Below, in pieces: positions 1-64,000 of a stretch of 64,000 bases of DNA (positions are counted from its first letter, which is position 1; the number at the start of each line of letters is the position of its first letter). The notes below the pieces were generated by a model. It worked only from the letters and a program-made list of their open reading frames with translations, ran no database searches and was not told the DNA's origin. Where the stretch lies: positions 1-64,000 of the forward strand of contig JAPUEB010000030.1 of assembly GCA_027492795.1 (NCBI GenBank). The letters run 5' to 3'. This DNA is from Chryseobacterium sp. GTDB taxonomy: Bacteria > Bacteroidota > Bacteroidia > Flavobacteriales > Weeksellaceae. The position numbers and the translations under genes are program-made.

Positions 1-17
1 GTAAACCTAAAGTTTAC
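1..17. repeat. Short hairpin at window edge
   Basis: GTAAAC ctaaa GTTTAC is a perfect 6-bp inverted repeat followed by a T-rich stretch. It may be the terminator of a gene left of the window. Nothing more can be said from the available sequence. Confidence 0.3.
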
Positions 18-58
18 ACTTTCTTGTCAACCGATTTTATGAAATATCAAACAAACCA

Positions 59-98
59 GAACCCAGAAACTAGAAACCAGCAACTAGCAACTAAATAA
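59..98. repeat. AACTAG-type tandem repeat upstream of EF-G gene
   Basis: A run of near-identical words (AAACTAG, AACCAG, CAACTAG, CAACT) forms a degenerate tandem repeat in the 5' leader of the EF-G paralogue. The reverse complement of the same motif recurs at about 12328-12360, between the TrmH and CBS genes, so this is a dispersed family rather than chance. Confidence 0.5.
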
Positions 99-110
99 AC
101 AATAGATATT

Positions 111-2237
111 ATGAGTGCACATACCAAAGACTTACGGAATGTGGTTTTGCTCGGTCATAGCGACAGCGGCAAAACTACGCTTATAGAGACGATGCTTTTC
201 GAAGGAGGAGTCATCAAACGCCGCGGAACTGTTGAAGGACAGAATATGGTCGGCGATTTCACGGATATTGAACACGAAAAAGGCAAAACTATTTTCTCGC
301 ACCAAATGTTCGTGAACTGGAAAAACAACAAAATAAATGTCATAGATACGCCGGGTTTCGACGATTTTGTGGGTGAAGTTATCGCTTCCCTGAAAGTTGC
401 AGACACGGCGCTTATTGTTTTAAATGCGGCTTCCGGTGTGGAAGTGGGAACCGAACTCGTTTGGGAATATGTGGAAAAATACCAAACTCCTGCGATTTTT
501 GTCATCAATCAAATGGACCATCCAAAAGCGGATTTTGAGACGACTTTAAATCAAGCCAAAGAAAGATTTGGAAGCAAACTAGTTCCTATTCAATATCCTT
601 TGAATTCGGGCGAAGGTTTCAACCAAATTGTGGATGCATTGCGAATGGTGATGTATGAATTCCCGAAAGACGGCGGAAAACCGGAGAAAAAACCAATTCC
701 TGAAAGTGAAATGGCGAAAGCCAACGAAATGCACAATGCACTCGTGGAAATTGCTGCCGAAAACGAAGAAGGATTGATGGAAAAATATTTTGAAGAAGGC
801 AATTTAACCGAAGAAGAATTGGCAAAAGGAATTACGATTGCTTTGGCGCATCAGCAATTTTTCCCTGTTTTTGTGGCTTCTGGATTGAAAGATATGGGCT
901 CCGGAAGATTGATGGGCTTCATTGATGATATTGCACCATCGCCTTTGGACAGACCAAAACGTGTGATGGAAGACGGAAGCGAAGTTGCTTACGATTCCAA
1001 TGATAAAAATACAATTTTCATTTATAAAACCACGACCGAACCTCAGGTTGGAATGGTTTCTTATTTTAAAGTTTTAACGGGAACAATAAAACCGGGCGAC
1101 GAACTTATCAACGCCAATAACGATGAAGTTGAAAGAATTTCCCAACTTTTTGTTGCTGAAGGAAAAGACAGAACTCCTGTAACGCAATTGGTAGCTGGAG
1201 ATTTGGGCGTTACTGTAAAATTAAAATCTGGAAGAACCAATCATACGCTGAACTCCAAAGGGTTGAACAGAAAAATTCGTCCGATGGAATTTCCTGAAAG
1301 CCGCGTAAGAAAAGCCGTAACTGCAGAAAATTCTGCCGAAACCGAAAAATTATTTGCTGCTTTAAATAAAATTAAAGAAGAAGACCCAACTTTGCGCGTA
1401 GATATCGACCACGATACACACGAAGCCATTCTTGGAGGACAGGGACAACTTCATATTGATTTGGTGAAACAGCGTTTGGAAAAAGAATTCGGCGTAAAAA
1501 TGGAAATGAAAAACCCAAAAGTTTCCTACCGCGAAACCATCACAGGAAAAGCCGACGCCGATTATCGCCACAAAAAACAATCGGGGGGAGCCGGACAATT
1601 TGGTGAAATCCATATGCGCGTAGAAAATTTCTACGAAGGAATGGAAGAACCAACCGGAATGAACATCCGCCAAAAAGACGTGGAAGATTTACCTTGGGGC
1701 GGACAATTAGCATTCTACTGGTGCATCGTTGGTGGCGCCATCGACAACCGTTACATTGGCGCGATAAAAAAAGGGATTATGTCGCAAATGAAAAACGGTC
1801 CACTCACAGGTTCGCCTTGTCAAAACATTCGTGTTTCTGTTTACGACGGAAAAATGCACAGTGTGGACAGTAACGATATTTCCTTCCAATTGGCTGCAGC
1901 AGGAGCGTTTAAAGAAGCCTTCCAAAAATCACATCCGCAACTTTTGGAACCGATGTATCACGTGGAAATTCTTTGTCCAGACGATTCAACCGGCGATGTA
2001 ATGGGCGATTTGCAAACACGTCGCGCAATCATTTCCGGAATGGACACCGAAGGACATTATCAAAAAATTCTTGCAGAAGTTCCTTTGGCAGAAATGAATG
2101 ACTACGGTTCGCATTTGCGTTCCATCACTGGTGGAAAAGCAAAATTCTCAATGCGTTTTTCCGATTACCAACTCGTTCCGCCGAATGTGCAGCAGGAATT
2201 GGTGAAAAAACATGCGAGCGAAAGTGTGGAAGCGTAA
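111..2237 (+). CDS. Elongation factor G paralogue (EF-G2-like translation GTPase)
   Basis: A 708-residue protein with full EF-G architecture: GTPase domain, domain II, and domains III-V after about residue 400. Visible G motifs are G1 GHSDSGKT (15-22), switch I KGKTI (57-61), G3 DTPGFDDF (79-86) and G4 NQMD (133-136). Canonical EF-G has DTPGHVDF and NKMD, so the catalytic switch II histidine is Phe83 here and the G4 lysine is Gln134. This resembles the second EF-G of Bacteroidota, reported in Bacteroides to promote translocation without efficient GTP hydrolysis; assignment to that group is inference. ATG at 111 follows an AT-rich leader without a Shine-Dalgarno site. It stands alone, followed by a stem-loop and a convergent cassette. 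Not named fusA because the altered motifs argue against it being the main housekeeping factor. Confidence 0.88.
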   Translation: MSAHTKDLRNVVLLGHSDSGKTTLIETMLFEGGVIKRRGTVEGQNMVGDFTDIEHEKGKTIFSHQMFVNWKNNKINVIDTPGFDDFVGEVIASLKVADTALIVLNAASGVEVGTELVWEYVEKYQTPAIFVINQMDHPKADFETTLNQAKERFGSKLVPIQYPLNSGEGFNQIVDALRMVMYEFPKDGGKPEKKPIPESEMAKANEMHNALVEIAAENEEGLMEKYFEEGNLTEEELAKGITIALAHQQFFPVFVASGLKDMGSGRLMGFIDDIAPSPLDRPKRVMEDGSEVAYDSNDKNTIFIYKTTTEPQVGMVSYFKVLTGTIKPGDELINANNDEVERISQLFVAEGKDRTPVTQLVAGDLGVTVKLKSGRTNHTLNSKGLNRKIRPMEFPESRVRKAVTAENSAETEKLFAALNKIKEEDPTLRVDIDHDTHEAILGGQGQLHIDLVKQRLEKEFGVKMEMKNPKVSYRETITGKADADYRHKKQSGGAGQFGEIHMRVENFYEGMEEPTGMNIRQKDVEDLPWGGQLAFYWCIVGGAIDNRYIGAIKKGIMSQMKNGPLTGSPCQNIRVSVYDGKMHSVDSNDISFQLAAAGAFKEAFQKSHPQLLEPMYHVEILCPDDSTGDVMGDLQTRRAIISGMDTEGHYQKILAEVPLAEMNDYGSHLRSITGGKAKFSMRFSDYQLVPPNVQQELVKKHASESVEA

Positions 2238-2257
2238 TTTTTAGACTTAACATGATG

Positions 2258-2285
2258 AAACCGCCTATTGAAAGATTGGCGGTTT
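2258..2285. terminator. Stem-loop between convergent genes
   Basis: Perfect 8-bp inverted repeat AAACCGCC/GGCGGTTT with a 12-nt loop, 20 nt after the EF-G stop and just before the end of the convergent minus-strand cassette. The position suits a bidirectional terminator, but the T tract is weak on both strands. Confidence 0.55.
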
Positions 2286-2287
2286 AA

Positions 2288-2827
2288 TTATATCTCTACT
2301 GTTGGAAATTCAATTTCTTCTCTTATTATCATTCCCGAAAGTTCATGCCGAATTTGATTTCTCTCTATTTTATCCTTTTTTAATGTGTCCTTATAATTTT
2401 CAAACGTAACCTTTGTCCCTAAATGCGCGATTCTAAAAATACAGTGAGGATACATACATGGAACGGGATCGTGTAACAGCATTAATTCATAGTCACCAAA
2501 ATGCTTAATATATTGTATAGTATTATCGGGATTTTTAACTTTTAAAACACACACTTCAATTTTTTCACCATTTTCATAGGTTGAATATCTTTCAGGTGTT
2601 TCGCTTACTATATTATACAAAACATCGTCCCTATTACTAATAATTTCATTTTTGTGACCACTTCTGTTATGTGATAATTCTGTAAGAGAAATTGTAGCGT
2701 AAGGATTTTCTAGTAGTTTAGCAGAACACCTTCGATAAAGCAATTCTCCATCTTCAAATAAGTCAATCTGTAGTTTGTCCTTTGAATGAAGTCTTGTTGG
2801 AATATGTTTTATACAACAATCGCACAT
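2288..2827 (-). CDS. Hypothetical Cys/His-containing protein, last gene of a three-gene cassette
   Basis: A 179-residue soluble protein that I do not recognise. It begins with a cysteine cluster (MCDCCIKH) and has a second Cys-His cluster, CMYPHC, near residue 126, which together could bind a metal. The C-terminal third is charged. There is no signal peptide or membrane segment. It starts 7 bp after the preceding minus-strand gene and is surely co-transcribed with it and with the TIGR04255-like gene. Base composition is clearly more AT-rich than the EF-G gene beside it, suggesting acquisition. Function unknown. Confidence 0.75.
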   Translation of the reverse strand: MCDCCIKHIPTRLHSKDKLQIDLFEDGELLYRRCSAKLLENPYATISLTELSHNRSGHKNEIISNRDDVLYNIVSETPERYSTYENGEKIEVCVLKVKNPDNTIQYIKHFGDYELMLLHDPVPCMYPHCIFRIAHLGTKVTFENYKDTLKKDKIERNQIRHELSGMIIREEIEFPTVEI

Positions 2828-2834
2828 TAAGAAC

Positions 2835-3299
2835 CTAGTGAGAAAAAAACATTAATGCTAATTTTTCAAAACAAATTTCAGTTGAAAAATCAAAAAATTG
2901 CAATTCATCTTTAGAAGCATCAGTTTTACTAATAAAAGAATATGAAACTAAATTCTCTTCATCGATAATCAAATTAGTAATTCCTTTTTCTGTATTTCTA
3001 TATAAACATAATTCCCTATCTTCTGTTAAGCAATATTGGAAGTCTTTTAATTTATATGGATCAATCTCTTTTCTTATAAAATCAAATGATTTGAAAAGAT
3101 TAAGCAGCACTTCTCTTTGAAATGCTTCCAAAGATTTGCAATTTATTAATATTGACGTGTAAATACTTGCAACATCGTGATTTGCTTCATTAATGAAGAC
3201 TGTTTCGTCATCATTATCGAAAAATTGATCGTAGTTTTCTTTAAAAAAGAAAGTCTTGTCATTAAAATTCATTATGTTGTCAAAAATATCTCTTATCAT
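2835..3299 (-). CDS. Hypothetical acidic protein, middle gene of the cassette
   Basis: A 154-residue protein rich in Asp, Glu, Phe and Lys, predicted soluble, with no motif I recognise. It has no signal peptide. It lies 2 bp downstream of the TIGR04255-like gene and 7 bp upstream of the Cys/His protein gene, so the three form one transcription unit. Genes beside TIGR04255 proteins are often short and poorly conserved, so a partner or immunity-like role is possible, but that is conjecture. Confidence 0.72.
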   Translation of the reverse strand: MIRDIFDNIMNFNDKTFFFKENYDQFFDNDDETVFINEANHDVASIYTSILINCKSLEAFQREVLLNLFKSFDFIRKEIDPYKLKDFQYCLTEDRELCLYRNTEKGITNLIIDEENLVSYSFISKTDASKDELQFFDFSTEICFEKLALMFFSH

Positions 3300-3301
3300 T
3301 C

Positions 3302-4033
3302 TTATAAGTATTTTGCAATTGTTTTTTCCGTAACAGATTTAAAAAACAAGTCGTTTTTAAAATCTCTTAAAATTTTAAAATCTTTTTTACACTCTTCAAT
3401 TGATTTAAATACTTCATCATCAATTATTGTTTGTATATCAAGCATAACACCTTCACCAATTTTATTCTTATTTTCATCCTCTCTTATCATCAGAGCAAAT
3501 GTAATGGTTCCTTCGGAGTTATTTTTAATATTATTGGGTATTTTTAATCTAAAAAATTTAGAAACATCTTTATATTCTGAAAAAGTATCATAAAACTTAA
3601 TTTGAAAATTAAATAACCCATCCTCTTTTTCTCCTTTTTCAAGTTCAATTAGGTTTAAATATCTCAAACTACAATTTGCTGCTTTTATTTCTTTTCCAGA
3701 TTTTTTTTCTAGTATCTGACAAAATTTTATGAATTCATTGCATAATGATTCGAAACTTTCATAGCATTCAAGTTTGTGAAAAGAAATTCTGCCCCTTTTT
3801 AAGTTAATAATCTTATTATTTTTATCGTTCTTAAAAAGAAACCCACTTGGTTTAACTGAATTTTCATCACTTACGTCAAATGTATAACTTGGACCAACTT
3901 CCTTATATTGAAATTCTTCTAACAATGTTTCTTTAAAAGAAGAAATTACATCCGAATTTAGATTTTCTTCAAAAGAAAGCGCAAAAACTATTTCTTTAAT
4001 TGGTGTATTCTTTAGTTCAATGTATTTTGCCAT
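3302..4033 (-). CDS. TIGR04255-like family protein
   Basis: A 243-residue protein resembling the sporadically distributed TIGR04255 family. The visible family-like features are an N-terminal block with LKNTPIKEIVFALSF, a central block around a SLRYLNLIEL stretch (residues ~120-130), and a C-terminal LDIQTIIDDE segment. The family has no established biochemical role that I can cite and is patchily present across bacteria, which fits horizontal spread. It is the first gene of the minus-strand cassette. A TATTTTTG sequence about 36 nt upstream (4069-4076) could be a -7 element. Confidence 0.68.
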   Translation of the reverse strand: MAKYIELKNTPIKEIVFALSFEENLNSDVISSFKETLLEEFQYKEVGPSYTFDVSDENSVKPSGFLFKNDKNNKIINLKRGRISFHKLECYESFESLCNEFIKFCQILEKKSGKEIKAANCSLRYLNLIELEKGEKEDGLFNFQIKFYDTFSEYKDVSKFFRLKIPNNIKNNSEGTITFALMIREDENKNKIGEGVMLDIQTIIDDEVFKSIEECKKDFKILRDFKNDLFFKSVTEKTIAKYL

Positions 4034-4249
4034 ATTAATTAAAGATGAAATAGTAATTTATAATTATGCAAAAATAGTTTTTCTAAAGTTAATAAAAATA
4101 TTTAAAAGAGAAAATTTAAGCAATGCTTATTAAAATTTAAGAATTAAAAGAAGTCAAACTGTAACCATATTAAATTAAATGCCTAAAGTTAATTGTGTAT
4201 TTTAAACTTGTTATTTTATCTAAATCTAATGTGACTAATGTGTTTACCT

Positions 4250-5962
4250 TCAATTAATCCTAAAAACTGGATACCTCAAAAGCGTTTTCTCAAAATACTC
4301 CGAATTTCGGTAAACCCAATCCAATTGCGCTCTGCCGTCATCTGCAAATTTTGAATCTTCAGTTTTTTTCTTTTCCAATGCTTCGTGAAGTTGGGGATTG
4401 TTTTTCAAAATTTCGGCGGCGGTGTCTTCAAAAACATAGTCGGAATAGTATTCTTTTTGTCCTAAAATACCGTCAAACAAATTCCAATTGAAATAGGAAT
4501 CTACGGCTTCCGGTTCTAGAGTTTCCAAAAGATATTTCACACCGTTTTGTTTTAATGAAATTAAAAAATCACCTTTTCTAAATTTCATCGGCTGTGTTGA
4601 AGCCGAAACTTTCGTGTTGTAATGTGCGTAATGTCCTTCGTAAGCGCGGGTATAGGTTTTGTAATCTGCAATTTTATAAACCTCAACAGTTATCGTACTG
4701 TCCTTTTGCAGCGGTTTCATTTCAATTTTGTTGCGCTTCAAATGCTCTAAAAGTTTCCATTCGGATTTTGGAACGACGTAATATTTTGGAATCGTTATTT
4801 CTTTGGTCGATTTATATGTATCGTAAAAAGGAATTTTCTTGGTGTAAGGTTTATTTCTATCGTAGAACAGGCGAGGTTTTCCGGAAATTTCGCTCGGTTT
4901 CATTCCGGCTTCGTAACCTTTAAATTCTATGATTTTCGTTTTCGTGCTGTCGATTTCCCAACCGATAGAATATTTCATTCCGGGCTGAAACTGTTCTAAA
5001 TTTTTTGTTCTTAAATTTTTGATTTTCTGAACATTAGCATCCAAAAAAACCATCGTTGAAATAATATTTTCGTAAGTTACACGAACACGGTCTTTGTAAG
5101 GTTTCAGCATATGTATTTCGGGAACTTCGCCCAAAGTGTTGAAAAGCGAAGTGTAACCTGTCGCATAACGCGGCGAATCCATAAATGCTTCGTATCCAAG
5201 TTCCGGTTTCAAGCCATTAATTTCTACATAAGGCGTTGAAATGATTCCTTTTTTCAATAAATCTTCCTTAATTTTTGGAGACATTTGCTGCTGTTGAAAA
5301 TCGCCCAAAATTTTTCCCAACCGTTCTTTATTGGTATTGATGTACGTAAAGGTATATTGATAATCTGCACCGTTACTCACGTGATTATCAATGAAATAAT
5401 CAGGATTCAAATCGTGAAAAAGTTCCTGAAAACTCATTGCATTTCTGGTGTCGGCTTTAATAAAATCTCGGTTGAGGTCAAAATTTCTTGCATTTCCTCG
5501 AAATCCGTGTTCTTCCGGCCCGTTTTGATTGGCTCTGGAGAATTTTCCTCGGTTCAACATTCCGCCAATGTTGTAGGATTGAACCACTGCAAGAATCACA
5601 TTTTTTGGAGATTTCAATTTTCCGTTTGCCAAATCTCGCAACATCATCATCGATGCATCAATGCCGTCCGATTCTCCAGGGTGAATTCCGTTGTTGATGA
5701 GCAAAACCGATTTGTTTTTGAAATTTTTCGACTCAAATTGCTTTTCAGGAATGTAGAAAACTACTTTCAAAGGTTCGCCGCTGTCTGTCAATCCGTAATT
5801 ATTTATGGAAATGCTTTCATATTTCGCATCCAATTCATCATAAAATTTCAGCATTTCTTCGTAAGTCGGCGTTTGGTTTCCGTTGCCTTTTTCGAAAGGT
5901 GTTTTTAGATTTTGGGCGAAAGCGAAAATGGTGAAAAGGAGAAATAGAAATGTGTTTTTCAT
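4250..5962 (-). CDS. M14 family zinc carboxypeptidase, secreted
   Basis: A 570-residue exported peptidase. The start is set at the ATG at 5962, which gives a clear signal peptide (MKNTFLFLLFTIFAFAQ). The open frame upstream only reads through a palindromic repeat and would begin with TTG. Metal-ligand motif HPGE lies in NNGIHPGESDG, substrate-binding Arg in NARNFDLNRDF, and the third zinc ligand His in IDNHVSNG. A later Glu in the LGEVPEIHM stretch could be the catalytic base. Domain at about residues 30-330; the remaining 240 residues are a C-terminal extension common in Bacteroidota relatives. Probably periplasmic or surface peptidase; substrate not predictable. Confidence 0.85.
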   Translation of the reverse strand: MKNTFLFLLFTIFAFAQNLKTPFEKGNGNQTPTYEEMLKFYDELDAKYESISINNYGLTDSGEPLKVVFYIPEKQFESKNFKNKSVLLINNGIHPGESDGIDASMMMLRDLANGKLKSPKNVILAVVQSYNIGGMLNRGKFSRANQNGPEEHGFRGNARNFDLNRDFIKADTRNAMSFQELFHDLNPDYFIDNHVSNGADYQYTFTYINTNKERLGKILGDFQQQQMSPKIKEDLLKKGIISTPYVEINGLKPELGYEAFMDSPRYATGYTSLFNTLGEVPEIHMLKPYKDRVRVTYENIISTMVFLDANVQKIKNLRTKNLEQFQPGMKYSIGWEIDSTKTKIIEFKGYEAGMKPSEISGKPRLFYDRNKPYTKKIPFYDTYKSTKEITIPKYYVVPKSEWKLLEHLKRNKIEMKPLQKDSTITVEVYKIADYKTYTRAYEGHYAHYNTKVSASTQPMKFRKGDFLISLKQNGVKYLLETLEPEAVDSYFNWNLFDGILGQKEYYSDYVFEDTAAEILKNNPQLHEALEKKKTEDSKFADDGRAQLDWVYRNSEYFEKTLLRYPVFRIN

Positions 5963-5983
5963 AAGAATTAGCCATATTTTTGT

Positions 5984-6035
5984 CATTCCGAAGGAATCTA
6001 AATTTTTTTGTTGAGATTCCTTCGGAATGACAAAA
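5984..6035. repeat. Palindromic repeat, GTCATTCCGAAGGAATCT family
   Basis: Two inverted arms (GTCATTCCGAAGGAATCT and its reverse complement) around a ~14-nt spacer. It sits directly upstream of the M14 peptidase start. The same arms recur at 18777-18836 and 48899-48965, and in variant form inside the two MITE copies (15720-15902 and 47235-47418). Confidence 0.8.
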
Positions 6036-6137
6036 ACCCTGTTTGTTTTCAAAATTAAACAAAAAATCCACGCCGAAACGTGGATTGATTTTTTGCTAAC
6101 AGATTTTCAAAAAAAAATTGTGTTTCTGCATTAAAAA

Positions 6138-6638
6138 TTATCCGTGTATATCTTCGTAAGTTGGTCCGTAAAGTCCTGGAACTTTATTTCCTGATGCGCG
6201 AAGATGCGCCACCAATTCTCCTCTGTGATGATACAAATGGTTGAACAAAAATCCGCGAACCATCGCAATTCTTGGAGAAGGCGGCATTAACGCATTGCCG
6301 TTCATCACCATACTCCAATTATTGAAAAATGTAGATTCATCTGAATTTTCAAGAACTTCGCGTGCTTTTGCTACGTTTTCTTCAAATTTTTCCACAATAT
6401 TTTCCGCTTTTGAGATGTCGCCTTTATCATATTTGTAGCTTCCCATATCAAATTCGTCCACATTGAACGTTCCGTCGAACCAATTATAAACTTCCGCGAT
6501 GTGCGATGCGAGTTGTCCGATGCTCCAAAGATGCGGTTGCGGACGGTAATCCAATGCAGAATCTGGGATAGATTTCAGTAATTTTCTGGTGTTTTCAGCT
6601 TCGTGATTGAACTCGTTTAGAAGACCTTGTTTTAGCAT
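6138..6638 (-). CDS. DinB-like four-helix metal-binding protein
   Basis: A 166-residue cytoplasmic protein of the DinB/YfiT superfamily. The metal-binding histidines visible are in QLASHIAE (about residue 47) and NHLYHHRGEL (about residue 135), the spacing expected for the three-His site of this fold. In other bacteria such proteins act as thiol-dependent transferases or hydrolases, but many are uncharacterised. It begins at ATG 6638 and is monocistronic as far as spacing shows. Confidence 0.82.
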   Translation of the reverse strand: MLKQGLLNEFNHEAENTRKLLKSIPDSALDYRPQPHLWSIGQLASHIAEVYNWFDGTFNVDEFDMGSYKYDKGDISKAENIVEKFEENVAKAREVLENSDESTFFNNWSMVMNGNALMPPSPRIAMVRGFLFNHLYHHRGELVAHLRASGNKVPGLYGPTYEDIHG

Positions 6639-6712
6639 AATTTTATTTTTTAATGAAAAGTAAAATTAGTCATAATATCAGTTTTACTTTTGAATTTCAA
6701 GTTAAACTTTTC

Positions 6713-7546
6713 TTAATAATTTCTTGTATAGCTTTTTTTTTCAACAAGATATTCTTTTTTTGTTCCGTCTCCTGTTCTGAAGAGCGTTTTTAGGGAATTT
6801 TTTCCACTTTCATTGGCTGCGGCTATAAAGACAACGAAATGTAGATGAGGTCCGTTGCTCCAACCAGTATTTCCGCTGTAGCCTATTAAATCGCCTTTTT
6901 TTACCATATCCCCAATATTTACCACAGTTCCGTTTAGTTTTAAATGAAAATATTGCGCAATTGTTCCGTCTGAATGAAGAATTGTAATGTAATTTCCCAA
7001 TTTTGCGCAGTCTTTTGTAGGGCAATTTTTGTCGTTTTCCTTCACGAGGTCAATCACTTGTCCTTCACGAGCGGCAAGAATTTCTGTTCCAATCGGCATT
7101 ACGAAATCGAGAGAATTTTCTCCCTGATGCGAAAAAGTTCCATTATAACCCTGATAAATATTGAAAGTATTTCCTTTCCTGAAAGGCAAATCATACACAT
7201 AATCTCGGTCGTAGTTTTTTATAGAAATATCGCCAACATACCACATAAAACCAGGCATTTTTTTAATTCCCCATTTTCTCTTTTTGTCGTTTACAATAAA
7301 ACTTGCCACTTTATTTTTGGTTGAGCTTGCCTTTGCGATCTGATTAAGCTTGAAGGGAATAACATTCCGCATGTTTTCAAGTTCGGGATATTCAGAAAAA
7401 ACTATTGAGACAGGATAAATCTGGGCATTATCCACGTAATAACTAATAGTGTCCTGCGCTCTTTCGTAATACATTTTGACGTTTTTTTGTCCGAAGACCA
7501 GCAAAATAGGAAATAAAATAAGCAGCAGTAAAAGATGTTTTTTCAT
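6713..7546 (-). CDS. M23 family metallopeptidase, secreted
   Basis: 277 residues with a signal peptide (MKKHLLLLLILFPILLVFG) and a C-terminal M23/LytM domain at about 130-265. Zinc-site motifs are H-x3-(x)-D in SHQGENSLDF and HLHF in GPHLHFVVF, with the typical VVNIGDMVKKGDLIGYSGNTG hairpin segment between, so the active site looks intact. Likely a periplasmic peptidoglycan endopeptidase or an endopeptidase-like cell wall remodelling factor. A full -33/-7 promoter candidate lies just upstream, inside the end of the preceding gene, so it probably has its own transcript. Confidence 0.9.
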   Translation of the reverse strand: MKKHLLLLLILFPILLVFGQKNVKMYYERAQDTISYYVDNAQIYPVSIVFSEYPELENMRNVIPFKLNQIAKASSTKNKVASFIVNDKKRKWGIKKMPGFMWYVGDISIKNYDRDYVYDLPFRKGNTFNIYQGYNGTFSHQGENSLDFVMPIGTEILAAREGQVIDLVKENDKNCPTKDCAKLGNYITILHSDGTIAQYFHLKLNGTVVNIGDMVKKGDLIGYSGNTGWSNGPHLHFVVFIAAANESGKNSLKTLFRTGDGTKKEYLVEKKSYTRNY

Positions 7547-7562
7547 TTTTTTTGATTTTTAA

Positions 7563-7592
7563 CAAAGATAATTCTTTATTAATTTTCTGCAA
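7563..7592 (-). promoter_or_regulatory. Bacteroidota-type promoter for the M23 peptidase gene
   Basis: On the minus strand TTG (7592-7590) is followed after 19 nt by TATCTTTG (7570-7563), matching the TTG-N17-23-TAnnTTTG consensus of this phylum. The ATG follows 16 nt after the -7 element. This is one of two places in the window where both elements have ideal spacing. Confidence 0.6.
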
Positions 7593-8094
7593 GGTAAACC
7601 AAATCATTCCCAAAATCTTCATCAACATTTCTCAAAACTTTTGCCGTTTTTGTTTTCTCAAAAAGTTTTTCTACAAAGAAATTCGTTTCAAAAAACTGGC
7701 GGTGAATTCCTTCGAGCATTTCCATAAATAAGTCCATCCCAACTTGATTGTTGTGCAAATCCATTTTCTTTTCTAAAGGTTCATTTGGGAAAAGTTCTTC
7801 GTGCAAATCGGTAATTTTTTTACAAAAATCCAAAGCTTTTTTTGGTGAAGAAATTTTGCAGCAATAACTCATTATTAAACACGTCCAAAGTGCGTGTCGA
7901 AAAGCATTTCCGATGCCGTTTGCAGAATTGGTTTTAGGAAAATATTTTCTTGCAATCGTGAAAGAACGAACGGTCGCCACGAAACTCAACACCGAAAAAA
8001 TCGGATGTGGAAGCGTGGTTACAGCCAACTTTAGTAGTTTTCTGAAAGTCAGCCTGCGGAAAGTATTGATAAAAACTCGTGCGGTTTTGTTCAT
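7579..8094 (-). CDS. DUF6973-like conserved protein
   Basis: 171 residues from the ATG at 8094; a longer start six codons upstream would lie inside a stem-loop and is rejected. The conserved core reads GNAFRHALW (about residue 63) and then MDLHNNQVG (about residue 113), a histidine-rich pattern I associate with the DUF6973 domain found in Bacteroidota and in some toxin C-termini. No signal peptide. Biochemical function is unknown; the conserved His, Asp and Asn residues suggest a metal or hydrolase site. Confidence 0.65.
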   Translation of the reverse strand: MNKTARVFINTFRRLTFRKLLKLAVTTLPHPIFSVLSFVATVRSFTIARKYFPKTNSANGIGNAFRHALWTCLIMSYCCKISSPKKALDFCKKITDLHEELFPNEPLEKKMDLHNNQVGMDLFMEMLEGIHRQFFETNFFVEKLFEKTKTAKVLRNVDEDFGNDLVYLAEN

Positions 8095-8099
8095 AAAGA

Positions 8100-8129
8100 A
8101 AATCTCACCCAATTAGGTGAGATTTTTTT
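8100..8129 (-). terminator. Stem-loop downstream of accD
   Basis: AATCTCACC/GGTGAGATT arms of 9 bp with a 6-nt loop, flanked by T runs on both strands. It could end transcripts of accD entering from the right, and it overlaps the 5' leader of the DUF6973-like gene. Confidence 0.6.
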
Positions 8130-8168
8130 GGTTTTGTTACTTTAAACATTACAAAATATCATTTTTTT

Positions 8169-8331
8169 AACCACAAAAGGCACAAAAAATTTTTAGAGAT
8201 GGAACTTACTGAAAATATTAAGTTCACAAAAATGAAAATCCTTTATCACATTGAGCGAAGTCGAATGTTCAAGATTTTGTGTCCTCTTCAGCATTCTACT
8301 AATCCATTATTCTTTTGTTCCTTTTGTGGTT
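8169..8331. repeat. AACCACAAAAGGCACAAAAG inverted-repeat element
   Basis: 19-nt arms (8169-8187 and 8313-8331) in inverted orientation bracket about 125 bp without a credible gene. The family recurs at 11338-11487 and 44701-44853 as full inverted pairs, and as single arms at 19239-19259 and 62729-62753. Confidence 0.8.
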
Positions 8332-8343
8332 ATAATTTACAGT

Positions 8344-9195
8344 CTACTTGTTGTAAAGCAAATTCACGGTTTTTGAAACAGTTTCTTTGATTTCGGTTCT
8401 CTTCACGATAAAATCTACAAATCCTTTGTCTTGGATAAATTCCGATGTCTGGAAACCTTCCGGCAAATCTTTACCAATCGTTTCACGAATAACTCTCGGA
8501 CCTGCAAAACCGATTAAAGCTCCCGGTTCCGCCATAATAATATCGGCTGTCATTGCGAAAGATGCTGTAATTCCTCCAAAAGTTGGGTCGCAAAGATAGG
8601 CGATGTATGGAAGTTTTGCTTCCGAAAGTTGCGCCAATTTACTCTGAACTTTTGCCAACTGCATCAAAGAATAGGTTGCTTCCTGCATTCTCGCACCTCC
8701 AGATTGACAAATAATCATGTAAGGAAGACGGTTTTTGATGCAATAATCTACCGCTCTACGGATTTTTTCGCCCATTACGGAACCCAAAGAACCACCGATA
8801 AAACTGAAATCCATGCAGGAAATAACCATTTCGGTTCCGTTCACTTTTCCTACTGCGTTTCGGATGGAATCTTTTAGTTTGGTTTTTGCCGTAACTTCTT
8901 TCAAACGGTCGCTGTAAGCTTTCGTATCTTTGAAATTCAGCATATCCACACTTTCCACATTCGCGTCCAGTTCCGTGTATTTATTGTCGTCGAAAAGCAT
9001 TTCGTAGAACTCGTTGCTGCCAATTCGCACATGGAAATCGTCTTCCGGCGATACGTAATTGTTCTTTTTCAGCTCTTCGTGTTCTACAATTTTTCCGGAC
9101 GGCGTTTGATGCCAAAGTCCTTTCGGAACGTCCTTTTTTTCTTCTGTAGAAGTGGTGATATTTTTTGCTTTTCTTTTAAACCAGTCAAATGCCAT
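8344..9195 (-). CDS. accD: Acetyl-CoA carboxylase carboxyltransferase subunit beta
   Basis: 283 residues, orthologous over its length to AccD: crotonase-like carboxyltransferase domain from about residue 90, with the [11 protein letters not shown] and SGGARMQEA segments and the [12 protein letters not shown] loop. It transfers carboxyl from biotin to acetyl-CoA together with AccA in fatty-acid synthesis. The N-terminal zinc ribbon of E. coli AccD (four Cys) is present as sequence but without cysteines: positions equivalent to the four Cys appear as Thr31, Gly34, Ser49 and Asp52. I remember the same loss in other Flavobacteriia. Located upstream of, and reading away from, the fbaA gene end. 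Confidence 0.95.
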
Positions 9196-9279
9196 AGTAA
9201 TTGATTTGAGATTTGAAACGTGTAATTTGAAATTATTTTATTCTGCAAAAATATCAAATTTCAAACATCAAATTTCAAA

Positions 9280-10350
9280 TTATTTTAAAGTATTTACGTT
9301 GTTCAAGTCTTCAAAAGCCTGAACCAATCTTGCTCCGAAAGTTTCTTCGCCTTTTCTTACCCAAACTCTCGGGTCGTAATATTTTTTGTTTGGCTTGTCG
9401 TCGCCTTCCGGATTTCCAATTTGCGTTTGAAGATATGCGGATTTTTCTGCCATATAATCGCGGATTCCTTCTGAGTAAGCGAATTGTAGGTCGGTATCAA
9501 TATTCATTTTAATTACTCCATAATCAATCGCTTCGCGAATTTCCTCTAAAGAAGAACCAGAACCTCCGTGGAATACGAAATTGATCGGCTCTTCACCCGT
9601 TCCAAATTTTTCCTGAACATATTTTTGAGAATTATCTAAAATTTTCGGAGTTAATACCACGTTTCCAGGTTTATAAACACCGTGAACGTTACCAAAAGCT
9701 GCTGCAATAGTGAAATTTGGAGAAATTGCTTTCAATCTTTCGTATGCATAAGCTACTTCAGAAGGTTGCGTGTAGAGTTTAGAAGAATCTACACCAGAAT
9801 TATCTACGCCGTCTTCTTCACCGCCAGTTACACCCAGCTCGATTTCTAAAGTCATTCCCATTTTTGCCATTCTTTCGAAATAACGGCATGAAATATCCAT
9901 ATTTTCTTCCAAAGATTCTTCAGAAAGGTCAAGCATGTGCGATGAATAGAGGGATTTTCCTGTTCTTGCGAAAAACTCTTCGTTAGCGTCCATCAAACCG
10001 TCAATCCAAGGCAATAATTTTTTTGCACAGTGGTCGGTGTGGAGAATTACCGTTGCTCCGTAAGCTTCAGCAAGTGTGTGGATGTGTTGCGCACCTGCAA
10101 TTCCGCCCAAAATTGCGGCTTTTTGCCCATCGTTGCTCAATCCTTTTCCTGCGTTGAAAGCTGCACCACCATTAGAAAACTGTATAATTACGGGAGAATT
10201 TAGTTTTGCTGCGGTTTCCATCGTTGCGTTCACGTTGCTCGAACCGATAACGTTTACCGCCGGAAGCGCAAATTTATTTTCTTTCGCATACTGAAAAATG
10301 TCGGTTACCATTTGTCCTGTGGCAACACCTGCCGGAAACAATCTGCTCAT
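9280..10350 (-). CDS. fbaA: Class II fructose-bisphosphate aldolase
   Basis: 356 residues, the size of the class IIA zinc aldolases. It splits fructose 1,6-bisphosphate into the two triose phosphates in glycolysis and runs in reverse in gluconeogenesis. Visible motifs include the zinc-site HTDHC (about residue 108), the ELGVTGGEEDGVDN stretch, and the phosphate-binding FHGGSGSS near residue 265. ATG at 10350. The gene is followed after 84 bp by accD on the same strand, with AT-rich repeats in the gap. Confidence 0.96.
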   Translation of the reverse strand: MSRLFPAGVATGQMVTDIFQYAKENKFALPAVNVIGSSNVNATMETAAKLNSPVIIQFSNGGAAFNAGKGLSNDGQKAAILGGIAGAQHIHTLAEAYGATVILHTDHCAKKLLPWIDGLMDANEEFFARTGKSLYSSHMLDLSEESLEENMDISCRYFERMAKMGMTLEIELGVTGGEEDGVDNSGVDSSKLYTQPSEVAYAYERLKAISPNFTIAAAFGNVHGVYKPGNVVLTPKILDNSQKYVQEKFGTGEEPINFVFHGGSGSSLEEIREAIDYGVIKMNIDTDLQFAYSEGIRDYMAEKSAYLQTQIGNPEGDDKPNKKYYDPRVWVRKGEETFGARLVQAFEDLNNVNTLK

Positions 10351-10425
10351 AATTTTTAGATTTTTTAAAAGATTTATTTGTGTTAAATTTATTCTTGTAA
10401 AGTTAAGAAATTTATGCGAGAAATA

Positions 10426-11292
10426 TTAATTGCGCTTATCTTTCCCCCAAAGCAACCTTTCCCTCAATTTATCAAAGAAATTAATGTCTTTTGGAAGCAA
10501 AAGATGTAGCTCGAAAGGCGCTTTTTTTATCCAAACTTCTTCGTCGGTATTCAGTTCGTAAAGTCGGGAATCCAAAGAAAGAGAATATTGTGGAACGCGG
10601 CTTTCAACTTTTAGATGTATTTCTGCGTCGTCTTTGATGACAATTGGACGAACATTCAAATTATGAGGAGCAATCGGCGTTAAAACAAAATTATCGTTTG
10701 TGGGCGCGATAATCGGGCCGCCGCAACTTAAAGAATAGGCTGTAGAACCTGTCGGTGTAGAAACAATCAATCCATCTGCCCAAAAAACGGTGAGAAAATC
10801 GTCATTAATATACGTATCCACCGTAATCATTGAGGTGGTTTCCTTTCGTATGATGCTCAAATCGTTTAATGCATACGGAAATGCAATGGAATTGTTTTTC
10901 GTAAAAACCTGAATGACAGATCTTTTGCTTAGAACCAATTCGCCATTTACAATATTGTCGATATTATTAAAAATTTCTTCTTTGCTGAAACTCGCCAAAA
11001 AACCAAGACGACCCGTGTTTACGCCAATTACGGGAATTTGTAGATCCTGAATGAAAATCAGCGCGTTCAAAATAGTTCCGTCGCCACCAAAACTAAAGAA
11101 AAAATCCACATTTTGGTTTTGCAAATCTTCTTTTGAGGAAAACGTGGCAAAATCTTTGGAAAACTGTAGGTCGTTTGCGGTATTTTGGTGCAAAACGGCT
11201 TCAATATTCCGCTTCGCCAATTCCGAAATGAATTTGCTTAAATACAGAAAAGTATCCAAATCTGTTTTTTGTGAATAAATGGCGGCTTTCAT
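10426..11292 (-). CDS. nadK: NAD kinase
   Basis: 288 residues. It phosphorylates NAD to NADP using ATP or polyphosphate. The family signatures are FGGDGTILNAL (about residue 69), NTGRLGFLA, and the NAD-binding DGLIVSTPTGSTAYSLS segment. It lies downstream of the CBS-domain gene on the same strand, an arrangement often seen in Flavobacteriia, although an inverted-repeat element now fills the 204 bp between them. Confidence 0.95.
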   Translation of the reverse strand: MKAAIYSQKTDLDTFLYLSKFISELAKRNIEAVLHQNTANDLQFSKDFATFSSKEDLQNQNVDFFFSFGGDGTILNALIFIQDLQIPVIGVNTGRLGFLASFSKEEIFNNIDNIVNGELVLSKRSVIQVFTKNNSIAFPYALNDLSIIRKETTSMITVDTYINDDFLTVFWADGLIVSTPTGSTAYSLSCGGPIIAPTNDNFVLTPIAPHNLNVRPIVIKDDAEIHLKVESRVPQYSLSLDSRLYELNTDEEVWIKKAPFELHLLLPKDINFFDKLRERLLWGKDKRN

Positions 11293-11337
11293 TGGGTTTT
11301 CAGGTTTATAATGTAGGTTTTTACTTTAAAATTTTTC

Positions 11338-11487
11338 AACCACAAAAGTCACAAAAGATTTAATCTTTCTGATATTAAACCCTTTCAAAATGAGCGAACA
11401 AAAGTTTGAAAATTAGAGATTTTCACTATTGTTTTCTTTATATACGCAATAAATTCCATTTCAAAATCTTTTGTGCCTTTTGTGGTT
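11338..11487. repeat. AACCACAAAAG inverted-repeat element between CBS gene and nadK
   Basis: Arms of 23 nt (11338-11360 and 11465-11487) match in 22 positions after reverse complementing. The element fills nearly the whole gap between two genes transcribed in the same direction, so its transcript could fold into a long hairpin. Confidence 0.82.
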
Positions 11488-11496
11488 CAAGTTCTT

Positions 11497-12150
11497 CTAA
11501 AACTCCAAATATTTCTGGAAAAATCCGAAACGGTCTTTCAACAAATCTTCTTTTTCGTCGCTGTAATGCTTGTGAACCACGTTGTAGCCATATCTTTCAA
11601 AGGTTTCATCGATGGAGCTCAAGTTTTCGTTGCTTATTTTTAACGTGAGCCAAAAATTGTCTTCATTTATTGCACTTACATAACAACCATAAATTTTTGC
11701 ATTATTTCCTTCTACAATTTTTGCAATTTCGGTGAAGGAATAGTGGTTGGAGGTGGTTTGTATGGTCAAAATTGCGCCTGGTTCCGAAAATAGCGGATAT
11801 TTTGAAAACTCGTTAAAAATATCGTCGCAGGAAATATAACCAAGATATTTTTCGGTGTGTCCGATAACGGGAACCACATTCGCATTGAAAATATGGAAGA
11901 GTTTCACCGTGTCCAAGATGTTTCCGTCTTCCAAAATGGCAAATTTCTCAAAATGAATTTCAAGCGAACCTAAAGTTCCTTCCGGACTTTCCTCCAAAAA
12001 ACTTTGGCTCAAAGCGCCCACAAAAGTTCCTTTTTTCTTGATAAATATATGGGAATATCCAAACTCCTTCGCAATTTCCGAGGCTTCCTCGATACTGTCG
12101 GACCAATTGAACGCTGGATAATCTTTGGAGATATAATCTTTAATAAACAT
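11497..12150 (-). CDS. CBS-domain protein
   Basis: 217 residues. Two CBS motifs cover about residues 1-125 (SHIFIKKKGTFVGALS and VVPVIGHTEKYLGYIS are the strand-helix cores), followed by an ACT-like C-terminal half with VSAINEDNFWLTLKIS. Such proteins bind adenine nucleotides and regulate partners. Its position before nadK, conserved in relatives as I recall, makes a role in nicotinamide or adenine nucleotide sensing plausible but unproven. Confidence 0.8.
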   Translation of the reverse strand: MFIKDYISKDYPAFNWSDSIEEASEIAKEFGYSHIFIKKKGTFVGALSQSFLEESPEGTLGSLEIHFEKFAILEDGNILDTVKLFHIFNANVVPVIGHTEKYLGYISCDDIFNEFSKYPLFSEPGAILTIQTTSNHYSFTEIAKIVEGNNAKIYGCYVSAINEDNFWLTLKISNENLSSIDETFERYGYNVVHKHYSDEKEDLLKDRFGFFQKYLEF

Positions 12151-12327
12151 TACGCTAAAGTAAGAATTTTTGAAGAAAGGAGGGGCTTTATGAAAAATTT
12201 TAGTAAAAAAAATAAAAAAATTTGGATGATATGGTTTTTAAAGTATATCTTTGTCGCCTTTCATTTTTACTTTTTATTAGATTTATTTCAAACTGCACTG
12301 TCCATCAGGATTTTGCAGTTTTTTTTG

Positions 12328-12362
12328 GTGGTTGCTAGTTGCTTGTTTCTAGTTTTGCAGAA
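12328..12362. repeat. CAACTAG-type repeat, reverse orientation
   Basis: The stretch GGTTGCTAGTTGCTTG followed by TTTCTAGTTTTGCAG is the reverse complement of the tandem-word repeat at 59-98. It lies between the TrmH-family gene and the CBS gene. Confidence 0.5.
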
Positions 12363-12390
12363 AAATGGTAATCTTCGGACTTCGGACTCC

Positions 12391-12933
12391 CTACTTCAGA
12401 ATTCTAAAAAACTCCCACATCACAATTCCGCCACAAACAGAAACGTTCAGAGAATGTTTGGTTCCCAATTGTGGAATTTCTAAAAAATGGTTGCAATGCG
12501 GTAATATTTCATCGGAAATTCCATCCACTTCGTTTCCTAAAACCAAGGCGTATTTTGAGTTTTTCTCGATTTTAAATTCGGTAATCATTTCAGAATCAGA
12601 AGTTTGTTCAATTCCCAATACTTCGTATTTTAAAGTCTTTAAATCCAAAACAGCTTCGGTAACGGACTCATAATATTGCCAATCTACACTTTCCGTTGCG
12701 CCTAATGCAGCTTTATGAATTTCTCGGTGAGGTGGTCGCGGCGTAATTCCGCACAGAATAATTTTTTCTACGAGAAATGCATCCGCTGTTCTGAAAACTG
12801 CACCAACATTGTGCATGCTTCTCACATTATCCAAAACCACAACGAGCGGAATTTTCTCGGTTTCGCGGAAGGTTTCCACATCAATTCTGCCGAGTTCTTC
12901 TAATTTTAGTTTTTTTGTCAACTTTGTCATCAT
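12391..12933 (-). CDS. TrmH-family (SpoU) RNA 2'-O-methyltransferase
   Basis: 180 residues with the SPOUT knot motifs: NVRSMHNVGAVFRTADAF (motif 1, about residue 38), LVLGNEVDGIS (motif 2, about residue 131) and IPQLGTKHSLNVSVCGG (motif 3, about residue 155). It is therefore an S-adenosylmethionine-dependent tRNA or rRNA 2'-O-ribose methylase. It lacks the N-terminal substrate-binding domain of RlmB-type members, so the target base cannot be named. Two adjacent ATG codons (12933 and 12930) are possible starts. Confidence 0.88.
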   Translation of the reverse strand: MMTKLTKKLKLEELGRIDVETFRETEKIPLVVVLDNVRSMHNVGAVFRTADAFLVEKIILCGITPRPPHREIHKAALGATESVDWQYYESVTEAVLDLKTLKYEVLGIEQTSDSEMITEFKIEKNSKYALVLGNEVDGISDEILPHCNHFLEIPQLGTKHSLNVSVCGGIVMWEFFRILK

Positions 12934-12938
12934 TTTTG

Positions 12939-12946
12939 CAAAGATA
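12939..12946 (-). promoter_or_regulatory. Candidate -7 element of the TrmH-family gene
   Basis: TATCTTTG on the minus strand matches TAnnTTTG and ends only 5 nt before the first ATG, which would make the mRNA leaderless or nearly so. No convincing -33 TTG is seen. Confidence 0.35.
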
Positions 12947-13020
12947 GGAGTTGTAATTCAGAATAAATTTCTCATCAGAAATAATTAATTTTACACAAGA
13001 AATTCTAAAAAATTAAAAAA

Positions 13021-13893
13021 ATGATACTCGGACCAGTTGATATCGTAGAAAATAGCATCACAAAAGAAGAATTTCAACAAAAATATTTCAAGCCTCAAAA
13101 GCCCGTCCTCATCAAAGGTTTGGCGAAACAGTGGGGAGAATATCAAAAATGGAATTTCGATTATATCCGCGAAAAAGCCGGCGAACAGGTGATTCCTATT
13201 TACGACAATAAACCTGCAGATGCCAATAAAAGTTCGGATACACCTGCAACAAAGATGAAGATGAGAGATTATATTGATACGATACGAAAACAGCCTTCCG
13301 ATTTGCGCATTTTTTTCTACATCATCACCGAAAAATTGCCGGAATTGCTGAATAACTTTACGTATCCCGATTTGGGAATTCGGTTTTTCAAAAAAATTCC
13401 AACTTTATTTTTTGGCGGTTCCGAAGCTCACGTTTTAATGCATTATGACGTAGATTTGGGAGATTTCATGCATTTTCATTTTGAAGGAAAAAAGAGAATC
13501 TTGCTGTTTGATCAGAAACAGTCGAGTTTTTTGTATCGAGTTCCGCTTTCGGTTCATACCATAGAAGATATTGATTATGAAAATCCGGATTACGAAAAAT
13601 ATCCCGCCTTGAAATACGCAAAAGGCTACGAAATTTTTATGGAACACGGCGACGCGCTTTTTATTCCTGGAGCGTGGTGGCATTTCAACCGATATTTGGA
13701 ACCGGGTTTTTCACTTTCACTAAGAGCGCTTCCGAATAAACCTGGAAGATTTTTGAATATGCTGTATCAAGTTTTTCCGATGAGATATACCGACAAACTG
13801 ATGCGGAAAATTTTCAAGGCAAAATGGGTTGACTATAAAAAACAGTGGGCTTACGAAAGAAGCTCGAAGGCAATGAAAAAACGCGGATTGTAA
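13021..13893 (+). CDS. Cupin-like (JmjC-type) oxygenase-family protein
   Basis: 290 residues. The double-stranded beta-helix iron site is visible as H141-Y-D143 and H221 in GAWWHFNRY, the HxD...H triad of Fe(II)/2-oxoglutarate hydroxylases related to the JmjC and FIH group. Bacterial members hydroxylate ribosomal proteins or other targets; the substrate here is unknown. Cytoplasmic, no signal peptide. It stands alone with convergent transcription from the right. Confidence 0.83.
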   Translation: MILGPVDIVENSITKEEFQQKYFKPQKPVLIKGLAKQWGEYQKWNFDYIREKAGEQVIPIYDNKPADANKSSDTPATKMKMRDYIDTIRKQPSDLRIFFYIITEKLPELLNNFTYPDLGIRFFKKIPTLFFGGSEAHVLMHYDVDLGDFMHFHFEGKKRILLFDQKQSSFLYRVPLSVHTIEDIDYENPDYEKYPALKYAKGYEIFMEHGDALFIPGAWWHFNRYLEPGFSLSLRALPNKPGRFLNMLYQVFPMRYTDKLMRKIFKAKWVDYKKQWAYERSSKAMKKRGL

Positions 13894-13924
13894 TTATTTT
13901 TCAGATTTGAAAAACTCACGAATT

Positions 13925-13985
13925 GGGGTTCGCGCGGAGCGCGACACATTGTTAACCTCTTGCGACTTGTCGCTGGAGGATTGAA
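13925..13985. repeat. GC-rich stem-forming segment
   Basis: In a very AT-rich gap, GTTCGCGCGGAGCGCGAC and then CTTGCGACTTGTCGCTGGAGG form short self-complementary arms (CGCG/CGCG and GCGAC/GTCGC). It has no reading frame and does not fold as a tRNA by eye. It is probably another dispersed repeat or a small structured RNA. Confidence 0.4.
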
Positions 13986-14035
13986 CTGAAATTTAAGACT
14001 AGTTTTAAAACGTTGAATTTGTTTCTCATAAAAAA

Positions 14036-14068
14036 GAGCCCTGGGAAAATCCCAAGACTCTAAAAACA
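14036..14068. terminator. Imperfect stem-loop between convergent genes
   Basis: Outer arms AGAG/CTCT and inner arms TGGGA/TCCCA with internal mismatches lie between the cupin-like gene (plus) and the LuxR-type gene (minus). A's on both sides give a T tract on one strand each. A bidirectional terminator is likely. Confidence 0.45.
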
Positions 14069-14168
14069 CAAATGATGAAAAAAAATTTCGGGGCAAACAT
14101 ATTGCTTTACTTAACATAATGCAAGAAAACCACGCACTCACTTTCACTCACAATTGAAAATCAACGGT

Positions 14169-15506
14169 TTATATTTGATCGATTGCGTGGTAAATATCCT
14201 GTTCCTGCGTGATATTTAATTTTTTTCGTAAACGATACTTTCGGTTTTCGACAGATTTTGGAGTAGAATTGGTGAAAATTGCGATGTCTTTTGTAGGAAA
14301 TTTCATCTTCATATACATACAAAATTTCACTTCGGATGAAGATAGGGGTGGCTCAAAAGTGTTGAGTTTTTGATATAGTTCAGGATAAACTTCCGGAAAT
14401 TTAACGTAAAAAGCTTCTTCATTTTCCTTTGCAAGTTGAGTGAGATTTTTTATTTCGTCCGTAGAAGTTGTGCGTTCCTGAACCTCAATTTTAAGCTTTT
14501 TTTCTTTTTTTCTGAAATAATAAAGGAGATAAAATACGCCCAAAAGCATCACGGGAATTACTACAAAAATCATTTTTGAGGTGGATTCTTTTTCCTCATC
14601 TGCTTTATTAAAGTTATTTTTCTCCAGAAATTCTACCATTTTTAGCTTCACATTCGCGATACTGTCGCTCATCCTTTTAAAATCACTCGAATATAAAGTC
14701 GCCGTTTTATAATCCTTTTTTTCCTGATAAACCGCGGAAATCATCGGATTTATATAAAATATTTCGCTAGGAATATCTTTTTCTTTTGCAATTTTCACCG
14801 CTTGAAGATAATTTTGCAGCGCCAAATCATAATTTTTCTCCTGCATCGCCTGAAAACCATACAATTTATACAATCTGGTCTGTAAAAAAGGTTCGGACAA
14901 GCTATTGGTTTCTACTTCGGTTATTTTTACATATTTGTCCGCCTCCGTTTTGTTTTTTTCAATGAGGTAGCACATCGCCAAAGTATTCGCTAATCTTGCA
15001 CGATAATAATGATATTCAAAGCTTTGCGGAGATAAAGTGGAGGCTAAATCAAAAATCTTTTTGGTATTGGCGACAATTACTTCTGATTTTTCTCCTTTCA
15101 GTTCGAGAATGTTGTTTCTGAAAATAGAAATCTTCAGCTGCAAAGTAGTTTTCTGGTGTTCATCTTTTAAATTATCCGAAATTTTCTGTGCCTTATCGAT
15201 AAATTTTTCAGCTTCGGCAGAATTTCTCACATACAAATAAAGCCAAGCTTCATAAGCGGTGATAACGCCCATTTCATAAGAATCCGGTTCCAGAGAAGGC
15301 TTTATTTTTAAAACAATTTCAGCGATAGATTTGCTGTCGTTGTGGTGGTAATAATTTTGAAGACATTTTCTTATATCCTGAAAATCAGCGGTTTTATAAT
15401 GATATTCCTTCTTCAAAATATCGGAACATTGAAACGGAGACTTGGTTTCTGCACCCAATTTCGAGGTGAAAATTATAAATAATATGATGTATATCCTGAA
15501 AAACAT
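14169..15506 (-). CDS. TPR-containing membrane regulator with LuxR-type C-terminal HTH
   Basis: 445 residues from ATG 15506, which opens a signal sequence (MFFRIYIILFIIFTSK); the longer frame would begin upstream of it and is not favoured. Helical tetratricopeptide-like repeats fill about residues 60-290, a single membrane helix lies at about 311-331, then a coiled segment and a helix-turn-helix at about 385-445 (LSSSEVKFCMYMKMKFPTKD, then SVENRKYRLRKKL). The periplasmic TPR part would sense something and the cytoplasmic HTH bind DNA. This one-component design is common in Flavobacteriia. Target genes unknown. Confidence 0.82.
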   Translation of the reverse strand: MFFRIYIILFIIFTSKLGAETKSPFQCSDILKKEYHYKTADFQDIRKCLQNYYHHNDSKSIAEIVLKIKPSLEPDSYEMGVITAYEAWLYLYVRNSAEAEKFIDKAQKISDNLKDEHQKTTLQLKISIFRNNILELKGEKSEVIVANTKKIFDLASTLSPQSFEYHYYRARLANTLAMCYLIEKNKTEADKYVKITEVETNSLSEPFLQTRLYKLYGFQAMQEKNYDLALQNYLQAVKIAKEKDIPSEIFYINPMISAVYQEKKDYKTATLYSSDFKRMSDSIANVKLKMVEFLEKNNFNKADEEKESTSKMIFVVIPVMLLGVFYLLYYFRKKEKKLKIEVQERTTSTDEIKNLTQLAKENEEAFYVKFPEVYPELYQKLNTFEPPLSSSEVKFCMYMKMKFPTKDIAIFTNSTPKSVENRKYRLRKKLNITQEQDIYHAIDQI

Positions 15507-16101
15507 TTTCTTTTGAATGAAGATGCAAAGTAAGCGAGAAACAAATGATAAAACCAAACATTTGTTCAAAAAACTTAATTAAACTTTTGGTTTATACTTG
15601 CTATATTTTTTTATCTCAACAAACGCAAAGATTGATTGATCAATTATCCTTAATTCTTGTTCGCAAAGGCGCTTTGCTTAGCCAATTATAATTGTTATAT
15701 AATGTTTTAATAATATAAATTGAGGTCATTACTTAATTGCATACTATTATAATATTTTGATTTTGATAATCAATCAGATACAGAAATATGCGCAAAAATT
15801 GTCATGCTGAAAGCATCTCTACAAAGATATTTAGATTCCTACGGAATGACAAACACTGTGTTTATAAGGATTGTTTAATATGAAGTTAAGTAATGACCTC
15901 AAAATATAAATTTCCAAAATCAATTGCTAAGTAAAACGCCTTTGCGATCGTAATTTAAAAGTTTTTTGTAAAAAATTCCTTGCGCTCTTTGCGATTAAAT
16001 AAAATAGCACAAAACTTTTTTCGATGATTTCGCTATTTTTTATTTACAATCCTAACACTTAATTTTTCGTAAATTTACCCTCTTCAAATTCAGGGCAAAC
16101 A
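15507..16101. other. 595-bp gap before mutS: nested repeats, no gene
   Basis: No reading frame here looks coding. It holds an inverted pair of GCAAAGGCGC-family arms (about 15656-15688 and 15921-15953, then a further CTTTGCGATTAAA part at 15975-15999) and, nested in their loop, a complete 183-bp MITE-like element (15720-15902). The remaining bases are AT-rich leader of mutS. Confidence 0.75.
15720..15902. mobile_element. MITE-like element, copy 1
   Basis: 183 bp with perfect 17-bp terminal inverted repeats TTGAGGTCATTACTTAA (15720-15736 and 15886-15902). It is bracketed by a perfect 8-bp direct repeat AATATAAA (15712-15719 and 15903-15910), as expected for target-site duplication. It carries no gene. 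The interior contains a GTCATGCTGAAAGC...TCCTACGGAATGAC stem also seen as stand-alone palindromes. Copy 2 at 47235-47418 aligns through its whole length in opposite orientation. Confidence 0.88.
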
Positions 16102-18693
16102 ATGGCAAAAGCAAAGAAAGAAACTCCTTTAATGACGCAATACAACAGCATCAAGGCAAAATATCCTGATGCGCTGTTGCTGTTTCGGGTGGGAGATTTT
16201 TATGAAACTTTTGGAGCAGATGCCATAAAAACCTCACAAATTTTAGGAATTGTCCTTACGAAAAGAAATAACGGTGGCGACGGACAAACTATTGAATTGG
16301 CAGGTTTTCCACATCATTCCGTGGATTCTTATTTGCCGAAATTGGTTCGCGCAGGTCTTCGTGTTGCCATTTGCGACCAGTTGGAAGACCCAAAATCGGT
16401 AAAAGGTATTGTGAAACGCGGCGTTACGGAGTTGGTGACTCCCGGAGTAACGTTCAACGACCAAGTTTTAAATTCCAAAAAAAATAATTTTCTCCTTTCG
16501 CTTCACAAGGAAAAAGAAAAATACGGCATCGCGTTGGTGGATATTTCTACCGGTGAATTCCTCGTTTCCGAAGGAAATCTGGAAAAATTGCTCCACATTG
16601 TCCACACTTTCGATCCTAGTGAAATTATTTACCAAAGAAGTACACCAATTCCCGAACAACTGAAAAACCGAAGTGTTTTCAAACTTGAAGATTGGGCTTA
16701 TCAATACAATTTTGCTTACGAAAAACTTACCAATCATTTCAAAACCAACTCGTTAAAAGGTTTCGGAATTGAAGAACAGAAATTGGCGGTTACTGCAGCT
16801 GGAGCCATTTTTGCGTATTTGGTGGAAGATACACATCATGCTCTTCTTCAGCATATTACAAAAATACAGGTGATTCCGCAGGAAGATTTTTTGATGATGG
16901 ATGGTTTCACCCTCCGAAATTTAGAAATCGTTTATCCAAGCAATCCACAAGGAAAATCTTTGCTCGATATTATCGACAGAACTTCTACGCCAATGGGCGG
17001 AAGATTGTTGCGCAGAAGATTGATTTTGCCTTTAAAATCCGTGAACGAAATCAACAGACGACTTTCTTTAGTCGATTTTCTGAACGAAAAAGACGACTTG
17101 AAATACGAAATTTCCGGACTGTTAAAAGCGATTTCAGATTTGGATCGTTTGATGGGAAAACTGGCTTCGGAAAAAATCACCCCGAAAGAATTGGGCTATC
17201 TCCGTCAAAGTTTGGTGAACATTCATAAAATCAAATCGTTACTGTCTTCTCATCACGATGTTTTGGCTTGGCTGGAACCTTTGAATAATTTGGAAGAATT
17301 GATTCAGTTTTTGGAAAATCACCTCAATCTCGAACTTCCCGTAAATATTTCAAAAGGAAATGTCATCAAAGAAGGCGTTGATGAAGAACTTGACCGTTTG
17401 CGAAATCTCCAAAGCAAAGGAAAAGGTTTTTTGGATGAAATGTGCCATCGAGAAATCGAGCGCACCGGAATTTCTTCTCTGAAAATTGATTTCAACAACG
17501 TTTTTGGATATTATATTGAGGTTCGAAATACACATAAAGACAAGGTTCCGATTGATTGGATTCGGAAACAGACCTTGGTGAACGCAGAACGATACATTAC
17601 CGAAGAACTGAAAGAATACGAAACCCAAATTTTGGGTGCAGAAGATAAAATTTCGGTTTTGGAGCATCAGCTTTACCGAAAGGTTTGCGAAAATGTGATG
17701 AATTTCATCGACCAAATTCAGGAAAATTCGAGCATTATTGCGCAGTTGGATGTTGCAGTAGGTTTATCTGAACTCGCTGTTTCTGAAAGTTATACGAAAC
17801 CTGTTTTGAACGATAGTTTTGCGATAGATTTAAAGGAAGCAAGACATCCTATTATCGAAAACGCGCTTCCACTTGGCGAAAAATACATTCCGAACGATAT
17901 TTTTCTGGATAAAGATTCGCAGCAAATCATTATGGTAACCGGACCGAATATGGCGGGAAAATCTGCAATTCTTCGTCAGACCGCTTTGGTTTGTTTGCTT
18001 GCGCAAATCGGGAGTTTCGTTCCGGCAAAACACGCCGAAATCGGAATTTTAGATAAAATTTTTACCAGAGTTGGCGCAACCGACAATATTTCCGCCGGAG
18101 AATCCACATTTATGGTGGAAATGAACGAAGCCGCGAATATTTTGAACAATATTTCGGAGCGAAGTTTGATTTTACTGGATGAAATTGGTCGCGGAACTTC
18201 TACGTACGACGGTGTTTCCATCGCTTGGGCGATTGCGGAATATCTTCACCAACATCCTACACAAGCGAAAACTTTGTTTGCAACTCATTACCACGAACTG
18301 AACGAAATGACACTGAATTTTGAAAGAATTAAAAATTTCCACGTTACCATTCAGGAAAATAAGGGAAATATTATTTTTTTAAGAAAACTGGTTCAAGGTG
18401 GGAGCGAACACAGCTTCGGAATTCACGTTGCAAAACTCGCAGGAATGCCCTCTAAAGTGGTCAACCGAGCCAATGAAATTTTAAAAACGTTGGAAGAAAG
18501 CCGATCACAAGGCAGCTCCAAAGAAAAAATAAAAAAAGTAACGGAAGAAAATCTGCAACTTTCTTTCTTTCAGTTGGATGATCCTGTTTTGGAAAATATT
18601 CGCGAGGAACTGACGAAAATCGACATCAATACTTTAACGCCGATTGAGGCACTGATGAAATTGAATGCGATTAAGAAGATGATTGGGAGGTGA
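16102..18693 (+). CDS. mutS: DNA mismatch repair protein MutS
   Basis: 863 residues, the normal length. Mismatch-recognition motif VGDFYE is at about residue 32-37 in the N-terminal domain. The connector and lever domains follow, then the ATPase with Walker A GPNMAGKS (about 614-621), Walker B LILLDEIGRGTSTYDG, and the ATHYHEL switch. The C-terminal helix-turn-helix dimerisation region ends at a TPIEALMKLNAIKKM segment. MutS binds mispairs and recruits MutL. Single gene; the ATG follows a short AT-rich leader. Confidence 0.97.
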   Translation: MAKAKKETPLMTQYNSIKAKYPDALLLFRVGDFYETFGADAIKTSQILGIVLTKRNNGGDGQTIELAGFPHHSVDSYLPKLVRAGLRVAICDQLEDPKSVKGIVKRGVTELVTPGVTFNDQVLNSKKNNFLLSLHKEKEKYGIALVDISTGEFLVSEGNLEKLLHIVHTFDPSEIIYQRSTPIPEQLKNRSVFKLEDWAYQYNFAYEKLTNHFKTNSLKGFGIEEQKLAVTAAGAIFAYLVEDTHHALLQHITKIQVIPQEDFLMMDGFTLRNLEIVYPSNPQGKSLLDIIDRTSTPMGGRLLRRRLILPLKSVNEINRRLSLVDFLNEKDDLKYEISGLLKAISDLDRLMGKLASEKITPKELGYLRQSLVNIHKIKSLLSSHHDVLAWLEPLNNLEELIQFLENHLNLELPVNISKGNVIKEGVDEELDRLRNLQSKGKGFLDEMCHREIERTGISSLKIDFNNVFGYYIEVRNTHKDKVPIDWIRKQTLVNAERYITEELKEYETQILGAEDKISVLEHQLYRKVCENVMNFIDQIQENSSIIAQLDVAVGLSELAVSESYTKPVLNDSFAIDLKEARHPIIENALPLGEKYIPNDIFLDKDSQQIIMVTGPNMAGKSAILRQTALVCLLAQIGSFVPAKHAEIGILDKIFTRVGATDNISAGESTFMVEMNEAANILNNISERSLILLDEIGRGTSTYDGVSIAWAIAEYLHQHPTQAKTLFATHYHELNEMTLNFERIKNFHVTIQENKGNIIFLRKLVQGGSEHSFGIHVAKLAGMPSKVVNRANEILKTLEESRSQGSSKEKIKKVTEENLQLSFFQLDDPVLENIREELTKIDINTLTPIEALMKLNAIKKMIGR

Positions 18694-18776
18694 GTTTGTG
18701 TTGGAGAGTTTGAGTGTTGGAGAGTTTTATTTTTATGTGTTTTAAATTTTTACTAAAAATAATTGCGCAAAATTTG

Positions 18777-18836
18777 TCATTCCGAAGGAATCTAAACAAT
18801 GTGAATTAAACAATTTAGATTCCTTCGGAATGACAA
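18777..18836. repeat. Palindromic repeat, GTCATTCCGAAGGAATCT family
   Basis: Arms GTCATTCCGAAGGAATCTAA and its exact reverse complement flank a ~20-nt loop between mutS and the DUF2809 gene. It is preceded by GCGCAAAATTT, a sequence also present beside the same stem in both MITE copies. Confidence 0.8.
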
Positions 18837-18876
18837 AAAAACTGAAAGATTCTACTTTAACATTGATCTCCCAAAA

Positions 18877-19266
18877 ATGAAATTCAACCTCAAGCTTTTC
18901 CTTCTCACCATCCTTATTTTCATCATCGAAGTCGCAATAGCAACCGTTTTCAAAGATATTTTCTTTGTCCGCGCTTATTTGGGGGATGTTTTGGTGGTGA
19001 TGCTCATTTACACTTTCGTGCTTTCTTTTTTTGAAATCAAAAATAAAACAAAACTGATTGTGGGAATTTTCATTTTTTCAGCATTCATCGAAGTTTTGCA
19101 ATATTTCAAAATCGCAGATTTAATTGGATTAAAAAAAGGAAGTATTCCCTACATTATGCTCGGAAATTCATTTTCTTGGATGGATATCTTGTGTTATGGG
19201 GTGGGTTGTTTTCTAATTTGGATACGAGAAAGTTATCAAACCGCAAAAGTCACAAAAGGTTTTTAA
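18877..19266 (+). CDS. DUF2809-type membrane protein
   Basis: 129 residues with about four hydrophobic helices (roughly 5-25, 33-53, 60-78, 100-118), matching the small DUF2809 integral membrane family in size and in the GNSFSWMDILCYGVG ending. Function unknown. The last ~8 residues (YQTAKVTKGF end) are encoded by a single arm of the AACCACAAAAG repeat family, so the original C-terminus has probably been replaced or extended by a repeat. Confidence 0.72.
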   Translation: MKFNLKLFLLTILIFIIEVAIATVFKDIFFVRAYLGDVLVVMLIYTFVLSFFEIKNKTKLIVGIFIFSAFIEVLQYFKIADLIGLKKGSIPYIMLGNSFSWMDILCYGVGCFLIWIRESYQTAKVTKGF

Positions 19267-19349
19267 GATGGAACTGATTGCGCAAATTAAGTCCACAAAA
19301 TGAAAATCAGTAATTTTCACCTTACTTTGATTTTATAACGCAGCCAGCT

Positions 19350-19368
19350 CCCTCTCCTTTGGAGAGGG
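19350..19368. repeat. CCCTCTCC-type palindrome, left of the flavoprotein gene
   Basis: CCCTCTCCTTTGGAGAGGG is a perfect palindromic unit followed by TCGGGGAGAGGATTAG. The reverse-oriented counterpart lies at 20600-20618 on the other side of the flavoprotein gene. Further copies occur at 30905-30923, 31013-31031 and 33552-33570. Confidence 0.8.
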
Positions 19369-19380
19369 TCGGGGAGAGGA

Positions 19381-20583
19381 TTAGGAATTCAAATCCTGAG
19401 CAATCAGCCAAGCCTCGCTCCAACACGCCTGAAAATTAAAACCTCCTGTTACCGCATCAATATTGAGAACTTCGCCTGCAATGTAGAAGTTTTCTAAAAT
19501 TTTGGAAGACATATTTTTAAAATTAACTTCCTTTAATTCCACACCTCCTGCTGTTACAAACTCGTCTTTAAAAGTTGATTTTCCGTTCACCTGAAAGCGT
19601 TTTTTACACAAATTTTCAAGTAAGATTAGCATTTCTTTTCCAGAAATATTCGCAATATTTTTTCCAGAATTTATCTTTGAAATTTCCAATAATTTATTCC
19701 AAAAACGGTTCGTAACATTATAGATTTTGCTTTGTCCAATGGTTTTTTTCGGATGGTTTGCTTTGAATTCCATAAAAATCGCTTCTGCTTCGTAAATGGT
19801 TTTGCCAATGAAATTCACTTCAATTTCAAAGCGATAATCCAAATCAAAAAGTTCGCGCGCTTTCCAAGCGGAAATTTTCAGAATTGACGGTCCAGAAAGT
19901 CCCCAATGTGTGATGAGCAAAGGCCCATCTTCCTCCGTTTTCAGTTTTGGAATGGCAATTTCGGCGTTTTCAAAACTTGTTCCGGCTAAATCATTTAACA
20001 AATTATCTTTTATATTAAAAGTAAAAAGCGAAGGAACTGCCGAAACCATTTTATGACCGAGGTTTTCTAAAATTTTCAAAGATTTTGGTGAGCTTCCCGT
20101 TGTATAAATAACGAAATCTGCGAAAAAATCGACATTATTAGTTTTGATGAGGTATTGATTTCCATTTTTTTGAATATCAAGAACCGTTGTTTTGGTAAGA
20201 ACTTCAAAGTTTTTGTCGGAAACTTCTTTTTTAAAACAATCAATAATCGTTTGTGAAGAATTGCTTTCGGGGAAAATTCTGCCATCCGCTTCAATCTTCA
20301 ACGAAATGTTTCGGTTTGAAAACCATTCCATTGTGTCAGCAGGTTGAAATTTACTGAAAACACTCATTAATTCTTTGTTTCCGCGGGGATAAAATTTTAC
20401 TAAATCATGCGGATCAAAGCAAGCGTGAGAAACGTTGCACCTTCCGCCGCCGGAAATTTTTACTTTTTGCAAAACATCGGAATTCTGTTCGAGGATTTTT
20501 ACCTCAAATCGAGTTTCGTCGAGATTTGCCGCGCAAAAAAATCCAGCTGCGCCGCCGCCAATGATGATGATTTGTTGTTTCAT
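19381..20583 (-). CDS. HI0933/BaiN-family NAD(P)/FAD-dependent oxidoreductase
   Basis: 400 residues. The dinucleotide-binding GGGAAGFFCAANL is at residues 8-20 and the family-specific KISGGGRCNVSH (about residue 43) binds the flavin. The C-terminal FAD motif is VTGGFNFQACWSEAWLIAQD. The family is widespread and related to HI0933, YhiN and BaiN; physiological substrate is generally unknown. The gene is bracketed on both sides by inverted copies of the CCCTCTCC palindrome. Confidence 0.85.
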   Translation of the reverse strand: MKQQIIIIGGGAAGFFCAANLDETRFEVKILEQNSDVLQKVKISGGGRCNVSHACFDPHDLVKFYPRGNKELMSVFSKFQPADTMEWFSNRNISLKIEADGRIFPESNSSQTIIDCFKKEVSDKNFEVLTKTTVLDIQKNGNQYLIKTNNVDFFADFVIYTTGSSPKSLKILENLGHKMVSAVPSLFTFNIKDNLLNDLAGTSFENAEIAIPKLKTEEDGPLLITHWGLSGPSILKISAWKARELFDLDYRFEIEVNFIGKTIYEAEAIFMEFKANHPKKTIGQSKIYNVTNRFWNKLLEISKINSGKNIANISGKEMLILLENLCKKRFQVNGKSTFKDEFVTAGGVELKEVNFKNMSSKILENFYIAGEVLNIDAVTGGFNFQACWSEAWLIAQDLNS

Positions 20584-20599
20584 AGTCCTCTCCCTAAAT

Positions 20600-20618
20600 C
20601 CCTCTCCGAAGGAGAGGG
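20600..20618. repeat. CCCTCTCC-type palindrome, right of the flavoprotein gene
   Basis: CCCTCTCCGAAGGAGAGGG with an upstream TCCTCTCCCTAAAT tail mirrors the copy at 19350-19368, so the intervening gene sits inside an inverted pair. Confidence 0.8.
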
Positions 20619-20696
20619 ACTTCCTCGTTGTAGAGGAAAAGGGGTTTACAAAAATACGATTTTTCTAAACGACCTTTAATCCGTAATTTTGCGATT

Positions 20697-20756
20697 TCAT
20701 CCTGAGCAAAGTCGAAGGATCAACCTCAACCTTAACCTCAACCTCAACCTCAAACA
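20697..20756. repeat. CTGAGCAAAGTCGAAGGAT word plus CCTCAA hexamer array
   Basis: A copy of the widespread CTGAGC(A/G)AAGTCGAAGG repeat is followed by about six tandem AACCTC/AACCTT hexamers. The stretch reads through as false codons upstream of the thioesterase start and does not code. Confidence 0.6.
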
Positions 20757-20763
20757 AAAAAAT

Positions 20764-21291
20764 ATGTCCACCTATTACCATAAATTTGAAGTGCGTTGGA
20801 GCGATATCGACGCGAACCGACACCTCGCCAATTCATCTTATGTAGAATATTGCGCCCAAACCAGAATGTCTTTCATGAGCAAACATAAAATGGGACTGAA
20901 AGAACTGAACCGATGGGGAATTGGCCCTGTAATTCTGCATGAGAGATATTCTTTTTTCAAGGAAATTTATATGGATCAGGAGGTTTTTGTGAGCCTTGAA
21001 ATTGATGGGTTTTCAGAAGACGGAAGTATTTATCAGTTTTTGCATAAATTTTATCTTCCAGATGGAACACATTGCGCAACAGCTGAAGCTTTCGGAGTTT
21101 GGATTGATATGATGCTGCGAAAATCGACCACTCCTCCTGATGATATTATTGAAGTAATGAACGATTTCAAGACGGAAAATACGAGAGTTTTCACCAAAGA
21201 TGACATCAAAGCGCTTCCTTTCCGACCAGAAAACTTGGATGCAAGTGTTTTTGCGGAGAAAAATTGGACAAAAATTAAATTAAGACCTTAA
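20764..21291 (+). CDS. Acyl-CoA thioesterase, hotdog fold
   Basis: 175 residues from ATG 20764; the open frame upstream is only hexamer repeat. The 4-hydroxybenzoyl-CoA thioesterase-type active site reads RWSDIDANRHLANSSYVEY (residues ~9-27), with the catalytic Asp in place and the expected HLANS turn. A second conserved part is CATAEAFGVWIDM. It likely hydrolyses acyl thioesters in the cytoplasm; the chain length cannot be told. The downstream neighbour thiL is 81 bp away. Confidence 0.85.
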   Translation: MSTYYHKFEVRWSDIDANRHLANSSYVEYCAQTRMSFMSKHKMGLKELNRWGIGPVILHERYSFFKEIYMDQEVFVSLEIDGFSEDGSIYQFLHKFYLPDGTHCATAEAFGVWIDMMLRKSTTPPDDIIEVMNDFKTENTRVFTKDDIKALPFRPENLDASVFAEKNWTKIKLRP

Positions 21292-21372
21292 GTTAAAGAA
21301 ATATCGACAAAATGAAGGCGATTTAGATGTCGCAACACATCATTTATCATTCATCAACTATCATTTATTAAT

Positions 21373-22425
21373 ATGCTCGAAGATAAAAATCAAAACCTCA
21401 CTCCCATATCTGCTTTAGGTGAATTTGGATTGATAAAACACCTTACCGAAAAATTTAGTTTAAGAAATTCTTCTTCCGAAGTTTCAGTGGGAGATGACGC
21501 TGCGGTCATCAATCCTGAAGGCAAAAAAGTGGTTGTAACAACTGATGTTTTGGCTGAAGGAGTGCATTTTAATCTGGGCTATGTTCCTTTAAAACATTTG
21601 GGTTACAAAGCAGTTGTCGTGAATTTAAGCGATATTGCTGCAATGAACGCAACACCAACACAAATTTTGGTTTCTTTGGCGGTTTCCAATCGTTTTCCGG
21701 TGGAAGCTTTGGATGAAATTTATGAAGGAATTGCTTTGGCTTGCGAAAGATATCAAGTGGATTTAATTGGCGGTGATACTACAAGTTCCACATCGGGTTT
21801 GGTGATGAGCATTACCGCAATCGGTTTGGAAAATGAAGAAAATTTGGTGAAAAGAAGCGGTGCAAAACCCAATGATTTGTTGGTGGTTACGGGAGATTTG
21901 GGTGGAGCGTATCTTGGTTTGCAAATTTTGGAACGGGAACACGCAATTTTTCTCGCCAATCCGCAAATGCAACCGGAAATGGAAGGTTACGACTATATTT
22001 TGCAGCGTCAGTTGAAGCCTGAAGCAAGAACCGACATCAAAAAAACTTTGGAAGAATTGGATGTAAAACCAACTGCAATGATTGATGTTTCCGATGGTTT
22101 AGCTTCCGAAATTTTGCATCTTTCAGACCAAAGTAAAGTTGGCTTCCGATTATATGAGGATAAAATTCCAATGGATTCGCTGACGATTTCTACTGCGGAA
22201 GAATTTAATTTAAATCCAGTAATGGCGGCGCTTTCTGGCGGTGAAGACTATGAGCTTTTATTTACGATAAAGCCTGAAGATTTTGAAAAAATAAGAAATC
22301 ATCCTGATTTTTCAATCATTGGACACGCTGTTGATTTGGAACAAGGAAATTTTATGGTTTTACGTGGCAGCAACGAACTTTCGCAGATTACAGCGCAAGG
22401 ATGGGACGCTTTTTTGAATAGGTAG
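21373..22425 (+). CDS. thiL: Thiamine-monophosphate kinase
   Basis: 350 residues of the AIR-synthase/ThiL fold. N-terminal FGLIKHLTEKF and GDDAAV (metal and ATP binding), VTTDVLAEGVHF, NLSDIAAMNA, GGDTTSS and the late MIDVSDGLASEILH and SGGEDYELLFT are all classic. It makes thiamine diphosphate from thiamine monophosphate. The leader holds the ATTTATCATT-type repeat (21332-21372), ending just at the ATG. Confidence 0.95.
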   Translation: MLEDKNQNLTPISALGEFGLIKHLTEKFSLRNSSSEVSVGDDAAVINPEGKKVVVTTDVLAEGVHFNLGYVPLKHLGYKAVVVNLSDIAAMNATPTQILVSLAVSNRFPVEALDEIYEGIALACERYQVDLIGGDTTSSTSGLVMSITAIGLENEENLVKRSGAKPNDLLVVTGDLGGAYLGLQILEREHAIFLANPQMQPEMEGYDYILQRQLKPEARTDIKKTLEELDVKPTAMIDVSDGLASEILHLSDQSKVGFRLYEDKIPMDSLTISTAEEFNLNPVMAALSGGEDYELLFTIKPEDFEKIRNHPDFSIIGHAVDLEQGNFMVLRGSNELSQITAQGWDAFLNR

Positions 22426-22522
22426 TTGCCACGAATGCACAAATTATCTGAAAAACTCTAGTTTTAAATCTTAAAAAAATCGTGAATTGATTGCGTACAA
22501 TCGGGGATTTCGTGGTAAAAAT

Positions 22523-23371
22523 TTAAACTTTCCCTCCCACAAAAGCCGCAAAAATTTGCGGGTGTATCAATTCTTCTACATTTACAGAAATATCGTTGGC
22601 TTCAATTTCAGGGCGTTTGTACTGGGTTTCGTCGTAAAAATTTAGCGTCCAATTTTCTTGGTTGTATTCCAGCCAAGAAAGATTTTCAATCCAGTCGCCG
22701 GAATTGAGGTAATGGGTTTTTCCGAGTTCATTTTCTACAATTCTGTCGGAAGGTTGATGAATATGACCGCAAATAACGTAGTCATAATGATTATCAATAG
22801 CCAGTTCGATCGCTTTTTCCTCAAAATCGGCAATAAACTTCACCGCTTTTTTCACGGAATTTTTTATTTTTTTAGAAAGTGAAACTTTTTGCCGACCAAT
22901 GCTTTCGAGAAACCAATTGATGCCGCGATTTAATACGATAAGCCAATCATAACCAATTCCGCCAATTTTTGCGATGATTTTTGCGCCACCTTTTGTGGTG
23001 TGATCAAAAATATCGCCATGAAAAATCCAATGTTTTTTGCCTTCAATTTCCAGTAAATACTTATCGGTGAGAAAAAGGTTTCCCATAGATAAATCGGTGT
23101 ATTTTCGGAGAAATTCGTCGTGGTTTCCGGTGATGTAAATCACATTGGTTCCGTTTTTCATCATTTTGAAAAATTCGCTGAGAACCGACATGTGCGAATT
23201 TGGAAAATATTTTTTGGAAAAAGCCCAACCGTCGATAATATCGCCGTTCAGAATAAGCATTTTGGGATTGATGCTTTTCAGATACGCCACCAATTCTGTG
23301 GCATGACAGCCATAAGTTCCCAAATGAATGTCGGAAAGAATGACGATTTCAACGTCGCGTTTGTCTGACAT
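22523..23371 (-). CDS. UDP-2,3-diacylglucosamine pyrophosphatase-like metallophosphoesterase
   Basis: 282 residues from ATG 23371 (a TTG five codons upstream is less likely). Metallophosphoesterase motifs appear in order: DIHLG, GDIIDGW, GNHDE, HGDIFD and GHIHQP. The insertion and overall layout resemble LpxH-type enzymes of lipid A synthesis in Bacteroidota, which cleave UDP-2,3-diacylglucosamine. It could instead act on another nucleotide diphosphate, so no symbol is given. A TAACTTTG -7-like element ends 12 nt before the start. Confidence 0.8.
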   Translation of the reverse strand: MSDKRDVEIVILSDIHLGTYGCHATELVAYLKSINPKMLILNGDIIDGWAFSKKYFPNSHMSVLSEFFKMMKNGTNVIYITGNHDEFLRKYTDLSMGNLFLTDKYLLEIEGKKHWIFHGDIFDHTTKGGAKIIAKIGGIGYDWLIVLNRGINWFLESIGRQKVSLSKKIKNSVKKAVKFIADFEEKAIELAIDNHYDYVICGHIHQPSDRIVENELGKTHYLNSGDWIENLSWLEYNQENWTLNFYDETQYKRPEIEANDISVNVEELIHPQIFAAFVGGKV

Positions 23372-23383
23372 TTTTAGTTTTTC

Positions 23384-23391
23384 CAAAGTTA
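23384..23391 (-). promoter_or_regulatory. Candidate -7 element of the LpxH-like gene
   Basis: TAACTTTG on the minus strand, 12 nt before the ATG, fits TAnnTTTG. The -33 region is not clear. Confidence 0.35.
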
Positions 23392-23703
23392 GAGCAGCTG
23401 TGTGAATTGTGGGTTAAGAGAAAATTAATTTTAATCAATTTTGCATTTAGCGGTAAATTTAATCGCAAGGAACGCAATTTTTTTTTGATTGTTAAACTTT
23501 TACGTTAGCAAAGGCACTTCGTTTAGCAAAAGTCGAGAAAAATTCGCAATTTATTTGCTAAGCACAGCGTCTTTGCGAATGAAATTGATGTTTTTTCTCA
23601 AAATTTCCTTGCAAGCTATAGCGTTAAAAATTATTTTGGGCTTTTAGTTTACTTTTTATATGCAAAGGGTGTTAATTTTAATCAAAGATAACAACTTTTG
23701 GAA

Positions 23704-23737
23704 ATAAAAAACCCGAAGCAAAAAATGACTTCGGGTT
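23704..23737 (-). terminator. Rho-independent terminator after yqeY
   Basis: On the minus strand AACCCGAAG, a 10-nt loop, CTTCGGGTT and a run of T's. It ends the long minus-strand dcw/yqeY block. Confidence 0.85.
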
Positions 23738-23837
23738 CCAATCAAATCGATATGCAAAGGTAGAATATCCTTTTTTGAGTACGAAATACGAAATTAGAAC
23801 TACGAAAAATTCGTAATTCTCAGTTCGTCCTTCGTAT

Positions 23838-24284
23838 TTACGAAAGCAGTTTTTTCGCCATTTCTGAGATGCTTTTTCCGTCGGATTTTCCGGCTAAACC
23901 TTTGGAAGCGATTCCCATTACTTTTCCGATTTCCTTCATGGATGCTGCTCCAGTTTCGGCGATTATTTTTTTGATTTCTGCTTCCAATTCTTCTGGTGAA
24001 AGTTGCTTTGGAAGGTATTTTTCAATCACTTTCATTTGCGCTTCTTCCACTTCCGCCAAATCATTTCTTCCCTGTGCAGAAAATTGCTCAAAAGAATCTT
24101 TTCGCTGCTTTATCATGCGTTGCAAAATGGCGATTTCCTGTTCTGCGGAAACTTCAGCGCCCTTAAATTCTGTTTTTGCCAACAAAATTTGCGATTTTAC
24201 AGCACGAAGAGCATCCAAAGCAACTTTGTCTTTCTCTTTCATTGCCGTAACAATGGCTGTGTTTATGGTTTGTTCTAGTGACAT
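23838..24284 (-). CDS. GatB/YqeY domain protein
   Basis: 148 residues from ATG 24284. A start 15 codons upstream would be encoded by a CTTTCGGC-family repeat and is rejected. The helical YqeY domain is complete: MSLEQTINTAIVTAMKEKDK, LQRMIKQRKDS, and GAASMKEIGKVMGIASK. It resembles the C-terminal tRNA-binding domain of GatB and is thought to be linked to tRNA metabolism, without a proven activity. It is the last gene of the ftsZ side of the block. Confidence 0.88.
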   Translation of the reverse strand: MSLEQTINTAIVTAMKEKDKVALDALRAVKSQILLAKTEFKGAEVSAEQEIAILQRMIKQRKDSFEQFSAQGRNDLAEVEEAQMKVIEKYLPKQLSPEELEAEIKKIIAETGAASMKEIGKVMGIASKGLAGKSDGKSISEMAKKLLS

Positions 24285-24297
24285 TTTATTTTTTGTG

Positions 24298-24384
24298 CTT
24301 TCGGCTTTCGGCAATATGCTTTCGGCCATTAATTAATAGTATTACAGCAACTGCTGAAAGCTAAAAGCCGACAGCAGAAAGCCA
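24298..24384. repeat. CTTTCGGC/GCTGAAAG inverted-repeat element
   Basis: CTTTCGGCTTTCGGCAATATGCTTTCGGCC words on the left and GCTGAAAGCTAAAAGCCGACAGCAGAAAGCC words on the right form an inverted pair between ftsZ and yqeY. Related pairs occur on both sides of the DUF2795 gene, at 52156-52270 and 52580-52676. Confidence 0.7.
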
Positions 24385-24385
24385 A

Positions 24386-26266
24386 TTAATCCACGTCCTT
24401 ATTCAAAAAACGGTTTTCGCGAATTTGCATTTGTCCGTTTTCTTTTTCGGAAAGGAAGGTGTTTATCCGGTGTTCAGAAGCGTTTTGCCCATCAATTGCG
24501 ATGTTTTTTCTCTTGAAGGCAGGAACCGTTTCAAAATCGCTTGCATCTTCATTTACCTGATATCTGGAGTTGAATTCGCGAAGCTTATTGCGTCTTTCCT
24601 GAACTTTGTCCGGATTTGCGGTTGTTTTTGAAATGAAGGTAAATTCTTCAACATTTTTGAAGGTTTCGGTTTTTGTTTCGATAGTTTCAGAAATTTTTAC
24701 TTCCTCTTTTACTTCAGCTACGATTTTTTCCGATGCTTGAACCGGTTCTGGTTTAATTTCTGCCTTTGGCTGGCTGAATTCTGCCGCAGGTTCATTAATC
24801 GGTTCGTTTACGAAAAAACTGAATTCCATTGGTTTTTCTTCTGTAAAAGATGAAACTGGTGGAATTTCTTCTTTCTCTTCTTTTAACTCATTTTCAATAA
24901 TGGTTGGTTTATCTTCGGTTTCAAAAGTAAAAGATTGTGCCTGCAAATCGTTATCAATGCTTTCATCCTCAAATGAAAAGAGGTCGTATTCAGGTTCCTC
25001 AATTTTTGTGAAATTTTGAACTGGTTTTTCTTCGAATCTTTCTTCTTTTTCAATAATTCTAATCTCTGTTTTTGCTTCAGAAATTTTAGTTTCAGGTGTT
25101 GAAGCTTTAAAGCTTGGAGCTGGGATTTCATCTTCATCATCCAGCTTAAAAAGGCTTTGTGTAGGAGCCACAGCAGCGGTTTCATCCTTTTCTACAGACG
25201 ATTTGAAAGGTGAAGTTCTTTTTGCTCCACCGTCATCATCAAGACTGAATCTGATTTTTTCGGCGGGTCCAATATTTTTCAAATTATCTTTAGCAAAACC
25301 GGTTGCAATTACCAAAACGCTGATTGCATCTCCCAATTCTTCATCGGAACCAACACCAAAAATAATTTCAGCTGTGTTTCCTGCTTCTTTTTGGATATAG
25401 TCGTTAATAATTCCGATTTCGTCCATCGTTGCTTCATCTGCACCACTTCTGATGAGGAGAAGAACGTTTTTCGCGCCGGTAATTTTGTTGTCGTTCAATA
25501 AAGGGGAATCCAGCGCTTTTTTCACGGCTTCTTCGGCTTTGTTTTCTCCGGAAGCCTTTCCTGTGGACATAAGTGCGGTTCCAGAATTTGCAAGAACGGT
25601 TTTGGCATCGCGGAAGTCTATATTTACATCAAAATATCCGGTGATAACTTCTGCCATTCCTTTTGCAGCGTTGGTAAGAACTTCGTCCGCTTTTGAAAAA
25701 CCTTGTTTGAAGCCTAAGTTTCCGAATTGCTGTCTTAATTTATCGTTGTTGATGACAATTAAAGAATCTACATTATTTCTTAATTTTTCCAAACCGAGGT
25801 CTGCCTGTTCCAGCCTTCTTTTTCCTTCGAAACTGAAAGGAACGGTAACGATTCCTACGGTAAGAATCCCCATTTCTTTAGCAATTTTTGCAATTACGGG
25901 AGCGGCTCCGGTTCCGGTTCCACCACCCATTCCTGCGGTGATGAAAACCATTTTTGTGTTTTGTCCGAGCGATGCTTTAATTTCGTCGATGCTTTCTATT
26001 GCGGCTTTTTCGCCCACTTCTGGGTCTGCTCCGGCTCCAAGTCCTTCTGTGGTAGAAATTCCCAACTGAACTTTGTTGGCAACAGGATTGTTGTCTAAAG
26101 TTTGCGCATCTGTATTGCAAATTACGAAATCCACACCGTGAATTCCTGTTTCGTACATGTGTTTTAAAGCGTTGTTTCCACCGCCGCCAACTCCGATTAC
26201 TTTTATGATTGATGAATTTCCTTTTGGCAAATCAAACGAAAATCCTGTGCTGCTAATATTTTCCAT
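24386..26266 (-). CDS. ftsZ: Cell division protein FtsZ with long C-terminal extension
   Basis: 626 residues, far longer than the ~380 of E. coli. The tubulin-like GTPase spans about 15-330: GVGGGGNNA (26-33), the tubulin signature GGGTGTG (114-120), and the T7-loop region NIDFRDAKTVL. A long acidic, low-complexity linker of repeated Glu/Lys/Pro words occupies about 345-570. A conserved C-terminal-peptide-like motif ETVPAFKRKN is at 579-588, but another 38 residues follow it. FtsZ polymerises into the division ring, and the peptide binds FtsA. Transcribed with ftsA upstream. Confidence 0.96.
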   Translation of the reverse strand: MENISSTGFSFDLPKGNSSIIKVIGVGGGGNNALKHMYETGIHGVDFVICNTDAQTLDNNPVANKVQLGISTTEGLGAGADPEVGEKAAIESIDEIKASLGQNTKMVFITAGMGGGTGTGAAPVIAKIAKEMGILTVGIVTVPFSFEGKRRLEQADLGLEKLRNNVDSLIVINNDKLRQQFGNLGFKQGFSKADEVLTNAAKGMAEVITGYFDVNIDFRDAKTVLANSGTALMSTGKASGENKAEEAVKKALDSPLLNDNKITGAKNVLLLIRSGADEATMDEIGIINDYIQKEAGNTAEIIFGVGSDEELGDAISVLVIATGFAKDNLKNIGPAEKIRFSLDDDGGAKRTSPFKSSVEKDETAAVAPTQSLFKLDDEDEIPAPSFKASTPETKISEAKTEIRIIEKEERFEEKPVQNFTKIEEPEYDLFSFEDESIDNDLQAQSFTFETEDKPTIIENELKEEKEEIPPVSSFTEEKPMEFSFFVNEPINEPAAEFSQPKAEIKPEPVQASEKIVAEVKEEVKISETIETKTETFKNVEEFTFISKTTANPDKVQERRNKLREFNSRYQVNEDASDFETVPAFKRKNIAIDGQNASEHRINTFLSEKENGQMQIRENRFLNKDVD

Positions 26267-26283
26267 GTCTAATTTTATTAAAT

Positions 26284-26372
26284 GATAATTGATGAATGAT
26301 AAATGATTTTTTCTATTTGAATATTAAGTGACAAGAAACAAAAACCATTTATAGCTTATCACTTATCAATTA
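26284..26372. repeat. TGATAATTGAT inverted pair without a guest gene
   Basis: In the ftsZ-ftsA gap, words of the TGATAATTGATGAATGATAAATGAT type (about 26284-26308) are mirrored by TTATCACTTATCAATTAT (about 26356-26372). This is the same repeat family that brackets the four-helix-bundle gene at 36451-36816, here with only ~45 bp between the arms. Confidence 0.65.
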
Positions 26373-26375
26373 TTT

Positions 26376-27755
26376 TTACTCTACTTCTTCAAAGAATTTT
26401 TTTACTTTCTCCATTAAAGATTGTCCGAAAGTGAGGGTTTTCTTCCTTTTTTCGGCTGCTGTTTCGGTTTTAGAAACGGCTTCAGTTTCTTCTGTACGCA
26501 TTGCAGGTGCTTCGTTGGCAATTGCTGCATTTGCTTCTACTTTTTCTACAATTTGTTGCTTGGTTTCCTCTTCATGCAAAGGAGATTTTTTGTCTCGAAT
26601 TTTCAAACTTTCCATTAAAAGTCCGATGGATGTTGCAAATTCAGGGCCTTTCAAAAATTGATTTTTGTCGTTGGCAATATACTCGTTGGCAAAACCAATT
26701 CTGCTGTCGAAACCAGTGGTGTAATTCGCCAACTGTCTTAAGTTTTTCAAATTTGAGCCACCTCCTGTAAGTACAATTCCGGCGATAAGTTTCTTTTTTT
26801 GTTCAAATGCGCCGTAAGCTTTCAGTTCGGTATTCACCATTTCCAAAATTTCTTCCACGCGGGCTCCTACGATTTGTGCCAAAGTTTTCAAAGAAATTTC
26901 CTTATCAGCACGACCATGAAGCCCAGGAATGGTAACATAGGTACTCTCTTTTTCCATATCTGGAATGGAAGAACCGAATTTTACCTTCAATTGTTCCGCA
27001 TGTTTTTCGATGATGGAGCAACCTTCCTTGATATCATCGGTAATAATTCCGCCACCGTAAGGAATTACGCAGGTGTGGCGAATGATATTGTCTTTAAAAA
27101 TTGCGATATCCGTAGTTCCACCACCAATATCAACGATGGCAACTCCGGCTTCTTTTTCTTCTTTTGTTAAAACGGCCTCGGAAGAAGCAAGTGGTTCCAA
27201 AGTAAGGGCTTCCATTTCCAAACCTGCCTCTTTTACACATCTTGCGATGTTTCGGATGCTTCCCATTTGTCCTACAACAACGTGGAAATTTGCTTCCAAA
27301 CGTTTTCCGTGCATCCCGATTGGTTCATGTATTTCGCCTTCTGCATCAACCTTATATTCTTGCGGTAAAACGTGGATAATTTCTTCGCCAGGAAGCATTA
27401 CCAGTTTTTTCACTTGGTTTTTCAAAGTTTCGATATCGTCATCAGTAATATATGCTTCGGGATTTTCGCGCATAATATAGTCTGAATGTTGCAGCGAACG
27501 AATGTGTTTGCCTGCGATACCTACTGTAACCTTCGTAATTGGGACTCCCGAACTTGCTTGTGCTTCTGCAACAGCAGCTTTTATGGAGTTGATGGTTTGG
27601 GAAATATTATTCACAATTCCTTTGTGAACGCCCAAACTCTTGGCTTTTCCTACGCCCAGAACTTCGATTTTTCCGTGAGCGTTGCGTCGGCCGACAATGG
27701 CGACAATTTTCGTTGTCCCGATGTCTAATCCTACTGAATACTCTTGATTTTGCAT
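26376..27755 (-). CDS. ftsA: Cell division protein FtsA
   Basis: 459 residues, actin-like ATPase that tethers FtsZ to the membrane. Phosphate-1 motif GLDIGTTKIVAIV at 9-21, the SHS2/1C domain after residue 85, phosphate-2 VDIGGGTTDIAIF, and adenosine motif GIVLTGGGSNLKNL. The C-terminus has a Lys-rich linker and ends with SLMEKVKKFFEEVE, a plausible amphipathic membrane-targeting helix. Lies 20 bp downstream of ftsQ on the same strand. Confidence 0.95.
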   Translation of the reverse strand: MQNQEYSVGLDIGTTKIVAIVGRRNAHGKIEVLGVGKAKSLGVHKGIVNNISQTINSIKAAVAEAQASSGVPITKVTVGIAGKHIRSLQHSDYIMRENPEAYITDDDIETLKNQVKKLVMLPGEEIIHVLPQEYKVDAEGEIHEPIGMHGKRLEANFHVVVGQMGSIRNIARCVKEAGLEMEALTLEPLASSEAVLTKEEKEAGVAIVDIGGGTTDIAIFKDNIIRHTCVIPYGGGIITDDIKEGCSIIEKHAEQLKVKFGSSIPDMEKESTYVTIPGLHGRADKEISLKTLAQIVGARVEEILEMVNTELKAYGAFEQKKKLIAGIVLTGGGSNLKNLRQLANYTTGFDSRIGFANEYIANDKNQFLKGPEFATSIGLLMESLKIRDKKSPLHEEETKQQIVEKVEANAAIANEAPAMRTEETEAVSKTETAAEKRKKTLTFGQSLMEKVKKFFEEVE

Positions 27756-27775
27756 TTTTATATTGATTTGATTTT

Positions 27776-28801
27776 TTATTCTACTTTTACTTTCGCTTTT
27801 GGCTTTTCTGTAGTTTTGCTTGCTGGTTTTTTATCAGCTGTTTTCGCAGGAGCTTTAGGTTTTTCAACAGTTTTAGGTTTTGAAACTGGCTCCGTTTTCT
27901 TTTTGACTTCAGTTTTTGGCTTTACTTCAGTTTTTGGTTTCGATTCAGTTTTTGGTTTTGCTGACGCCGGTTTTACAGTTTCTTTCTTTATAACTTCTGC
28001 TTTTTTGGCTGCCATTTCCGGAATTTTTGCCAATTCTTTGCTTCCAACCGCGAGAATACTGTCGTTTTCTTTAAAATATGGATTTAGTGTTGTAACTACT
28101 TGGTTATCATATTTTACCGACACTTTTGAGTATTTTTCAGGCTGCTGATAAACCAGATATTTTTCTACAAATGTTTTAAAGCCTTTCACTTTGAAATCGA
28201 TATTCTCCAAGTCGCCAATTTCCACTTTATAGTTTCCGTCGCTTGTTAGCAGGTTGTAGTTTTCTTTTTCTTTAGAAATCCCAATGAAATATTTCCTACT
28301 GAAATCATCTTTGTTGATTTTATCGACTAATTCTGCCAATTTTTTATACTCGTTTCGCTTTACGTCGCCAGTAACCAACATGGAAGGATGCGAATACGTT
28401 TTTGAAATTGGAAATTCATCACCTTTTTTGTCCACGTAAAAATTCTCACCATTTTTATTCAACCTAAAAGCTGGAACACGCTGAACGATGTCCACATTCA
28501 GTTTTCCGTTCAGGTTGATGTAAACATTTGCGCTATCCACAGATGGAAAATTATTCACCTCTTTTTCCAGTTTCGGGATGTCGATATCGCCGATTCTCTT
28601 GGTTGGATTTGCTTTTTTGATGAAATCTTTCACGTTTTTTTCATCAATGAAATATACTTTATCGGTGTTTTGTGGATACACCATATTTACAGACACCTTT
28701 TCCATCGAAGCATTATTGAAACGCTTCAAAGAAAAACTCAACAGAAATCCAAAAATGATGACTGTGCTAAGTATCTTCAATATTCTCCACTTATTCTTCA
28801 T
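27776..28801 (-). CDS. ftsQ: Cell division protein FtsQ/DivIB
   Basis: 341 residues. One membrane helix at about 7-24, a POTRA-like region after residue 45 (VYFIDEKNVKDFIKKANP) and the FtsQ beta domain to about residue 255. From about 270 to the end the protein becomes a low-complexity tail of KPKTE-, KPKA- and KTTE-type words that neighbours such as E. coli FtsQ lack. The assignment rests on position between murC and ftsA and on the topology. The tail would lie in the periplasm and could be a basic, wall-interacting extension. Confidence 0.88.
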   Translation of the reverse strand: MKNKWRILKILSTVIIFGFLLSFSLKRFNNASMEKVSVNMVYPQNTDKVYFIDEKNVKDFIKKANPTKRIGDIDIPKLEKEVNNFPSVDSANVYINLNGKLNVDIVQRVPAFRLNKNGENFYVDKKGDEFPISKTYSHPSMLVTGDVKRNEYKKLAELVDKINKDDFSRKYFIGISKEKENYNLLTSDGNYKVEIGDLENIDFKVKGFKTFVEKYLVYQQPEKYSKVSVKYDNQVVTTLNPYFKENDSILAVGSKELAKIPEMAAKKAEVIKKETVKPASAKPKTESKPKTEVKPKTEVKKKTEPVSKPKTVEKPKAPAKTADKKPASKTTEKPKAKVKVE

Positions 28802-28848
28802 TAATATTTTGCTTTTTATCTCTTTGCGTATTATATTTTATCGCAAGG

Positions 28849-28917
28849 TTCGCAAAGTTTTATTTATTGTTAAACTGCTTAATTTTACGTTCGCAAAGGC
28901 GCTTCGCTTAGCGAATG
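28849..28917. repeat. GCAAAGGCGC-family repeat, left of the GxxExxY gene
   Basis: TATCGCAAGGTTCGCAAAG ... ACGTTCGCAAAGGCGCTTCG. A direct copy lies on the other side of the GxxExxY gene at 29334-29406, and an inverted copy at 29481-29566. Confidence 0.75.
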
Positions 28918-28928
28918 AGCATAATTTC

Positions 28929-29312
28929 TTAATCTTGCAATCCGTTTACAACTCTTTTTACTCCGTTTTTGAAAAGTGGTGAATGAAAGTTTAAAATCAT
29001 TCCCAATTTCAGTTTTGTTAATCTCAGATAGTTGCGAAGTTGAAAGCAGTAATAATCTGTAATTTCTGGAACGGCTTTGTTTTCTACAATTACTTTATCC
29101 TCAACCAGCATATCTACTCTAAAAGCTCTTTCTATTGTGAGTTCTTCATAAATTATTGATATTTCCTTTTGTCTCTCAACTTTTAATCCTGCTTTTTTAA
29201 GTTCATACTCCAAACATTGTTCATAAACACTTTCATAAAGACCTACTCCGAGTTTGCGATGAACTTTCATACCGCAATCAAAAATTATTTTTGAAATCTC
29301 ATTTTCAGTCAT
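28929..29312 (-). CDS. GxxExxY protein (PD-(D/E)XK-like)
   Basis: 127 residues with the family-defining GLYESVY motif (about residues 24-30), followed by YELKKAGLKVERQK, the core FRVDMLVEDKVIVENKA with its Asp and Glu-x-Lys, and the LRNYLRLTKLKLGMILNF segment. This family is PD-(D/E)XK-nuclease-like and very common in Bacteroidota; its function is unknown. The gene interrupts the dcw cluster between murC and ftsQ and is bracketed by direct copies of a repeat, so it looks like an inserted guest. Confidence 0.85.
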   Translation of the reverse strand: MTENEISKIIFDCGMKVHRKLGVGLYESVYEQCLEYELKKAGLKVERQKEISIIYEELTIERAFRVDMLVEDKVIVENKAVPEITDYYCFQLRNYLRLTKLKLGMILNFHSPLFKNGVKRVVNGLQD

Positions 29313-29333
29313 TTTCTTTATTTTTCTTTTTAT

Positions 29334-29566
29334 TATCGCAAGGTATGCAAGGATTTTTCTAAATCTTTCTGCTGATTACGTCCGCAAAGTCGCTTCGCTC
29401 AGCAATTGGTATTTATTTTTTTAACTCTTTATTTTGTTTATTAAAATTTGTTCTTCTAATCTTTATTACTGATATTTTCGATTGCTAAACGAAGTGCCTT
29501 TGCGTTCAAAAATATTCTCAATCATTTCAAAAACTCTTTGCGTTCTTTGCGATTAAACATTAGTCA
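29334..29566. repeat. GCAAAGGCGC-family inverted pair, right of the GxxExxY gene
   Basis: TATCGCAAGGTATGCAAGG ... CCGCAAAGTCGCTTCGCTCA at 29334-29401 is mirrored by ATTGCTAAACGAAGTGCC ... CTTTGCGATTAAAC at 29481-29566. The right arm runs into the last codons of murC (stop near 29553). No coding frame is visible between them. Confidence 0.75.
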
Positions 29567-30959
29567 GCCAGTTAACAATCGGGTCGTAAAGCGTATCAAT
29601 ATTTCCCGCGCCGACGGTGAGCAAAATGTCAAAATCTTTTTCTTTTATTTTGTTAAATGCTTCGCCCAATGACGAAACTTCTTTTTTATCGTGGTTCACT
29701 TTTTCTAACAACCATTCTGAAGTAATTCCTTCAAAATTTTCTTGAAGTTCTCTTGCAGGATAAATGTCCAACAAAATCAATTCATCACAGTTTTCCAAAC
29801 TTTTAGCAAACCCATCCGCAAAATCTTTCGTTCTGCTGAACAAATGCGGCTGAAATGCAACCAACAACTTTTTATTGGGGTAAAATGTTCTGATGGAACC
29901 AATTACCGCATTCAATTCCGTTGGATGATGCGCGTAATCGTCGATGTAAATTTTACCGTTTTCAAATTGGTTGATGGTGTAACGTCTTTTGATGCCTTTA
30001 AAATTGGAAATTCCTATTTGTAAAGTCTCAAAATCAACGCCCACACTGTTCAAAAGTGCAATTGCAGCCGTCGCGTTTTCCACATTGTGAATTCCTGGGA
30101 TTTGCCAAGCAAATTCTACAGTTTCATCACCTTTGTGAAAATCAAACATCATCCATCCGTCGATGATATGCAGATTATCACTGTAGAAATCGGCTTCCTC
30201 GTTTACTGCGTAAGTTTTGCTCGGTCTTCCAATATCAATGCCTTTTCTTACAAAAAGTTGATTGTTGTCAGGAATTAAAACTGCAAATTCATTAAATCCT
30301 TTTTCAATGGTTTCTACATCACCGTAAATGTCCAAATGATCGGCGTCGTTTGACGTGATAATCGCCCAATCCGGAGAAAGTGTGAGGAAACTTCTGTCGT
30401 ATTCATCAGCTTCCAAAACGGAATATTTGTTTCCATTGTAAAGGAAATTCGATTTGAAATTCTCCGAAATTCCGCCTAAAAAACACGAAAAAGGCAAATT
30501 TGCTTCTTTGCAAAGATGCGCAACCAAAGTTGAGGTTGTGGTTTTTCCGTGTGTTCCTGCAACTGCGATACATTCGGTGTTTTCTGTGATTAAACCGAGA
30601 ACTTTTGCACGTTTTAGAACTTCAAAACCATTATCTCTGAAATAGTCCAAAATTCCCAAAACTTTGATTGCAGGTGTGTAAACAACCAGAGTACTTTCCT
30701 TGTCTAAACTCGCAATTTTTTTATCAATTTTATCTTCAAAAACAATATCAATTCCTTCTGATTGAAGTGCAGCTGTCAGTTTTGTGTGGGTTTTGTCATA
30801 ACCCAAAACATTCTTTCCGGAAGCGTGGAAATAGCGGGCAAGATTGCTCATTCCGATGCCGCCGATACCGACGAAGTAGAAGGTTTCTATATTCCTCACC
30901 CCAACCCTCTCCAAAGGAGAGGGAGTTGATGCGGTGTTATGATTTTGTTCTTGTTGCAT
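29553..30959 (-). CDS. murC: UDP-N-acetylmuramate-L-alanine ligase
   Basis: 468 residues. Mur-ligase layout: UDP-binding FYFVGIGGIGMSN near residue 28, ATP-binding AGTHGKTTTSTLV near 130, then the EADEYDRSFL and YAHHPTEL segments typical of MurC. It adds L-alanine to UDP-MurNAc in the cytoplasm. Residues about 11-23 (STPSPLERVGVRN) are coded by a CCCTCTCC palindrome, so the N-terminus has been replaced or extended by repeat DNA. The last codons overlap a GCAAAGGCGC repeat arm. Confidence 0.95.
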   Translation of the reverse strand: MQQEQNHNTASTPSPLERVGVRNIETFYFVGIGGIGMSNLARYFHASGKNVLGYDKTHTKLTAALQSEGIDIVFEDKIDKKIASLDKESTLVVYTPAIKVLGILDYFRDNGFEVLKRAKVLGLITENTECIAVAGTHGKTTTSTLVAHLCKEANLPFSCFLGGISENFKSNFLYNGNKYSVLEADEYDRSFLTLSPDWAIITSNDADHLDIYGDVETIEKGFNEFAVLIPDNNQLFVRKGIDIGRPSKTYAVNEEADFYSDNLHIIDGWMMFDFHKGDETVEFAWQIPGIHNVENATAAIALLNSVGVDFETLQIGISNFKGIKRRYTINQFENGKIYIDDYAHHPTELNAVIGSIRTFYPNKKLLVAFQPHLFSRTKDFADGFAKSLENCDELILLDIYPARELQENFEGITSEWLLEKVNHDKKEVSSLGEAFNKIKEKDFDILLTVGAGNIDTLYDPIVNWLTNV

Positions 30960-31045
30960 TTTTCAAATTTTTGTTTTGAAAATTCTAAATTTCTTTTGGA
31001 GCACTCATACTTCCCTCTCCTTTGGAGAGGGTTAGGGTGAGGATA
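30905..31045. repeat. CCCTCTCC palindromes at the murC/murG junction
   Basis: CCCTCTCCAAAGGAGAGGG (30905-30923, inside the 5' end of murC) and CCCTCTCCTTTGGAGAGGG (31013-31031, inside the 3' end of murG) with CTCACCC-type flanks face each other across ~90 bp. Both copies are translated. Confidence 0.8.
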
Positions 31046-32190
31046 ATTTCATCCACAATTTCTTCCGCTGCCTTTGGTTTGGCGAAAAATTCTAAATTTT
31101 GGGACATTTCCGTTCTTAATTTTTCATTATCGCAGATTTCTAAAAGTGTCGGCAAAAATTTTTCTTTCATTTCGCTGTCTTTTACCATTCTTGCGGCGTT
31201 TTTATCTACCAATGTTTGGGCATTTTTGGTTTGGTGGTCTTCCGCAGCGAACGGAAACGGCACCAAAAGCACCGGTTTTTTTGCAACCGCCAACTCCGAA
31301 ATTGCGATGGCTCCGGCTCTGGAAACAATGACGTCGGCTGCGGAATATGCTAAAGCCATATCGGAAATGAACTCCTTAACTAGAATCCCCTTTTTCCCCA
31401 AAGGGGAAACATTTCTAATACTATTCTCTACATTTTTATTTTCCAAATTTTGAGATTCATTTTTGCCACCGTTCTCCCCTTTGGGGGAAAGGGGGATTTG
31501 TTTTCCGGTTTGCCAAACTAATTGGTAATCTTTTTCTAAAATTCTATCAATATTTTCTTTCCAGCCGTTATTCAAAGTTCTTGAACCTAACGAACCGCCG
31601 ACTGAAAGAATGGTTAATTTATTTTTATCTAATCCTAATTTTTCTTTTGCTAAATCACTGTCAATTAAATCTGTAATAATATTTTGACGGATTGGATTTC
31701 CAAGGAAATGTGTTTTCGTTCCGTGGAAAAACTTCTCCATATTCGGATATGCCGTGAAAACCGCTTTTGCTTTTTTTGCCAAAAACATATTGGTTTTTCC
31801 CGGCAAAGAATTTTGTTCCTGAACAAAAGTTGGAACGCCTAATTTCGATGCTACAAACAACGCAGGTCCACTCGCAAAACCTCCGGTTCCTACCGCGAAA
31901 TCCGGCTTGAAGTTTTTAATCACTTTTCTCGCTTTCAACCAACTGGAAATCATTTTGAACGGTAATCCGACGTTTTTCAACAAATTTCCTCTGTCGAATC
32001 CGGCGATGTTCAAGCCTTCAATTTTATAGCCTGCGTTTGGAACTTTTTCCATTTCCATTTTTCCATTCGCGCCAATGAACAAAAACTCTGCATCTGGAAA
32101 TCTTCTTTTGATTTCATCGGCAATCGCAACTGCTGGAAAGATGTGTCCTCCAGTTCCGCCGCCGCTCATCAAAACGCGAAAATCCCGCAA
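30985..32190 (-). CDS. murG: UDP-GlcNAc:lipid I N-acetylglucosaminyltransferase, repeat-invaded
   Basis: Makes lipid II at the inner face of the membrane. The N-terminal loop SGGGTGGH and the C-terminal donor-site segment VIVSRAGAIAISELA and FPFAAEDHQTKNA are intact. The frame is open to a TTG at 32256, but no ATG exists upstream of the glycine loop. The likely start is TTG 32190 (401 residues), which gives MRDFRVLMSGGGTGGH and lies inside a 40-nt repeat. About 40 residues of repeat DNA are inserted in frame in the middle (31382-31499), and about 15 at the end. Repeat insertion at three places in an essential gene is unusual; it is presumably still functional because the frame is kept. Confidence 0.9.
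   Translation of the reverse strand: MRDFRVLMSGGGTGGHIFPAVAIADEIKRRFPDAEFLFIGANGKMEMEKVPNAGYKIEGLNIAGFDRGNLLKNVGLPFKMISSWLKARKVIKNFKPDFAVGTGGFASGPALFVASKLGVPTFVQEQNSLPGKTNMFLAKKAKAVFTAYPNMEKFFHGTKTHFLGNPIRQNIITDLIDSDLAKEKLGLDKNKLTILSVGGSLGSRTLNNGWKENIDRILEKDYQLVWQTGKQIPLSPKGENGGKNESQNLENKNVENSIRNVSPLGKKGILVKEFISDMALAYSAADVIVSRAGAIAISELAVAKKPVLLVPFPFAAEDHQTKNAQTLVDKNAARMVKDSEMKEKFLPTLLEICDNEKLRTEMSQNLEFFAKPKAAEEIVDEIILTLTLSKGEGSMSAPKEI
31382..31499. repeat. CCCCTTT/AAAGGGG inverted pair inside murG
   Basis: TCCCCTTTTTCCCCAAAGG (from 31386) and TCTCCCCTTTGGGGGAAAGG (from 31474) face each other across about 65 bp that include the TTTCTAATACTATTC word of this family. The insert is a multiple of three in effect and keeps the murG frame. 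Relatives lie at 38329-38365, 40850-40890 and 41021-41050. Confidence 0.85.
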
Positions 32191-32218
32191 ACTGCTTTTA
32201 CAGTTAGTCCCAAAGGGG
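32179..32218. repeat. 40-nt repeat at the murG start, copy 1
   Basis: Matches 39 of 40 bases of 38465-38504 in opposite orientation. It contains AGTTAGTCCC and CCCGCAAACTGC words. Its edge supplies the likely TTG start codon of murG. Confidence 0.9.
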
Positions 32219-32302
32219 GAAGAATGGTTGGTTTGTATGTTTTTAATAGTTTCCAAAACTTTTTACATTTTTTTTAAGTCCCCTTTGGGGATTTAGGGGA
32301 TA

Positions 32303-33538
32303 CTACGCTATATCATTTATCTCCTCAATACTCTGTTTTTTGCCCATTCCTTCTTCATCATATACCTGAATTCTGGAGCTTACATTTAAAACTAATCCTA
32401 ACTGTATGTAAGTCACTAACATAGAGGTTCCGCCGTAGCTTATTAAAGGTAATGGTTGCCCTGTAACGGGAATTAAATTCACGGCGACGGCTATGTTTAC
32501 CGCAAGTTGCACGAAAATCATAATTCCCATCGCCAAAACCAGTAATGAACCAAAAAAAGCGGGCATTTTACTGGCTATCATTACAATTCGGACAATCATT
32601 ATTAAATACATTGCGATGAGAAATAATGCTCCAAAAAAACCGTATTCTTCTACAATAATTGCAAAAATAAAGTCGGATGCAGATTGCGGAAGCATTTGTT
32701 TCAAAGCGGATTTCCCTGGTCCCATTCCTGTAATTCCGCCGTGAACAATGGCTGCTTTCGCCTGCATTACTTGATAGTTTTTGGCCTTTTCCGCTTCGTC
32801 ATCTATTTGGTTTCCTTTTTTTGCATTGGTGAAGGTTTCAACACGGCTCATCCAAGTGTGAACACGGTTGCTTTTTATTAAGTCCGTTTTTAAGGCAACA
32901 AAAAAGAATAATCCGATGAAAACCGCTGCTGTCGCCATAAAACCTGCAACATATTTCCAGTTGAGTTGTCCCACAACCAAAATTGCCACAGAAACAATCA
33001 TAATCATCAATGCCGTAGAACCGTTATCCTTTGCAACCAAGCCAAAAACCAGCAAAATTGGTCCGAAAATGTACAGGATATTCTCAATCGGAAGTCTTTC
33101 TCTTTTTATTTTTTTGGTTAAATATCTGCAGAGGTAAATTATCAGCATTAAATACGCAAAAGACGATGGTTGAAACGAAATCGGCGTTCCAGGTATTTTT
33201 AACCAACGAGAAGCGCTCGCTCCGTCAATTGTTTGTCCCGTAAACATCGTGAGAACTAGCAAAACGACCATTAAACCAAGCAAAATACTGCTTAATTTTC
33301 CGATATGTTCGTATTTTACGGTTCCTACAAGACGCATAATGCCCAAACCAAGCAATACAAAGAACATGTGCTTGATGACGTGACCTGTTGTTGTTCCGTT
33401 GTTCACGATGTATTCCAAGTTGGAACTTGCAGAATACACTGGGAAAATGGAGAACACAGAAATCACCAAAATCACCATCCAAAGCACTTTGTCGCCCTTT
33501 AGAAATTCAAATTTGTTGTCTGTGGTCTGTTCGTTCAT
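32303..33538 (-). CDS. ftsW: Peptidoglycan polymerase FtsW (SEDS family)
   Basis: 411 residues from ATG 33538; a GTG three codons upstream belongs to a palindromic repeat. About ten membrane helices, with the SEDS hallmarks GASRWLKIPGTPISFQPS, the ATP-independent core region DNGSTALMIM and the late PVTGQPLPLISYGGTSML. It polymerises septal glycan with the class B PBP FtsI. Downstream of murD and upstream of murG on the same strand. Confidence 0.95.
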   Translation of the reverse strand: MNEQTTDNKFEFLKGDKVLWMVILVISVFSIFPVYSASSNLEYIVNNGTTTGHVIKHMFFVLLGLGIMRLVGTVKYEHIGKLSSILLGLMVVLLVLTMFTGQTIDGASASRWLKIPGTPISFQPSSFAYLMLIIYLCRYLTKKIKRERLPIENILYIFGPILLVFGLVAKDNGSTALMIMIVSVAILVVGQLNWKYVAGFMATAAVFIGLFFFVALKTDLIKSNRVHTWMSRVETFTNAKKGNQIDDEAEKAKNYQVMQAKAAIVHGGITGMGPGKSALKQMLPQSASDFIFAIIVEEYGFFGALFLIAMYLIMIVRIVMIASKMPAFFGSLLVLAMGIMIFVQLAVNIAVAVNLIPVTGQPLPLISYGGTSMLVTYIQLGLVLNVSSRIQVYDEEGMGKKQSIEEINDIA

Positions 33539-33540
33539 AA

Positions 33541-33572
33541 TCCTCACCCAAACCTCTCCAAAGGAGAGGGAG
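33541..33572. repeat. CCTCTCC palindrome upstream of ftsW
   Basis: CTCACCCAAACCTCTCCAAAGG and its palindromic continuation AGGAGAGGG lie immediately before the ftsW ATG (minus strand), part of the family at 30905 and 31013. Confidence 0.75.
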
Positions 33573-33686
33573 TTTTAGGGGCGTTTTATTTAGTTTAGTA
33601 ACTTCAATTTAATTTTTCTTTTCATTTGTTTTTTGAAGTAATATAAATCCTTAATAGTAGGGTTTTCTTACTTCGGTCTTCGGACT

Positions 33687-35021
33687 TCAATCTTCGGACT
33701 TTAAAACTTCCGTTTTGAACTGTCTTCCTCGGTCTTCGTAGTTTTGGAATAAATCAAAACTTGCACAACATGGTGAAAGTAGCACAGTGTCGCCGTTTTC
33801 TGCGATGGATTTTGAAACTTTTACAGCCTCTTCCATGCTGGATGTGCTGTAAATAAATTGTTTTTTCTCGCTGAAAAAATCTATTATTTTTTGATTGTCA
33901 ACACCGAGGCAAACAATTGCCTTCACTTTTCGTTTCACCAAATTTTCAATTTCGGTGTAATCATTTCCTTTATCTACGCCGCCAACAATCCAAATCGTTG
34001 GATTTTTCATGCTTTCCAATGCGTAATAAGTTGCATTTACGTTGGTTGCCTTGCTGTCGTTGATGTATTTTACGCCATCAATTTCTGCAACTTGTTCCAA
34101 TCTGTGTTCTACCGCTTGGAAAGTCATCAAAGAATTTCTGATGCTTTCATTGCTGATATTCAATATTTTACCTGCAATTGAAGCAGCCAAACTGTTCGCT
34201 ACATTATGATTTCCTACCAAAGCCAGTTCGTCAATACGCATCGAAAATTCCTGTTGTAGTTTTACAAAAATTTTGTCCTCGTCTGCATAACCTCCTTCTT
34301 TTACCCTTTCTTTTAATGAAAATGGGAGCATTTTTGCCTTAATTTCCAGTTTTTCTAAAAGGTTCATACTCATTTCATCATCTTTATTGTAGATGAAGAA
34401 ATTGTCATTCTCCTGATTTTCAGTTATTCTGAATTTAGCCAAAGCATATTCTTCGTAATTGTAATTGTATTGGTCCAAATGATCGATACTTAAATTCAAC
34501 AACAAAGAAATGTATGGTCTAAAATGTTGAATATCATCCAATTGAAACGAACTCACTTCCAAAACGTAGTATTCAAAATTTTCATCTGCAACCTGTTTTG
34601 CAAAACTTTTCCCAATATTTCCGCCTAAACCAACATTTAGTCCGTCGTTTTTCAAAATATGATAAATCAAGGACGTTGTCGTGGTTTTTCCGTTGCTTCC
34701 TGTGATTGCGACAATTTTTGCGTTGGTAAATTCCGCAGCAAATTCAATTTCAGAGGACAAACGAATGCCTTTCTGATGAATTTTGTAAATTATATCTGCC
34801 TTTTTCGGAATTCCAGGGCTTTTTACAATCCAGTCAGCATTTAAAATTCGTTCTTCATCGTGGTTTTCTTCTTCAAATTCGATTTCGTTTTCAATGAGTA
34901 ACTTTTTGTAGTCATCTTTGATCATACCTTTATCCGAAAGAAAAACATCCATCCCTTTTTTCTTCGCCAAATATGCCGCTCCGAAACCACTTTCTCCACC
35001 ACCAAGAACAACTATTTTCAT
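33687..35021 (-). CDS. murD: UDP-N-acetylmuramoyl-L-alanine-D-glutamate ligase
   Basis: 444 residues. N-terminal VVLGGGESGFGAA, ATP motif AITGSNGKTTTTSLI (about residue 109), the NLSIDHLDQY segment with its conserved His and Asp, the YINDSKATNVNA signature and the C-terminal LLSPCCASFDLFQNYEDRG of MurD. It adds D-glutamate to UDP-MurNAc-L-Ala. The 130-bp gap to mraY carries the GTAGGAATGAATTCCTAC palindrome and CTTCCATCTTCCAGC words. Confidence 0.96.
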   Translation of the reverse strand: MKIVVLGGGESGFGAAYLAKKKGMDVFLSDKGMIKDDYKKLLIENEIEFEEENHDEERILNADWIVKSPGIPKKADIIYKIHQKGIRLSSEIEFAAEFTNAKIVAITGSNGKTTTTSLIYHILKNDGLNVGLGGNIGKSFAKQVADENFEYYVLEVSSFQLDDIQHFRPYISLLLNLSIDHLDQYNYNYEEYALAKFRITENQENDNFFIYNKDDEMSMNLLEKLEIKAKMLPFSLKERVKEGGYADEDKIFVKLQQEFSMRIDELALVGNHNVANSLAASIAGKILNISNESIRNSLMTFQAVEHRLEQVAEIDGVKYINDSKATNVNATYYALESMKNPTIWIVGGVDKGNDYTEIENLVKRKVKAIVCLGVDNQKIIDFFSEKKQFIYSTSSMEEAVKVSKSIAENGDTVLLSPCCASFDLFQNYEDRGRQFKTEVLKSED

Positions 35022-35047
35022 ATTTTTTGCTCGTTTTTTTTCATTTT

Positions 35048-35068
35048 CGTAGGAATGAATTCCTACGC
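35048..35068. repeat. CGTAGGAAT/ATTCCTACG palindrome between mraY and murD
   Basis: CGTAGGAATGAATTCCTACG is a 20-nt palindrome (two-base centre). A partial copy follows at 35087-35094. It is not followed by a T run, so it is a repeat rather than a terminator. Confidence 0.5.
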
Positions 35069-35151
35069 TATTTATCGTTCGTTCCTACAGAAACCAATTT
35101 TTTAAAAACCCATCTAAACTTCCATCTTCCAGCATCCATCTCCCAGCTTTC

Positions 35152-36393
35152 CTACCTCACTTTCAGCGTTATCAAACAGATAATTGCGAGCATTACACCT
35201 ACGATAATCATTCGGTTTACGATTTTGCTTTCGTGGAAACCTTCTTTTTGATAATGATGATGTAAAGGCGACATTTTGAAAAGTCGGTTGTTTTGGGCGT
35301 ATTCCAAACCGAATTTTTTCTTTCTGTATTTAAAAACCGCTACTTGTAGCATTACGGAAATATTCTCAATCAAGAAAATTCCGCAAAGAACAGGAATCAG
35401 CAATTCTTTTCTTAAAATAATTGCCAAAACTGCGATTGCTCCACCCAACATTAAACTTCCAGTATCGCCCATAAAAACTTGAGCCGGATAAGTATTATAC
35501 CAGAAAAATCCGATAACTGCACCTACCATTGCAACGGCAAAAATGGTGGTTTCGCCCATATTTGGAAGAAACATGATGTTGAGATAATCTGCAAAAATGA
35601 TGTTTCCAGAAACGTAGGCTAAAAATGCGAGCGTCAAAAGGATAATAGTGCTTGTTCCCGCCGCCAAACCGTCGATTCCATCGGTGATGTTTGCCCCGTT
35701 TGAAACAGCGGTTACAATGAAAATTACGATTGGGATAAAAATAACCCAAGCCCATTCTTGCTGACCCTCTTCGTCCATCCAAAACAAGATTTTGCTGTAA
35801 TCAAATTCATTATTTTTAAAAAACGGAACGGTGGAAACAGTTGCTTTTTCCGTGGGCATAAAGTTTTTTTCCACATTATTGCGGTTCACTATTTGAGCAT
35901 CTGCATACTTTCTTTTTACCGTAATATCGGAATGAAAATACATCGTAATCCCCACAATCAAGCCTAAACCGACCTGTCCGATAATTTTAAATTTTCCACT
36001 TAATCCGTCTTTATTTTTTTTAACTTTTTTCAGATAATCATCTATAAAACCAATCGCTCCCATCCATACTACGGTGATTATCAGCAACATAATGTAAACA
36101 TTGAAAACTCTAGTAAAAAGCAAAACCGGAATTAATGTCGCCAAAATAATAATCAAACCACCCATTGTCGGAGTTCCTTCCTTCTGTTTTTGTCCATCCA
36201 AACCAAGGTCGCGAACCAATTCTCCCATCTGTTTATTGCGCAGATAATTGATGATTTTTTTTCCGTAAGCCATCGCGATAATCAACGACAATAAAACCGC
36301 CATCGCCGCCCGAAACGAAATGTATCGGAACAAATTAAGCCCCGGAATGTGGATTCCGTGCGCTGTGAGATATTCGTATAGGTAGTATAGCAT
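35152..36393 (-). CDS. mraY: Phospho-N-acetylmuramoyl-pentapeptide transferase
   Basis: 413 residues, somewhat longer than the ~360 of E. coli because of an inserted segment after about residue 155 ([20 protein letters not shown] onwards), as in other Bacteroidota. Signature GTPTMGG and IDDYLK near residues 75-120, [14 protein letters not shown] near 245, and the late HHHYQKEG. About ten membrane helices. It joins UDP-MurNAc-pentapeptide to undecaprenyl phosphate to make lipid I. Confidence 0.96.
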
Positions 36394-36402
36394 TTTTTAT
36401 AA

Positions 36403-36428
36403 TTGATAAATGATGATTGATAAATGAT
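36403..36428. repeat. Left inverted repeat bracketing the four-helix-bundle gene
   Basis: 26 nt made of two TTGATAAATGAT-type units. It matches the reverse complement of 36822-36847 in 24 of 26 positions. Confidence 0.85.
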
Positions 36429-36450
36429 ATGCAATTCGACTTCTCAAATT

Positions 36451-36816
36451 CTATTTTTTTAAATCTTCCCCAAGTTTTTTCTTGTAGGCGGATGTTACAT
36501 TCAATATTTCGATTGCTTCTTTTTTAAATAATTCTAACAATTCTAAATTCTTCATCATATTTACTGCTTCTATTACTTCAAGCCAAAAAAGTGTTTCGTC
36601 TGCTTCCTCTACAACAATGCAAATTTTTGCATATTTCTCGTTGTTTGACCTTGCTCTACACATCGCTCTATAATTTGATGCGGAAGAACTTGAAGATTTG
36701 AAAATCTGTTTTCTTATAACAGAAACTTTATCTGAATATGGGAGTTCTGATAATTCATTAATGATGTCTATTGACAATTTCTTTGTTCTATCCGAAAAAA
36801 TCTTGTTATAATCCAT
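36451..36816 (-). CDS. Four-helix-bundle protein (23S rRNA intervening-sequence type), copy 1
   Basis: 121 residues, all-helical, with the family pattern: YNKIFSDRTKKLSIDI start, KSSSSSASNYRAM in the second helix (here KSSSSSASNYRAMCRARS) and EADETLFWLEVIEA in the third. The family was named for proteins encoded in intervening sequences of 23S rRNA genes and also includes the Avd protein of diversity-generating retroelements. No rRNA or retroelement lies here: the gene interrupts the dcw cluster between mraY and murE and is bracketed by 26-nt inverted repeats. Probably an RNA- or DNA-binding scaffold; function unknown. Confidence 0.88.
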   Translation of the reverse strand: MDYNKIFSDRTKKLSIDIINELSELPYSDKVSVIRKQIFKSSSSSASNYRAMCRARSNNEKYAKICIVVEEADETLFWLEVIEAVNMMKNLELLELFKKEAIEILNVTSAYKKKLGEDLKK

Positions 36817-36821
36817 CTCAA

Positions 36822-36847
36822 ATCATTTATCAATTATCATTTATCAT
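36822..36847. repeat. Right inverted repeat bracketing the four-helix-bundle gene
   Basis: Composed of ATCATTTATCAATT-type units; mirrors 36403-36428. The arm fits between the ATG of the four-helix gene and the murE stop. Confidence 0.85.
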
Positions 36848-36855
36848 TCATTTTA

Positions 36856-38325
36856 TTACTTTCCCATTAAATTCAAAAGTTCTGTAATAACTTCTTTATC
36901 GTCAAAATGGTGTTTTACGCCATTGATTTCCTGATAATTTTCGTGGCCTTTTCCTGCTACGAGAATGATGTCTTTTGGTTCGGCAAATTTTATTGCCATT
37001 TTTATTGCCTCTTTTCTGTCGGGAATTGAGGTGTATTTGCTGAAATTTTGCGGTTCTACACCGGCTTCAATTTCTTTTATAATTTCGTTCGGGTTTTCCG
37101 TTCTTGGATTGTCCGAAGTTATGATTGCCAAAGTTGATTTTCTGGAAGCAATTTTCCCCATTTCAGGGCGTTTTGCGTTATCTCTGTCGCCGCCACAACC
37201 AAAAACGGTGATTAATCTTTCGTTTTTTGTGCGAATTTCGTTGATGCTGTCCAAAACATTTTCCAAAGCATCGGGAGTGTGTGCATAATCGACGATGAAG
37301 AAAATTCCCGAGGGCGATTTTATGGTTTCAAAACGACCTTTCACGCGCTGAAGTTTTGAAATTGCCTGCAAAATGTCTTCTTCGTGGAAACCCAATTCTT
37401 TCGCTACGGCGAAAACCAACAACAAATTGTAGGCGTTGAATTTTCCGGTTAAAGTCGTCCAAAATTCTTTTCCGTTGAAGTTGAGAAGCATTCCGTTGAA
37501 GTCGGCTTCCAAAATTTTTCCGTGAAAATCTGCCAAAGTTTTCAGCGCGTAAGTTGCTTTTTTTGCTTTGGTGTTTTGAAGCATCACCGTTCCGTTTTTA
37601 TCATCCATATTGGTGATTGCTACTGCGTTTTCCGGAAGTTCATCAAAAAATCTTCTCTTTAATTTTAAATACTCATCAAAGGTTTTATGATAATCCAAAT
37701 GATCATGTGTAAGATTGGTAAAACCCGCGATTTTGAAATGCAGTCCTTCAATTCTGTTTTGGTGAATTCCGATGGAGGAAACTTCCATAAAAGCGTATTC
37801 ACAACCATTTTCCACGGCTTTTGCAAGTATTTGGTTCAAGCGCAAAATGTCGGGAGTGGTGTGTGTTGAAGGAATTATTTCATCCGCTATTCTGTACTCA
37901 ACCGTTGAAATCAACGCAGATTTAAAGCCTAAATTTTTAAAAACATCAAACAATAAAGTCGTTGCCGAAGTTTTTCCGTTGGTTCCGGTAATTCCGATAA
38001 GTTCTAGCTTTTCAGACGGATTTCCATAATAATTAGAAGCGAGTTGCCCCAAAGTTTTTGATGAATCTTTTACTTTGATAAAAGTTACGTTTTCAACTAA
38101 ATTTTCTGGAAGATATTCGCAAACAATGGCTTTTGCTCCTTTTTCAATCGCAGAACTAATAAACGAATGTCCATCGGAAACCGTTCCTTTTATGGCGACA
38201 TAAAGGGAATTTTCAACAACTTTTCGGCTGTCGAAAACGATTTCTGACACTTCGACTTCGCTCAGTGCAAGATTTCCGTGAGTTTCTAAAACGGGAATTC
38301 TGTTTAATAATTCTGTAAGTTTCAT
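36856..38325 (-). CDS. murE: UDP-MurNAc-L-Ala-D-Glu:meso-diaminopimelate ligase
   Basis: 489 residues from ATG 38325; the six extra codons upstream are repeat sequence. ATP motif ITGTNGKTSATTL and the late TSDNPRTENP, whose DNPR motif selects meso-diaminopimelate over lysine, so the wall is of the DAP type. It adds the third amino acid of the stem peptide. About nine residues near position 20-28 (NLALSEVEV) are encoded by a TTCGACTTCGCTCAGTG word that also occurs, inverted, at about 8250, so a small repeat seems to have entered in frame. Confidence 0.96.
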   Translation of the reverse strand: MKLTELLNRIPVLETHGNLALSEVEVSEIVFDSRKVVENSLYVAIKGTVSDGHSFISSAIEKGAKAIVCEYLPENLVENVTFIKVKDSSKTLGQLASNYYGNPSEKLELIGITGTNGKTSATTLLFDVFKNLGFKSALISTVEYRIADEIIPSTHTTPDILRLNQILAKAVENGCEYAFMEVSSIGIHQNRIEGLHFKIAGFTNLTHDHLDYHKTFDEYLKLKRRFFDELPENAVAITNMDDKNGTVMLQNTKAKKATYALKTLADFHGKILEADFNGMLLNFNGKEFWTTLTGKFNAYNLLLVFAVAKELGFHEEDILQAISKLQRVKGRFETIKSPSGIFFIVDYAHTPDALENVLDSINEIRTKNERLITVFGCGGDRDNAKRPEMGKIASRKSTLAIITSDNPRTENPNEIIKEIEAGVEPQNFSKYTSIPDRKEAIKMAIKFAEPKDIILVAGKGHENYQEINGVKHHFDDKEVITELLNLMGK

Positions 38326-38328
38326 AAG

Positions 38329-38365
38329 GCCCCTTTCCCCCAAGGGGGAGAAAGTCTCTAATAAA
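38329..38365. repeat. CCCCTTTCCCCCAAGGGGG element between ftsI and murE
   Basis: Begins at the murE start codon and continues with AGAAAGTCTCTAATAAA. Same family as the pair inside murG and those around the ftsL/rsmH junction. Confidence 0.75.
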
Positions 38366-38464
38366 TTATGTTAATAAATGCTTTTCAAAAATTTTGTTTT
38401 ATAATTTTAATATTTAAAATTTTTATTTTAAAATATGATTAAACGTCAGAATTGCCATGGCTCT

Positions 38465-38504
38465 CCCCTTTGGGACTAACTGTGAAAGCAGTTTGCGGGA
38501 TTTT
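38465..38504. repeat. 40-nt repeat at the ftsI end, copy 2
   Basis: Differs at one base of 40 from 32179-32218 (reverse orientation). It overlaps the ftsI stop codon and adjoins a CTCTCCCC word. Confidence 0.9.
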
Positions 38505-40494
38505 AATTCTGTAACGTCAAATAAATCCTTTGGTTTTTGCCAATCACGGTTCCTTCCACAGGAAATTGGTCTCTAATTTTTCCTACGCCTTTGTAATCTA
38601 CTCTGTAACCCGCATTTTCGAGTTGTGGGATTATATTTTTACCGATTAATCCGGTTACATTTGGCATTTTTCCATCATTTACTGCGATTTTTACGTTGGG
38701 TTCAGTCATTTTTGAAAGGTCCACTTTTTTATCAACCAACATGCTCTGTTCTACGTTTTGTGGTGTTTTCAGGAATGTTTTTCCGGCAATTTCTTTAAAA
38801 ACTGGTGCTGCAACGGTCGCTCCGTAAAATCCTTTGGCAACATCTGGCTCACTTACCATTACATAGCAGGTGTATTTTGGATTGTCTGCCGGATAAAACC
38901 CTGCAAACGAAGAACGATATTTCATTTTTCCTGGCAACCAATATTCGAATCTTGCGGTTCCTGTTTTACCTGCCATTTTTAAATTGGGCGTGAAGATGCT
39001 TTTCCCAGTTCCTTTTTCTACGGCTTTTGTTAAAGCGTGAGTCATCATGTTTATGGCTTCCGCGGATGCCATTTTGTTTACCAGAATTTGTGGTTTTGCC
39101 TCGTATTCTACTTTTCCGTCTTTCATTATTTTTTCGATGAAAAGTGGTTTTAGCATTTTTCCTTTGTTGGCAATTCCGTTGTAGAACGTTGTTAGTTGCA
39201 TCAGGTTGAAGTTGGTGGAATATCCGTAGGAAATTGAAGCTAAAGTTGCCGCATTCCATCTTTTATGTTCCGGTGTATAAACGAATGGTTTTGTGATTCC
39301 TGGAAGTTCAATGTCCATTTTTTCAAACATTTTCCATCTTTTCAAATGATCTAAAAAAACCTGAGGTTTGCTTGCGTAATACTGCGTGATGAGCTTGGCT
39401 GTTCCTACGTTGCTGGATTTTGCCAAAACATCACTGATTTCGTAAGTTCCGCCACCATGACCGTCGGAAATTCTTTGTCCAGCGTAATTCCAAACGCCTC
39501 CTCCAACATTTACCGTTGTTTTTTCATTAATAAAACCATCGTCCATCGCAGCAAGTAGCGAAACCGTTTTGAAGGTTGAACCTGGTTCAATTCCATCTTT
39601 CAAAATATAATTATAGGCATCAACGTAAATTCCCGGCTCGGTTCTGCGAAGATTTACCATCGCTTTTACTTTTCCGGTGGAAACTTCCATCACAACTACG
39701 CAACCGTGAACCGCATCGAAATTAATCAACTGTTTTTCCAAAGCGGAATGTGCAATATCCTGAATCCTTAAATCAAGAGTTGTGTAAACGTCTTTTCCAT
39801 CAACGGGTTCTTTCGCTTTCCAATAATCAATGGGTTTCCACTGGCTGGAATTAACTCTTTGTTCCAAACGTGTTCCGTCTTCGCCAGAAAGATATTTTGA
39901 AAATGCGGCTTCCAATCCGGATTTACCGCGTTCATCATCCATTCCTATGGTTCCAGAGCCTATTTCTGCGGTTGCCAATTCTCTTTTATAATTTCTATCG
40001 ACAATGAAGCCTCCTTTGTTTTTACCTCTTTTTAAAATTGGGAAATTTCGGATTCTGTCGTATTGATCGAAATCAAGACCTTTTACCAGCGAATAGTATT
40101 GGTTTTTCTTTTTCCTTTGTTCGTCAAAAATCTGTCGGTAATGATTTCTTGGTTTTTCGAACATTGCGTTAAGAGAATCTGTAAGTGCACCGATATTATT
40201 GGTGTAAACAGTATCTTTAATTACCTTAAAATCTATGTAAATATCATAACGCATCACCGTAGTTGCCAAAATGGAGCCGTCTGCTGCATAAAGGTTTCCA
40301 CGAGCTGCTTTTAGGGTAGCTTCACGATAGTTTTTGCTGATGTAATCCTGCTTTATGGCTTCTACATTGGTGTTTTGCAAAACAACAATTCGGGTGAGAA
40401 ATAATACAAAAATAATGGATGCTATCAATGCAAAAAGATAGCCCCAACGAAGAGTCTTGCGTCTTTTGATATCGAAGTCATTCTGTTTTTGCAT
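38503..40494 (-). CDS. ftsI: Class B penicillin-binding protein FtsI (PBP3-type) with PASTA domain
   Basis: 663 residues. One N-terminal membrane helix (about 16-37), pedestal domain, and transpeptidase with EPGSTFKTVS (SxxK), KSSNVG (SxN) and GKTGTAR (KTG). The last ~65 residues from about residue 600 (MPNVTGLIGKNIIPQLENAG) form a single PASTA-like domain. It cross-links septal peptidoglycan alongside FtsW. The start overlaps the end of the ftsL-like gene by 17 bp, so the two are translationally linked. Confidence 0.95.
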   Translation of the reverse strand: MQKQNDFDIKRRKTLRWGYLFALIASIIFVLFLTRIVVLQNTNVEAIKQDYISKNYREATLKAARGNLYAADGSILATTVMRYDIYIDFKVIKDTVYTNNIGALTDSLNAMFEKPRNHYRQIFDEQRKKKNQYYSLVKGLDFDQYDRIRNFPILKRGKNKGGFIVDRNYKRELATAEIGSGTIGMDDERGKSGLEAAFSKYLSGEDGTRLEQRVNSSQWKPIDYWKAKEPVDGKDVYTTLDLRIQDIAHSALEKQLINFDAVHGCVVVMEVSTGKVKAMVNLRRTEPGIYVDAYNYILKDGIEPGSTFKTVSLLAAMDDGFINEKTTVNVGGGVWNYAGQRISDGHGGGTYEISDVLAKSSNVGTAKLITQYYASKPQVFLDHLKRWKMFEKMDIELPGITKPFVYTPEHKRWNAATLASISYGYSTNFNLMQLTTFYNGIANKGKMLKPLFIEKIMKDGKVEYEAKPQILVNKMASAEAINMMTHALTKAVEKGTGKSIFTPNLKMAGKTGTARFEYWLPGKMKYRSSFAGFYPADNPKYTCYVMVSEPDVAKGFYGATVAAPVFKEIAGKTFLKTPQNVEQSMLVDKKVDLSKMTEPNVKIAVNDGKMPNVTGLIGKNIIPQLENAGYRVDYKGVGKIRDQFPVEGTVIGKNQRIYLTLQN

Positions 40495-40843
40495 CGGTGC
40501 TGTCTAGTTTTATCAATAATTTGTGTGGGTGGTTTTCTAATGGCATTAATGAATCTTTTACCATTTCCTTACCCAATTCAGATTCCATTCTTACCTTTAT
40601 AAGCCGGCTTTGTGCAAAAGCGTTTCTGGATTTATATTCTTCCGCCTGTTCCTTCAGTGCGTTTACGGTTTCTATTTTCTTGTTTACCAAATGGTTGCTG
40701 TATATCATCATCATCATCAGCACAAACAGCAGCAAAAAATATTTGTAATGTACTTTTACTTCATCGCGATTCAGGAAGTTTCCCTTTATCAGATCAATAA
40801 AAGTTAATTTTTTCTGTGGTTTGTATGTTGGTCGCTTTGCCAT
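40478..40843 (-). CDS. FtsL-like division protein
   Basis: 121 residues with a cytoplasmic basic N-terminus, one membrane helix (about 36-53) and a coiled-coil-like stretch (VNKKIETVNALKEQAEEYKS). This is the FtsL topology, and the gene sits at the conserved place between rsmH and ftsI. Sequence similarity to FtsL is always weak, so the symbol is withheld. It would join FtsQ and FtsB-like proteins in the division complex. Confidence 0.82.
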   Translation of the reverse strand: MAKRPTYKPQKKLTFIDLIKGNFLNRDEVKVHYKYFLLLFVLMMMMIYSNHLVNKKIETVNALKEQAEEYKSRNAFAQSRLIKVRMESELGKEMVKDSLMPLENHPHKLLIKLDSTDAKTE

Positions 40844-40849
40844 AGTTTG

Positions 40850-41052
40850 ATCCCCCTTTCCCCCAAAGGGGAGAAATTCTCTAATACTAATTGTTTTTTC
40901 GTTTTTGAAAATTTAATTTTTTCCTCAAAGTTTGCCAGTTTTATATGAAAAACTCTCTAATACAATTATTTAGGTTTAAATTCTGATAATTCCGACAGAT
41001 TTTTAACATCAAAATTTGCCAGTTTTCTCCCCTTTGGGGGAAAGGGGGACTT
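40850..41052. repeat. CCCCTTT inverted pair between ftsL-like gene and rsmH
   Basis: ATCCCCCTTTCCCCCAAAGG (from 40850) and CTCCCCTTTGGGGGAAAGG (from 41025) bracket about 150 bp of AT-rich DNA. TTCTCTAATACTAATT and TTTGCCAGTTTT words repeat inside. The right arm encodes the last ~12 residues of RsmH. Confidence 0.8.
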
Positions 41053-41941
41053 TAATACCTACTCTCATTTTCGCGCTTCTCGCTCTGGAGTTTTCTTCAA
41101 TCTCTGCATCATCTGGAATTATGGCTTTGCTTTGCAATAATTCAAAAGATTTTTTGAAATTTCCGTAAATATCTCTTGTTGGTTCTCCTTCAAACATTCC
41201 GTTTTTTAGGAATCTCTTTACCAATCGGTCTTCCAAAGAATGATACGAAATCACGACTAATCTTCCGTTTGGTTTCAAAATTTTATAGGATTGCAGAAGC
41301 ATTTCCTTTAAAACTTCCAATTCCTGATTCACCTCAATTCTCACCGCCTGAAAAACCTGCGCAAAAAATTTATTCTGTTTGTGTGGCGGAATGAAACTGA
41401 ACAACTTTTTCAGGTCTTCCGTTGTTTTTATTTCTTTATTTTTTCTTTGATGAACAATTTCCCGCGCCAATTTTCTCGCTTCCCGAAGTTCACCGTAGTG
41501 GTAAAAAATATCTGCAAGTTGCTCTTCCTCATATTCATTAATGACTTTTTTGGCATCCAAATGTTGCAACACATTCATCCTCATATCCAAAGGCGCATCG
41601 CTACGTGTAGAAAAACCGCGTTCTGCCTCATCAAACTGATGTGAAGAAACCCCCAAATCTGCTAAAATCCCGTCCACTTGCGAAATTCCATACATCAACA
41701 AAGAGTTTTCTAAAAACCTAAAATTCTGGTTGATTAAGGTAAATCTTGCATCGTCAATTGTGTTTTTAAGAGCGTCTAAATCTTGGTCAAAAGAGAACAG
41801 TTTTCCTTTTTCCGAAAGTTTTTTCAAAATTTCTTTTGAATGACCACCACCACCGAAAGTTACGTCCACATAAATTCCGTCGGGATTCGTCACCAAATCA
41901 TCTACACTTTTCTTCAGCAAAACGGGGTTGTGGTAACTCAT
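41009..41941 (-). CDS. rsmH: 16S rRNA (cytosine-1402 N4)-methyltransferase
   Basis: 310 residues. Motif I VDVTFGGGGHSKEIL near residue 26, ILADLGVSSHQFDEAERGFS, DAPLDMRMN and the late VVISYHSLEDRLVKRF are all diagnostic. It methylates 16S rRNA and opens the cluster after mraZ. The final residues (VPLSPKGEKTGKF) are encoded by a CCCCTTT repeat arm, so the native C-terminus was overwritten without breaking the frame. Confidence 0.96.
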   Translation of the reverse strand: MSYHNPVLLKKSVDDLVTNPDGIYVDVTFGGGGHSKEILKKLSEKGKLFSFDQDLDALKNTIDDARFTLINQNFRFLENSLLMYGISQVDGILADLGVSSHQFDEAERGFSTRSDAPLDMRMNVLQHLDAKKVINEYEEEQLADIFYHYGELREARKLAREIVHQRKNKEIKTTEDLKKLFSFIPPHKQNKFFAQVFQAVRIEVNQELEVLKEMLLQSYKILKPNGRLVVISYHSLEDRLVKRFLKNGMFEGEPTRDIYGNFKKSFELLQSKAIIPDDAEIEENSRARSAKMRVGIKVPLSPKGEKTGKF

Positions 41942-42030
41942 TGGTCAATTTGCTTCGCAGTGAACGGTCAATTCGCTACGCTTGTCAATTTTTAAAGTTT
42001 ATATTCACTATTCACTCCGAAGGAAATTCA

Positions 42031-42498
42031 CTATTCACCCAAATCAACGCCCAAATTTCCCATTACTTCTTCCGTCAGTTTTGCGAAATCGTCTTCATCG
42101 GTTTTAATGTTTTCTTCGTAAGCATTTTTTTCCCAGATTTCAAAATAATCTATCATTCCTGCGATTACAACTTCTTTTTCAAGGTTCGCAAAAGTTTTCA
42201 AATCTTTAGAAATAAGAATTCTTTCAGCCTTGTCTATTTCAATATTTCGCAATCCTGTCGTATATTTACGAATGAAATCCAGATTTTTTTTCACGAAACG
42301 GTTCAGTTTGCTGATGGTTGCCATTCGTTCGTTCCAAGTTTCCATGGGATAAACTTCCAAGCAGTTTTGAAACACAGCTCGTTTCACCACAAAATCTTTA
42401 TCAGTGTGGTTTTCCAAAAGCTTTATTAATGAAGAAGGGAGTTTCAGGCGACCTTTATCATCAATTTTGCATTCGTATGTTTCGTAAAAACTAATCAT
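42031..42498 (-). CDS. mraZ: Transcriptional regulator MraZ
   Basis: 155 residues from ATG 42498, giving the expected start MISFYETYECKIDDKGRLKLP; the upstream extension is not conserved in kind. Two AbrB-like SpoVT halves, each with a CKIDDKGRLKLP or ERILISKDLKTFA core. MraZ binds upstream of its own operon and represses it. TCCCA boxes spaced by 10 bp lie 33 nt upstream (42531-42550), consistent with autoregulation. Confidence 0.94.
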   Translation of the reverse strand: MISFYETYECKIDDKGRLKLPSSLIKLLENHTDKDFVVKRAVFQNCLEVYPMETWNERMATISKLNRFVKKNLDFIRKYTTGLRNIEIDKAERILISKDLKTFANLEKEVVIAGMIDYFEIWEKNAYEENIKTDEDDFAKLTEEVMGNLGVDLGE

Positions 42499-42504
42499 TT
42501 GGGA

Positions 42505-42512
42505 CAAATTTA
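42505..42512 (-). promoter_or_regulatory. Candidate -7 element of the mraZ operon
   Basis: TAAATTTG on the minus strand matches TAnnTTTG and ends 6 nt before the mraZ ATG, which implies a nearly leaderless transcript. The -33 region is not obvious. Confidence 0.4.
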
Positions 42513-42530
42513 TATATTTATTTTGAAAAT

Positions 42531-42550
42531 TTCCCACTTTTTCCCACTTT
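42531..42550 (-). promoter_or_regulatory. Candidate MraZ operator, two TGGGA boxes
   Basis: The 10-bp unit TTCCCACTTT occurs twice in tandem (42531-42540 and 42541-42550); on the minus strand this is TGGGA with 10-bp periodicity. MraZ is known to bind several TGGGN repeats spaced by 5 nt. A further TTGGGACA lies at 42499-42506. Established knowledge of MraZ sites plus position supports it. Confidence 0.65.
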
Positions 42551-42763
42551 TTGACTTATTGTGCATAACTTTTTGGTAGAAACCGTGAAATTGCGTAAGT
42601 GTTTGAGGCAAAAAGAGTTGAACAAAACGACCAATGATTTGAAATTTTCTTCTTCGAGAGACGAAATGTTTCAGAATAAAAGATTATTTTTATAAAAATT
42701 TAAAGTGTTTCCGTCATTAATGGGCGGTAATTTGTAATTTTGCAGAGCTTTTGAGCGAAATCT

Positions 42764-43525
42764 ATGATTTTTAAAACTAAACAAAAGAAAAAATTCACTT
42801 TCATCGAGGAGGGAGAAGGTCGTCCTATAGTCTTGTTACAAGGACTTATGGGAGGATTGAGCAACTTCACAAAACTGATTGAATTTTACTCGAAAAGAGG
42901 CTATAAAGTTTATTTTCCAAACCTTCCTATATACGATTTGTCTATTTTAAATACCAATCTTACAAGCCTTGCGAAATATGTTGCAAGATTTATAGAGGAA
43001 GAAGTGGGAGAACCTGCAATTGTTGTAGGAAATTCTATGGGTGGTCATGTTGGGCTTATTCTTACTTTATCACGTCCAGAATTGGTAAAATATCTTGTAC
43101 TAACGGGAAGTTCTGGACTTTATGAAAGAAGTTTTGGCGATAGTTTTCCAAGAAAAAACGATAGAGATTATATCCGAAAAAAAGCCGAGGAAGTTTTTTA
43201 CGATCCTTCTGTTGCTACAGAAGCACTTGTAGATGAGGTTTTTTCAGTTGTAAATGACCGCGGAAAAGGCATTAAAACCGTAATGCTCGCAAGAAGCGCC
43301 ATCAAACACAATATGGAGCCCGAACTTCATAAAATAAAAGTTCCAACCTGCATTATTTGGGGGAAACAAGACAACGTAACACCTCCTGAAGTTGCCACAG
43401 AAATGGATCGATTAATTCCTGATTCCGATCTTTTTTGGATTGATAAATGTGGACACGCTGCCATGATGGAAAAACCCGACGAGTTTAATGATATTCTTTA
43501 TGATTGGTTGAAATCCAGAGAATGA
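42764..43525 (+). CDS. Alpha/beta hydrolase
   Basis: 253 residues with the alpha/beta-hydrolase fold: oxyanion-side LLQGLMGGLSN, nucleophile elbow VVGNSMGGHVGL (Ser in GNSMG near residue 91), acid in IIWGKQDNVTP and catalytic His in DKCGHAAMMEKP. Cytoplasmic. In Flavobacteriia this gene is usually beside engB, and here only a four-helix-bundle cassette separates them. The substrate is unknown. A TAATTTTG -7-like element at 42735-42742 precedes it by 21 nt. Confidence 0.85.
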   Translation: MIFKTKQKKKFTFIEEGEGRPIVLLQGLMGGLSNFTKLIEFYSKRGYKVYFPNLPIYDLSILNTNLTSLAKYVARFIEEEVGEPAIVVGNSMGGHVGLILTLSRPELVKYLVLTGSSGLYERSFGDSFPRKNDRDYIRKKAEEVFYDPSVATEALVDEVFSVVNDRGKGIKTVMLARSAIKHNMEPELHKIKVPTCIIWGKQDNVTPPEVATEMDRLIPDSDLFWIDKCGHAAMMEKPDEFNDILYDWLKSRE

Positions 43526-43552
43526 TGGAGTAATTGGGAAATAGAGTGATAG
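43525..43552. repeat. Left inverted repeat bracketing the second four-helix-bundle gene
   Basis: ATGGAGT and ATAGAGTGAT words. Reverse complement agrees with 44028-44055 in about 21 of 28 positions. The arm starts at the stop codon of the hydrolase gene. Confidence 0.75.
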
Positions 43553-43623
43553 GGTGATTGATTTATAGAGTTGCTTGATTTAATTGTAGAAATTTTTGTA
43601 ATTTGTTATAAATTATTTTTTTT

Positions 43624-44013
43624 ATGTCAGCAATAAAATTTCATAAAGAACTTAAAGTTTATCAGGCTGCGTTTTCGACAGCAATGGAAATTTACTTTTT
43701 ATCAAAGAACTTCCCAAAAGAGGAAACCTATTCTCTTACAGACCAAATTCGACGTTCTTCTCGTTCTGTGTGTTCAAATATCACAGAGGCATGGAGAAAA
43801 AGAAGATACCCTAAATATTTCGAGTTTAAATTATCCGATTCTGAAGGTGAAGCAGCCGAAACACAGAATTGGTTGGATTTTGCTTTGGCTTGTGGATATA
43901 TTTCATCCGAAAAACATAACGAATTATATAAAAAATACGATGCAATTATTGGAATGATCGTCAACATGATAATTAATTCCGAAAAATGGACAATTAATAA
44001 TAAGGACAGCTAA
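43624..44013 (+). CDS. Four-helix-bundle protein (23S rRNA intervening-sequence type), copy 2
   Basis: 129 residues. Family pattern FHKELKVYQAAFSTAMEIYF start, TDQIRRSSRSVCSNITEAW (second helix, highly characteristic), and the SDSEGEAAETQNWLDFALACG third helix. Divergent from copy 1 at 36451 and closer to the classical family. It lies between the hydrolase gene and engB, bracketed by inverted repeats unlike those of copy 1. Not associated with rRNA. Function unknown. Confidence 0.92.
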   Translation: MSAIKFHKELKVYQAAFSTAMEIYFLSKNFPKEETYSLTDQIRRSSRSVCSNITEAWRKRRYPKYFEFKLSDSEGEAAETQNWLDFALACGYISSEKHNELYKKYDAIIGMIVNMIINSEKWTINNKDS

Positions 44014-44027
44014 TTTAACACTCATCT

Positions 44028-44055
44028 CCATCACTCTATCAGTCTATCACTCCAT
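44028..44055. repeat. Right inverted repeat bracketing the second four-helix-bundle gene
   Basis: CCATCACTCTATCAGTCTAT and following TCACTCCAT mirror the left arm at 43525-43552. It lies 18 bp before the engB ATG. Confidence 0.75.
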
Positions 44056-44073
44056 AACTCCCAAACTTAAAAC

Positions 44074-44694
44074 ATGGTCCTAAAAACCGTAGAGTTCATA
44101 AAAAGTTCCCAAAAATGGCAGGATTGTCCAGAACCGAATTTACCTGAATACGCCTTTATCGGACGGTCCAATGTGGGAAAATCATCATTAATCAATGCAA
44201 TGATGAACCGAAAAGATTTGGCAAAAACCTCCCAAACTCCGGGAAAAACGCAGCTAATCAATCATTTTTTGGTGAATGAAAGTTGGTATCTTACGGATTT
44301 GCCGGGTTACGGCTATGCAAAAGTTTCGAAAAGCACCAGAAAGGATTTTGAAAAACTGATTACCAATTATATTTTAGAGCGAAAAAACTTGGTAAACCTT
44401 TTTGTTTTGGTTGATTCTCGACACACTCCGCAAAAAATCGACCTTGAATTTATGGAATGGTGCGGCGAAAGCGGCGTTCCGTTTTCCATAGTTTTTACCA
44501 AAGCGGATAAATTGAAACCAAACGCAGCGGTAAAAAACGTTGAAATTTACAAAAACAAAATGCTCGAATTTTGGGAAGAACTTCCGGAAATGTATATTAC
44601 TTCTGCAGAAAAAAAAGAAGGTACAGAAGAAATTTTGAAATATATTGGAAAAACGAATGATTTTCTGGCGAAGAATAAAGTAAAATTTGATTAA
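44074..44694 (+). CDS. engB: Ribosome biogenesis GTPase EngB/YsxC
   Basis: 206 residues. G1 [10 protein letters not shown]2 [10 protein letters not shown]3 [10 protein letters not shown]4 TKADKL and G5-region ITSAEK. The small EngB family assists assembly of the large ribosomal subunit. ATG at 44074 immediately after the repeat arm. The gene ends 6 bp before the next AACCACAAAAG inverted-repeat element. Confidence 0.96.
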
Positions 44695-44700
44695 AGTTTA

Positions 44701-44853
44701 AACCACAAAAGGAACAAAAGAAAAAGAAATTTTAAAGATTATCCAAAGGACACCAAAGAAAAATCAAAGATTTTTAGACTTTTGTGGTCTTACAAAGTCA
44801 AAAAAAAAATACATCTTTTTTATAAAACAGAAACTTTTGTGTCTTTTGTGGTT
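44701..44853. repeat. AACCACAAAAG inverted-repeat element between engB and the ElaA-like gene
   Basis: Arms of 20 nt (44701-44720 and 44834-44853) match in 18 positions. Extra CTTTTGTGGTC (44785-44796) lies inside. No gene within. Confidence 0.82.
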
Positions 44854-44866
44854 TAAAAAATACATT

Positions 44867-45310
44867 ATGGTAGTTTATCATATCAAAACTTTCAACGAGC
44901 TATCAGTTTCGGAACTTTACAAAATTCTGAAAGCAAGAATTGATGTTTTTGTGGTAGAACAAAACTGTCCCTATCCCGATTTGGATGGTTACGACGATAA
45001 AGCCGTTCATCTTTGGGCAGAAGAAAACGACGAAGTTTTGGCGTATTGCAGGATTTTCGATAAAAAAATTAAATATCCCGAAGCTTCCATCGGCCGAGTT
45101 TTGACAACGGAAAAGGCTCGTGGAAAAAACCTTGGTCGCCAATTAATGAAATTTGCTGTTCAAACCATTGAAAATCGGTTGGAAACTTCTGAAATACGCA
45201 TTTCTGCACAAGATTATCTTTTGAATTTTTATCAAGAATTCGGTTTTGAAGACACCGGAAAAAAATATTTGGAGGACGATATTCCACACACCGAAATGTT
45301 GAGGAGATAA
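44867..45310 (+). CDS. ElaA-like GNAT acetyltransferase
   Basis: 147 residues from ATG 44867; ten further codons upstream come from a repeat arm and are dropped. The ElaA signature ELYKILKARIDVFVVEQNCP is followed by PDLDGYDDKAVHLWA and the acetyl-CoA-binding GRVLTTEKARGKNLGRQLM. It is a GNAT-fold N-acetyltransferase of unknown substrate. The stop codon lies 1 bp from the end of the convergent msrA gene. Confidence 0.88.
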   Translation: MVVYHIKTFNELSVSELYKILKARIDVFVVEQNCPYPDLDGYDDKAVHLWAEENDEVLAYCRIFDKKIKYPEASIGRVLTTEKARGKNLGRQLMKFAVQTIENRLETSEIRISAQDYLLNFYQEFGFEDTGKKYLEDDIPHTEMLRR

Positions 45311-45311
45311 A

Positions 45312-45959
45312 TTATTCTTCCAACCAACCCATTTCCCCAAAATGTTTTTTAAATTTCTGAATTTTCGGACCAACAACGGCTGAACAATACGGCTGATTTG
45401 GATTTTCCCAGTAATAGCCTTGATGATACTGTTCTGCAGGCCAAAATTTTTTAAATTTTGCCAATTCTGTCACCACTTTTCCCGAATATTTTCCGGAAGC
45501 ATTCAATTTTGCAATGGCGGCTTCGGCTTTTTGTTTTTCCTCATCGTTTTTATAAAAAATTACCGAACGATATTGTGTTCCGATGTCGTTTCCCTGTCGG
45601 TTGAGTTGGGTAGGATCGTGGAGGAAGAAAAAAACTTCCAAAAGTTGTTCATAGGTAATGATTTTCGGGTCGTACGAAATTTCCACCACTTCTGCGTGTC
45701 CGGTTTCGCCGGTGCAAACTTCTTCATAGGTTGGGTTTGCTTTATGTCCGCCAGAATATCCAGAAATAGCGACATCAACACCTTTTAAAAGGTTGAAACA
45801 GCTTTCCACGCACCAAAAACAGCCGCCGCCAAAAGTGATTGTCTGCAAATTATTTTTATCTAAAGTCATATTTTTCAAAGGTTTTGAAGGGTTTTTCGCT
45901 TCCTGTCCGTTACAGGAAACGAGCATTAAAGTCATCAAAAATAGGAAAATGTTTTTCAT
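45312..45959 (-). CDS. msrA: Peptide methionine sulfoxide reductase MsrA, lipoprotein
   Basis: 215 residues from ATG 45959. A lipoprotein signal peptide precedes the lipobox Cys in MLVSCNGQ, so the enzyme is exported and lipidated. The active-site motif is GGGCFWCVES (about residue 43), and the His/Glu region GETGHAEVVEI and the late EQYHQGYYW complete the family. It repairs oxidised methionines in envelope proteins. Confidence 0.94.
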   Translation of the reverse strand: MKNIFLFLMTLMLVSCNGQEAKNPSKPLKNMTLDKNNLQTITFGGGCFWCVESCFNLLKGVDVAISGYSGGHKANPTYEEVCTGETGHAEVVEISYDPKIITYEQLLEVFFFLHDPTQLNRQGNDIGTQYRSVIFYKNDEEKQKAEAAIAKLNASGKYSGKVVTELAKFKKFWPAEQYHQGYYWENPNQPYCSAVVGPKIQKFKKHFGEMGWLEE

Positions 45960-46037
45960 TTGGTTTAAAAACGGAATAGGCATTTTGTTTTTATTAAACG
46001 AGAATTTTTCAATAAAATTTTGAAAAAGAAGCTATTT

Positions 46038-47144
46038 TTATTCCTTTTCCTGCAGCGTAATTTTCTTGGAAATTCTATATTTTCTGCGGGTTCTGTTAAG
46101 TTTGCTTTCTTCGCCAAGAACATTTCCCCAAGGTTGAAGTCCGTCTATTCGTTCAAAAATTATTTTCATAATCGCAAGAAACGGAATACTCAAAAACATC
46201 CCCGAAATTCCCCACAACTGTTCGCCAACTAAAAGCCCAATAAAGGAAAAAAGTGCATTAATTTTTACTTTGGAACCCACCACCAACGGAAGCACAATGT
46301 TTCCATCAATTGCATGAATACCAAGATAGCCTAAAAACACAAAAAGCGTTTGCGAGCCGCCTGTTGCAAAGGAAATTAGACAAGCAATAAGCGCAGAAAT
46401 AAAAATTCCGATGTAGGGAATTACGTTGAGAATTCCTGTGAGAACACCAAGTAAAATTGCATATTTTACACCGAGAATGGAGAGTAAAACGCTGGTTAAA
46501 ACACTCACAATCAAAATTTGAATAAGCAATCCCGAGATATAGTCTTTGATGATTTTTTGAATTTCCTGCAAAATTTCGTTCACCTTTCCGAAATGTTTGT
46601 CGGTGAAAACGGACAGAATAAATTGGTAAAGAACGCGACGATAATTCAAAATAAAAATGAAAAACAACACGCTAAAAGCAAAAAAAGCGAGCGACGCTGA
46701 AAACATAGAAACTGTAAAACCGAGAATTGCACCTGTTGAAGAAAGTAAATTTTCCAAACCTTGGTTGATGTATTTCCATTGGTTCGAAATATCGAGGTGA
46801 AATGTTTTTGAAACCCAAACCTGAAGCTGCAAAAGTGATTTTGAAACCTGCGTTCTCAAAGTGGGGAAATCATTGGAAAAATCGCTCAATTGCGATGAAA
46901 AAAACCAAATTGTCCCCGACAAAACCACCAACATAATCAATAAAGACGAAAATGTAGAAATGGTGCGCGAAAAACGAAGTTTTTTCTCCAAAAAATTGGC
47001 AAAAGGCAAAAATAAGAGTGCCATTAAAAACGCAAAAAACAACGGAGCCAAGATAGTTTGCCCAACTTTCGCAAGGTAACCCAACGTAAGAATACTGATG
47101 AGGACGAGCGCGAGTTTTGCGAGAAAGGGTAGTTGTGGTTTCAT
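46038..47144 (-). CDS. AI-2E-family transporter (PerM/TqsA-like)
   Basis: 368 residues from ATG 47144, eight predicted membrane helices including the paired N-terminal segments and the ITVSVLTSVLL-type helices of the C-terminal half. Characteristic are PLFFAFLMALLFLPFANFLE near residue 35 and the late VGSKVKINALFSFIGLLVG with EQLWGISGMFLSIPFLAI. Members export AI-2, Na+ or unknown solutes; the substrate cannot be read from sequence. Confidence 0.88.
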   Translation of the reverse strand: MKPQLPFLAKLALVLISILTLGYLAKVGQTILAPLFFAFLMALLFLPFANFLEKKLRFSRTISTFSSLLIMLVVLSGTIWFFSSQLSDFSNDFPTLRTQVSKSLLQLQVWVSKTFHLDISNQWKYINQGLENLLSSTGAILGFTVSMFSASLAFFAFSVLFFIFILNYRRVLYQFILSVFTDKHFGKVNEILQEIQKIIKDYISGLLIQILIVSVLTSVLLSILGVKYAILLGVLTGILNVIPYIGIFISALIACLISFATGGSQTLFVFLGYLGIHAIDGNIVLPLVVGSKVKINALFSFIGLLVGEQLWGISGMFLSIPFLAIMKIIFERIDGLQPWGNVLGEESKLNRTRRKYRISKKITLQEKE

Positions 47145-47234
47145 TGTTTTTTTTGATGAAAATAAAATTTCATTCAAATTTACGTTTTAAAATTGTGGTA
47201 GAGAGTGTTTTCAAGACAAGCGAATAAAAATTTT

Positions 47235-47418
47235 TAGAGGTTATAACTTAACTTCATACTTAACAATCCCTATAAACAGGGGGTTTGTCATTCCGTAGGA
47301 ATCTAAATAATCTTTGTAGAGATGCTTTCAGCATGACAAACTTTGCGCATATCATTGTATTTGCTTGATAATCAATGTTAAAATTTCATTGTTGTATGTA
47401 ATTAACTAATGACCTCAA
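47235..47418. mobile_element. MITE-like element, copy 2
   Basis: 184 bp, inverted relative to copy 1. Terminal repeats TAGAGGTTATAACTTAA (left) and TTAACTAATGACCTCAA (right) match the copy 1 termini in 14 and 16 of 17 bases. Perfect 8-bp direct repeats AAAATTTT flank it (47227-47234 and 47419-47426). The central GTCATTCCGTAGGAATCT ... GATGCTTTCAGCATGAC stem is shared with copy 1. No coding sequence. Confidence 0.88.
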
Positions 47419-47480
47419 AAAATTTTATATCAAATGAAATTTTTATTTGCTAATGCAGAACGAAAAATCAATGCAGGAAA

Positions 47481-47623
47481 TGAACCTTATTCGATTAGTA
47501 AGAATTAATGTGGAGAATTAATATGAACCTTATTCCCTTATTGTATAAAGGCAATTTCTTTAATAATTGAATAAGGTTGAGCCTCTTTGTGAGACGTTAA
47601 AGTTACTAATGGAATAAGGTTTT
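47481..47623. repeat. GAACCTTATTC direct and inverted repeats
   Basis: TGAACCTTATTC at 47481-47492 and 47524-47535, and GAATAAGGTT at 47569-47578 and 47612-47621. The inner pair can extend through TTATT/AATAA. The motif partly matches the ATGAACCTTAATTTG arms at 59603-59667. Confidence 0.6.
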
Positions 47624-47692
47624 TACTCGCTTTTAGAAAATTTTATGCTGAACAATGCATTTTTTGAAATGGAAAAACGATTTGTTTTATTT

Positions 47693-47732
47693 TACAAAAA
47701 ACCCTTTCAGCGATTTGAAACGCTGAAAGGGT
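47693..47732 (-). terminator. Rho-independent terminator of the ROK kinase gene
   Basis: Perfect 12-bp stem ACCCTTTCAGCG/CGCTGAAAGGGT with an 8-nt loop; on the minus strand the following bases are T-rich (TTTTTTGT). Lies 20 bp after the ROK stop. Confidence 0.9.
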
Positions 47733-47752
47733 AGGTTATCATTTACAAAAAA

Positions 47753-48721
47753 TTACATTTCCCAAACCAACGCACTTGCGCCCAAAATTGCGGCATCGGC
47801 TTCATCCAATTCGCTGAACACCAATCGCACTTTATTTCTGAAAATAGGCAAAAGATTGCGTTCCATGTGGAGTTTTGTAGGTTTTAAAATAAAATCACCT
47901 GCTTTTATCACTCCGCCAAAAAGTAAAATCGCTTCCGGTGAAGAAAACATGACGAAATTTGCCAAAGCTTCGCCCAATTTTTGTCCGGTGTAGCGGAAAA
48001 CTTCTATTGCGGTTGGATCGCCTTTCAAAGCGCATTCGTGGACGGTTTTTGCGTTGATGTCTTCTTCGGCGTATTCATTCAGCATAGAATCCGGAAATTC
48101 TGCGCGCATTTTTTTGGCGGTGATGGAAATACCTGTTGCTGAAGCGTAGGCTTCCAAACTTCCTTCGGAACCGGTGCTCCAATGTTTTCTACCACTTGGT
48201 TTTACGATGGTGTGTCCCAATTCTCCTGCAAAACCGTCGTGACCGTAAATTAATTTTCCGCCGCAAACAATTCCGCTTCCAACGCCGGTTCCGAGCGTTA
48301 TCATGATGAAATCTTTCATTCCTCTTGCTGCGCCGTACATTATTTCTCCGAGTGCCGCTGCGTTTGCATCGTTGGTCATTTTGCAGGGTTTTCCAAATTT
48401 TTCGGTCATCATTTCTGCAAAAGGAATTACGCCTTTCCATTTTAAATTTGGGGCGTATTCTATGGTCCCGCGGTAATAATTTGCGTTGGGAGCGCCTACT
48501 CCGATTCCGTCCAACTGTTTATCGGAACAGTGTTCATCAATTAAAGGTTTTATGTTTTGATACAATTCATCGATGAAATCTTCCACGTTTTCGTGGGTGT
48601 CGGTTTTTATGGAGCCTTTTGCAAGGATTTCGCCACGGTGATTTACCAAACCGAATTTGGTATTCGTTCCTCCTATATCAATTCCCAAAGCAACTTGCTT
48701 GGATAAATCTACTAATGCCAT
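47753..48721 (-). CDS. ROK-family sugar kinase without the cysteine zinc motif
   Basis: 322 residues. Phosphate-1 GIDIGGTNTKFG (13-24), catalytic region TNDANAAALGE (116-126) with the conserved Asp, and MITLGTGVGSGIV (140-152). The ROK consensus H-x9-C-x-C-G-x2-G-C-x-E appears as H170 then H180, S182, S188 and E190: histidine is kept but all three zinc cysteines are gone. It is probably glucokinase-like. Single gene with its own terminator. Confidence 0.88.
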   Translation of the reverse strand: MALVDLSKQVALGIDIGGTNTKFGLVNHRGEILAKGSIKTDTHENVEDFIDELYQNIKPLIDEHCSDKQLDGIGVGAPNANYYRGTIEYAPNLKWKGVIPFAEMMTEKFGKPCKMTNDANAAALGEIMYGAARGMKDFIMITLGTGVGSGIVCGGKLIYGHDGFAGELGHTIVKPSGRKHWSTGSEGSLEAYASATGISITAKKMRAEFPDSMLNEYAEEDINAKTVHECALKGDPTAIEVFRYTGQKLGEALANFVMFSSPEAILLFGGVIKAGDFILKPTKLHMERNLLPIFRNKVRLVFSELDEADAAILGASALVWEM

Positions 48722-48898
48722 AGTTTAAAAAAATTGGGATTTAAATTTAGTGAAAAATTAGAAGCGAAAGGATTTTTTTCAAGAAAATAAATTTATTTTT
48801 TTCGATCTCGCAGATTTGGCTGATTGCGCAGATTTTCAAGATAATTCCGAAGGAAATTGTAAAAAAAGGGGGGTTCATTGAACACTTAAAAATACAAA

Positions 48899-48965
48899 GT
48901 TTGTCATTCCGTAGGAATCTAAATTATTTGAGCAATACTGTTGAGATTCCTACGGAATGACAAAC
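48899..48965. repeat. Palindromic repeat, GTCATTCCGTAGGAATCT family
   Basis: GTTTGTCATTCCGTAGGAATCT and its reverse complement (AGATTCCTACGGAATGACAA) flank ~24 nt. It resembles the central stem of the MITE but lacks the TIRs. Confidence 0.8.
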
Positions 48966-49026
48966 AAGTGTGGCATATTTTGTTGTTCATTTATTGGAAG
49001 TAAGTTAAAACCAACTTAAAAATCCA

Positions 49027-49057
49027 TAAAAAAATCCGCCAAAAAATTGACGGATTT
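49027..49057 (-). terminator. Rho-independent terminator of secA
   Basis: On the minus strand AAATCCGTC, a loop, GGCGGATTT and a T run. It lies 23 bp past the secA stop. Confidence 0.75.
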
Positions 49058-49079
49058 CAATATCACATCAGCGAAAAAT

Positions 49080-52000
49080 TTACGCCGGAATTTCTCCTTT
49101 ATACAAGAAAGAAACGGTTTCCTTGTTCACTTTGTCCACCATATCGCTGAAAAGGTAGAAAGATTCTTGTTTGTAGATTACCAACGGATCTTTTTGCTCG
49201 TAAACTGCTCCTTGTGAAGAACGTCTTAAATCGTCCATTTCGCGGAGGTGGTGTTTCCAATTTTCGTCGATGATGGAAAGCGTGATGTTCTTTTCAAAAT
49301 CATCTACCAAACTTTGACATTTCGTTTCGTAGGCTTTTTCTAAATCCGTTACGATGGTCATTGTTCTTGTTCCATCGGTAAAAGGCACCTGAATCATTTT
49401 GAACATTGATCCTTGATTTTGAAATACGTTCTCGATAATCGGGAACGATTTTTCTTTCATTAATTCAAGACGTTTCGTGTAATCTTCCTGTGCTGCTTTG
49501 AAAACGATATTCGTCAACTCCGGAACCTGTTTGTTTTTGAATTCAGATTCGGAAATAGGAGCTTCCATCGTGAAGTTTTTGATGATTTCGTATTCAAAAT
49601 CTTTGTAGTCACCTTCCATTTTTGTTTTGTTGACGATGGAGTGCGATACGTCGTAAATCATATTCGAAATATCGTATTTCAAGTGGTCACCGAACAATGC
49701 ATTTTTTCTTCTTTTGTAAATTACGTCGCGCTGTTTGTTCATCACATCGTCGTATTCCAAAAGTCTTTTACGGATACCGAAGTTGTTTTCCTCCACTTTT
49801 TTCTGCGCTCTTTCGATGGATTTTGAAATCATGGAATGCTGAATAACTTCGCCCTCTTTATGTCCCATTCTGTCCATCATTTTTGCAATTCTTTCCGAAC
49901 CGAAAAGACGCATCAAATTGTCTTCCAAGGAAACATAAAACTGCGAACTTCCCGGATCTCCCTGTCTTCCTGCACGACCACGCAACTGTCTGTCAACGCG
50001 GCGAGAATCGTGTCTTTCGGTACCGATAATCGCTAAACCACCTGCATCTTTTACGCCTTCACGAAGTTTGATGTCGGTTCCACGACCTGCCATGTTTGTT
50101 GCAATCGTAACTTGTCCCGGTCTTCCGGCTTCGGCAACGATTTCTGCTTCTTTGGCGTGAAGTTTCGCGTTCAAAACATTGTGCTGAATTTTTCTTAATT
50201 GAAGCGCTCTCGACAACAATTGTGAAATTTCCACCGAGGTTGTTCCCACCAAAACAGGTCTTCCTGCGGAAGTTAATTTTTCAATTTCTTCGATTACGGC
50301 ATTGTATTTTTCGCGGTTGGTTTTGTACACCAAATCTTGTCTGTCGTCTCTTGTAATTGGTCTATTGGTAGGAATTACAACTACATCCAATTTATATATT
50401 TGCCAAAATTCTCCCGCTTCCGTTTCCGCAGTTCCCGTCATTCCCGCCAATTTGTTGTACATACGGAAATAATTTTGAAGCGTAATGGTAGCAAAAGTTT
50501 GTGTGGCGGCCTCTATTTTTACATTTTCTTTCGCCTCGATTGCTTGGTGAAGACCATCAGAATAACGGCGGCCTTCCATAATACGTCCGGTTTGCTCGTC
50601 TACGATTTTTACTTCGCCGTCCATCACCACATATTCATCATCTTTTTCAAATAATGTGTAGGCTTTCAGCAATTGATTCATCGTGTGAACGCGCTCGGAT
50701 TTCACGGCAAAATCACGGAAAAGTTCTTCTTTTGCAGCAAATTCTTCTTCTTTTGGAAGATTTTTCGCCTCCAATTCGGCAATTTCTGTCCCAATATCTT
50801 GTAAAACGAAGAAATCTTTATCGTCGTTACCAGCAGACATGTATTCAACACCTTTATCGGTAAGGTCAATCTGATTGTTTTTCTCGTCGATTACGAAATA
50901 CAGGTCTTTATCCACAATTGGCATATCGCGGTTGTTGTCCTGCATATATTGTCCTTCCACTTTTTGTAAAAGCGCTTTGTTACCACTTTCGGAAAGGAAT
51001 TTTATTAAAGATCTTGATTTTGGAAGTCCACGATACGCCTGAAGCAATTTGAAACCGCCATCTTTGGTATTTCCGGCTGCGATTAATTTTTTTGCTTCGT
51101 TAAAAATATGCGTAACGGTTTGTTTTTGAACATTTACGATGCGGTCAACAGAAGGTTTCAATACATCAAATTCCTGACGGTCGCCTTGTGGAACCGGTCC
51201 GGAAATAATAAGCGGTGTTCTTGCATCATCCACCAAAACGGAATCCACCTCATCCACAATCGCAAAATTCAAATCTCTCTGAACAAGCTCTGTAGGAGAA
51301 GTTACCATGTTATCCCTCAAATAATCGAAACCAAATTCGTTGTTGGTTCCGTAAGTAATATCGGAGTTGTAAGCGCTTCTTCTTCCGTCTGAGTTAGGTT
51401 GATGATTGTCGATACAGTCGATGGAAAGCCCGTGAAACTGATAAAGCGGTCCCATCCAAGCCGAGTCACGTTTTGCAAGATAATCGTTTACGGTTACCAC
51501 GTGAACTCCGCGTCCCGGAAGTGCGTTTAAATAAATTGGAAGTGTTCCCACCAAAGTTTTACCTTCTCCGGTCGCCATTTCCGCAATTTTTCCGCTGTGA
51601 AGAACCACACCACCAATAAACTGAACGTCGTAATGAACCATGTCCCAAACAACGTCTGTTCCATGAGCATTCCATTGGTTTTTCCAAATGGCAGTATCGC
51701 CTTGAATTTCTACAAAATCTTTATTGGCAGCGGCAAGTTGCTTGTCCCAATCGTTTGCAGTAACCCGAATTTCTCCGTTTTGCGCCCATCTTCTTGCGGT
51801 TTCTTTTATTAAAGCAAAAGCTTCCGGAAGGATTTCGTTCAGCACTTTTTCTTCCACTTCGTAAGAATTTTTCTTCAGCGTTTCTATTTTGCTGAAAAGG
51901 GCTTCTTTTTCGTCAATATTTGTGGAATTGGCAATTTGCTCTTTCACCTGCGCTATTTCGGCGGTGTAGTTGGCTGCTGCAGATTTTATTTTTTCTTTGA

Positions 52001-52154
52001 ATTCTTCGGTTTTTTGCCTCAAACCGTCATCAGAAAGTTCCTGAATTTTCGGCTCCACCGATTTTATTTTGGTAACAACTTTTTTTACTTCCTTCAGGTC
52101 GGTTGCGTTTTTGTCACCCAAAAAACCTTTAAGAACTTTGTCTAAAAAATTCAT
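49080..52154 (-). CDS. secA: Preprotein translocase ATPase SecA
   Basis: 1024 residues from ATG 52154; 14 extra codons upstream belong to a repeat. Walker [16 protein letters not shown] (about residue 205), [48 protein letters not shown] and [18 protein letters not shown] are the hallmarks. An insertion of about 130 residues after the DEVD box, common in Bacteroidota, lengthens it beyond the ~900 of E. coli. The C-terminus ends at FLYKGEIPA and lacks the Cys-rich zinc tail. It drives Sec-dependent export. Confidence 0.97.
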
Positions 52155-52155
52155 A

Positions 52156-52270
52156 ATCTTGTTGCTTTCGGCTGTTGGCAGAATTGCCTTCAGCATTATT
52201 TTTACTGCTTTGGAGTTCTATTTTTTATGCAAAACAGCAGAAAGCAGACTGCTGTTTGCCTTCTGCTTTC
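52156..52270. repeat. CTTTCGGC-type inverted element between DUF2795 gene and secA
   Basis: GCTTTCGGCTGTTGGCAGAA words at the left (from 52156) are mirrored by GCAGAAAGCAGACTGCTG words at the right (from 52231). Same family as 24298-24384 and 52580-52676. Confidence 0.65.
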
Positions 52271-52492
52271 TTAATATTCGTCCTCGTTCCAAAGGAAATC
52301 CTCGTCGGTAGGATAATCGCTCCATACTTCTTCTATGGATTCGTAGATTTCTCCTTCATCTTCAATCGCCTGAAGATTTTCTACCACTTCCATTGGTGCT
52401 CCTGTTCGGATGGCGTAGTCAATTAACTCTGCCTTGGTCATCGGCCAAGGTGCGTCGCTCAAATATGATGCTAATTCTAATGTCCAATACAT
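52271..52492 (-). CDS. DUF2795 domain protein
   Basis: 73 residues, acidic, helical, a typical small DUF2795 protein of Bacteroidota: MYWTLELASYLSDAPWPMTK, ELIDYAIRTGAP and an acidic tail EEVWSDYPTDEDF. Function unknown, although its place directly before secA on the same strand is conserved in relatives as I recall. A strong promoter candidate lies upstream, so it may lead secA transcription. Confidence 0.82.
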   Translation of the reverse strand: MYWTLELASYLSDAPWPMTKAELIDYAIRTGAPMEVVENLQAIEDEGEIYESIEEVWSDYPTDEDFLWNEDEY

Positions 52493-52519
52493 ATTGCTAA
52501 CGTGTTTTTAAATTTTTTG

Positions 52520-52548
52520 CAAAAGTATAAAAATAGGCGAGATATCAA
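52520..52548 (-). promoter_or_regulatory. Bacteroidota-type promoter for the DUF2795-secA unit
   Basis: On the minus strand TTG (52548-52546), 18-nt spacer, TACTTTTG (52527-52520), then 27 nt to the ATG. Fits TTG-N17-23-TAnnTTTG well. Confidence 0.6.
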
Positions 52549-52579
52549 AGTTTTTTCTCGTTGATTTTCAATTCTTTTG

Positions 52580-52676
52580 TTGCTTTCAGCTTTCGGCTTT
52601 CCGCAATCGGCTTTACAATGTAGTTTTTAGAAAAAAGTTAAAACGCTGAAGGCTCACTGCTGAAGGCTGACTGCCA
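52580..52676. repeat. GCTTTCAGC/GCTGAAGGC inverted element
   Basis: GCTTTCAGCTTTCGGCTTTCC at the left and CGCTGAAGGCTCACTGCTG at the right (from 52641) form an imperfect inverted pair between the epimerase and DUF2795 genes. Confidence 0.6.
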
Positions 52677-52686
52677 TAACCTCGGG

Positions 52687-53709
52687 TCATTTTTTCAAAA
52701 ACCATTCCACAAAAATTTTTATGCCATTTTGGAAATTGGTGATGGGTTGATAACCGATTAAAGTTTTTGCTTTGGAAATGTCGGCGTTGGTTTTGTTCAC
52801 ATCGCCGGCTTGCATTGGAAGAAGGTTTTTTCGAGATTTTTTGCCTAAATTTTCTTCGATTGTGGAAAGCATTTCAGTTAAACTAATGACTTCGCTTTCT
52901 CCAAGATTGATGATTTCGTAAACGTTTTCGTGGTTTTCCAAATATTGGATGGATTTTTCGATACCGTCAATAATGTCATCAACAAAAGTATAATCTCTTG
53001 AAGTAGAACCATCGCCATAGAAAGGAATTTCGTCGTTTTCGGAAATAATTTTGGTAAATTTATGAATCGCCAAATCCGGTCTTTGCCGCGGTCCGTAAAC
53101 TGTGAAAAACCGAAGGTTAATGATGTCAATTTTATAAAGATGGTGATAAACGTGACCTAAAATTTCGGTGCATTTTTTCGTGGCGGCGTAAGGCGAAATC
53201 GGATTGTCCACATTATCGGTTTCGGAAAATGGAATTTTCTCGTTGTTTCCGTAAACGCTTGATGAAGAAGCGTTTACAAATTTTTTAACACCAAATTCAT
53301 TGCAAAGTTCCCACAAGTTCATCGTTCCTTTCACATTCACTTCTTCGTATTCCAAAGGACGCTCAATCGAAGGGCGAACTCCCGCCAAAGCTGCAAGATG
53401 AATCACCAAATCAATCTTATGTTTTTTGAAAATTTTCTCTAACCCATTTTTATCGCGAATATCCTGATAATACAGTTGATAATTGGGCGAAGAAGTTTGG
53501 AAAATCAGTTTTTGGATGTCGATTTCCTTTTCTTGGAAGGAAAAATCGCGTTTTTCAGCAACACTTTCGAGGGTGTTTTCAATTTTTATTTTGTAATCGT
53601 AGAAATCATCAAAGTTGTCAATATTAATGACAGAATGTCCATTTTTTAGCAGCGTTTCTACCAAATGGGAACCAATAAATCCGCTTCCGCCGGTGATGAG
53701 GTAATTCAT
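52687..53709 (-). CDS. NAD-dependent sugar-nucleotide epimerase (UDP-glucuronate 4-epimerase type)
   Basis: 340 residues of the extended short-chain dehydrogenase fold. NAD-binding GGSGFIGSH at 7-15, catalytic SSSVYGNNEKIPF and YAATK (Tyr and Lys), and NLRFFTVYGPRQRPDLA substrate loop. The PRQRPDLA sequence is typical of the UDP-glucuronate 4-epimerase group, but related dehydratases and UDP-glucose 4-epimerases share the motifs. Likely serves capsule or O-antigen synthesis. It is the last gene before the restriction-modification pair. Confidence 0.85.
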   Translation of the reverse strand: MNYLITGGSGFIGSHLVETLLKNGHSVINIDNFDDFYDYKIKIENTLESVAEKRDFSFQEKEIDIQKLIFQTSSPNYQLYYQDIRDKNGLEKIFKKHKIDLVIHLAALAGVRPSIERPLEYEEVNVKGTMNLWELCNEFGVKKFVNASSSSVYGNNEKIPFSETDNVDNPISPYAATKKCTEILGHVYHHLYKIDIINLRFFTVYGPRQRPDLAIHKFTKIISENDEIPFYGDGSTSRDYTFVDDIIDGIEKSIQYLENHENVYEIINLGESEVISLTEMLSTIEENLGKKSRKNLLPMQAGDVNKTNADISKAKTLIGYQPITNFQNGIKIFVEWFLKK

Positions 53710-53746
53710 TTGTGTATTCTACAAGTATTTTATTTTTTTAAATTTT

Positions 53747-54823
53747 TTAGTGACCTCCTCTTTTCCAAGCAGCATCCCTCAATTTTCTGCCATCAATATC
53801 GTAATCCTCCCAAATTCCTGCAGTGCTAAATATTTTACTTCTGTTTCTTACAGTAGATTTAGAGAAAGTAGTCTTCTGAAATCCAACTTTTATATGTTTT
53901 AACATCTGTTCTGCGATTTTTTCGATAACATTTACAGCAACGCTATTTCCGAACTGCTGATACGCCTGATTATCTGAAACCGGAATAATAAAATCATCCG
54001 GAAATCCTTGAAGTCGAGCCGCCTCTCTTGGAGTTATTTTCCTAGGGTTTTTTCCGTGTTGTTCAATCAAAATTTCGCTTCCGTCTTTATAATATCGTGC
54101 GGAAATGGTGTTAGTATAGTCCGAATCCTCATTAAACAATCCAAAGCCGAATCCTTTACCGTTCTTTTTATTGTTGATTTTTCTTCGCTGGTGTCCTTCC
54201 CAAAGTTTATCCGAAATAGTATATTTTTCATCAACTTTTTTTTCCAAAATATCACCAACCCTGACCTTTTCGTGAGTTGGATCAGGAAACTCAAATTGTA
54301 TATTTTTATCCAAGAAGCCTACAATATAAATTCGTTCGCGATTTTGTGGCAGACCAAAATCCCTGGCTTTCAAAACTTCATATTGCACATTCTCATATCC
54401 AATATCTTTTAAATGCTGGATTATTGTCGTTAAGGTATTTCCTTTATCATGACCTTTTAGCTGTTTTACGTTTTCTAATAGAAAAGCTTGTGGTTTTTTC
54501 TCTTTCAATATTCTTTCAATATCAAAAAATAAAGTTCCCCTTGTGTCGGAAAATCCTTTTTTTAAACCTGCTTGAGAAAAGGGTTGACATGGAAAACCTG
54601 CCAATAATATGTCGTGTTCAGGAATGTGTTTTTCGGGTATTTGGGTAATGTCTCCGTGTACCACTAAATCATTAAAATTTGCAGTATATGTTGCTACGGA
54701 AAATTTGTTCCATTCACTAGTAAACACGCATTCGATGTTGTTTTTTGATGCTTTTTCAAAACCCAGTCTTATGCCTCCTATTCCAGCAAAAAGATCAATT
54801 ATTTTGATTTTATCTTTTGCCAT
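53747..54823 (-). CDS. DNA (cytosine-5)-methyltransferase of a type II system
   Basis: 358 residues with the C5-methylase motifs in normal order: I DLFAGIGGIRLGFE, IV GFPCQPFSQAG (catalytic Cys about residue 79), VI LLENVKQL, VIII QNRERIYIVG and X FGNSVAVNVI. The target-recognition region (about 200-260) does not let me read a sequence. It overlaps the upstream nuclease gene by 14 bp, so the two are made from one mRNA with the nuclease first. AT-rich and flanked by unrelated genes, which suggests acquisition. Confidence 0.94.
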   Translation of the reverse strand: MAKDKIKIIDLFAGIGGIRLGFEKASKNNIECVFTSEWNKFSVATYTANFNDLVVHGDITQIPEKHIPEHDILLAGFPCQPFSQAGLKKGFSDTRGTLFFDIERILKEKKPQAFLLENVKQLKGHDKGNTLTTIIQHLKDIGYENVQYEVLKARDFGLPQNRERIYIVGFLDKNIQFEFPDPTHEKVRVGDILEKKVDEKYTISDKLWEGHQRRKINNKKNGKGFGFGLFNEDSDYTNTISARYYKDGSEILIEQHGKNPRKITPREAARLQGFPDDFIIPVSDNQAYQQFGNSVAVNVIEKIAEQMLKHIKVGFQKTTFSKSTVRNRSKIFSTAGIWEDYDIDGRKLRDAAWKRGGH

Positions 54824-55718
54824 TGTTCCAAAATTTTATGATGTTAGGAATCTCCTCAAACAAATATTCTTCAAAACTGATTATGTTTTTCATGTCTTTT
54901 AGATTAGCTGAATCTGCAATCCAATTATAGGTAACAATAATAATATTATGATTCGCCATTTCTTGTGCTTTGCTTTTAGAAATGTTTTCATCGGCTGTTA
55001 AAAGATGTATTTCAGGTATTTTAGTTCTTTCAATCTCTTCCGCTACCTCCTGCCATCTTTCTCGCAAAGAAGTTTTCATTGTTCCAATTATGGTTTTATT
55101 TCTACGTTTCTTAAATGCTTCAACATTTGGTAGAACACTGTCCACCTTCTTTCCCAAACCAAGGCTATCAAATGTTTTTCTGCCTACTTTGCTTTGGCTG
55201 TCATATTCATAGCCTAAACTTTCATATATTTTGTAGATAATCGCCTCAAAACTTTTTCCTGCTCGAGATCTTCTGGATTGCGTGTTGCTCAAAGATAACC
55301 TATAAATATATGGAAATACTCGACCTGCATATTCACCACAAATTTCCCGTATTTTTTCTAGTAATTCTTCTCCTTTTTTATCTACAACATTGTTGGAAAG
55401 TAATATGTTTAAAATTTCTTTCGGTGTTTTTAAAACCTTATGCAAATCACGCATTAAAATTGCATTAAAGTTTACCTCATCCACTAAATATTCCTGCCAA
55501 ACCGTTTCTCGAAGTTCCACAACGCATTTGCTTACTTCCTGATTTTCAATCAATTTAAGGAAAGCATCATTTTCATTTAATACTAAATCAACTATTTCCT
55601 TAGAATTTCGAATGTGTTTGTTTCTATATTTTTTAATTAAATCATCAAACTTTTCTAATTCCTCTTTAGGAACATCTACAATCGTATTTACAGGGCTAAA
55701 ATTTTCCAAAACATTCAA
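54810..55718 (-). CDS. Type II restriction endonuclease, EcoRII-like
   Basis: 302 residues. A PD-(D/E)XK-like core is visible in the second half: SRRSRAGKSFEAIIYKIYE, KKVDSVLPN, then TMKTSLRERWQEVAEEIE. The Lys-Thr-Ser with Arg at +4, Arg at +6 and Glu at +13 matches the active-site spacing I remember from EcoRII/Ecl18kI/PspGI enzymes, where the Glu comes from a helix. It lacks the N-terminal effector domain of EcoRII. The only in-frame start near the top is TTG 55718; the next ATG is at about residue 88. Adjacent methylase completes the system. Confidence 0.82.
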   Translation of the reverse strand: MNVLENFSPVNTIVDVPKEELEKFDDLIKKYRNKHIRNSKEIVDLVLNENDAFLKLIENQEVSKCVVELRETVWQEYLVDEVNFNAILMRDLHKVLKTPKEILNILLSNNVVDKKGEELLEKIREICGEYAGRVFPYIYRLSLSNTQSRRSRAGKSFEAIIYKIYESLGYEYDSQSKVGRKTFDSLGLGKKVDSVLPNVEAFKKRRNKTIIGTMKTSLRERWQEVAEEIERTKIPEIHLLTADENISKSKAQEMANHNIIIVTYNWIADSANLKDMKNIISFEEYLFEEIPNIIKFWNNGKR

Positions 55719-55736
55719 TTTATTGGATACAACTTA

Positions 55737-55744
55737 CAAATATA
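55737..55744 (-). promoter_or_regulatory. Candidate -7 element of the restriction-modification operon
   Basis: TATATTTG on the minus strand matches TAnnTTTG and lies 18 nt before the TTG start of the nuclease gene. The 77-bp gap also serves the divergent DUF2797 gene. Confidence 0.4.
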
Positions 55745-55795
55745 GCCATTTCAACTTCAATATTAATTCCCTATTTTTACTAAAATTTACAAACA

Positions 55796-56587
55796 ATGCT
55801 CTTTAAAGGACAAATTCTAAAAATGTCGACCTATAACGACCAACCTATTCAATATTTCCTTAATCTTTCAGGCGATTTGATTAATGTTAATCAATTAATC
55901 GGAAAAAAAATAACTTTAAAACACGTTGGTTATGAATGCGTAAACTGCGGCAGCGAAGAAAAAATCTACAGAATGGGTTTTTGTAAAAAATGTTTTTTTG
56001 AAAGTCCTTATGCAAGCGATACCATTATTCGTCCCGAGCTTTCCCGAGCTCACCTTGGCGAAGAAGAACGCGATTTGGAAGTGGAAAAAGAGATTCAGCT
56101 GCAGCCTCATGTTGTGTATCTCGCTTATACAGGCGACGTGAAAGTAGGTGTGACGCGCGAAAAACAAATTCCAACACGTTGGATTGATCAAGGTGCGACT
56201 TTCGCATTGCCCATCGCAAAAACCGAAAACCGCTACGAAGCTGGAATGATAGAGGTTGCCCTGAAAGAGCATCTTCCAGATAAAACCAATTACAGAAAAA
56301 TGTTGGAAAACGACTTCGAGGACGATTTGGATTTGGCGGATTTTCGTGAGCGTGTAAAAGAATATTTTCCTGCCGATTTTCAAAATTTTTACCGTGATAA
56401 TGCAGAAATTGTGCGTCTGGATTTCCCTTATGAAGCTCCGGAAAAAATCACGGCTTTTACTTTGGACAAAAATCCTGAATTTGAAGGTGTTTTGAAAGGA
56501 ATAAAAGGACAATATCTCGCTTTTGAGGGCGGAAATGTGATGAATGTTCGAAGCCATGAAGGTTATGTGGTGGAGTTGGGAGTTTGA
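55796..56587 (+). CDS. DUF2797 domain protein
   Basis: 263 residues. A four-cysteine site CVNCGSEEKIYRMGFCKKC (about residues 48-66) is likely to bind zinc, followed by HVVYLAYTGDVKVGVTREKQ, TRWIDQGA and EAGMIEVALKEHL, which define the DUF2797 family. Its central part resembles a GIY-YIG-like fold in layout, but no function is established. Divergent from the restriction-modification pair. Confidence 0.85.
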   Translation: MLFKGQILKMSTYNDQPIQYFLNLSGDLINVNQLIGKKITLKHVGYECVNCGSEEKIYRMGFCKKCFFESPYASDTIIRPELSRAHLGEEERDLEVEKEIQLQPHVVYLAYTGDVKVGVTREKQIPTRWIDQGATFALPIAKTENRYEAGMIEVALKEHLPDKTNYRKMLENDFEDDLDLADFRERVKEYFPADFQNFYRDNAEIVRLDFPYEAPEKITAFTLDKNPEFEGVLKGIKGQYLAFEGGNVMNVRSHEGYVVELGV

Positions 56588-56593
56588 GAGTGA

Positions 56594-56690
56594 TGTTTTG
56601 TTTGAGAGTGGGAGAGTTTGAGAGTGGGAGAGTGGGAGAGTTTGAGAGTGGGAGAGTTGGAGTGTTTGGGAGTTTGAGATGGGTGGTTTT
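56594..56690. repeat. GGAGAGTTTGAGAGTGGGAG simple tandem repeat
   Basis: About ten imperfect GAGAGT/GGGAGAGT units. Related words occur at 18696-18726 and, reversed, at 60692-60734. They lie directly after stop codons. Confidence 0.7.
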
Positions 56691-56788
56691 TTTTGATTTT
56701 TGGTATTTTTATTAAAAATCTTCCTAGCGATTAGGTAATCTTATAAGCAATCAAAGTAATTCTATAAAAAAGCCTGATTTTCAGATTC

Positions 56789-56796
56789 TACCTTTG
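56789..56796 (+). promoter_or_regulatory. Candidate -7 element of the AsmA-like gene
   Basis: TACCTTTG ends 5 nt before the ATG at 56802, suggesting a nearly leaderless mRNA. No clear -33 TTG. Confidence 0.4.
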
Positions 56797-56801
56797 CAGC
56801 A

Positions 56802-59471
56802 ATGAAAAAATGGCAGAAAATATCGCTTGTTTCGCTTGCAGTTGTTGCGGTGGTTTTTCTGTTGGCAAATTTGGGCTTGAATTTTTGGCTGAAATACAGT
56901 CTCCCAACGTACATCAAAGAAAATTCTCATTATAAAGTTTCCTACAAATCTCTAAACGTTGAGCTGATAACAGGTTCTATTTCGGCATCTGAAATTGCAG
57001 TTGCTTCCAAAAATCCAAATGATCCCAATGTGATAGGAATTGATGGAAACGTTCAATCCCTTAAAGTAAGCCGTCTCGGAATTTGGGATGCGTTGGTGAA
57101 TAAAAAAATCAATTCATCCAACATCACATTGGTAAAACCCAAGCTTAAAATTACTCTTGCAAAACCAATTGACGACAGAACCGGAAAAAAAAGAAATCCT
57201 GTTGGCTTTGAAAACATTACCATACAAGAAGGAAATATCACTTTATTTAGGCATACCAAACAGAAGTTTTTGGATGTAAAAAATCTTGAACTCAACGTTT
57301 CTAATCTGAAAATGACGGAAGAATCTGTGGAAGATAAATTGCCCGTAGTTTTTGATGATTACAGCATAAAAGGAGATCGTTTCTACTTCCGTCCCGATAA
57401 TGTTTATGCCATGAAAGCTGAAAAAATAAACACCGAAAACGGACAAATGAGTGTGAAAAATTTTCAGCTGATACCACTCTTAACTTACGCACAGTTCACA
57501 AAATTTTATCCTAAAAAAAGAAATCTTTTCAGTTTCCAAACAAAGGAGATGGATTTTAAAGACATTGTCCTTAAAAACAACAGAATTTCTTTGTCGAACA
57601 TGAAATTTACGGAACCCGTGCTGAAAATGTTCACCACCAATGTAAAGCCCGAAGAAAAACAAAAAAGCTTTAAATATGAAGTGAATTTGGAAGATGTAAA
57701 AATGAGTAAAGCGCAGGTACAAATTTTAAAACCTAATGGTACAACGCTCTTTTCTTCTGCAGACTTGAATCTGAACATCAATAAAATGGTGATGGACGAG
57801 GAAACCGCCAAAGGAAATATCCCTTTTTCTTACGAAAAGTTCTTAATTTCCGGCAAGGATGTTCAGTATATCAGCGAAACACAAAATGTTGCTTTACAGG
57901 CGTTCGCAGTAAATCAAAACTCTTTAAATCTGCAAAAAATTGTTTTGAAACCTACCGTTTCTACATCTTCAAAAACACTTGCTGATGTAAGTGCAGATAA
58001 AATTGCAATGAAAATAAACGAGTGGAAATTCATCAACAATAAACTGAAACTAAACGCAGAAAATGCCTTTATTAAGGGTTTGAGCGGAAATATTATCACT
58101 CCGGAAAATCCGCAAAAAAAGAGCAATAATTTCGATAAAATTGTTTTTCCGCTTACCGTAAAGAACATTCAGGTTTTGAGCCCCAATTTTTCGATGGGGA
58201 AAGCAAGTGGAAGCAGAACATTTCAAAATTTGGTACTGAAAGTTGAGAATTTTGAAATCAATGAGGCAACAGCGAAACAAAAAGTGCCTTTTAAAACCGG
58301 AAAATTCAGCGTTACTACCCGAAATTTTTCGCATCGTGTGAATCAATTTTACACTATGAATGCAGGTTTGGTGAAGATGAACAACGGAAGTTTGCAAATC
58401 AACAATTTTTCGTTGAAGCCTTCTGTTTCCCGTTCACAATTCATCAAAATGATACCTACAGAACGGGATTTATATACGGTTTCCATCAGTCAAATTAACG
58501 CCAAAGGAGATTGGGGTTTGCTTTCGGATGAAAAACATCTTTATGCACCACAAGTTACCGTGAATAATATGTACGCTAATGTTTTTAGGAGTAAAATTCC
58601 GGCGGACAATCCTGCGGTGAAGCCATTTTTCTCTGAACATTTAAGGAAAATAAAATTCCCGATGATAATTCAAAATTTGGATATTAAAAACTCTGTTTTC
58701 GAGTATGAAGAAGATTCCAAAGAAAGTATAGGATCGGGAAAACTCACTTTTGGCAATTTCAATGCGAACATCAAAAATATCAATTCAGGAAAATCTGCAG
58801 GAAAACCTACACAAATTTCCATTGCCATTCGCAGTTTATTTATGAATGCTTCACCTTTGCTTGTCAATTGGAATCTGGATACTGCCAAAAAGAACGACGC
58901 ATTTACCATTTCCGGAAATGTTTCCAATTTGCCTGCATCTCGCATCAATCCTTTTATTGAGCCTTATTTAAAAGTAAAAGCAACCAGTGGTGATATTCAG
59001 CAATTATTTTTTGATTTTAAAGGAACCGCAGCAGGATTGAACGGAATTTTTAAGATGAAGCACAAAGACCTTAAAATTGCTCTCTTAAACGAAACCGGCG
59101 AAAAGAAAAAGGTACTTACAGCAATAGCGAATATGTTGGTAAAGACGGATTCTGGGCATTTTCCGGAAAGTGTTTCGGTGGATGATGTAAAAAGGGATTA
59201 TTCGAAATCTTTTTTTAATCTTTTTTGGAAAGGACTTCAGGAAGGTTTAAAGAAAACTTTAATTGGGAAAAACATCGAAAAAACAGAAGCTACGGTAAAA
59301 AATACCGTGAAGGACACCAAAGCTACGGTAAAAGATGCCACAACCGCACTAAAAACCGCAACCGAAAAAGTGAAAACTACAGTAGATAAAGCAGTTCCTG
59401 CTGATGACAAGCCAAAAAAGGAGGGTTTTTTCAAAAGGGTTTTTAAGAAAAGAGAAAAGCCTGAAAATTAA
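56802..59471 (+). CDS. Large AsmA/DUF748-like envelope protein with internal repeats and a Lys/Thr-rich tail
   Basis: 889 residues. One membrane helix at about 6-28, then a long beta-rich periplasmic body. A module with (S/A)(V/T)E(D)KLP or AKGNIPF or AKQKVPF openings recurs at about residues 170, 329 and 485, and parts of two copies share LTYAQFTKFYP versus SRSQFIKMIPT. This looks like the repeated beta-taco units of AsmA-like lipid-transfer proteins, although DUF748 could also fit. Residues 824-880 are made of TATVKNTVKDTKATVKDATT-type heptads like LEA proteins. It probably acts in outer-membrane lipid homeostasis; this is inference. Confidence 0.7.
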   Translation: MKKWQKISLVSLAVVAVVFLLANLGLNFWLKYSLPTYIKENSHYKVSYKSLNVELITGSISASEIAVASKNPNDPNVIGIDGNVQSLKVSRLGIWDALVNKKINSSNITLVKPKLKITLAKPIDDRTGKKRNPVGFENITIQEGNITLFRHTKQKFLDVKNLELNVSNLKMTEESVEDKLPVVFDDYSIKGDRFYFRPDNVYAMKAEKINTENGQMSVKNFQLIPLLTYAQFTKFYPKKRNLFSFQTKEMDFKDIVLKNNRISLSNMKFTEPVLKMFTTNVKPEEKQKSFKYEVNLEDVKMSKAQVQILKPNGTTLFSSADLNLNINKMVMDEETAKGNIPFSYEKFLISGKDVQYISETQNVALQAFAVNQNSLNLQKIVLKPTVSTSSKTLADVSADKIAMKINEWKFINNKLKLNAENAFIKGLSGNIITPENPQKKSNNFDKIVFPLTVKNIQVLSPNFSMGKASGSRTFQNLVLKVENFEINEATAKQKVPFKTGKFSVTTRNFSHRVNQFYTMNAGLVKMNNGSLQINNFSLKPSVSRSQFIKMIPTERDLYTVSISQINAKGDWGLLSDEKHLYAPQVTVNNMYANVFRSKIPADNPAVKPFFSEHLRKIKFPMIIQNLDIKNSVFEYEEDSKESIGSGKLTFGNFNANIKNINSGKSAGKPTQISIAIRSLFMNASPLLVNWNLDTAKKNDAFTISGNVSNLPASRINPFIEPYLKVKATSGDIQQLFFDFKGTAAGLNGIFKMKHKDLKIALLNETGEKKKVLTAIANMLVKTDSGHFPESVSVDDVKRDYSKSFFNLFWKGLQEGLKKTLIGKNIEKTEATVKNTVKDTKATVKDATTALKTATEKVKTTVDKAVPADDKPKKEGFFKRVFKKREKPEN

Positions 59472-59602
59472 ATTTCAGACTTTGCATATTTAGATATTTT
59501 CAAAATCCACTTTCGGAAATTTTCTTTCCCCAACCCTTCCTTCGTGAACTGCGTTCGCAGACTTTTCGTCTGTGCTCAGGATGACATGGGTGAAAAATTT
59601 CC

Positions 59603-59667
59603 TTCAAAATGAACCTTAATTTGCTCCTTTTAGGGTTGGGGTAAAACAAATTAAGGTTCATTTTGAA
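59603..59667. repeat. Perfect 21-nt inverted repeat
   Basis: TTCAAAATGAACCTTAATTT(G) at 59603-59623 and its exact reverse complement at 59647-59667, with a 23-nt loop carrying TTTTAGGGTTGGGG. It would give one long hairpin after the AsmA-like gene and before the minus-strand gene at 59695. Confidence 0.85.
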
Positions 59668-59694
59668 AAATTTAGAATGGCTCTTTACTCATAT

Positions 59695-60045
59695 TTAGAC
59701 ATTTTTTTCAAAATCCAAATCTTCGTTTTCCTCTATAGGGATATTTCTTAAAAAATCGTCAAACTTTTCTCCCGAATAATTGCTTTCTGCGCCATAAGAA
59801 TCGATGATCATTCCTTGGTTTCCATCTGTACTTGCGGCAACATACAAAACCGCGTTATCGTCCGGATTGCTGTCGCCTTCAAAACGGTAAGTTCTTAAGA
59901 TTTTGAGTTCTTCGGGCTGATAATTTTTGTGGGAATCGTTGTATTTCATTTCACACTTTTCGTTCATGCGAAATTCTCCTGTGATGCCTCTTTCGGCAAG
60001 TTTTGCCATCACTTGGCTCATGCTGAGCATTGGTTTTCTTTCCAT
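59695..60045 (-). CDS. Conserved hypothetical protein
   Basis: 116 residues, acidic, no signal peptide. The first half reads MSQVMAKLAERGITGEFRM, followed by YQPEELKILRTYRFEGDSNP and YVAASTDGNQGMIIDSYGA. It resembles a group of small Bacteroidota proteins sometimes mislabelled as phosphoribosylpyrophosphate synthetase; I see no synthetase motif. Function unknown. Divergent from the DUF3820 gene with symmetrical -7 elements. Confidence 0.75.
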   Translation of the reverse strand: MERKPMLSMSQVMAKLAERGITGEFRMNEKCEMKYNDSHKNYQPEELKILRTYRFEGDSNPDDNAVLYVAASTDGNQGMIIDSYGAESNYSGEKFDDFLRNIPIEENEDLDFEKNV

Positions 60046-60061
60046 TTCGTTACAATTTACC

Positions 60062-60069
60062 CAAAAATA
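60062..60069 (-). promoter_or_regulatory. -7 element of the divergent hypothetical gene
   Basis: TATTTTTG on the minus strand, 16 nt before the ATG at 60045. Confidence 0.45.
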
Positions 60070-60113
60070 CGATAATAATTGAAAAATGATGTTACGAAAT
60101 TTTGAAGAATCTT

Positions 60114-60121
60114 TACTTTTG
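60114..60121 (+). promoter_or_regulatory. -7 element of the DUF3820 gene
   Basis: TACTTTTG, 17 nt before the ATG at 60139. Together with 60062-60069 it makes a compact divergent promoter region. Confidence 0.45.
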
Positions 60122-60138
60122 TTGAATAAAATAATACG

Positions 60139-60399
60139 ATGGAAGGCTTAAATCCCGAAATTTTAAAAGAAATATGCGAAATGCGAATGCCTTTTGGAAA
60201 ATACAAAGACACCATTTTGGCAGATTTGCCCATCAATTATCTGGAATGGTTCCATCGTGAAGGAATGCCGAAAGGAAAACTCGGGATGCAACTTTCGACG
60301 GTTTACGAAATAAAACTGAACGGATTGATGGATTTGCTAACGCCAATTCGTGGTGAAGTGAATTACGAGAAGCCGAAAAAGAAGGTTTATAAGTTTTGA
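60139..60399 (+). CDS. DUF3820 family protein
   Basis: 86 residues. The family motif MPFGKYKDTILADLPINYLE (about residues 17-36) is complete, with the WFHREGMPKGKLG segment after it. Members are small, cytoplasmic and of unknown function; the FGKYKG motif is also found in some exonuclease-associated proteins. Followed after 12 bp by a small membrane protein gene, so the pair is probably co-transcribed. Confidence 0.85.
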   Translation: MEGLNPEILKEICEMRMPFGKYKDTILADLPINYLEWFHREGMPKGKLGMQLSTVYEIKLNGLMDLLTPIRGEVNYEKPKKKVYKF

Positions 60400-60411
60400 T
60401 ATTTTATTCAA

Positions 60412-60684
60412 ATGAAACTAAAACAATTTCTTCTAAAATTTGGAATTTCAATTGTTGTAATTGCTGTTTTGTTCATCAATATTGATATGATTATCAATCT
60501 TATGCTGAACAAACAATATGTTGTAAAGGAGCTTTCTTCATCTGTTAAAGCAGTGACGATAGAAAGAATGGAGGAAATAATTTCCTATGATTATGTAGGA
60601 ATGTTCTATTATTTACTAATAAATTCCTTCCTGATTTCGATTTTGTTTTTCATAGTGATAAAAAACAAGCAAAAAAAGCAATAA
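60412..60684 (+). CDS. Small two-helix membrane protein, hypothetical
   Basis: 90 residues with hydrophobic helices at about 9-31 and 64-85 and a short charged loop between. I recognise no family. It is 12 bp downstream of the DUF3820 gene and ends before reversed GGAGAGTTT-type repeat words. Confidence 0.6.
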   Translation: MKLKQFLLKFGISIVVIAVLFINIDMIINLMLNKQYVVKELSSSVKAVTIERMEEIISYDYVGMFYYLLINSFLISILFFIVIKNKQKKQ

Positions 60685-60723
60685 TTTTTCCACAAACACT
60701 CAAACACTCCCACTCTCAAACTC

Positions 60724-62718
60724 CTAAACTCCCTTCAAAATCGCAATCTCATCCCGCAATTTCGCCGCCTTTATAAAATCTAAATTTTTCGCTGCTGTTT
60801 CCATCGCTTTTTGTTTTTCGGCGATGAGTTTTTCAACGTTTTCGTCGCCGTAAGTTGCGCGTTCTTCGGCAACTTGCTTCATAATTTCTTTTTGAGTGTA
60901 TTTTTCATCAGGGAAATCTTTCGCGCGACCAACCAATGCTTCCGAAATTTTCTTGTTAATTTGCGTTGGAACAATATTGTTTTCCTGATTGTATTGCATT
61001 TGTTTTTCGCGGCGATAATTGGTTTCGTCAATGGCTTTTTGCATCGAATTGGTCATTTTATCGGCATACATGATTGCTCTTCCATTCACATTTCTCGCAG
61101 CACGACCAACGGTTTGTATCATCGAACGGCGTGAACGCAACATTCCTTCTTTGTCCGCATCCAAAATTGCAACGAGCGAAACTTCAGGTAAATCCAAACC
61201 TTCACGAAGTAAGTTGACGCCAATCAAAACATCGAAAAGTCCGGTTCGTAAATCCTGCATAATTTGAATTCGTTCCAAAGTTTCCACATCGGAGTGAATG
61301 TATCGACAACGGATTCCGAATTTTGTGAAATATTTCGTGAGCTCTTCCGCCATTTTTTTGGTTAAAGTCGTCACCAAAACCCGTTCATCAATTTCCGCAC
61401 GTTTTTGAATTTCTTCCATCAAATCATCAATCTGATTAATGGTGGGGCGAATTTCAATAATCGGGTCTAAAAGTCCTGTTGGACGAATAATTTGTTCGAT
61501 ATATTCGCCGCCTGTTTTTTCCAATTCGTAATCGGCGGGAGTTGCGGAAACGTAAATCACTTGATTTTGCATTCCTTCAAATTCTTCAAATTTCAAAGGA
61601 CGGTTGTCCATTGCTGCAGGAAGTCGGAAACCATATTCTACCAACGCTTCTTTTCGACTTCTGTCGCCGCCGTACATTGCGTGAACTTGCGGAATAGTAA
61701 CGTGACTTTCATCTATCACCATCAAAAAATCTTTCGGAAAATAGTCTAAAAGACAAAACGGTCTTGAACCGGGCAATCTTCCGTCCAAATATCTGGAGTA
61801 ATTTTCAATTCCGGAGCAATAGCCGAGTTCTTTTATCATTTCCAAATCGAGTTCGGTTCGTTCCTGTAAACGTTTGGCTTCCAATGGTTTTTCAATTTCT
61901 TCAAAAAAATGAACCTGCTTCACCAAATCATCCTGAATTTCTCGAATCGCCCCGTGCAAAGTTTCTTTTGAAGTCACAAATAAATTTGCAGGATAAATTT
62001 GAATTTGGTCAAAATTGGACAAAACATTGCCGGAAATCGGATCAAAAGTTTGAATTTTTTCAATTTCGTCGCCAAAAAACTGTACACGAATCGCATTGTC
62101 GGCATAAGCCGGATAAACATCTATCACATCTCCTTTCACACGAAACGTGCCGCGCTGAAACTCATTTAATGTTCTCGCATACAATGCATTAACTAGAGAA
62201 TGAAGAAAAGCCGTTCTCGTAATTTTGCTGCCAATTTCTATGGAAACCAACGATTTATGAAATTCGCTCGGATTTCCGATACCGTAAATGCAGGAAACCG
62301 AAGCCACAATCAAGACATCACGACGACCGGAAAGCAAACTCGCCGTTGCTGAAAGTCGCAATTTTTCCACTTCTTCGTTGATGGAAAGGTCTTTTTCTAT
62401 ATACGTTCCAGACGATGCGATATACGCTTCCGGTTGGTAATAATCGTAATAAGAAACGAAATATTCCACCGCATTTTCTGGAAAAAACTCCTTGAACTCC
62501 ATAAAAAGTTGCGCCGCCAAAGTTTTGTTGTGCGCCAAAACAATCGTTGGTCGCTGAATATTATTCACAACATTGGCGATGGTAAACGTTTTTCCAGAAC
62601 CGGTAACGCCGAGCAAAGTTTGGTATTTCTCGCCGATTTCTATGCCATCGGTAAGTTGTTCAATGGCTTTTGGTTGGTCGCCGGTTGGTTGGAATTCGGA
62701 TTGGAGGTTGAATTTCAT
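60724..62718 (-). CDS. uvrB: Excinuclease ABC subunit B
   Basis: 664 residues from ATG 62718; the nine extra codons upstream read through an AACCACAAAAG arm. Helicase motif I GVTGSGKTFTI, the beta-hairpin region VSYYDYYQPEAY, motif II VIDESH, motif III VSATPADYE, motif VI QTVGRAARN and a C-terminal UVR domain (MEKLIAEKQKAMETAAK onwards region ending AAKLRDEIA). It verifies lesions in nucleotide excision repair with UvrA and UvrC. A TACTTTTG -7-like element lies at 62774-62781. Confidence 0.96.
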   Translation of the reverse strand: MKFNLQSEFQPTGDQPKAIEQLTDGIEIGEKYQTLLGVTGSGKTFTIANVVNNIQRPTIVLAHNKTLAAQLFMEFKEFFPENAVEYFVSYYDYYQPEAYIASSGTYIEKDLSINEEVEKLRLSATASLLSGRRDVLIVASVSCIYGIGNPSEFHKSLVSIEIGSKITRTAFLHSLVNALYARTLNEFQRGTFRVKGDVIDVYPAYADNAIRVQFFGDEIEKIQTFDPISGNVLSNFDQIQIYPANLFVTSKETLHGAIREIQDDLVKQVHFFEEIEKPLEAKRLQERTELDLEMIKELGYCSGIENYSRYLDGRLPGSRPFCLLDYFPKDFLMVIDESHVTIPQVHAMYGGDRSRKEALVEYGFRLPAAMDNRPLKFEEFEGMQNQVIYVSATPADYELEKTGGEYIEQIIRPTGLLDPIIEIRPTINQIDDLMEEIQKRAEIDERVLVTTLTKKMAEELTKYFTKFGIRCRYIHSDVETLERIQIMQDLRTGLFDVLIGVNLLREGLDLPEVSLVAILDADKEGMLRSRRSMIQTVGRAARNVNGRAIMYADKMTNSMQKAIDETNYRREKQMQYNQENNIVPTQINKKISEALVGRAKDFPDEKYTQKEIMKQVAEERATYGDENVEKLIAEKQKAMETAAKNLDFIKAAKLRDEIAILKGV

Positions 62719-62789
62719 AATTTTTTTAAACCACAAAAGTGACAAAAGATTTTTCTTTACTTTTTGTGATGTACAAAAGTACGAAAAAG

Positions 62790-62812
62790 AAAAAAGCGGA
62801 AAATTCCGCTTT
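62790..62812 (-). terminator. Terminator of the toxin-antitoxin operon
   Basis: AAAGCGGAA/TTCCGCTTT with a 2-nt centre, T-rich on the minus strand. It overlaps the toxin stop codon. A near-identical stem (63412-63433) ends the gene upstream of the pair. Confidence 0.75.
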
Positions 62813-63101
62813 ATTTGAATAGTTCTGAATGAGAGCCAAGTCTTACCAAGTGTATTTGTTTAGTGGGCTTATTATATTGAAACAAAATCAGCAGAGTGTC
62901 TGGTCTAATATGGCATTCCCAATGGTTTTTATAATTTCCACGTAGTTTGTGAGGCAGCATTGTTTCAGAAATGCCTTCTACACCATAATTTTCCAAAATA
63001 TCCAAAGCTTGGGCAATCTCTTCAAGTAAATCCTTTTTCTTCAGATATTTTTTTAAATCTTTTTTGAATTGTCCTTTATAAATTAATTCAAACTTCTCCA
63101 T
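62811..63101 (-). CDS. YafQ-like toxin (RelE/ParE superfamily)
   Basis: 96 residues of the YafQ type: FKKDLKKYLKKKDL helix, MLPHKLRGNYKNHWECHIRPD with the conserved His cluster, and LLILFQYNKPTKQIHLVRLGSHSELF ending. YafQ-like toxins cleave mRNA on ribosomes. The catalytic His residues of the family (in HKL, WECHI and GSHSELF) are present. It overlaps the antitoxin gene by 14 bp, as is normal for such operons. Confidence 0.9.
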   Translation of the reverse strand: MEKFELIYKGQFKKDLKKYLKKKDLLEEIAQALDILENYGVEGISETMLPHKLRGNYKNHWECHIRPDTLLILFQYNKPTKQIHLVRLGSHSELFK

Positions 63102-63348
63102 CTCTTACCTCTTCTAAGAATTTCCTAATATCTTTTATTACTTCATAATTACCCGTTTTTCTGTCGATTTCCGCTTGTTCTATCGCTGCAATCGTTTCCT
63201 CATTTGGCTCGTTATAATCGGAGTTTTCGTAAAGAAGAGTTTCAATGTAATTGTTTACACTGCGGTTTTCTTTTTTTGCTTTTTTTTGAAGATGGGCGTA
63301 TAAAGTTTTATTAATTCTTATTGAGGTCAGTTTTTTCTCTTGTATCAT
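63088..63348 (-). CDS. DinJ/RelB-like antitoxin (ribbon-helix-helix)
   Basis: 86 residues. N-terminal ribbon-helix-helix region KLTSIRINKTLYAHLQKKAK followed by NRSVNNYIETLLYEN, and a flexible acidic C-terminus that would cap the toxin. It represses its own promoter with the toxin as corepressor in related systems. It lies first in the operon, next to a tandem 10-bp operator candidate. Confidence 0.88.
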   Translation of the reverse strand: MIQEKKLTSIRINKTLYAHLQKKAKKENRSVNNYIETLLYENSDYNEPNEETIAAIEQAEIDRKTGNYEVIKDIRKFLEEVRDGEV

Positions 63349-63374
63349 TGTTGTATTTTTTTATATGTTAAATG

Positions 63375-63395
63375 TAATACAAATATAATACAAAT
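63375..63395 (-). promoter_or_regulatory. Operator/promoter of the toxin-antitoxin operon
   Basis: TAATACAAAT occurs twice as a perfect direct repeat (63375-63384 and 63386-63395, period 11). On the minus strand TATATTTG (63387-63380) within it fits the -7 consensus. A ribbon-helix-helix dimer pair on tandem half-sites covering the -7 element would explain autorepression. Confidence 0.6.
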
Positions 63396-63411
63396 TTGAA
63401 ACTAAATATAA

Positions 63412-63433
63412 AAAAGCGGAAATTTCCGCTTTT
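63412..63433 (-). terminator. Terminator of the TonB-domain gene
   Basis: Perfect palindrome AAAAGCGGAAATTTCCGCTT(TT) followed on the minus strand by a T run. Lies 15 bp after the stop codon. Confidence 0.8.
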
Positions 63434-63448
63434 GTTCTACTTATTGTT

Positions 63449-64000
63449 CTACTCAAATTTCATTGTAATGGGAATTTTAAGTTGTGAATCAACAGGTTTT
63501 CCATACTTTGTTCCAGGTTTCCATTGTACTCCTTTGATTGTTTTATTAGCAGCGTCCATCAAAATTCCTTCAAAAACTTTATCATTTGACTCTACAAATA
63601 TATCAACAGTTTTCCCATCCTCTAATACGTTGAAATAAACTGTTCCTGCCAGTTTCTTTTTTTGGTCAAAGTTTATTTTAGACACATCAGTGTTTACCAT
63701 CAATGAGTTTCGTAGCGCATTCATTCCGCCAGGAAATTCTGCAGGAGTTTCAGTTTGCTGTTCTTCTATTTTTGCGGTAACTTTAACACTTGTATTGTTT
63801 CCCTTATCTATATTTTGTAAGCCGTCAAAATTTCCTTTTTTGTAGCCAACCATTATGCTTTCTTTCTTATTATTTTCATCAAAATATTTGTTGGTCATAA
63901 GAGACACGTGGTATTTGTATTTTCCATAATCTACAGTGTTTTTATGAATGATACTTGACATTACATTTGAAAAATCACTCGGTTTGAAATTTTTTAGAGA
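63449..64000 (-). CDS. TonB C-terminal-like domain protein, 5' end outside the window
   Basis: The frame remains open through the window edge (it reads on past the ATG at 63961 with no stop), so the gene is very probably truncated. The visible part has a C-terminal TonB-like domain: PAEFPGGMNALRNSLMVN opening, AGTVYFNVLEDGKTVDIFVE strands and the characteristic GVQWKPGTKYGKPVDSQLKI close. Such domains link inner-membrane energisers to outer-membrane receptors or act as stand-alone periplasmic proteins. The missing N-terminus would show whether a membrane anchor is present. Confidence 0.75.
   Translation of the reverse strand, partial: SLKNFKPSDFSNVMSSIIHKNTVDYGKYKYHVSLMTNKYFDENNKKESIMVGYKKGNFDGLQNIDKGNNTSVKVTAKIEEQQTETPAEFPGGMNALRNSLMVNTDVSKINFDQKKKLAGTVYFNVLEDGKTVDIFVESNDKVFEGILMDAANKTIKGVQWKPGTKYGKPVDSQLKIPITMKFE

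Follow-up and report, generated by a model that had tools for sequence, protein, structure and literature searches.

The analysed window comprises 64,000 nucleotides of a Chryseobacterium contig (JAPUEB010000030.1, positions 1 to 64,000). Within it, an element of 183 bp without coding capacity, referred to here as copy 1, occupies positions 15720-15902 on the forward strand, between two divergent genes and ~0.2 kb from each. The gene to its right is presumably mutS-like, judging from its first residues. Copy 1 is bounded by terminal inverted repeats (TIRs) at 15720-15736 (+) and 15886-15902 (-), which are identical at 17 of 17 bp, with 85% complementarity over 33 nt. Directly outside lie the two copies of a target-site duplication (TSD), AATATAAA, at 15712-15719 and 15903-15910 (no strand assigned). 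The sequence-only reading of this DNA had described a MITE-like element with perfect 17-bp TIRs and an 8-bp TSD at 15712-15910, and both the coordinates and the AATATAAA duplication hold. None of 20 first-order resamples of the window yielded a perfect 17-bp inverted pair of comparable spacing, and the four TIR matches of the window compare with an average of 0.25 in shuffled sequence. The element folds strongly (z = -5.9), and an Rfam scan of the window returned no family at gathering score. A second copy of 184 bp lies on the reverse strand at 47235-47418, with the TSD AAAATTTT at 47227-47234 and 47419-47426.

Copy 1 is itself contained in the loop of a host palindromic repeat of the GCAAAGGCGC family, the left arm of which lies at 15660-15682 (+) and the right arm at 15926-15948 (-). 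These arms, between which the earlier reading had placed the element, are real. The spacer separating them is 243, which becomes 52 bp on subtraction of the element and one duplication. Further GCAAAGGCGC pairs in the window are uninserted, at 23505-23579 and 29381-29506, with spacers of 29 and 80. Among 18 loci fetched (L160-L177), eight carry an arm pair with a spacer of 30-82 (L160, L162, L165, L168, L170, L173, L176 and L177; L165 is the same place as L173, and the pair in L160 is the one found at 29381 in the window), whereas ten are single-armed. The arm, GCAAAG-GCG-CTTTGC, is palindromic in itself, and several other places in the genome are one-armed. A joined-flank query of the host genome gave 48 matches, weak or strong, and paralogous GCAAAGGCGC palindromes without the MITE are present there. 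Because the 52-bp loop without the MITE falls within the range of the other palindrome pairs, the natural reading of the order of events is that the palindrome came first and the MITE second.

Searching the host genome at the DNA level returned 56 matches, which were sorted into 25 MITE copies or fragments and 31 matches to the core only, or nearly so; the element itself is present roughly twenty times. Seventeen full-length copies could be bounded, with a mean identity among copies of 79-87%; the best identity of copy 1 to any other is 87.4%. Fourteen of the 17 measure 183-184 bp, and the other three reach 206-231 bp through extra core sequence. In these longer variants (L025, L022 and L024) the core has an additional GATTCGGCGTAGCC-type module. 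An exact 8-bp TSD flanks 13 of the full copies, one has a 9-bp and one a 7-bp duplication, and two have none. This count leaves out L020, L023, L027 and L028, which are single-ended or truncated, and also L026 (256 bp, with weak ends and no duplication), with which it would be 13 of 18. When left flanks were mispaired with the right flanks of other copies, exact 8-bp matches arose in only 2 of 272 combinations, so the duplications are not produced by the AT-rich flanks. L011 and L012 are identical copies at two sites with different TSDs (TATAATTT and AGAAAGTT), which suggests that the element has moved fairly recently. Every one of the 17 full copies is intergenic, and none overlaps an ORF of at least 90 aa. 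The element therefore is a MITE, being short, TIR-bounded, geneless and multicopy with site-specific TSDs, as the intergenic copies, the exact duplications and the identical copies at different sites establish. Further copies, on which the earlier proposal had depended, are thus present, and most of them have duplications.

The centre of copy 1 is a hairpin, TGTCATGCTG..CGGAATGACA, at 15800-15851 (+), which belongs to a dispersed repeat and also occurs free-standing, without the termini, in the host and in related genera. The strong folding, this dispersed core and the exclusively intergenic placement of the full copies would suit a repeat with a structural or regulatory function, of the REP or terminator-like sort, with ends that are merely complementary and no history as a transposon. 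Such a repeat would not, however, be expected to show the fixed ends reflected in the uniform copy length, nor duplications that are specific to each site and nearly absent from mispaired flanks, and we consider this explanation extremely improbable. The MITE may nonetheless have a secondary role as a terminator or regulator.

In order to find complete elements with the same ends, a 23-base terminus pattern was scanned over a named genome collection, which yielded six stretches. Two of these are complete insertion sequences (ISs) that encode an IS1595-family transposase and are flanked by exact 8-bp TSDs: L089 (954 bp, TSD TATGTTTA) in Pedobacter sp. UBA4863, and L093 (960 bp, TSD TAAATTTT) in a Bacteroidetes MAG. 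Their TSDs were also read straight at the terminus-pattern matches. The L093 insertion looks as if it cut a recombinase-like gene, pieces of which lie on both sides. Protein searches added L122 (TSD TAAAATTT), L123 (CAACATTT; its transposase gene has an in-frame stop), L132 (TTATATTT), L139 (TCAAAGAA) and L140 (AAGATTTT) on Persicobacter plasmids, and L185 (TAAGAATT), which has the ends TTGAGGTCATAA/CTGAGGTCATAG and lies in G012, which belongs to the same family as the host. Altogether, eight insertions of complete ISs with the matching kind of ends (TAGAGGTC/TTGAGGTC) were found in several Bacteroidota genera, with lengths of 954-969 bp. All eight encode an IS1595 transposase and are flanked by an exact 8-bp TSD; the end search itself selected for a duplication that was exact or nearly so.

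The assignment to IS1595 is based on profile scans for L089 and L093 and on protein similarity and alignment for the other six transposases. L089 and L093 scored 164.8 and 168.7 bits against NF033547 (the NCBIfam IS1595 family transposase; cut-off 75), and 65.4 and 67.4 bits against PF12762 (DDE_Tnp_IS1595; cut-off 27). For the zinc ribbon PF12760 (cut-off 25.4), L093 lies above the threshold with 27.6 bits and L089 below it with 21.2. Paired Cys motifs are visible in the transposase alignment, an N-terminal zinc ribbon being a feature of all IS1595 groups but IS1016. Two D residues are conserved in the alignment, and the third position is H (IHQVK), with no evident E.

Of 17 transposase loci examined for their ends (L122-L138), three have T[AT]GAGGTC ends (L122, L123 and L132; 63-72% identity), while 13 have no credible end pair under the criteria used or run off their contigs; L131 (63% identity), among those 13, is a fragment lying at the edge of its contig. 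G280 contains a decayed relative (L187): its match is interrupted by 11 stops, yet similar ends and a duplication agreeing at 7 of 8 positions are still recognisable. More distant IS1595 relatives, L186 (54% identity) and L125 (41%), have other ends, which indicates that the ends follow the transposase. Divergent IS1595 transposases are also found in several genomes of the host's family (G103, G143 and G233), where one in-frame TAG recurs in many copies, possibly through decay before amplification or through readthrough.

The two ends of these ISs are distinguishable, since the 5' and 3' ends diverge past approximately base 12 (in L185, ..TATATTTTCATATC versus ..GCTTAATTACATACC). The ends of the host MITE, ..ACTTAACTTCATAT and ..AGTTAATTACATAC, are similar to this L185 pair, and in copy 1 it is the left TIR that resembles the 3' end of IS1595-type ISs and the right TIR that resembles the 5' end. 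L185 is the closest IS in the same family, and its ends match only approximately. Past ~26 bp, the MITE has no evident sequence in common with the ISs, as judged by eye. One 5'-type end together with one 3'-type end is, by comparison of the termini, what an internally deleted IS would be predicted to keep.

When 320 genomes from the host's family were searched for the terminus with at most one mismatch, nine had matches, the host's own included. Outside the host genome, MITE-like pairs were found in genus g9, mainly in G267, which was taken as Epilithonimonas bovis DSM 19482 and in which a DNA search gave 40 matches. The consensus ends of the E. bovis MITEs (TAGAGGTCATAAGATATTTTCATATC and TAGAGGTCATAACTTAATTACATAC, compared with TTGAGGTCATAATATATTTTCATATC at the 5' and CTGAGGTCATAGCTTAATTACATACC at the 3' end of L185) are one of each IS type, nearly letter for letter, and of the 14 E. 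bovis pairs listed only 3 were read by eye as carrying an exact 8-bp TSD. In G264, G342 and G277, the TIR-like matches fall within or beside long ORFs and were taken as chance; we take the ORFs in G264 and G342 to be RHS-like from their reading frames. The single exact terminus in G018 has no partner and may be a chance match. Two single-end matches on viral contigs were also set aside, as a search for the partner end shows no element (L095, and L096, for which part of the locus was covered).

Within the host genome itself, the transposases of L089 and L093 gave no match as queries, PF12762 gave none at E values up to 1 (2 of 14 control genomes had hits), and no IS with MITE-type ends was seen. 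These transposase searches covered IS1595 and Y1_Tnp. The assembled host sequence thus shows neither an IS with these ends nor an IS1595 transposase, so that only the ends, compared across genomes, identify the partner. The assembly consists of 46 contigs and is 97.25% complete, so an IS1595 copy in a gap is possible. The sequence-only reading had called for a DDE-type transposase acting in trans, with none encoded in the window; this is supported, and on sequence grounds the family can now probably be named as IS1595. The search that it proposed, for the termini beside a transposase gene, succeeds in other genomes, where the gene is of the IS1595 family, and gives no such pair in the host genome.

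This combination, no IS1595 transposase in the host and identical copies (L011 and L012) suggesting fairly recent movement, is what would be seen if a resident transposase of another family recognised the MITE ends and moved the element. Against this, the only complete elements with these ends, eight insertions in several genera, are all IS1595, and the 31 TIR-like matches in the host genome were, in the stretches read, MITE copies, solitary ends or one coding-region match, none of them seen to bound a transposase. Mobilisation by another family is thus considered very unlikely. The element is instead, with high confidence, a non-autonomous MITE of the IS1595 family, in which the termini of a ~0.95-kb IS surround a host hairpin, with the transposase supplied in trans and a stagger of 8 bp. 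According to this model, two termini of an IS1595-type IS of ~0.95 kb would have become joined around the host hairpin repeat. An IS1595 transposase, with its zinc ribbon and DDE domain, would then have acted in trans, binding both ends and integrating the element at AT-rich intergenic sites, where a stagger of 8 bp would account for the duplication of that length; copy 1 would have landed in the loop of a GCAAAGGCGC palindrome that was already in place. As for the source IS, it may have been lost from the genome, may never have been fixed, or may lie within the unassembled few percent. Of these parts, mobilisation in trans by the IS1595 transposase and loss of the source IS are what we infer.

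The hairpin core has a distribution of its own. A MITE query matched 12 of 59 genomes searched, the host's included, and outside the host nearly all matches were core-only. Free-standing TTTGTCATTCCG..CGGAATGACAAA hairpins of the core class occur in the window at 5981-6032, 18775-18835 and 48902-48962, and are terminator-like or REP-like. The host genome has seven matches to Y1_Tnp (RAYT-type), six of them above the cut-off; the core hairpin is found in none of the seven loci (~3.3 kb each), and a RAYT origin of the core is unsupported. In a Parapedobacter MITE (L094), which is 194 bp long and flanked by the duplication AAAAATCA, the core is of the host-like TTTGTCATTCC..GAATGACAAA type. The E. 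bovis MITE core differs, being TTCTCGCAGATT..AGCGAGAA, and versions of this hairpin are free-standing in other Epilithonimonas genomes (L063, L064 and L065). It is conceivable, though doubtful, that IS1595-type termini have repeatedly captured dispersed host hairpins, TGTCATTCC/GGAATGACA in the host and Parapedobacter and TTCTCGCAGATT/AGCGAGAA in Epilithonimonas bovis. If such captures were independent, these MITEs would disperse REP-like hairpins, which might be terminators or regulatory structures, across the genomes of Bacteroidota. That MITEs of one terminus class should have dispersed-type hairpin cores in three hosts is a modest surprise, and suggests a way, open to testing, in which REP-like hairpins could spread. 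More generally, the analysis links a group of dispersed repeats in Bacteroidota with IS1595, and indicates that terminus scans of other genomes can lead from an orphan MITE family to its transposase family.

In titles and the opening parts of abstracts, the literature on IS1595, MITEs, Bacteroidetes, Flavobacteriia and Chryseobacterium gave no description of this element, ISfinder lying outside that scope. Members of IS1595 usually have a TSD of 8 bp, according to PMC8101967, and the Bacteroidota IS1595 ISs described above share with the MITE the kind of termini, the 8-bp TSD and the two distinguishable ends; they differ in being 954-969 bp long and transposase-coding, whereas the MITE is geneless. 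A comparable element is listed in Table 4 of PMC3852290, namely an ISHwa6-related MITE of the IS1595 family from Haloquadratum walsbyi, with a length of 165 bp, inverted repeats of 25 and an 8-bp direct repeat. Where that paper treats such MITEs generally, only the ends are common to the partner IS. By description, not by sequence, the two are alike in being non-autonomous with long inverted repeats and an 8-bp repeat, at 183 bp here against 165 bp. The ISHwa6-related MITE has an archaeal host and a named putative partner IS, whereas the present one has a Bacteroidota host, no detectable partner in the genome, and a dispersed host hairpin as its core. The RUP, NEMIS and Nezha MITEs, as summarised in PMC3733652, are 70-300 bp long with TIRs of 15-30 bp and strong secondary structure, often lie beside coding sequences and are mobilised in trans. 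Their kinship to the present element is by way of life only and not by sequence comparison. Set beside these systems, the orphan MITE is genuine, a neat representative of an already familiar type of element.

Follow-up and report, generated by a model that had tools for sequence, protein, structure and literature searches.

Palindromic elements within the murG reading frame of a Chryseobacterium genome, and their relation to elements encoding a DUF559 nuclease

We analysed a stretch of 64,000 nucleotides (hereafter the window) from a Chryseobacterium genome, a 46-contig draft of 2.96 Mb that is most closely related to Weeksellaceae, among them Chryseobacterium and Kaistella. Its murG gene, located mid-contig on the minus strand and present as the sole copy in the genome, has a frame that is open from TTG 32256 to 30985 (423 codons). 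The product is a full-length MurG by profile search (TIGR01133, 285.7 bits against a cut-off of 250.25), with the conserved motifs present. As proposed in an earlier sequence-only reading of the window, repeats have invaded this gene at three places: dispersed palindromic repeats encode residues 1–26, about 254–290 and about 405–423. These stretches and the related features of the neighbourhood, including palindromes of two families (A and B), are as follows.

30985–32256, minus strand: murG, 423 codons from TTG, with three repeat-encoded stretches
About 32179–32301, minus strand: element of about 123 nt, a palindrome pair at the ftsW/murG junction, providing the TTG start and residues 1–26
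32254–32256, minus strand: TTG start codon of murG; the homologous position is ATG in genome G006 and TTG in Chryseobacterium koreense (DNA read by eye)
32179–32218, minus strand: 40-nt variant right end with a nested AACTG..CAGTT hairpin; inverted second copy at 38465–38504
About 31385–31497, minus strand: internal nuclease-less family-B element, 113 nt, encoding IPLSPKGENGGKNESQNLENKNVENSIRNVSPLGKKGI (residues about 254–290)
30893–31043, minus strand: family-A palindrome pair, 151 nt, covering the stop codon of murG and the start codon of murC, encoding the MurG C-terminus LTLTLSKGEGSMSAPKEI and the MurC N-terminus MQQEQNHNTASTPSPLERVGVR
29553–30959, minus strand: murC, with its start codon and first 22 or so residues within the family-A element
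33537–33571, minus strand: lone family-A palindrome where ftsW begins
38329–38504, minus strand: family-B element between ftsI and murE, carrying the second copy of the 40-nt variant end
40852–41048, minus strand: family-B element at the rsmH/ftsL junction, encoding the RsmH C-terminus KVPLSPKGEKTGKF

The element at the ftsW/murG junction has ATCCCCTAAATCCCCAAAGGGGACTT as its left palindrome and an extra hairpin insert in its right palindrome. Its 40-nt variant end does recur at 38465–38504 with one difference, as had been noted (98% identity over 40 nt, inverted), but the TTG start had been placed inside this repeat, whereas TTG 32256 lies 38 nt upstream of it, yet within the larger element. 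Nor is murG devoid of an ATG before the SGGGTGGH loop, as had been claimed: an in-frame ATG at 32169–32167 (V-L-M-SGGGTGGH; residue 30) immediately precedes this glycine loop. We rejected it as the start, since strand 1, modelled at residues 27–33, would be lost, which makes a start inside the N-terminal element likelier. A second in-frame ATG upstream of murG (32268–32266) is directly followed by TAA, and TTG 32256 is a plausible start, as C. koreense also has TTG at this position. The same N-terminal element occupies the same place in G006 and C. koreense, counted as two other genera, and is older than the internal insert. Because G006 uses ATG and C. koreense TTG in the presence of this element, the proposed loss of a normal start codon, plausible as the TTG start is, is not peculiar to this genome.

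The internal element is an inverted family-B pair with its tails pointing outward, each end consisting of the tail ATCCCCCTTT and a CCCCC-AAA-GGGG hairpin, and it holds both family-B subterminal motifs, GGTGGCAA and TCTAATACTA. It lies in the loop between WQTGK and FISDM and codes for about 37–40 MurG residues, in line with the roughly 40 repeat-derived residues estimated before, but compared with the relatives measured, the loop has gained only 18–69 nt (144 vs 75–126 nt). This small net growth is explained by native loop residues that are missing in this murG, so that the insert is not a clean insertion. None of the aligned Weeksellaceae MurGs contains it. The corresponding WQTGK–FIxDM loop carries a TTGTCAGTTGTCAG inverted repeat in G006 and a TGGAAGATGGAAG/CTTCCATCTTCCA repeat in G035, other relatives having short variable loops, and it is a hot spot. 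A repeat encoding NQQPTTDNQ is found in the leuS loop of both G006 (L267) and G035 (L263), and again in the murG loop of G006 (L013); the leuS and murG loops thus receive different repeat families in different species.

At the other end of the gene, the family-A pair encodes the last residues of MurG (about 405–423), as the sequence-only reading had stated, and beyond that claim it also forms the N-terminus of MurC (residues about 1–22). An AlphaFold2 model of MurG shows an intact MurG fold (mean pLDDT 87), with E. coli MurG (1f0k) as the best PDB match. The pLDDT exceeds 80, and mostly 90, in the core, and is below 65 in the insert and the N-terminus, falling below 50 for residues 1–12, 16–20 and 269–283. 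In the model, the insert and the N-terminus form disordered appendages while the fold itself is intact. The MurG that carries the insert is presumably made and active. Structural modelling of the insert, suggested earlier as a check, thus gives a disordered loop. Together with the intact frame and the absence of the insert from the aligned relatives, it bears out the earlier view that palindromes behave here as coding insertions. Alignment with relatives, where an insert shared by all would have indicated an old domain, gives a divided answer: the internal insert is absent from all aligned relatives, while the N-terminal one is shared by G006 and C. koreense.

Family-A palindromes are composed of CCTCACCCCAA plus CCCTCTCC-AAA-GGAGAGGG. 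Pattern searches allowing at most two mismatches found 38 family-A and 33 family-B arms in the 2.96-Mb genome, and none with reversed control patterns. Family-B pairs mostly measure 94–199 bp, with 74–596 nt between arm starts, and in many members the two ends differ in their subterminal motif, one carrying TGTGGCAA and the other TCTCTAATACTA. By a simple motif test, five of the 13 complete family-B pairs have one motif of each kind, five a single motif, one the same motif twice and two neither; the murG element and a 616-bp element in leuS each contain both. The 13 pairs show no target-site duplication (36 observed vs 39.3 expected, p 0.82). A search for frames that stay open through the palindromes shows further coding insertions of families A and B in leuS (two sites), ileS, a response regulator, a copper-type P-ATPase, alpha-2-macroglobulin-type proteins and a C39-peptidase ABC transporter (two).

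The two further family-B elements of the window (38329–38504 and 40852–41048) lie in the same cell-wall cluster as murG. Elsewhere in the genome, a 455-bp family-B pair (L171; G000 C34:11143–11597) is built of tandem units in its interior and includes a stretch of N; it looks like an array that is expanding or was poorly assembled. The window also holds paired GTCATTCCGNAGGAATCT repeats at 5977–6036, 18773–18837, 47283 and 48899, which are reminiscent of CGTC-type REPs.

The 616-bp leuS element is the sole one of the 13 complete family-B pairs with a substantial interior ORF. This ORF, of roughly 200 codons, is a DUF559 endonuclease (PF04480, E 2.5e-35) that lies in frame within the 1222-codon leuS frame, with both palindromes read through. 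The palindromes, previously seen as free-standing repeats, are thus related to nuclease-encoding elements, since the leuS element shares their ends. The catalytic-type residues D63, E74 and D76 are invariant, and dN/dS values of 0.13–0.25, covering the pairs with unsaturated dS, show that the nuclease is under purifying selection. The nearest solved homologues of the nuclease model are 3hrl (NGO0050) and 3r3p (the homing endonuclease I-Bth0305I).

Ten genomes carry an in-frame DUF559 at the same leuS site, with inserts of 480–630 nt that are multiples of three in all ten cases. In most relatives this site is empty, with just a short loop, and G012 retains a nuclease-less family-B remnant there. 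At the second leuS site, G018 has a B-type nuclease-less insert and this genome a family-A palindrome. The nucleases of G018 and G030 are 82% identical and their LeuS hosts 71/63%, which points to horizontal transfer. Between this genome and G167, LeuS is 89/83% identical, but the nucleases are only 52% identical and the palindromes differ, which points to one site having been filled on separate occasions. From these comparisons, a single conserved site appears to have been filled across lineages by horizontal gain, the pattern that marks a homing element. Inspection of the junctions by eye revealed no splicing motifs (Cys/Ser or HN(C/S/T)) in the DUF559 inserts, whose ends, also read by eye, are palindrome-encoded (PLSPKGEN...SPLGERG).

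DUF559 is present in half of 148 Weeksellaceae genomes, and many of the copies lie inside frames of about 900–1260 codons: those of metH, of type I restriction genes and of leuS, in the last case at one conserved site; in-frame copies in such large frames occur likewise across Bacteroidota. To measure the linkage to palindromes, we reverse-complemented the right flank of every DUF559 gene, aligned it locally to the left flank and counted scores of at least 15. Inverted palindromes flank the gene in 23 of 29 Weeksellaceae loci, 17 of 26 from Bacteroidota and 6 of 12 from other phyla, whereas none of 67 distal flanks and none of 27 murG controls reached this score. No flanking palindromes were found for the DUF559 genes of E. 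coli, Sinorhizobium, Methylobacterium and Shinella. In the nuclease tree, clades follow palindrome type and host gene, not species. For family A, the link to the nuclease comes from relatives and not from this genome.

Some neighbouring observations concern other nuclease genes and other repeats. A second DUF559 gene of this genome (L192; G000 C7:36069–36380) lies between purH and purN and has another palindrome type (ATTCCCCTCTTTTTTAAAGAGGGGTGGC...). On a plasmid of Deinococcus psychrotolerans (L287), DUF559 lies between paaD and paaZ with near-identical inverted repeats of about 70 nt. The window further contains a GxxExxY (TIGR04256) gene at 28929–29312 on the minus strand. Each of the five copies of this gene in the genome has repeats on both sides (e.g. 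CCACAAAAGTCACAAAAG, GCCACGAATGCACGAAT and CGCAAAG), most of which score well above the distal-flank controls; this suggests a parallel nuclease–repeat pairing. We rejected the GxxExxY nuclease as the partner of families A and B, given that the repeats around its genes are different.

The look of paired, inverted short palindromes recalls REPINs, and the elements might be ordinary REP/REPIN sequences moved by RAYT (Y1 HUH) transposases, some landing in genes and DUF559 being a chance passenger. REPs within genes are already known (PMC3733652), the lack of target-site duplication in family B fits, and this genome has six Y1_Tnp genes above the family cut-off and one weaker match. However, six of these seven genes are flanked by their own, different palindromes, no family-A or family-B hairpin lies within 1.5 kb of any of the seven, and the linkage of DUF559 to palindromes recurs across phyla while the palindromes are clade-specific. 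A RAYT partnership was rejected for families A and B because the Y1_Tnp flanks of this genome hold other palindromes, and we regard the REP/REPIN explanation as a whole as unlikely. Derivation as MITEs from a conventional DDE insertion sequence, which we consider very unlikely, would match the inverted ends, variable interior and dispersed copies, but neither the missing target-site duplications nor ends that are themselves palindromic agree with it, and the only sizeable ORF seen between ends of this kind encodes the DUF559 nuclease.

Two further readings concern murG itself. The insert could be an old functional loop or domain retained for its own role in MurG, given an intact murG frame and a loop that varies among relatives and is somewhat enlarged in several of them. 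An ancient domain was rejected since no aligned relative has it; the insert moreover has the sequence of a dispersed repeat and is modelled as disordered, so that a role of this kind seems highly improbable. An error of assembly or sequencing, or decay of murG into a pseudogene, is scarcely credible either. The draft state of the genome, the non-ATG start and the other repeat copies, which might mislead assembly, would speak for it. Against it stand 423 open codons with conserved motifs in the only murG copy of the genome, mid-contig, and the in-frame occurrence of the same element types in leuS, ileS, the response regulator and other genes, as well as in leuS of other genera.

We consider it probable that small mobile palindromic elements, translated along with the gene, make up the murG inserts, and that the internal one is a nuclease-less (MITE-like) copy of the DUF559-element family that spread in a nuclease-driven, homing-style manner and is tolerated as a disordered loop. 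The larger family member encodes, between the same two ends, a DUF559 endonuclease with the predicted Vsr/I-Bth0305I homing-endonuclease fold. This nuclease would cut chosen sites, for example the leuS loop, and the element would be copied in when the break is repaired. Empty copies with the same ends may be transported likewise, and selection would retain only in-frame insertions at tolerant surface loops or gene ends, of which the WQTGK–FISDM loop of MurG may be one. As there is no sign of splicing, an insertion into an essential gene would survive only with an open frame and in a tolerant loop or at a gene end. The DUF559 nuclease presumably mobilises the elements, but its gene, present in only one of the 13 complete family-B pairs, could also be carried passively between palindromes that another agent moves.

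Whether the elements exemplify a widespread class could go either way. Such a class would comprise non-splicing, palindrome-ended selfish elements, driven by DUF559 (Vsr/I-Bth0305I-type) nucleases, that insert in frame into essential bacterial genes, and its nuclease-less derivatives would account for many of the coding and extragenic palindromes without a known transposase in Bacteroidota and other phyla. There is a substantial chance that murG-type elements form a class of their own. If so, intein-like parasites would persist unspliced in essential enzymes (LeuS, IleS, MurG, MurC) and core proteins would gain disordered loops and new termini, with a bearing on start-site annotation and on tRNA synthetases labelled "DUF559 domain-containing". 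In the literature searched, we found no report that connects DUF559 nucleases to palindromic ends, or to insertion in frame within essential genes, although the incomplete coverage makes this weak evidence.

Coding palindromes as such are known from Rickettsia palindromic elements (RPEs), which measure about 100–150 bp and have entered many genes in frame, unrelated ones and often essential ones (PMC10969869). The elements described here likewise are palindromic and lie in frame within protein genes. RPEs, likened here by description, belong to another phylum and presumably differ in sequence. The source names no mobilising enzyme for them, whereas the matching larger element here encodes a DUF559 nuclease, and this partner is the new point. 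REP/REPIN sequences and RAYTs share with our elements the short, dispersed palindromes, often in inverted pairs and sometimes in genes (PMC3733652). They differ in that the partner here is a PD-(D/E)XK/Vsr-type nuclease and not a Y1 HUH transposase, the RAYTs of this genome accompany other palindromes and the spacer length is highly variable. CGTC-tagged REPs, some of which are coding, have been described without a dedicated transposase (PMC3733652); the ends of families A and B lack the CGTC tag. For such transposase-less short palindromes, which had no identified driver, the link to a homing-type nuclease offers a testable one in several phyla.

Bacterial MITEs similarly occur as nuclease-less copies with inverted ends alongside a coding-competent relative, which in our case is the DUF559 element and not an insertion sequence; no target-site duplication was detected and no DDE transposase was found here. 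The nearest functionally characterised fold is that of I-Bth0305I (3r3p) and the Vsr-like homing endonucleases of introns and inteins. No intron or intein is seen in the present case, where the insert stays in frame and has palindromic ends. What the two systems have in common is the repeated occupation of one essential-gene site and horizontal transfer into that site.

Follow-up and report, generated by a model that had tools for sequence, protein, structure and literature searches.

The window analysed here, a 64,000-nt stretch of a Chryseobacterium sp. contig (JAPUEB010000030.1), carries murE (36856..38343) and mraY (35152..36393) as consecutive cistrons on the minus strand, with a small ORF of 121 aa (36451..36816) on the same strand between them. 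The downstream cistron, mraY, was assigned from its ORF, and the upstream cistron, murE, from its ORF and position; murE served as the reference for reading the junctions described below. The small ORF encodes a four-helix-bundle protein of the type known from intervening sequences (IVSs) of 23S rRNA, as a sequence-only reading of this DNA had proposed. Its match to TIGR02436 scored 60.4 bits, above the cut-off of 24, and its match to Pfam 23S_rRNA_IVP scored 30.7 bits, under the cut-off of 33.8. No rRNA was detected in the window by Rfam, so that the element sits outside any rRNA gene.

An inverted-repeat search and 7-nt periodicity placed one arm on each side of the ORF, namely the 5' arm in the sense direction at 36819..36851 and the 3' arm at 36399..36431, both on the minus strand. 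Once reverse-complemented, positions 36404-36431 and 36819-36846 were identical at 26 of 28 bases, so that the inverted flanks claimed earlier (24 of 26 bases) are real and longer than described, and the alignment score of the arms was 23 compared with a maximum of 13.5 in 200 shuffles. The earlier reading had not noticed what the arms are made of: each consists of heptads in tandem (TGATAAA.TGATAAT.TGATAAA...), the 3' arm being an inverted TGATNNN array, with the G-strand of the 5' arm directed inward. The lag-7 run in the 5' arm (36822-36851) scored 16.4. When the sense transcript was folded, the arms paired and enclosed the ORF, in agreement with the stem previously predicted around the whole gene, and none of 100 shuffles was equally stable (z -3.4). 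The 5' arm begins directly past the murE stop codon and the 3' arm stops a few bases short of the mraY start codon; the element thereby fills the murE-mraY spacer.

The murE-mraY spacer in related genomes

We then compared this junction across the family, where mraY gave matches in 146 of 148 genomes and 88 mraY-murE junctions were read. About 58 of these were empty, usually with 6-80 nt, and they provide the clean empty junctions that the sequence-only reading had proposed to look for. The focal four-helix subfamily was present in 8 of the 88, another four-helix subfamily, which has arms of its own (ATTTAAAGATT type), in 10, and gene-less joined TGAT arms in about six (four found by script; L058 and L102 by eye). 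Six junctions from several genera (L036, L039, L067, L089, L098 and L101) contained a small gene that is unrelated, encodes a membrane protein and has no arms. When a tree was built from the murE tail (330 columns), supported sister pairs and sister species differed in junction state, indicating that the content of the spacer turns over, in a manner that does not separate gain from loss. This spacer is a general hot spot.

Among 19 relatives of the focal subfamily at this junction, 18 keep TGAT-heptad arms, so that the pattern named beforehand as counter-evidence, a gene without flanking repeats, is confined to the lone exception L281, which has no recognisable arms. Relatives of the focal subfamily are also found at two or more other loci, with arms that are similar or different. 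No near-identical copies were found at two places, the highest identity between loci being 77% nt, and no target duplication was recognised at the mraY-murE junctions.

The four-helix ORF is under strong purifying selection, with dN/dS of 0.03-0.19 (0.07-0.19 for the mraY-murE orthologues). As for the arms, TGATNNN is common to the mraY-murE elements of all species but one, and the NNN varies. In the 19 mraY-murE elements, the match between arms was 18.8 within an element vs 16.7 between species, so that base-by-base coevolution of the two arms was barely visible. Separately, arm mismatches in the sense RNA had no G-U bias (49 vs 47). Given the lack of a G-U excess and arms that are hardly better matched within an element, selection on pairing is not visible at the level of individual base pairs.

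Repeat arrays around four-helix genes

The survey sample comprised 103 four-helix loci, 13 from the genome of the window and 90 from across Bacteroidota, and 51 ordinary window genes and 39 E. coli genes were used as controls for flank arrays. The murE-mraY frame is not a one-off, and nearly all genes of the four-helix family are framed likewise. Specifically, flanking arrays of 7- or 8-nt units were present at 88 of the 103 four-helix genes (7-nt, 69; 8-nt, 19), the other 15 having no clear array of this kind, whereas such an array was near 16 of the 51 ordinary window genes and 1 of the 39 E. coli genes. Arrays on both sides were found at 57 of 103 four-helix genes vs 5 of 51 window genes (p 2e-8) and 0 of 39 E. 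coli genes. Where two-sided arrays shared a unit, the orientation was inverted in 51 and direct in 3 (L012, L123 and L217), and the arms of these three could therefore not pair. Within the genome of the window, inverted arrays frame 12 of the 13 four-helix genes and direct arrays the remaining one, and the unit varies from gene to gene.

Autocorrelation of the flanks was 0.58 at lag 7 and 0.60 at lag 14, compared with 0.32 in shuffled sequence, with a small rise at lag 8 and none at other lags; for 17 additional four-helix genes from five genomes, 7 or 8 was the best period among 6-9 in every case. Each array has 4-5 units, and the units differ between elements; the unit combines a conserved core with a free spacer, a pattern that resembles a repeated binding motif. 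The arrays are also polar, since G outnumbers C in the sense 5' arm of 55 of 60 elements, with the reverse in one, and the G-strand reads inward in 15 of 15 paired arrays from three unit families. The strand of the ORF was that of both neighbours at 81 of 101 loci vs 33 of 54 in the window (p 0.013), a baseline that comes from one window only and is inflated by its long operon.

A second four-helix element in the window lies on the plus strand at 43552..44067, where octad arms (GTGATAGA) in inverted orientation enclose the gene (43624-44013); the 3' arm is at 44026-44067. This gene gave weak DivGenRetAVD and bAvd matches, in line with the relationship of its family to the four-helix protein Avd, an accessory protein of diversity-generating retroelements. 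Between ftsA and ftsZ, a lag-7 run and the sequence itself revealed a gene-less pair of inverted TGAT-heptad arms (26279..26373, without strand assignment) with the unit of the murE-mraY element; its RNA fold was weak (z -1.6). Other gene-less 7/8-nt arrays in the window are 56604-56679 with 60693-60732, 53-93 with 12325-12355, and 24284-24312 with 52582-52611. In the first two pairs, one unit recurs in inverted orientation 4 and 12 kb away, with ordinary genes in between. Between ftsQ and murC, a GxxExxY (PDDEXK_3) gene (28929-29312) has direct 28-nt repeats on its flanks, and across the phylum GxxExxY genes are often located between inverted or direct repeats, a parallel but different frame. 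We set these genes aside as members of the four-helix frame, as their periodicity is 9-10 nt and they have no G/C polarity.

Arrays are also dispersed through the genome of the window, with 55 exact TGATNNN array matches (0 for the reversed control), GAGTTTGA/GAGTGGGA octad arrays at about 30 loci and GCTTTCG arrays at about 12. For all three units many of the sites have no four-helix gene, and some dispersed arrays are compact inverted pairs with loops of 20-50 nt. An octad array was also seen at about 1470-1540 of L358, within the reading frame of a lipoyl-domain protein (dihydrolipoamide acyltransferase-like), in its linker. Another heptad, the reversed control TAGTNNN, has expanded in a single lineage: one genome (G060) had 59+50 matches, whereas most members of its genus had 0-3. 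As overlapping matches were counted, these may come from a few long arrays.

Intervening sequences of rRNA and elements in other phyla

On plasmid AZO_p2 of Azospirillum lipoferum 4B (L396), the LSU rRNA match (RF02541, 2468 bits) is interrupted by a four-helix ORF on the rRNA strand. The insertion is at LSU model positions around 1210-1220, which we take to be the loop of helix 45. It is bounded by inverted arms of CAGAGGA/CGGATGA heptads and folds with z -9.1. The proposal that the murE-mraY segment has the anatomy of an IVS placed in an mRNA operon is thus supported, because a true rRNA IVS has the same layout of inverted heptad arms and a same-strand four-helix ORF. More generally, 23S rRNA IVSs with an S23p/IVP ORF (Coxiella, Leptospira and Azospirillum) and elements of the focal type are alike in having a host-strand four-helix ORF in the loop of a stem, heptad arms, a length of about 430-470 nt and gene-less short versions. 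The focal element has ends whose inverted repeats can pair into a long stem, a four-helix ORF in the loop, heptad arms and a sporadic presence at an intact site, and differs in its host, as it occupies an mRNA spacer between murE and mraY rather than an rRNA gene, where the IVSs presumably occupy helix 45. The Coxiella IVS contains GACAGAT heptads in its 5' arm and a 28-bp stem that was cut by RNase III in vitro (PMC4990558). A further difference is that the ORF of the focal type is under strong selection, whereas that of the Coxiella IVS was reported to be decaying (PMC4990558).

The same inverted-array layout frames four-helix genes on cyanobacterial plasmids and in Gemmatirosa, Treponema and Riemerella, and thus extends beyond Bacteroidota to Cyanobacteria, Gemmatimonadota and Spirochaetota, plus the Azospirillum 23S rRNA. 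Altogether, the frame was found in dozens of four-helix relatives between ordinary genes in five bacterial phyla. An association of 23S_rRNA_IVP genes with cas loci has been published (PMC3936711, PMC10910872). In cas operons of cyanobacterial plasmids, a four-helix gene stands between inverted 7/8-nt arms in L395 and L403 (each between cas6 and cas4) and in L401 (between cas10 and cmr3), and the four-helix gene beside cas2 in L394 has no clear arms. IVS-like insertions, rather than a cas function, may explain why 23S_rRNA_IVP is associated with CRISPR loci.

Dispersed heptads have been described elsewhere. The accessible text of one study gives 70-75 convergent inverted pairs of GGGAATC heptamers per Xanthomonas genome (PMC4692102). 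Like arrays of the focal type, the Xanthomonas GGGAATC and Nostoc GGGGAYT arrays are, according to that text, dispersed intergenic heptads of about four units, and Xanthomonas also holds a four-helix protein, XCC0516; they differ in being described as G-quadruplex sequences, and the accessible text makes no tie to IVSs or four-helix genes (PMC4692102).

Candidate explanations of the element

We consider, with a probability of about 0.6, that the segment is a hairpin element of the 23S rRNA IVS type that lies between operon cistrons and is probably cut from the mRNA by RNase III. Such an element would consist of two inverted arms of 4-5 heptads each with the four-helix ORF in the loop, and its gene-less versions of two arms with a loop of 20-50 nt. 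In the polycistronic transcript the arms would pair into a stem of about 28 bp, which a double-strand RNase (RNase III, by analogy with the Coxiella rRNA IVS, PMC4990558) may cut. The cleavage would separate the murE mRNA, the element and the mraY mRNA, and by freeing the two host messages it would make the insert nearly harmless. Less certainly, the four-helix protein, a relative of the Avd/XCC0516 type, may bind the heptad arrays, which would explain a unit of 7-8 nt with a fixed core and a free spacer. The sequence-only reading had described a mobile RNA-processing element that removes itself from the message; its anatomy and patchy presence agree with our observations, processing and mobility are what we infer, and no near-identical copies at two places were found. 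Several results weigh against the IVS-type reading, namely the lack of a G-U excess among sense-strand arm mismatches, the small advantage of arms within an element, the direct arrays at three loci, the 15 genes without a clear array, and the weak fold of the gene-less ftsA-ftsZ copy.

Alternatively, the element might be a cassette that acts at the DNA level. The four-helix protein or a host recombinase would then recognise the inverted arrays as terminal repeats, the gene-less copies would be MITE-like derivatives, and the RNA stem would be a by-product. The same motif at both ends with its G-strand inward, the arrays of local elements' units at many loci, the existence of gene-less joined arms, the patchy site occupancy, and the lack of a G-U signature or base-by-base covariation of the arms would all fit such a cassette, which we nevertheless judge unlikely. 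The unit contains no transposase or recombinase, neither the near-identical copies elsewhere nor the target duplication of a transposon or MITE could be recognised, its ORF mostly follows the direction of the host operon, and an insert in 23S rRNA would still require RNA processing or tolerance. REP/REPIN-RAYT pairs and MITEs are likewise short inverted dispersed repeats, some of which flank a dedicated gene. Unlike RAYT, the four-helix gene is not a Y1 transposase, the units differ from copy to copy, and array-rich genomes are without a matching gene: in five TGATNNN-rich genomes, none of the 17 four-helix genes has TGATNNN arms. A RAYT-like link of the gene to dispersed arrays of its unit accordingly found no support in these five genomes, nor did a strict system of a resident gene and its own repeats.

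We find it distinctly improbable that the element is a stationary regulatory unit, in which a four-helix pentamer binds heptads of its own message or DNA in a TRAP-like manner (one unit per subunit) and regulates either its own gene or those downstream, with no mobility. The fixed length and core of the unit, its free spacer and its 4-5 copies per array would suit such a protein, as would the purifying selection on the ORF and the match of a solved relative, 2gsc (XCC0516), which Lin et al. 2006 describe in their title (cited in PMC3936711) as an assembly of five four-helix bundles. In addition, whenever two relatives at different loci were at least 60% identical, they had the same unit length (38 of 38 pairs). 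On the tree, however, unit length clustered strongly when all rows were used (5 vs 17.4 changes) but weakly once relatives at least 55% identical were removed (5 vs 6.7), so that it is weak as a deep trait of protein clades and a shared unit length is claimed for close relatives only. The patchy presence at the same operon site among sister species and a protein net charge of only about +2 also speak against this explanation, which leaves gene-less arrays and rRNA insertions unexplained. Finally, we disfavour as very improbable the view that Bacteroidota spacers are rich in slippage-made 7/8-nt arrays among which four-helix genes merely live, since arrays do occur near 16 of 51 ordinary window genes and without a gene, even in the coding linker of L358, but two-sided arrays are concentrated at four-helix genes (57/103 vs 5/51), the same unit is inverted on both sides in 51 cases vs 3 direct with a fixed polarity, and the same layout recurs in the Azospirillum 23S rRNA, Gemmatimonadota, Spirochaetota and cas operons.

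Under the preferred IVS-type reading, hairpin elements seem to make up a much wider family, of which the rRNA inserts are a single case. To our knowledge, IVSs have so far been regarded as a curiosity of rRNA genes, and their origin is not known. A search of openly accessible journal papers found none that joins IVS arms, heptad arrays and four-helix genes; IVSs in rRNA were already known, and what is new here is an IVS outside rRNA, the heptad arms being the mark that unites the two settings. As a tentative and still doubtful extension, rRNA IVSs, the heptamer arrays of Xanthomonas, Nostoc and Bacteroidota, and four-helix genes could form one class of hairpins with 7-8 nt repeat arms, mostly placed between cistrons of mRNA operons, excised by RNase III and read by a pentameric four-helix protein, one unit per subunit. 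If the rRNA IVSs are the visible members of an inter-cistron family in many phyla, then the source and spread of these elements and the role of the four-helix protein would become testable in culturable bacteria. Such a family would also offer a plain reason for the link between 23S_rRNA_IVP and cas, as the three cas operons with clear arms look like any other copy, and its hosts would include essential operons.

Follow-up and report, generated by a model that had tools for sequence, protein, structure and literature searches.

Inverted word arrays enclosing four-helix-bundle genes at bacterial operon junctions suggest a widespread small genetic element

Introduction

Between an alpha/beta-hydrolase-like gene and an engB-like gene of a Chryseobacterium genome lies a small gene for a putative four-helix-bundle protein, with short repeated words on one side and their inverted counterparts on the other. 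A preliminary description had noted that a second gene of the same family nearby is enclosed in the same manner, had held that this was hard to ascribe to chance, and had suggested that the protein is recruited to, or inserted into, such hairpin sites. The locus therefore raises the question of whether the enclosure is a property of the gene family and, if so, whether the arms belong to the site or to an element that carries the gene.

A comparable arrangement is known from the intervening sequences (IVSs) of rRNA genes. As described in the excerpted text of PMC4990558, a 28-bp terminal inverted repeat of the Coxiella IVS loops out an S23p open reading frame (ORF), RNase III cleaves the stem, and IVSs have been proposed to be mobile. 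The rRNA inserts of bacteria of the CPR are also reported, in the extract of PMC11270868, to contain IVP ORFs.

Results

We analyzed a stretch of 64,000 nucleotides of the source genome (here called the window). The gene in question is an ORF of 129 amino acids at 43624 to 44013, and all of the features of its unit lie on the plus strand. Upstream is the alpha/beta-hydrolase-like ORF (42764 to 43525, with its stop codon at 43523 to 43525), and 1 base past that stop begins the 5′ arm, a C-poor word array (GGAGTAATTGGGAAATAGAGTGATAGGGTGATTGA; 43527 to 43561). The 3′ arm, with the words inverted (TCCATCACTCTATCAGTCTATCACTCCATAACTCC; 44027 to 44061), ends 12 bases short of the ATG, at 44074, of the engB-like GTPase gene (44074 to 44694). 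That inverted repeats enclose the copy between the hydrolase gene and engB, as had been claimed, was borne out by two methods that agree: a repeat search paired 43520 to 43550 with 44030 to 44060 (31 nt, 74% complementary), and a gapped alignment paired 43527 to 43561 with 44027 to 44061 (score of 30). In the predicted minimum-free-energy RNA fold of 43520 to 44073, the arms pair and the ORF forms the loop; the unit folded alone has a predicted energy of −124 kcal/mol (z of −3.6), and 0 of 100 shuffles was predicted to be equally stable.

Judged by its profile matches, the 129-amino-acid product is a member of the PF05635/TIGR02436 rRNA intervening-sequence (IVS/S23) four-helix-bundle family. 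It matches PF05635 (23S_rRNA_IVP) over residues 8 to 113 with an E value of 2.1e-33 and 115.1 bits (cutoff, 33.8) and TIGR02436 (four helix bundle protein) with 103.4 bits (cutoff, 24), and by sequence its probable relatives of solved structure are 2gsc (E value of 2e-11) and 2rld (E value of 3e-5), with five chains per entry. Similarity to the bAvd and Avd models was weak, at 32.3 bits (cutoff, 40) and 24.1 bits (cutoff, 80), both below the cutoff. No other ORF inside the unit matched a family. An Rfam search of 43400 to 44900 found no rRNA at the unit, which sits between the hydrolase gene and engB; its single match, below the threshold, fell on engB. The unit thus has the terminal inverted repeats of an rRNA IVS but not the location within rRNA, and because it combines IVS anatomy with a position outside rRNA, it is IVS-like without being an rRNA IVS.

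The second family member in the window, copy 1 (locus L013), occupies 36451 to 36816 on the minus strand, and gapped alignment places its arms, also on the minus strand, at 36819 to 36846 (5′ arm; TGATAAATGATAATTGATAAATGATTTG on that strand) and 36404 to 36431 (3′ arm). The words at copies 1 and 2 had been called unrelated, which is correct for these two copies.

To score arms, we aligned the 250 nt upstream of each ORF with the reverse complement of the 250 nt downstream. The score of 30 obtained for the 43624-to-44013 copy was matched by 5 of 1,000 dinucleotide shuffles and is therefore only moderately unusual taken singly, while the score of copy 1 (46) was reached in none of 1,000. The family has 13 copies in the source genome, and 12 of these scored at least 30, versus 13 of 391 other ORFs drawn from the window and from 20 stretches of 20 kb of the same genome (Fisher P = 2e-15). 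Among control ORFs matched for size, 4 of 89 scored at least 30, and these four exceptions were two Y1/RAYT-like transposase genes and two GxxExxY genes (names read off the translations, with GxxExxY confirmed by TIGR04256). The exception among the 13 family copies, L012, has direct rather than inverted words. Each copy bears its own word, and the copies share no fixed terminal inverted repeat. Enclosure by inverted words is thus not a matter of chance at the level of the family, and what had been suspected from two copies holds for 12 of the 13; the outcome named beforehand as contrary to it, random genes being enclosed just as often, was looked for and is absent (13 of 391 ORFs, 4 of 89 when size matched).

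Other repeats of the source genome were noted in passing. Y1/RAYT-like transposase genes, so named from their translations, have palindromic REP-type flanks (L032:4376-4810, L032:9991-10533, and L018:17842-18294), and near-perfect palindromes of the form GTCATTCCG(A/T)AGGAATCT... lie at 18773 to 18837 and 48899 to 48965 of the window, with similar ones elsewhere in the genome.

How general is this frame? Over five sets of loci, most of them best-scoring search matches rather than random draws, the inverted score exceeded the 95th percentile of partner-swapped flanks at 108 of 184 loci and stayed at or below that threshold at the other 76. By set, the fractions above it were 12/13 in the genome itself, 16/30 among the best matches in the family, 31/53 on contigs of named genomes, 12/28 among the best matches in the phylum, and 37/60 where there were several copies per genome. 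The named-contig set retained 53 of 59 loci (neither L141 nor L153 was entered; L104, L109, L110, and L139 were left out for short flanks or ORF calling), and the phylum set retained 28 of 30 (L168 and L171, near contig ends, were dropped). Direct repeats with a score of at least 30 were scarce throughout (2/13, 3/30, 3/53, 2/28, and 4/60, in the same order). According to their record titles, the arm-bearing loci include members of the Bacteroidota, Acidobacteria, Nitrospirae, Phycisphaerales, Verrucomicrobia, and Candidatus Niyogibacteria. PF05635 proteins were present in 84 of 100 genomes sampled from the host family (Weeksellaceae) and, across the phylum (Bacteroidota), in 153 of 198 sampled genomes. 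The architecture is real and recurrent, and it suggests that a small genetic element able to enter operon junctions is widespread.

Every arm consists of short, degenerate words in an array, and the words vary from locus to locus. Read inward, the 5′ arms are nearly free of C (237 C versus 1,119 G, with G exceeding C at 103 of 110 loci), unlike the ORF and the DNA further upstream, which have almost no G/C skew. Since a three-letter arm could not fold strongly on itself, we infer that pairing between the arms would be favored. The words also follow the protein. Among loci whose arm score was at least 26 (110 of 184), arm similarity between loci sharing no neighbor climbed with protein identity, from 10.4 (25 to 30% identity) to 13.2 (50 to 60%) and 18.0 (>60%), a correlation reached by 0 of 300 label permutations, although with the short flanks available some orthologous pairs may have gone undetected; when only pairs across taxon groups were counted, it was reached by 1 of 500. 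Furthermore, a single junction in different species can hold different protein subfamilies with different words, and there are independent insertions with different words at one junction (L002 versus L074/L078; L094 versus L077/L079/L095). That words differ at one junction and track the protein, not the site, makes the arms look like part of the element. Similar words did not repel one another inside a genome: within-genome pairs did not differ from between-genome pairs.

Two arrangements recur among these loci. Eight species (L006, L096 to L099, L101, L103, and L106) retain a four-helix-bundle unit at the junction of rmlB-like and rmlA-like genes, with words in both arms of the TTGAGT type in seven species and of the TTTAGTGG type in the source genome. 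In several genomes, two four-helix-bundle genes lie ~1.63 kb apart (L196/L197, L217/L220, and L221/L223), and both junctions flanking one acyltransferase-like gene appear to be occupied.

The 5′ arm starts a median of 2 nt past the upstream stop codon (n = 101), and a median of 8 nt separates the end of the 3′ arm from the next ATG (n = 92). Both neighbors are codirectional with the gene at 148 of 178 loci, versus 218 of 380 gene triples in the source genome. At the window locus, the hydrolase and engB homologues adjoin each other without a family gene in all 29 of 29 relatives, which marks the window copy as an insertion. The engB spacers inspected in these relatives are 12 to 110 nt long, and many hold short terminator-like hairpins; none of the words of the window copy was found in them. 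The idea that the gene was inserted into hairpin sites therefore stands in its first half but not in its second: there was an insertion, but the words differ at one junction, track the protein, and are missing from the spacers of the relatives, which argues against hairpin sites that were there first.

Two junctions illustrate what becomes of such units. At the MoxR-DUF58 junction of one genus (118 genomes searched, 30 loci read), the gene region lies between TAGGTAGCAGG-type words in 17 of 30 loci, several of them truncated, and the remaining 13 are gene-less, with the words retained in most. Three gene-less loci (L303, L304, and L305) retain a piece of the 3′ end of the gene, and so at least some gene-less word pairs are relics. 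The intact genes are under purifying selection (median dN/dS of 0.105; 35 pairs, 9 genes of equal length). At hpt-adk, where 30 loci were also read, 3 had the gene, 10 had words without the gene, and 17 had neither by the score used, although L323, one of the 17, shows clear 5′ words by eye. With gene-less word pairs present at two junctions, the arms may have come first and the gene later at some sites.

If the arms served as an RNA stem under continuing selection, G·U pairs might be expected in excess over A·C mismatches on the coding strand. There was no such excess (81 versus 123), and hence there is no sign of selection for an RNA stem. Own arms did not match better than arms swapped between orthologues at MoxR-DUF58 (7 up, 8 down of 17; P = 0.95), and over 12 orthologue groups the effect was weak (23 up, 15 down of 40; P = 0.035). 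Arms that lack fine coevolution and G·U bias suggest that the complementarity dates from the birth of the element and was not kept by constant selection on an RNA stem. As for mobility, the best pair among the 13 copies of the source genome has 77% identity and the median is 27.6%; there are thus no recent paralogues, active transposition is not seen, and the copies within the genome are old and divergent. At same-strand junctions, 148 genes were sense and 13 antisense (148/161), but the sense orientation carries no weight as a mark of an RNA-level element, since ordinary genes are about equal (218 sense and 27 antisense; 218/245). We also rejected a reverse transcriptase as the mover: the source genome (97% complete) had no RVT_1 match, and RVT_1 was absent from 10 of 14 copy-rich genomes and found in 4.

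A second kind of gene is framed in a similar way. GxxExxY (TIGR04256) genes lie between word arrays at 28929 to 29312 of the window (minus strand), at L155 to L159, and at L250 to L278, with words in the source genome such as CTCGCAGATTT, GCCACGAATGCACGAAT, and AACCACAAAAGTCACAAAAG. There, 5 of 5 exceeded the swapped 95th percentile, which for this set was drawn from 20 swapped pairs only; in the wider family, 13 of 29 exceeded the swapped threshold, and 8 of 29 had direct repeats too. The GxxExxY units may be a parallel element family. Gene-less hairpins with AACCACAAAAGTCACAAAAG words occur in many copies (window ~44703 to 44795 and 11334 to 11360 with 11463 to 11489; also L029, L016, and L027), and these words are those that flank the GxxExxY gene L158.

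Discussion

We propose that the window feature is probably one copy of an IVS-like element whose arms are its own. The unit would consist of an inward-pointing word array, a PF05635 four-helix-bundle ORF, and an inverted word array, and it would insert together with its arms, replacing the spacer between codirectional genes from just past the upstream stop to just before the next start. The ORF would be expressed from the transcript of the host operon, the arms could pair into a long stem that loops out the ORF, as happens in 23S rRNA IVSs, and the protein family would recognize its own word class. Spread seems to be rare and largely between genomes; the unit would then be inherited vertically and decay until only a word pair without the gene is left.

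Several other accounts were weighed. The units could be domesticated operon regulators. Binding of the protein to the word stem within the polycistronic mRNA would then adjust the translation or stability of the gene downstream, and the arms would serve as an operator, not as transposition ends. A 3′ arm ending a median of 8 nt ahead of the next ATG would cover its start region, the protein is under purifying selection, the words associate with it, and orthologous units persist across genera, as at rmlB-rmlA in eight species. The gene, however, is often gone while the words remain, the neighboring genes are unrelated to one another, and a wobble or covariation signal is absent; we consider this account unlikely. 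A two-part system of the REPIN/RAYT kind, with inverted words spread by another enzyme (a Y1 transposase or a GxxExxY nuclease) and the four-helix-bundle gene as cargo, seems to us less probable again. Its ingredients are present in the source genome, where Y1/RAYT genes have palindromic flanks, inverted words enclose GxxExxY genes, and gene-less solo word hairpins occur, but the recurrent solo hairpins bear GxxExxY-type words, a solo pair of the four-helix type was noticed once (L016:18533), and, in contrast to a REP family, the four-helix copies have one word each.

The arms might also have arisen passively, from slippage-born word arrays that pile up at operon junctions, where local fold-back DNA synthesis would yield the inverted match whichever small gene lay there. 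Word arrays are indeed found without these genes, and the arms diverge without coevolution. This account is already strained by the size-matched control, in which 4 of 89 genes were framed, all of them of mobile type or GxxExxY, and it also sits poorly with words that track the protein and with the inward C-free polarity at 103 of 110 loci; we regard it as highly improbable. Last and least credible is a retroelement-like satellite that a reverse transcriptase, assisted by an Avd-like protein, would move by way of an RNA intermediate. The weak bAvd similarity is in its favor, as is the statement, in the portion of PMC10053308 consulted, that DGR Avd and PF05635 are homologous; against it, both models score below the cutoff (bAvd, 32.3 of 40 bits; Avd, 24.1 of 80), and RVT_1 is missing from the source genome and from 10 of the 14 copy-rich genomes in all.

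Returning to the IVS-like element, we put forward a broader reading only tentatively. The units might belong to a broad, undescribed bacterial class of “operon-junction intervening elements,” made of a small protein and its matching inverted, inward C-free words, cotranscribed with the operon, and entering gaps between cotranscribed genes. Decay of such elements would leave solo hairpins, the class would include the parallel GxxExxY nuclease-like proteins, many short word arrays in the intergenic DNA of the Bacteroidota, and perhaps TAACTGA-type arrays of other phyla, would be remains of its members, and rRNA IVSs would be the special case in which a member had landed in rRNA. The shared architecture (self-matched inverted words, junction insertion, and a decay series) turns orphan PF05635 genes into a testable class of elements and ties together rRNA IVSs, Avd-like proteins, and intergenic word arrays that have lacked an explanation. 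The literature searched, from which most subscription papers were excluded, described no word pairs around either PF05635 or GxxExxY genes and yielded no role for PF05635 proteins.

Among known systems, the TAACTGA arrays invite comparison. The excerpts of MacGregor (2015; PMC4679880) place arrays of this heptamer immediately ahead of start codons in Bacteroidetes, Cyanobacteria, and Beggiatoaceae and note that some of them overlap the preceding stop codon; the terms S23, 23S, and four-helix did not turn up in a search of that text. They resemble the present arrays in lying right before start codons and differ, as far as those excerpts go, in being described as direct repeats; by this analogy, TAACTGA arrays could perhaps be the remains of such elements. 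REP/REPIN sequences with RAYT genes are likewise small intergenic inverted short repeats, both solo and gene associated, in the source genome, but the window unit is without a Y1 transposase and its word is not common to the copies of one genome. Diversity-generating retroelements share a distant protein similarity through Avd (bAvd), but the models score below the cutoff and the source genome is without a reverse transcriptase match. Unlike the members of an insertion sequence or MITE family, each copy has its own word, and there are no near-identical copies (median of 27.6%, best of 77%). The closest parallel is with the 23S and 16S rRNA IVSs with S23p or IVP ORFs (Coxiella and Leptospira), which, in the excerpted accounts, share the PF05635 family and an ORF looped out by terminal inverted repeats. 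Units of the window type differ from them in lying between protein genes and not in rRNA, in having locus-specific tandem word arrays as arms, and in occurring as many divergent copies per genome. The architecture is best read as a variant of the IVS kind.
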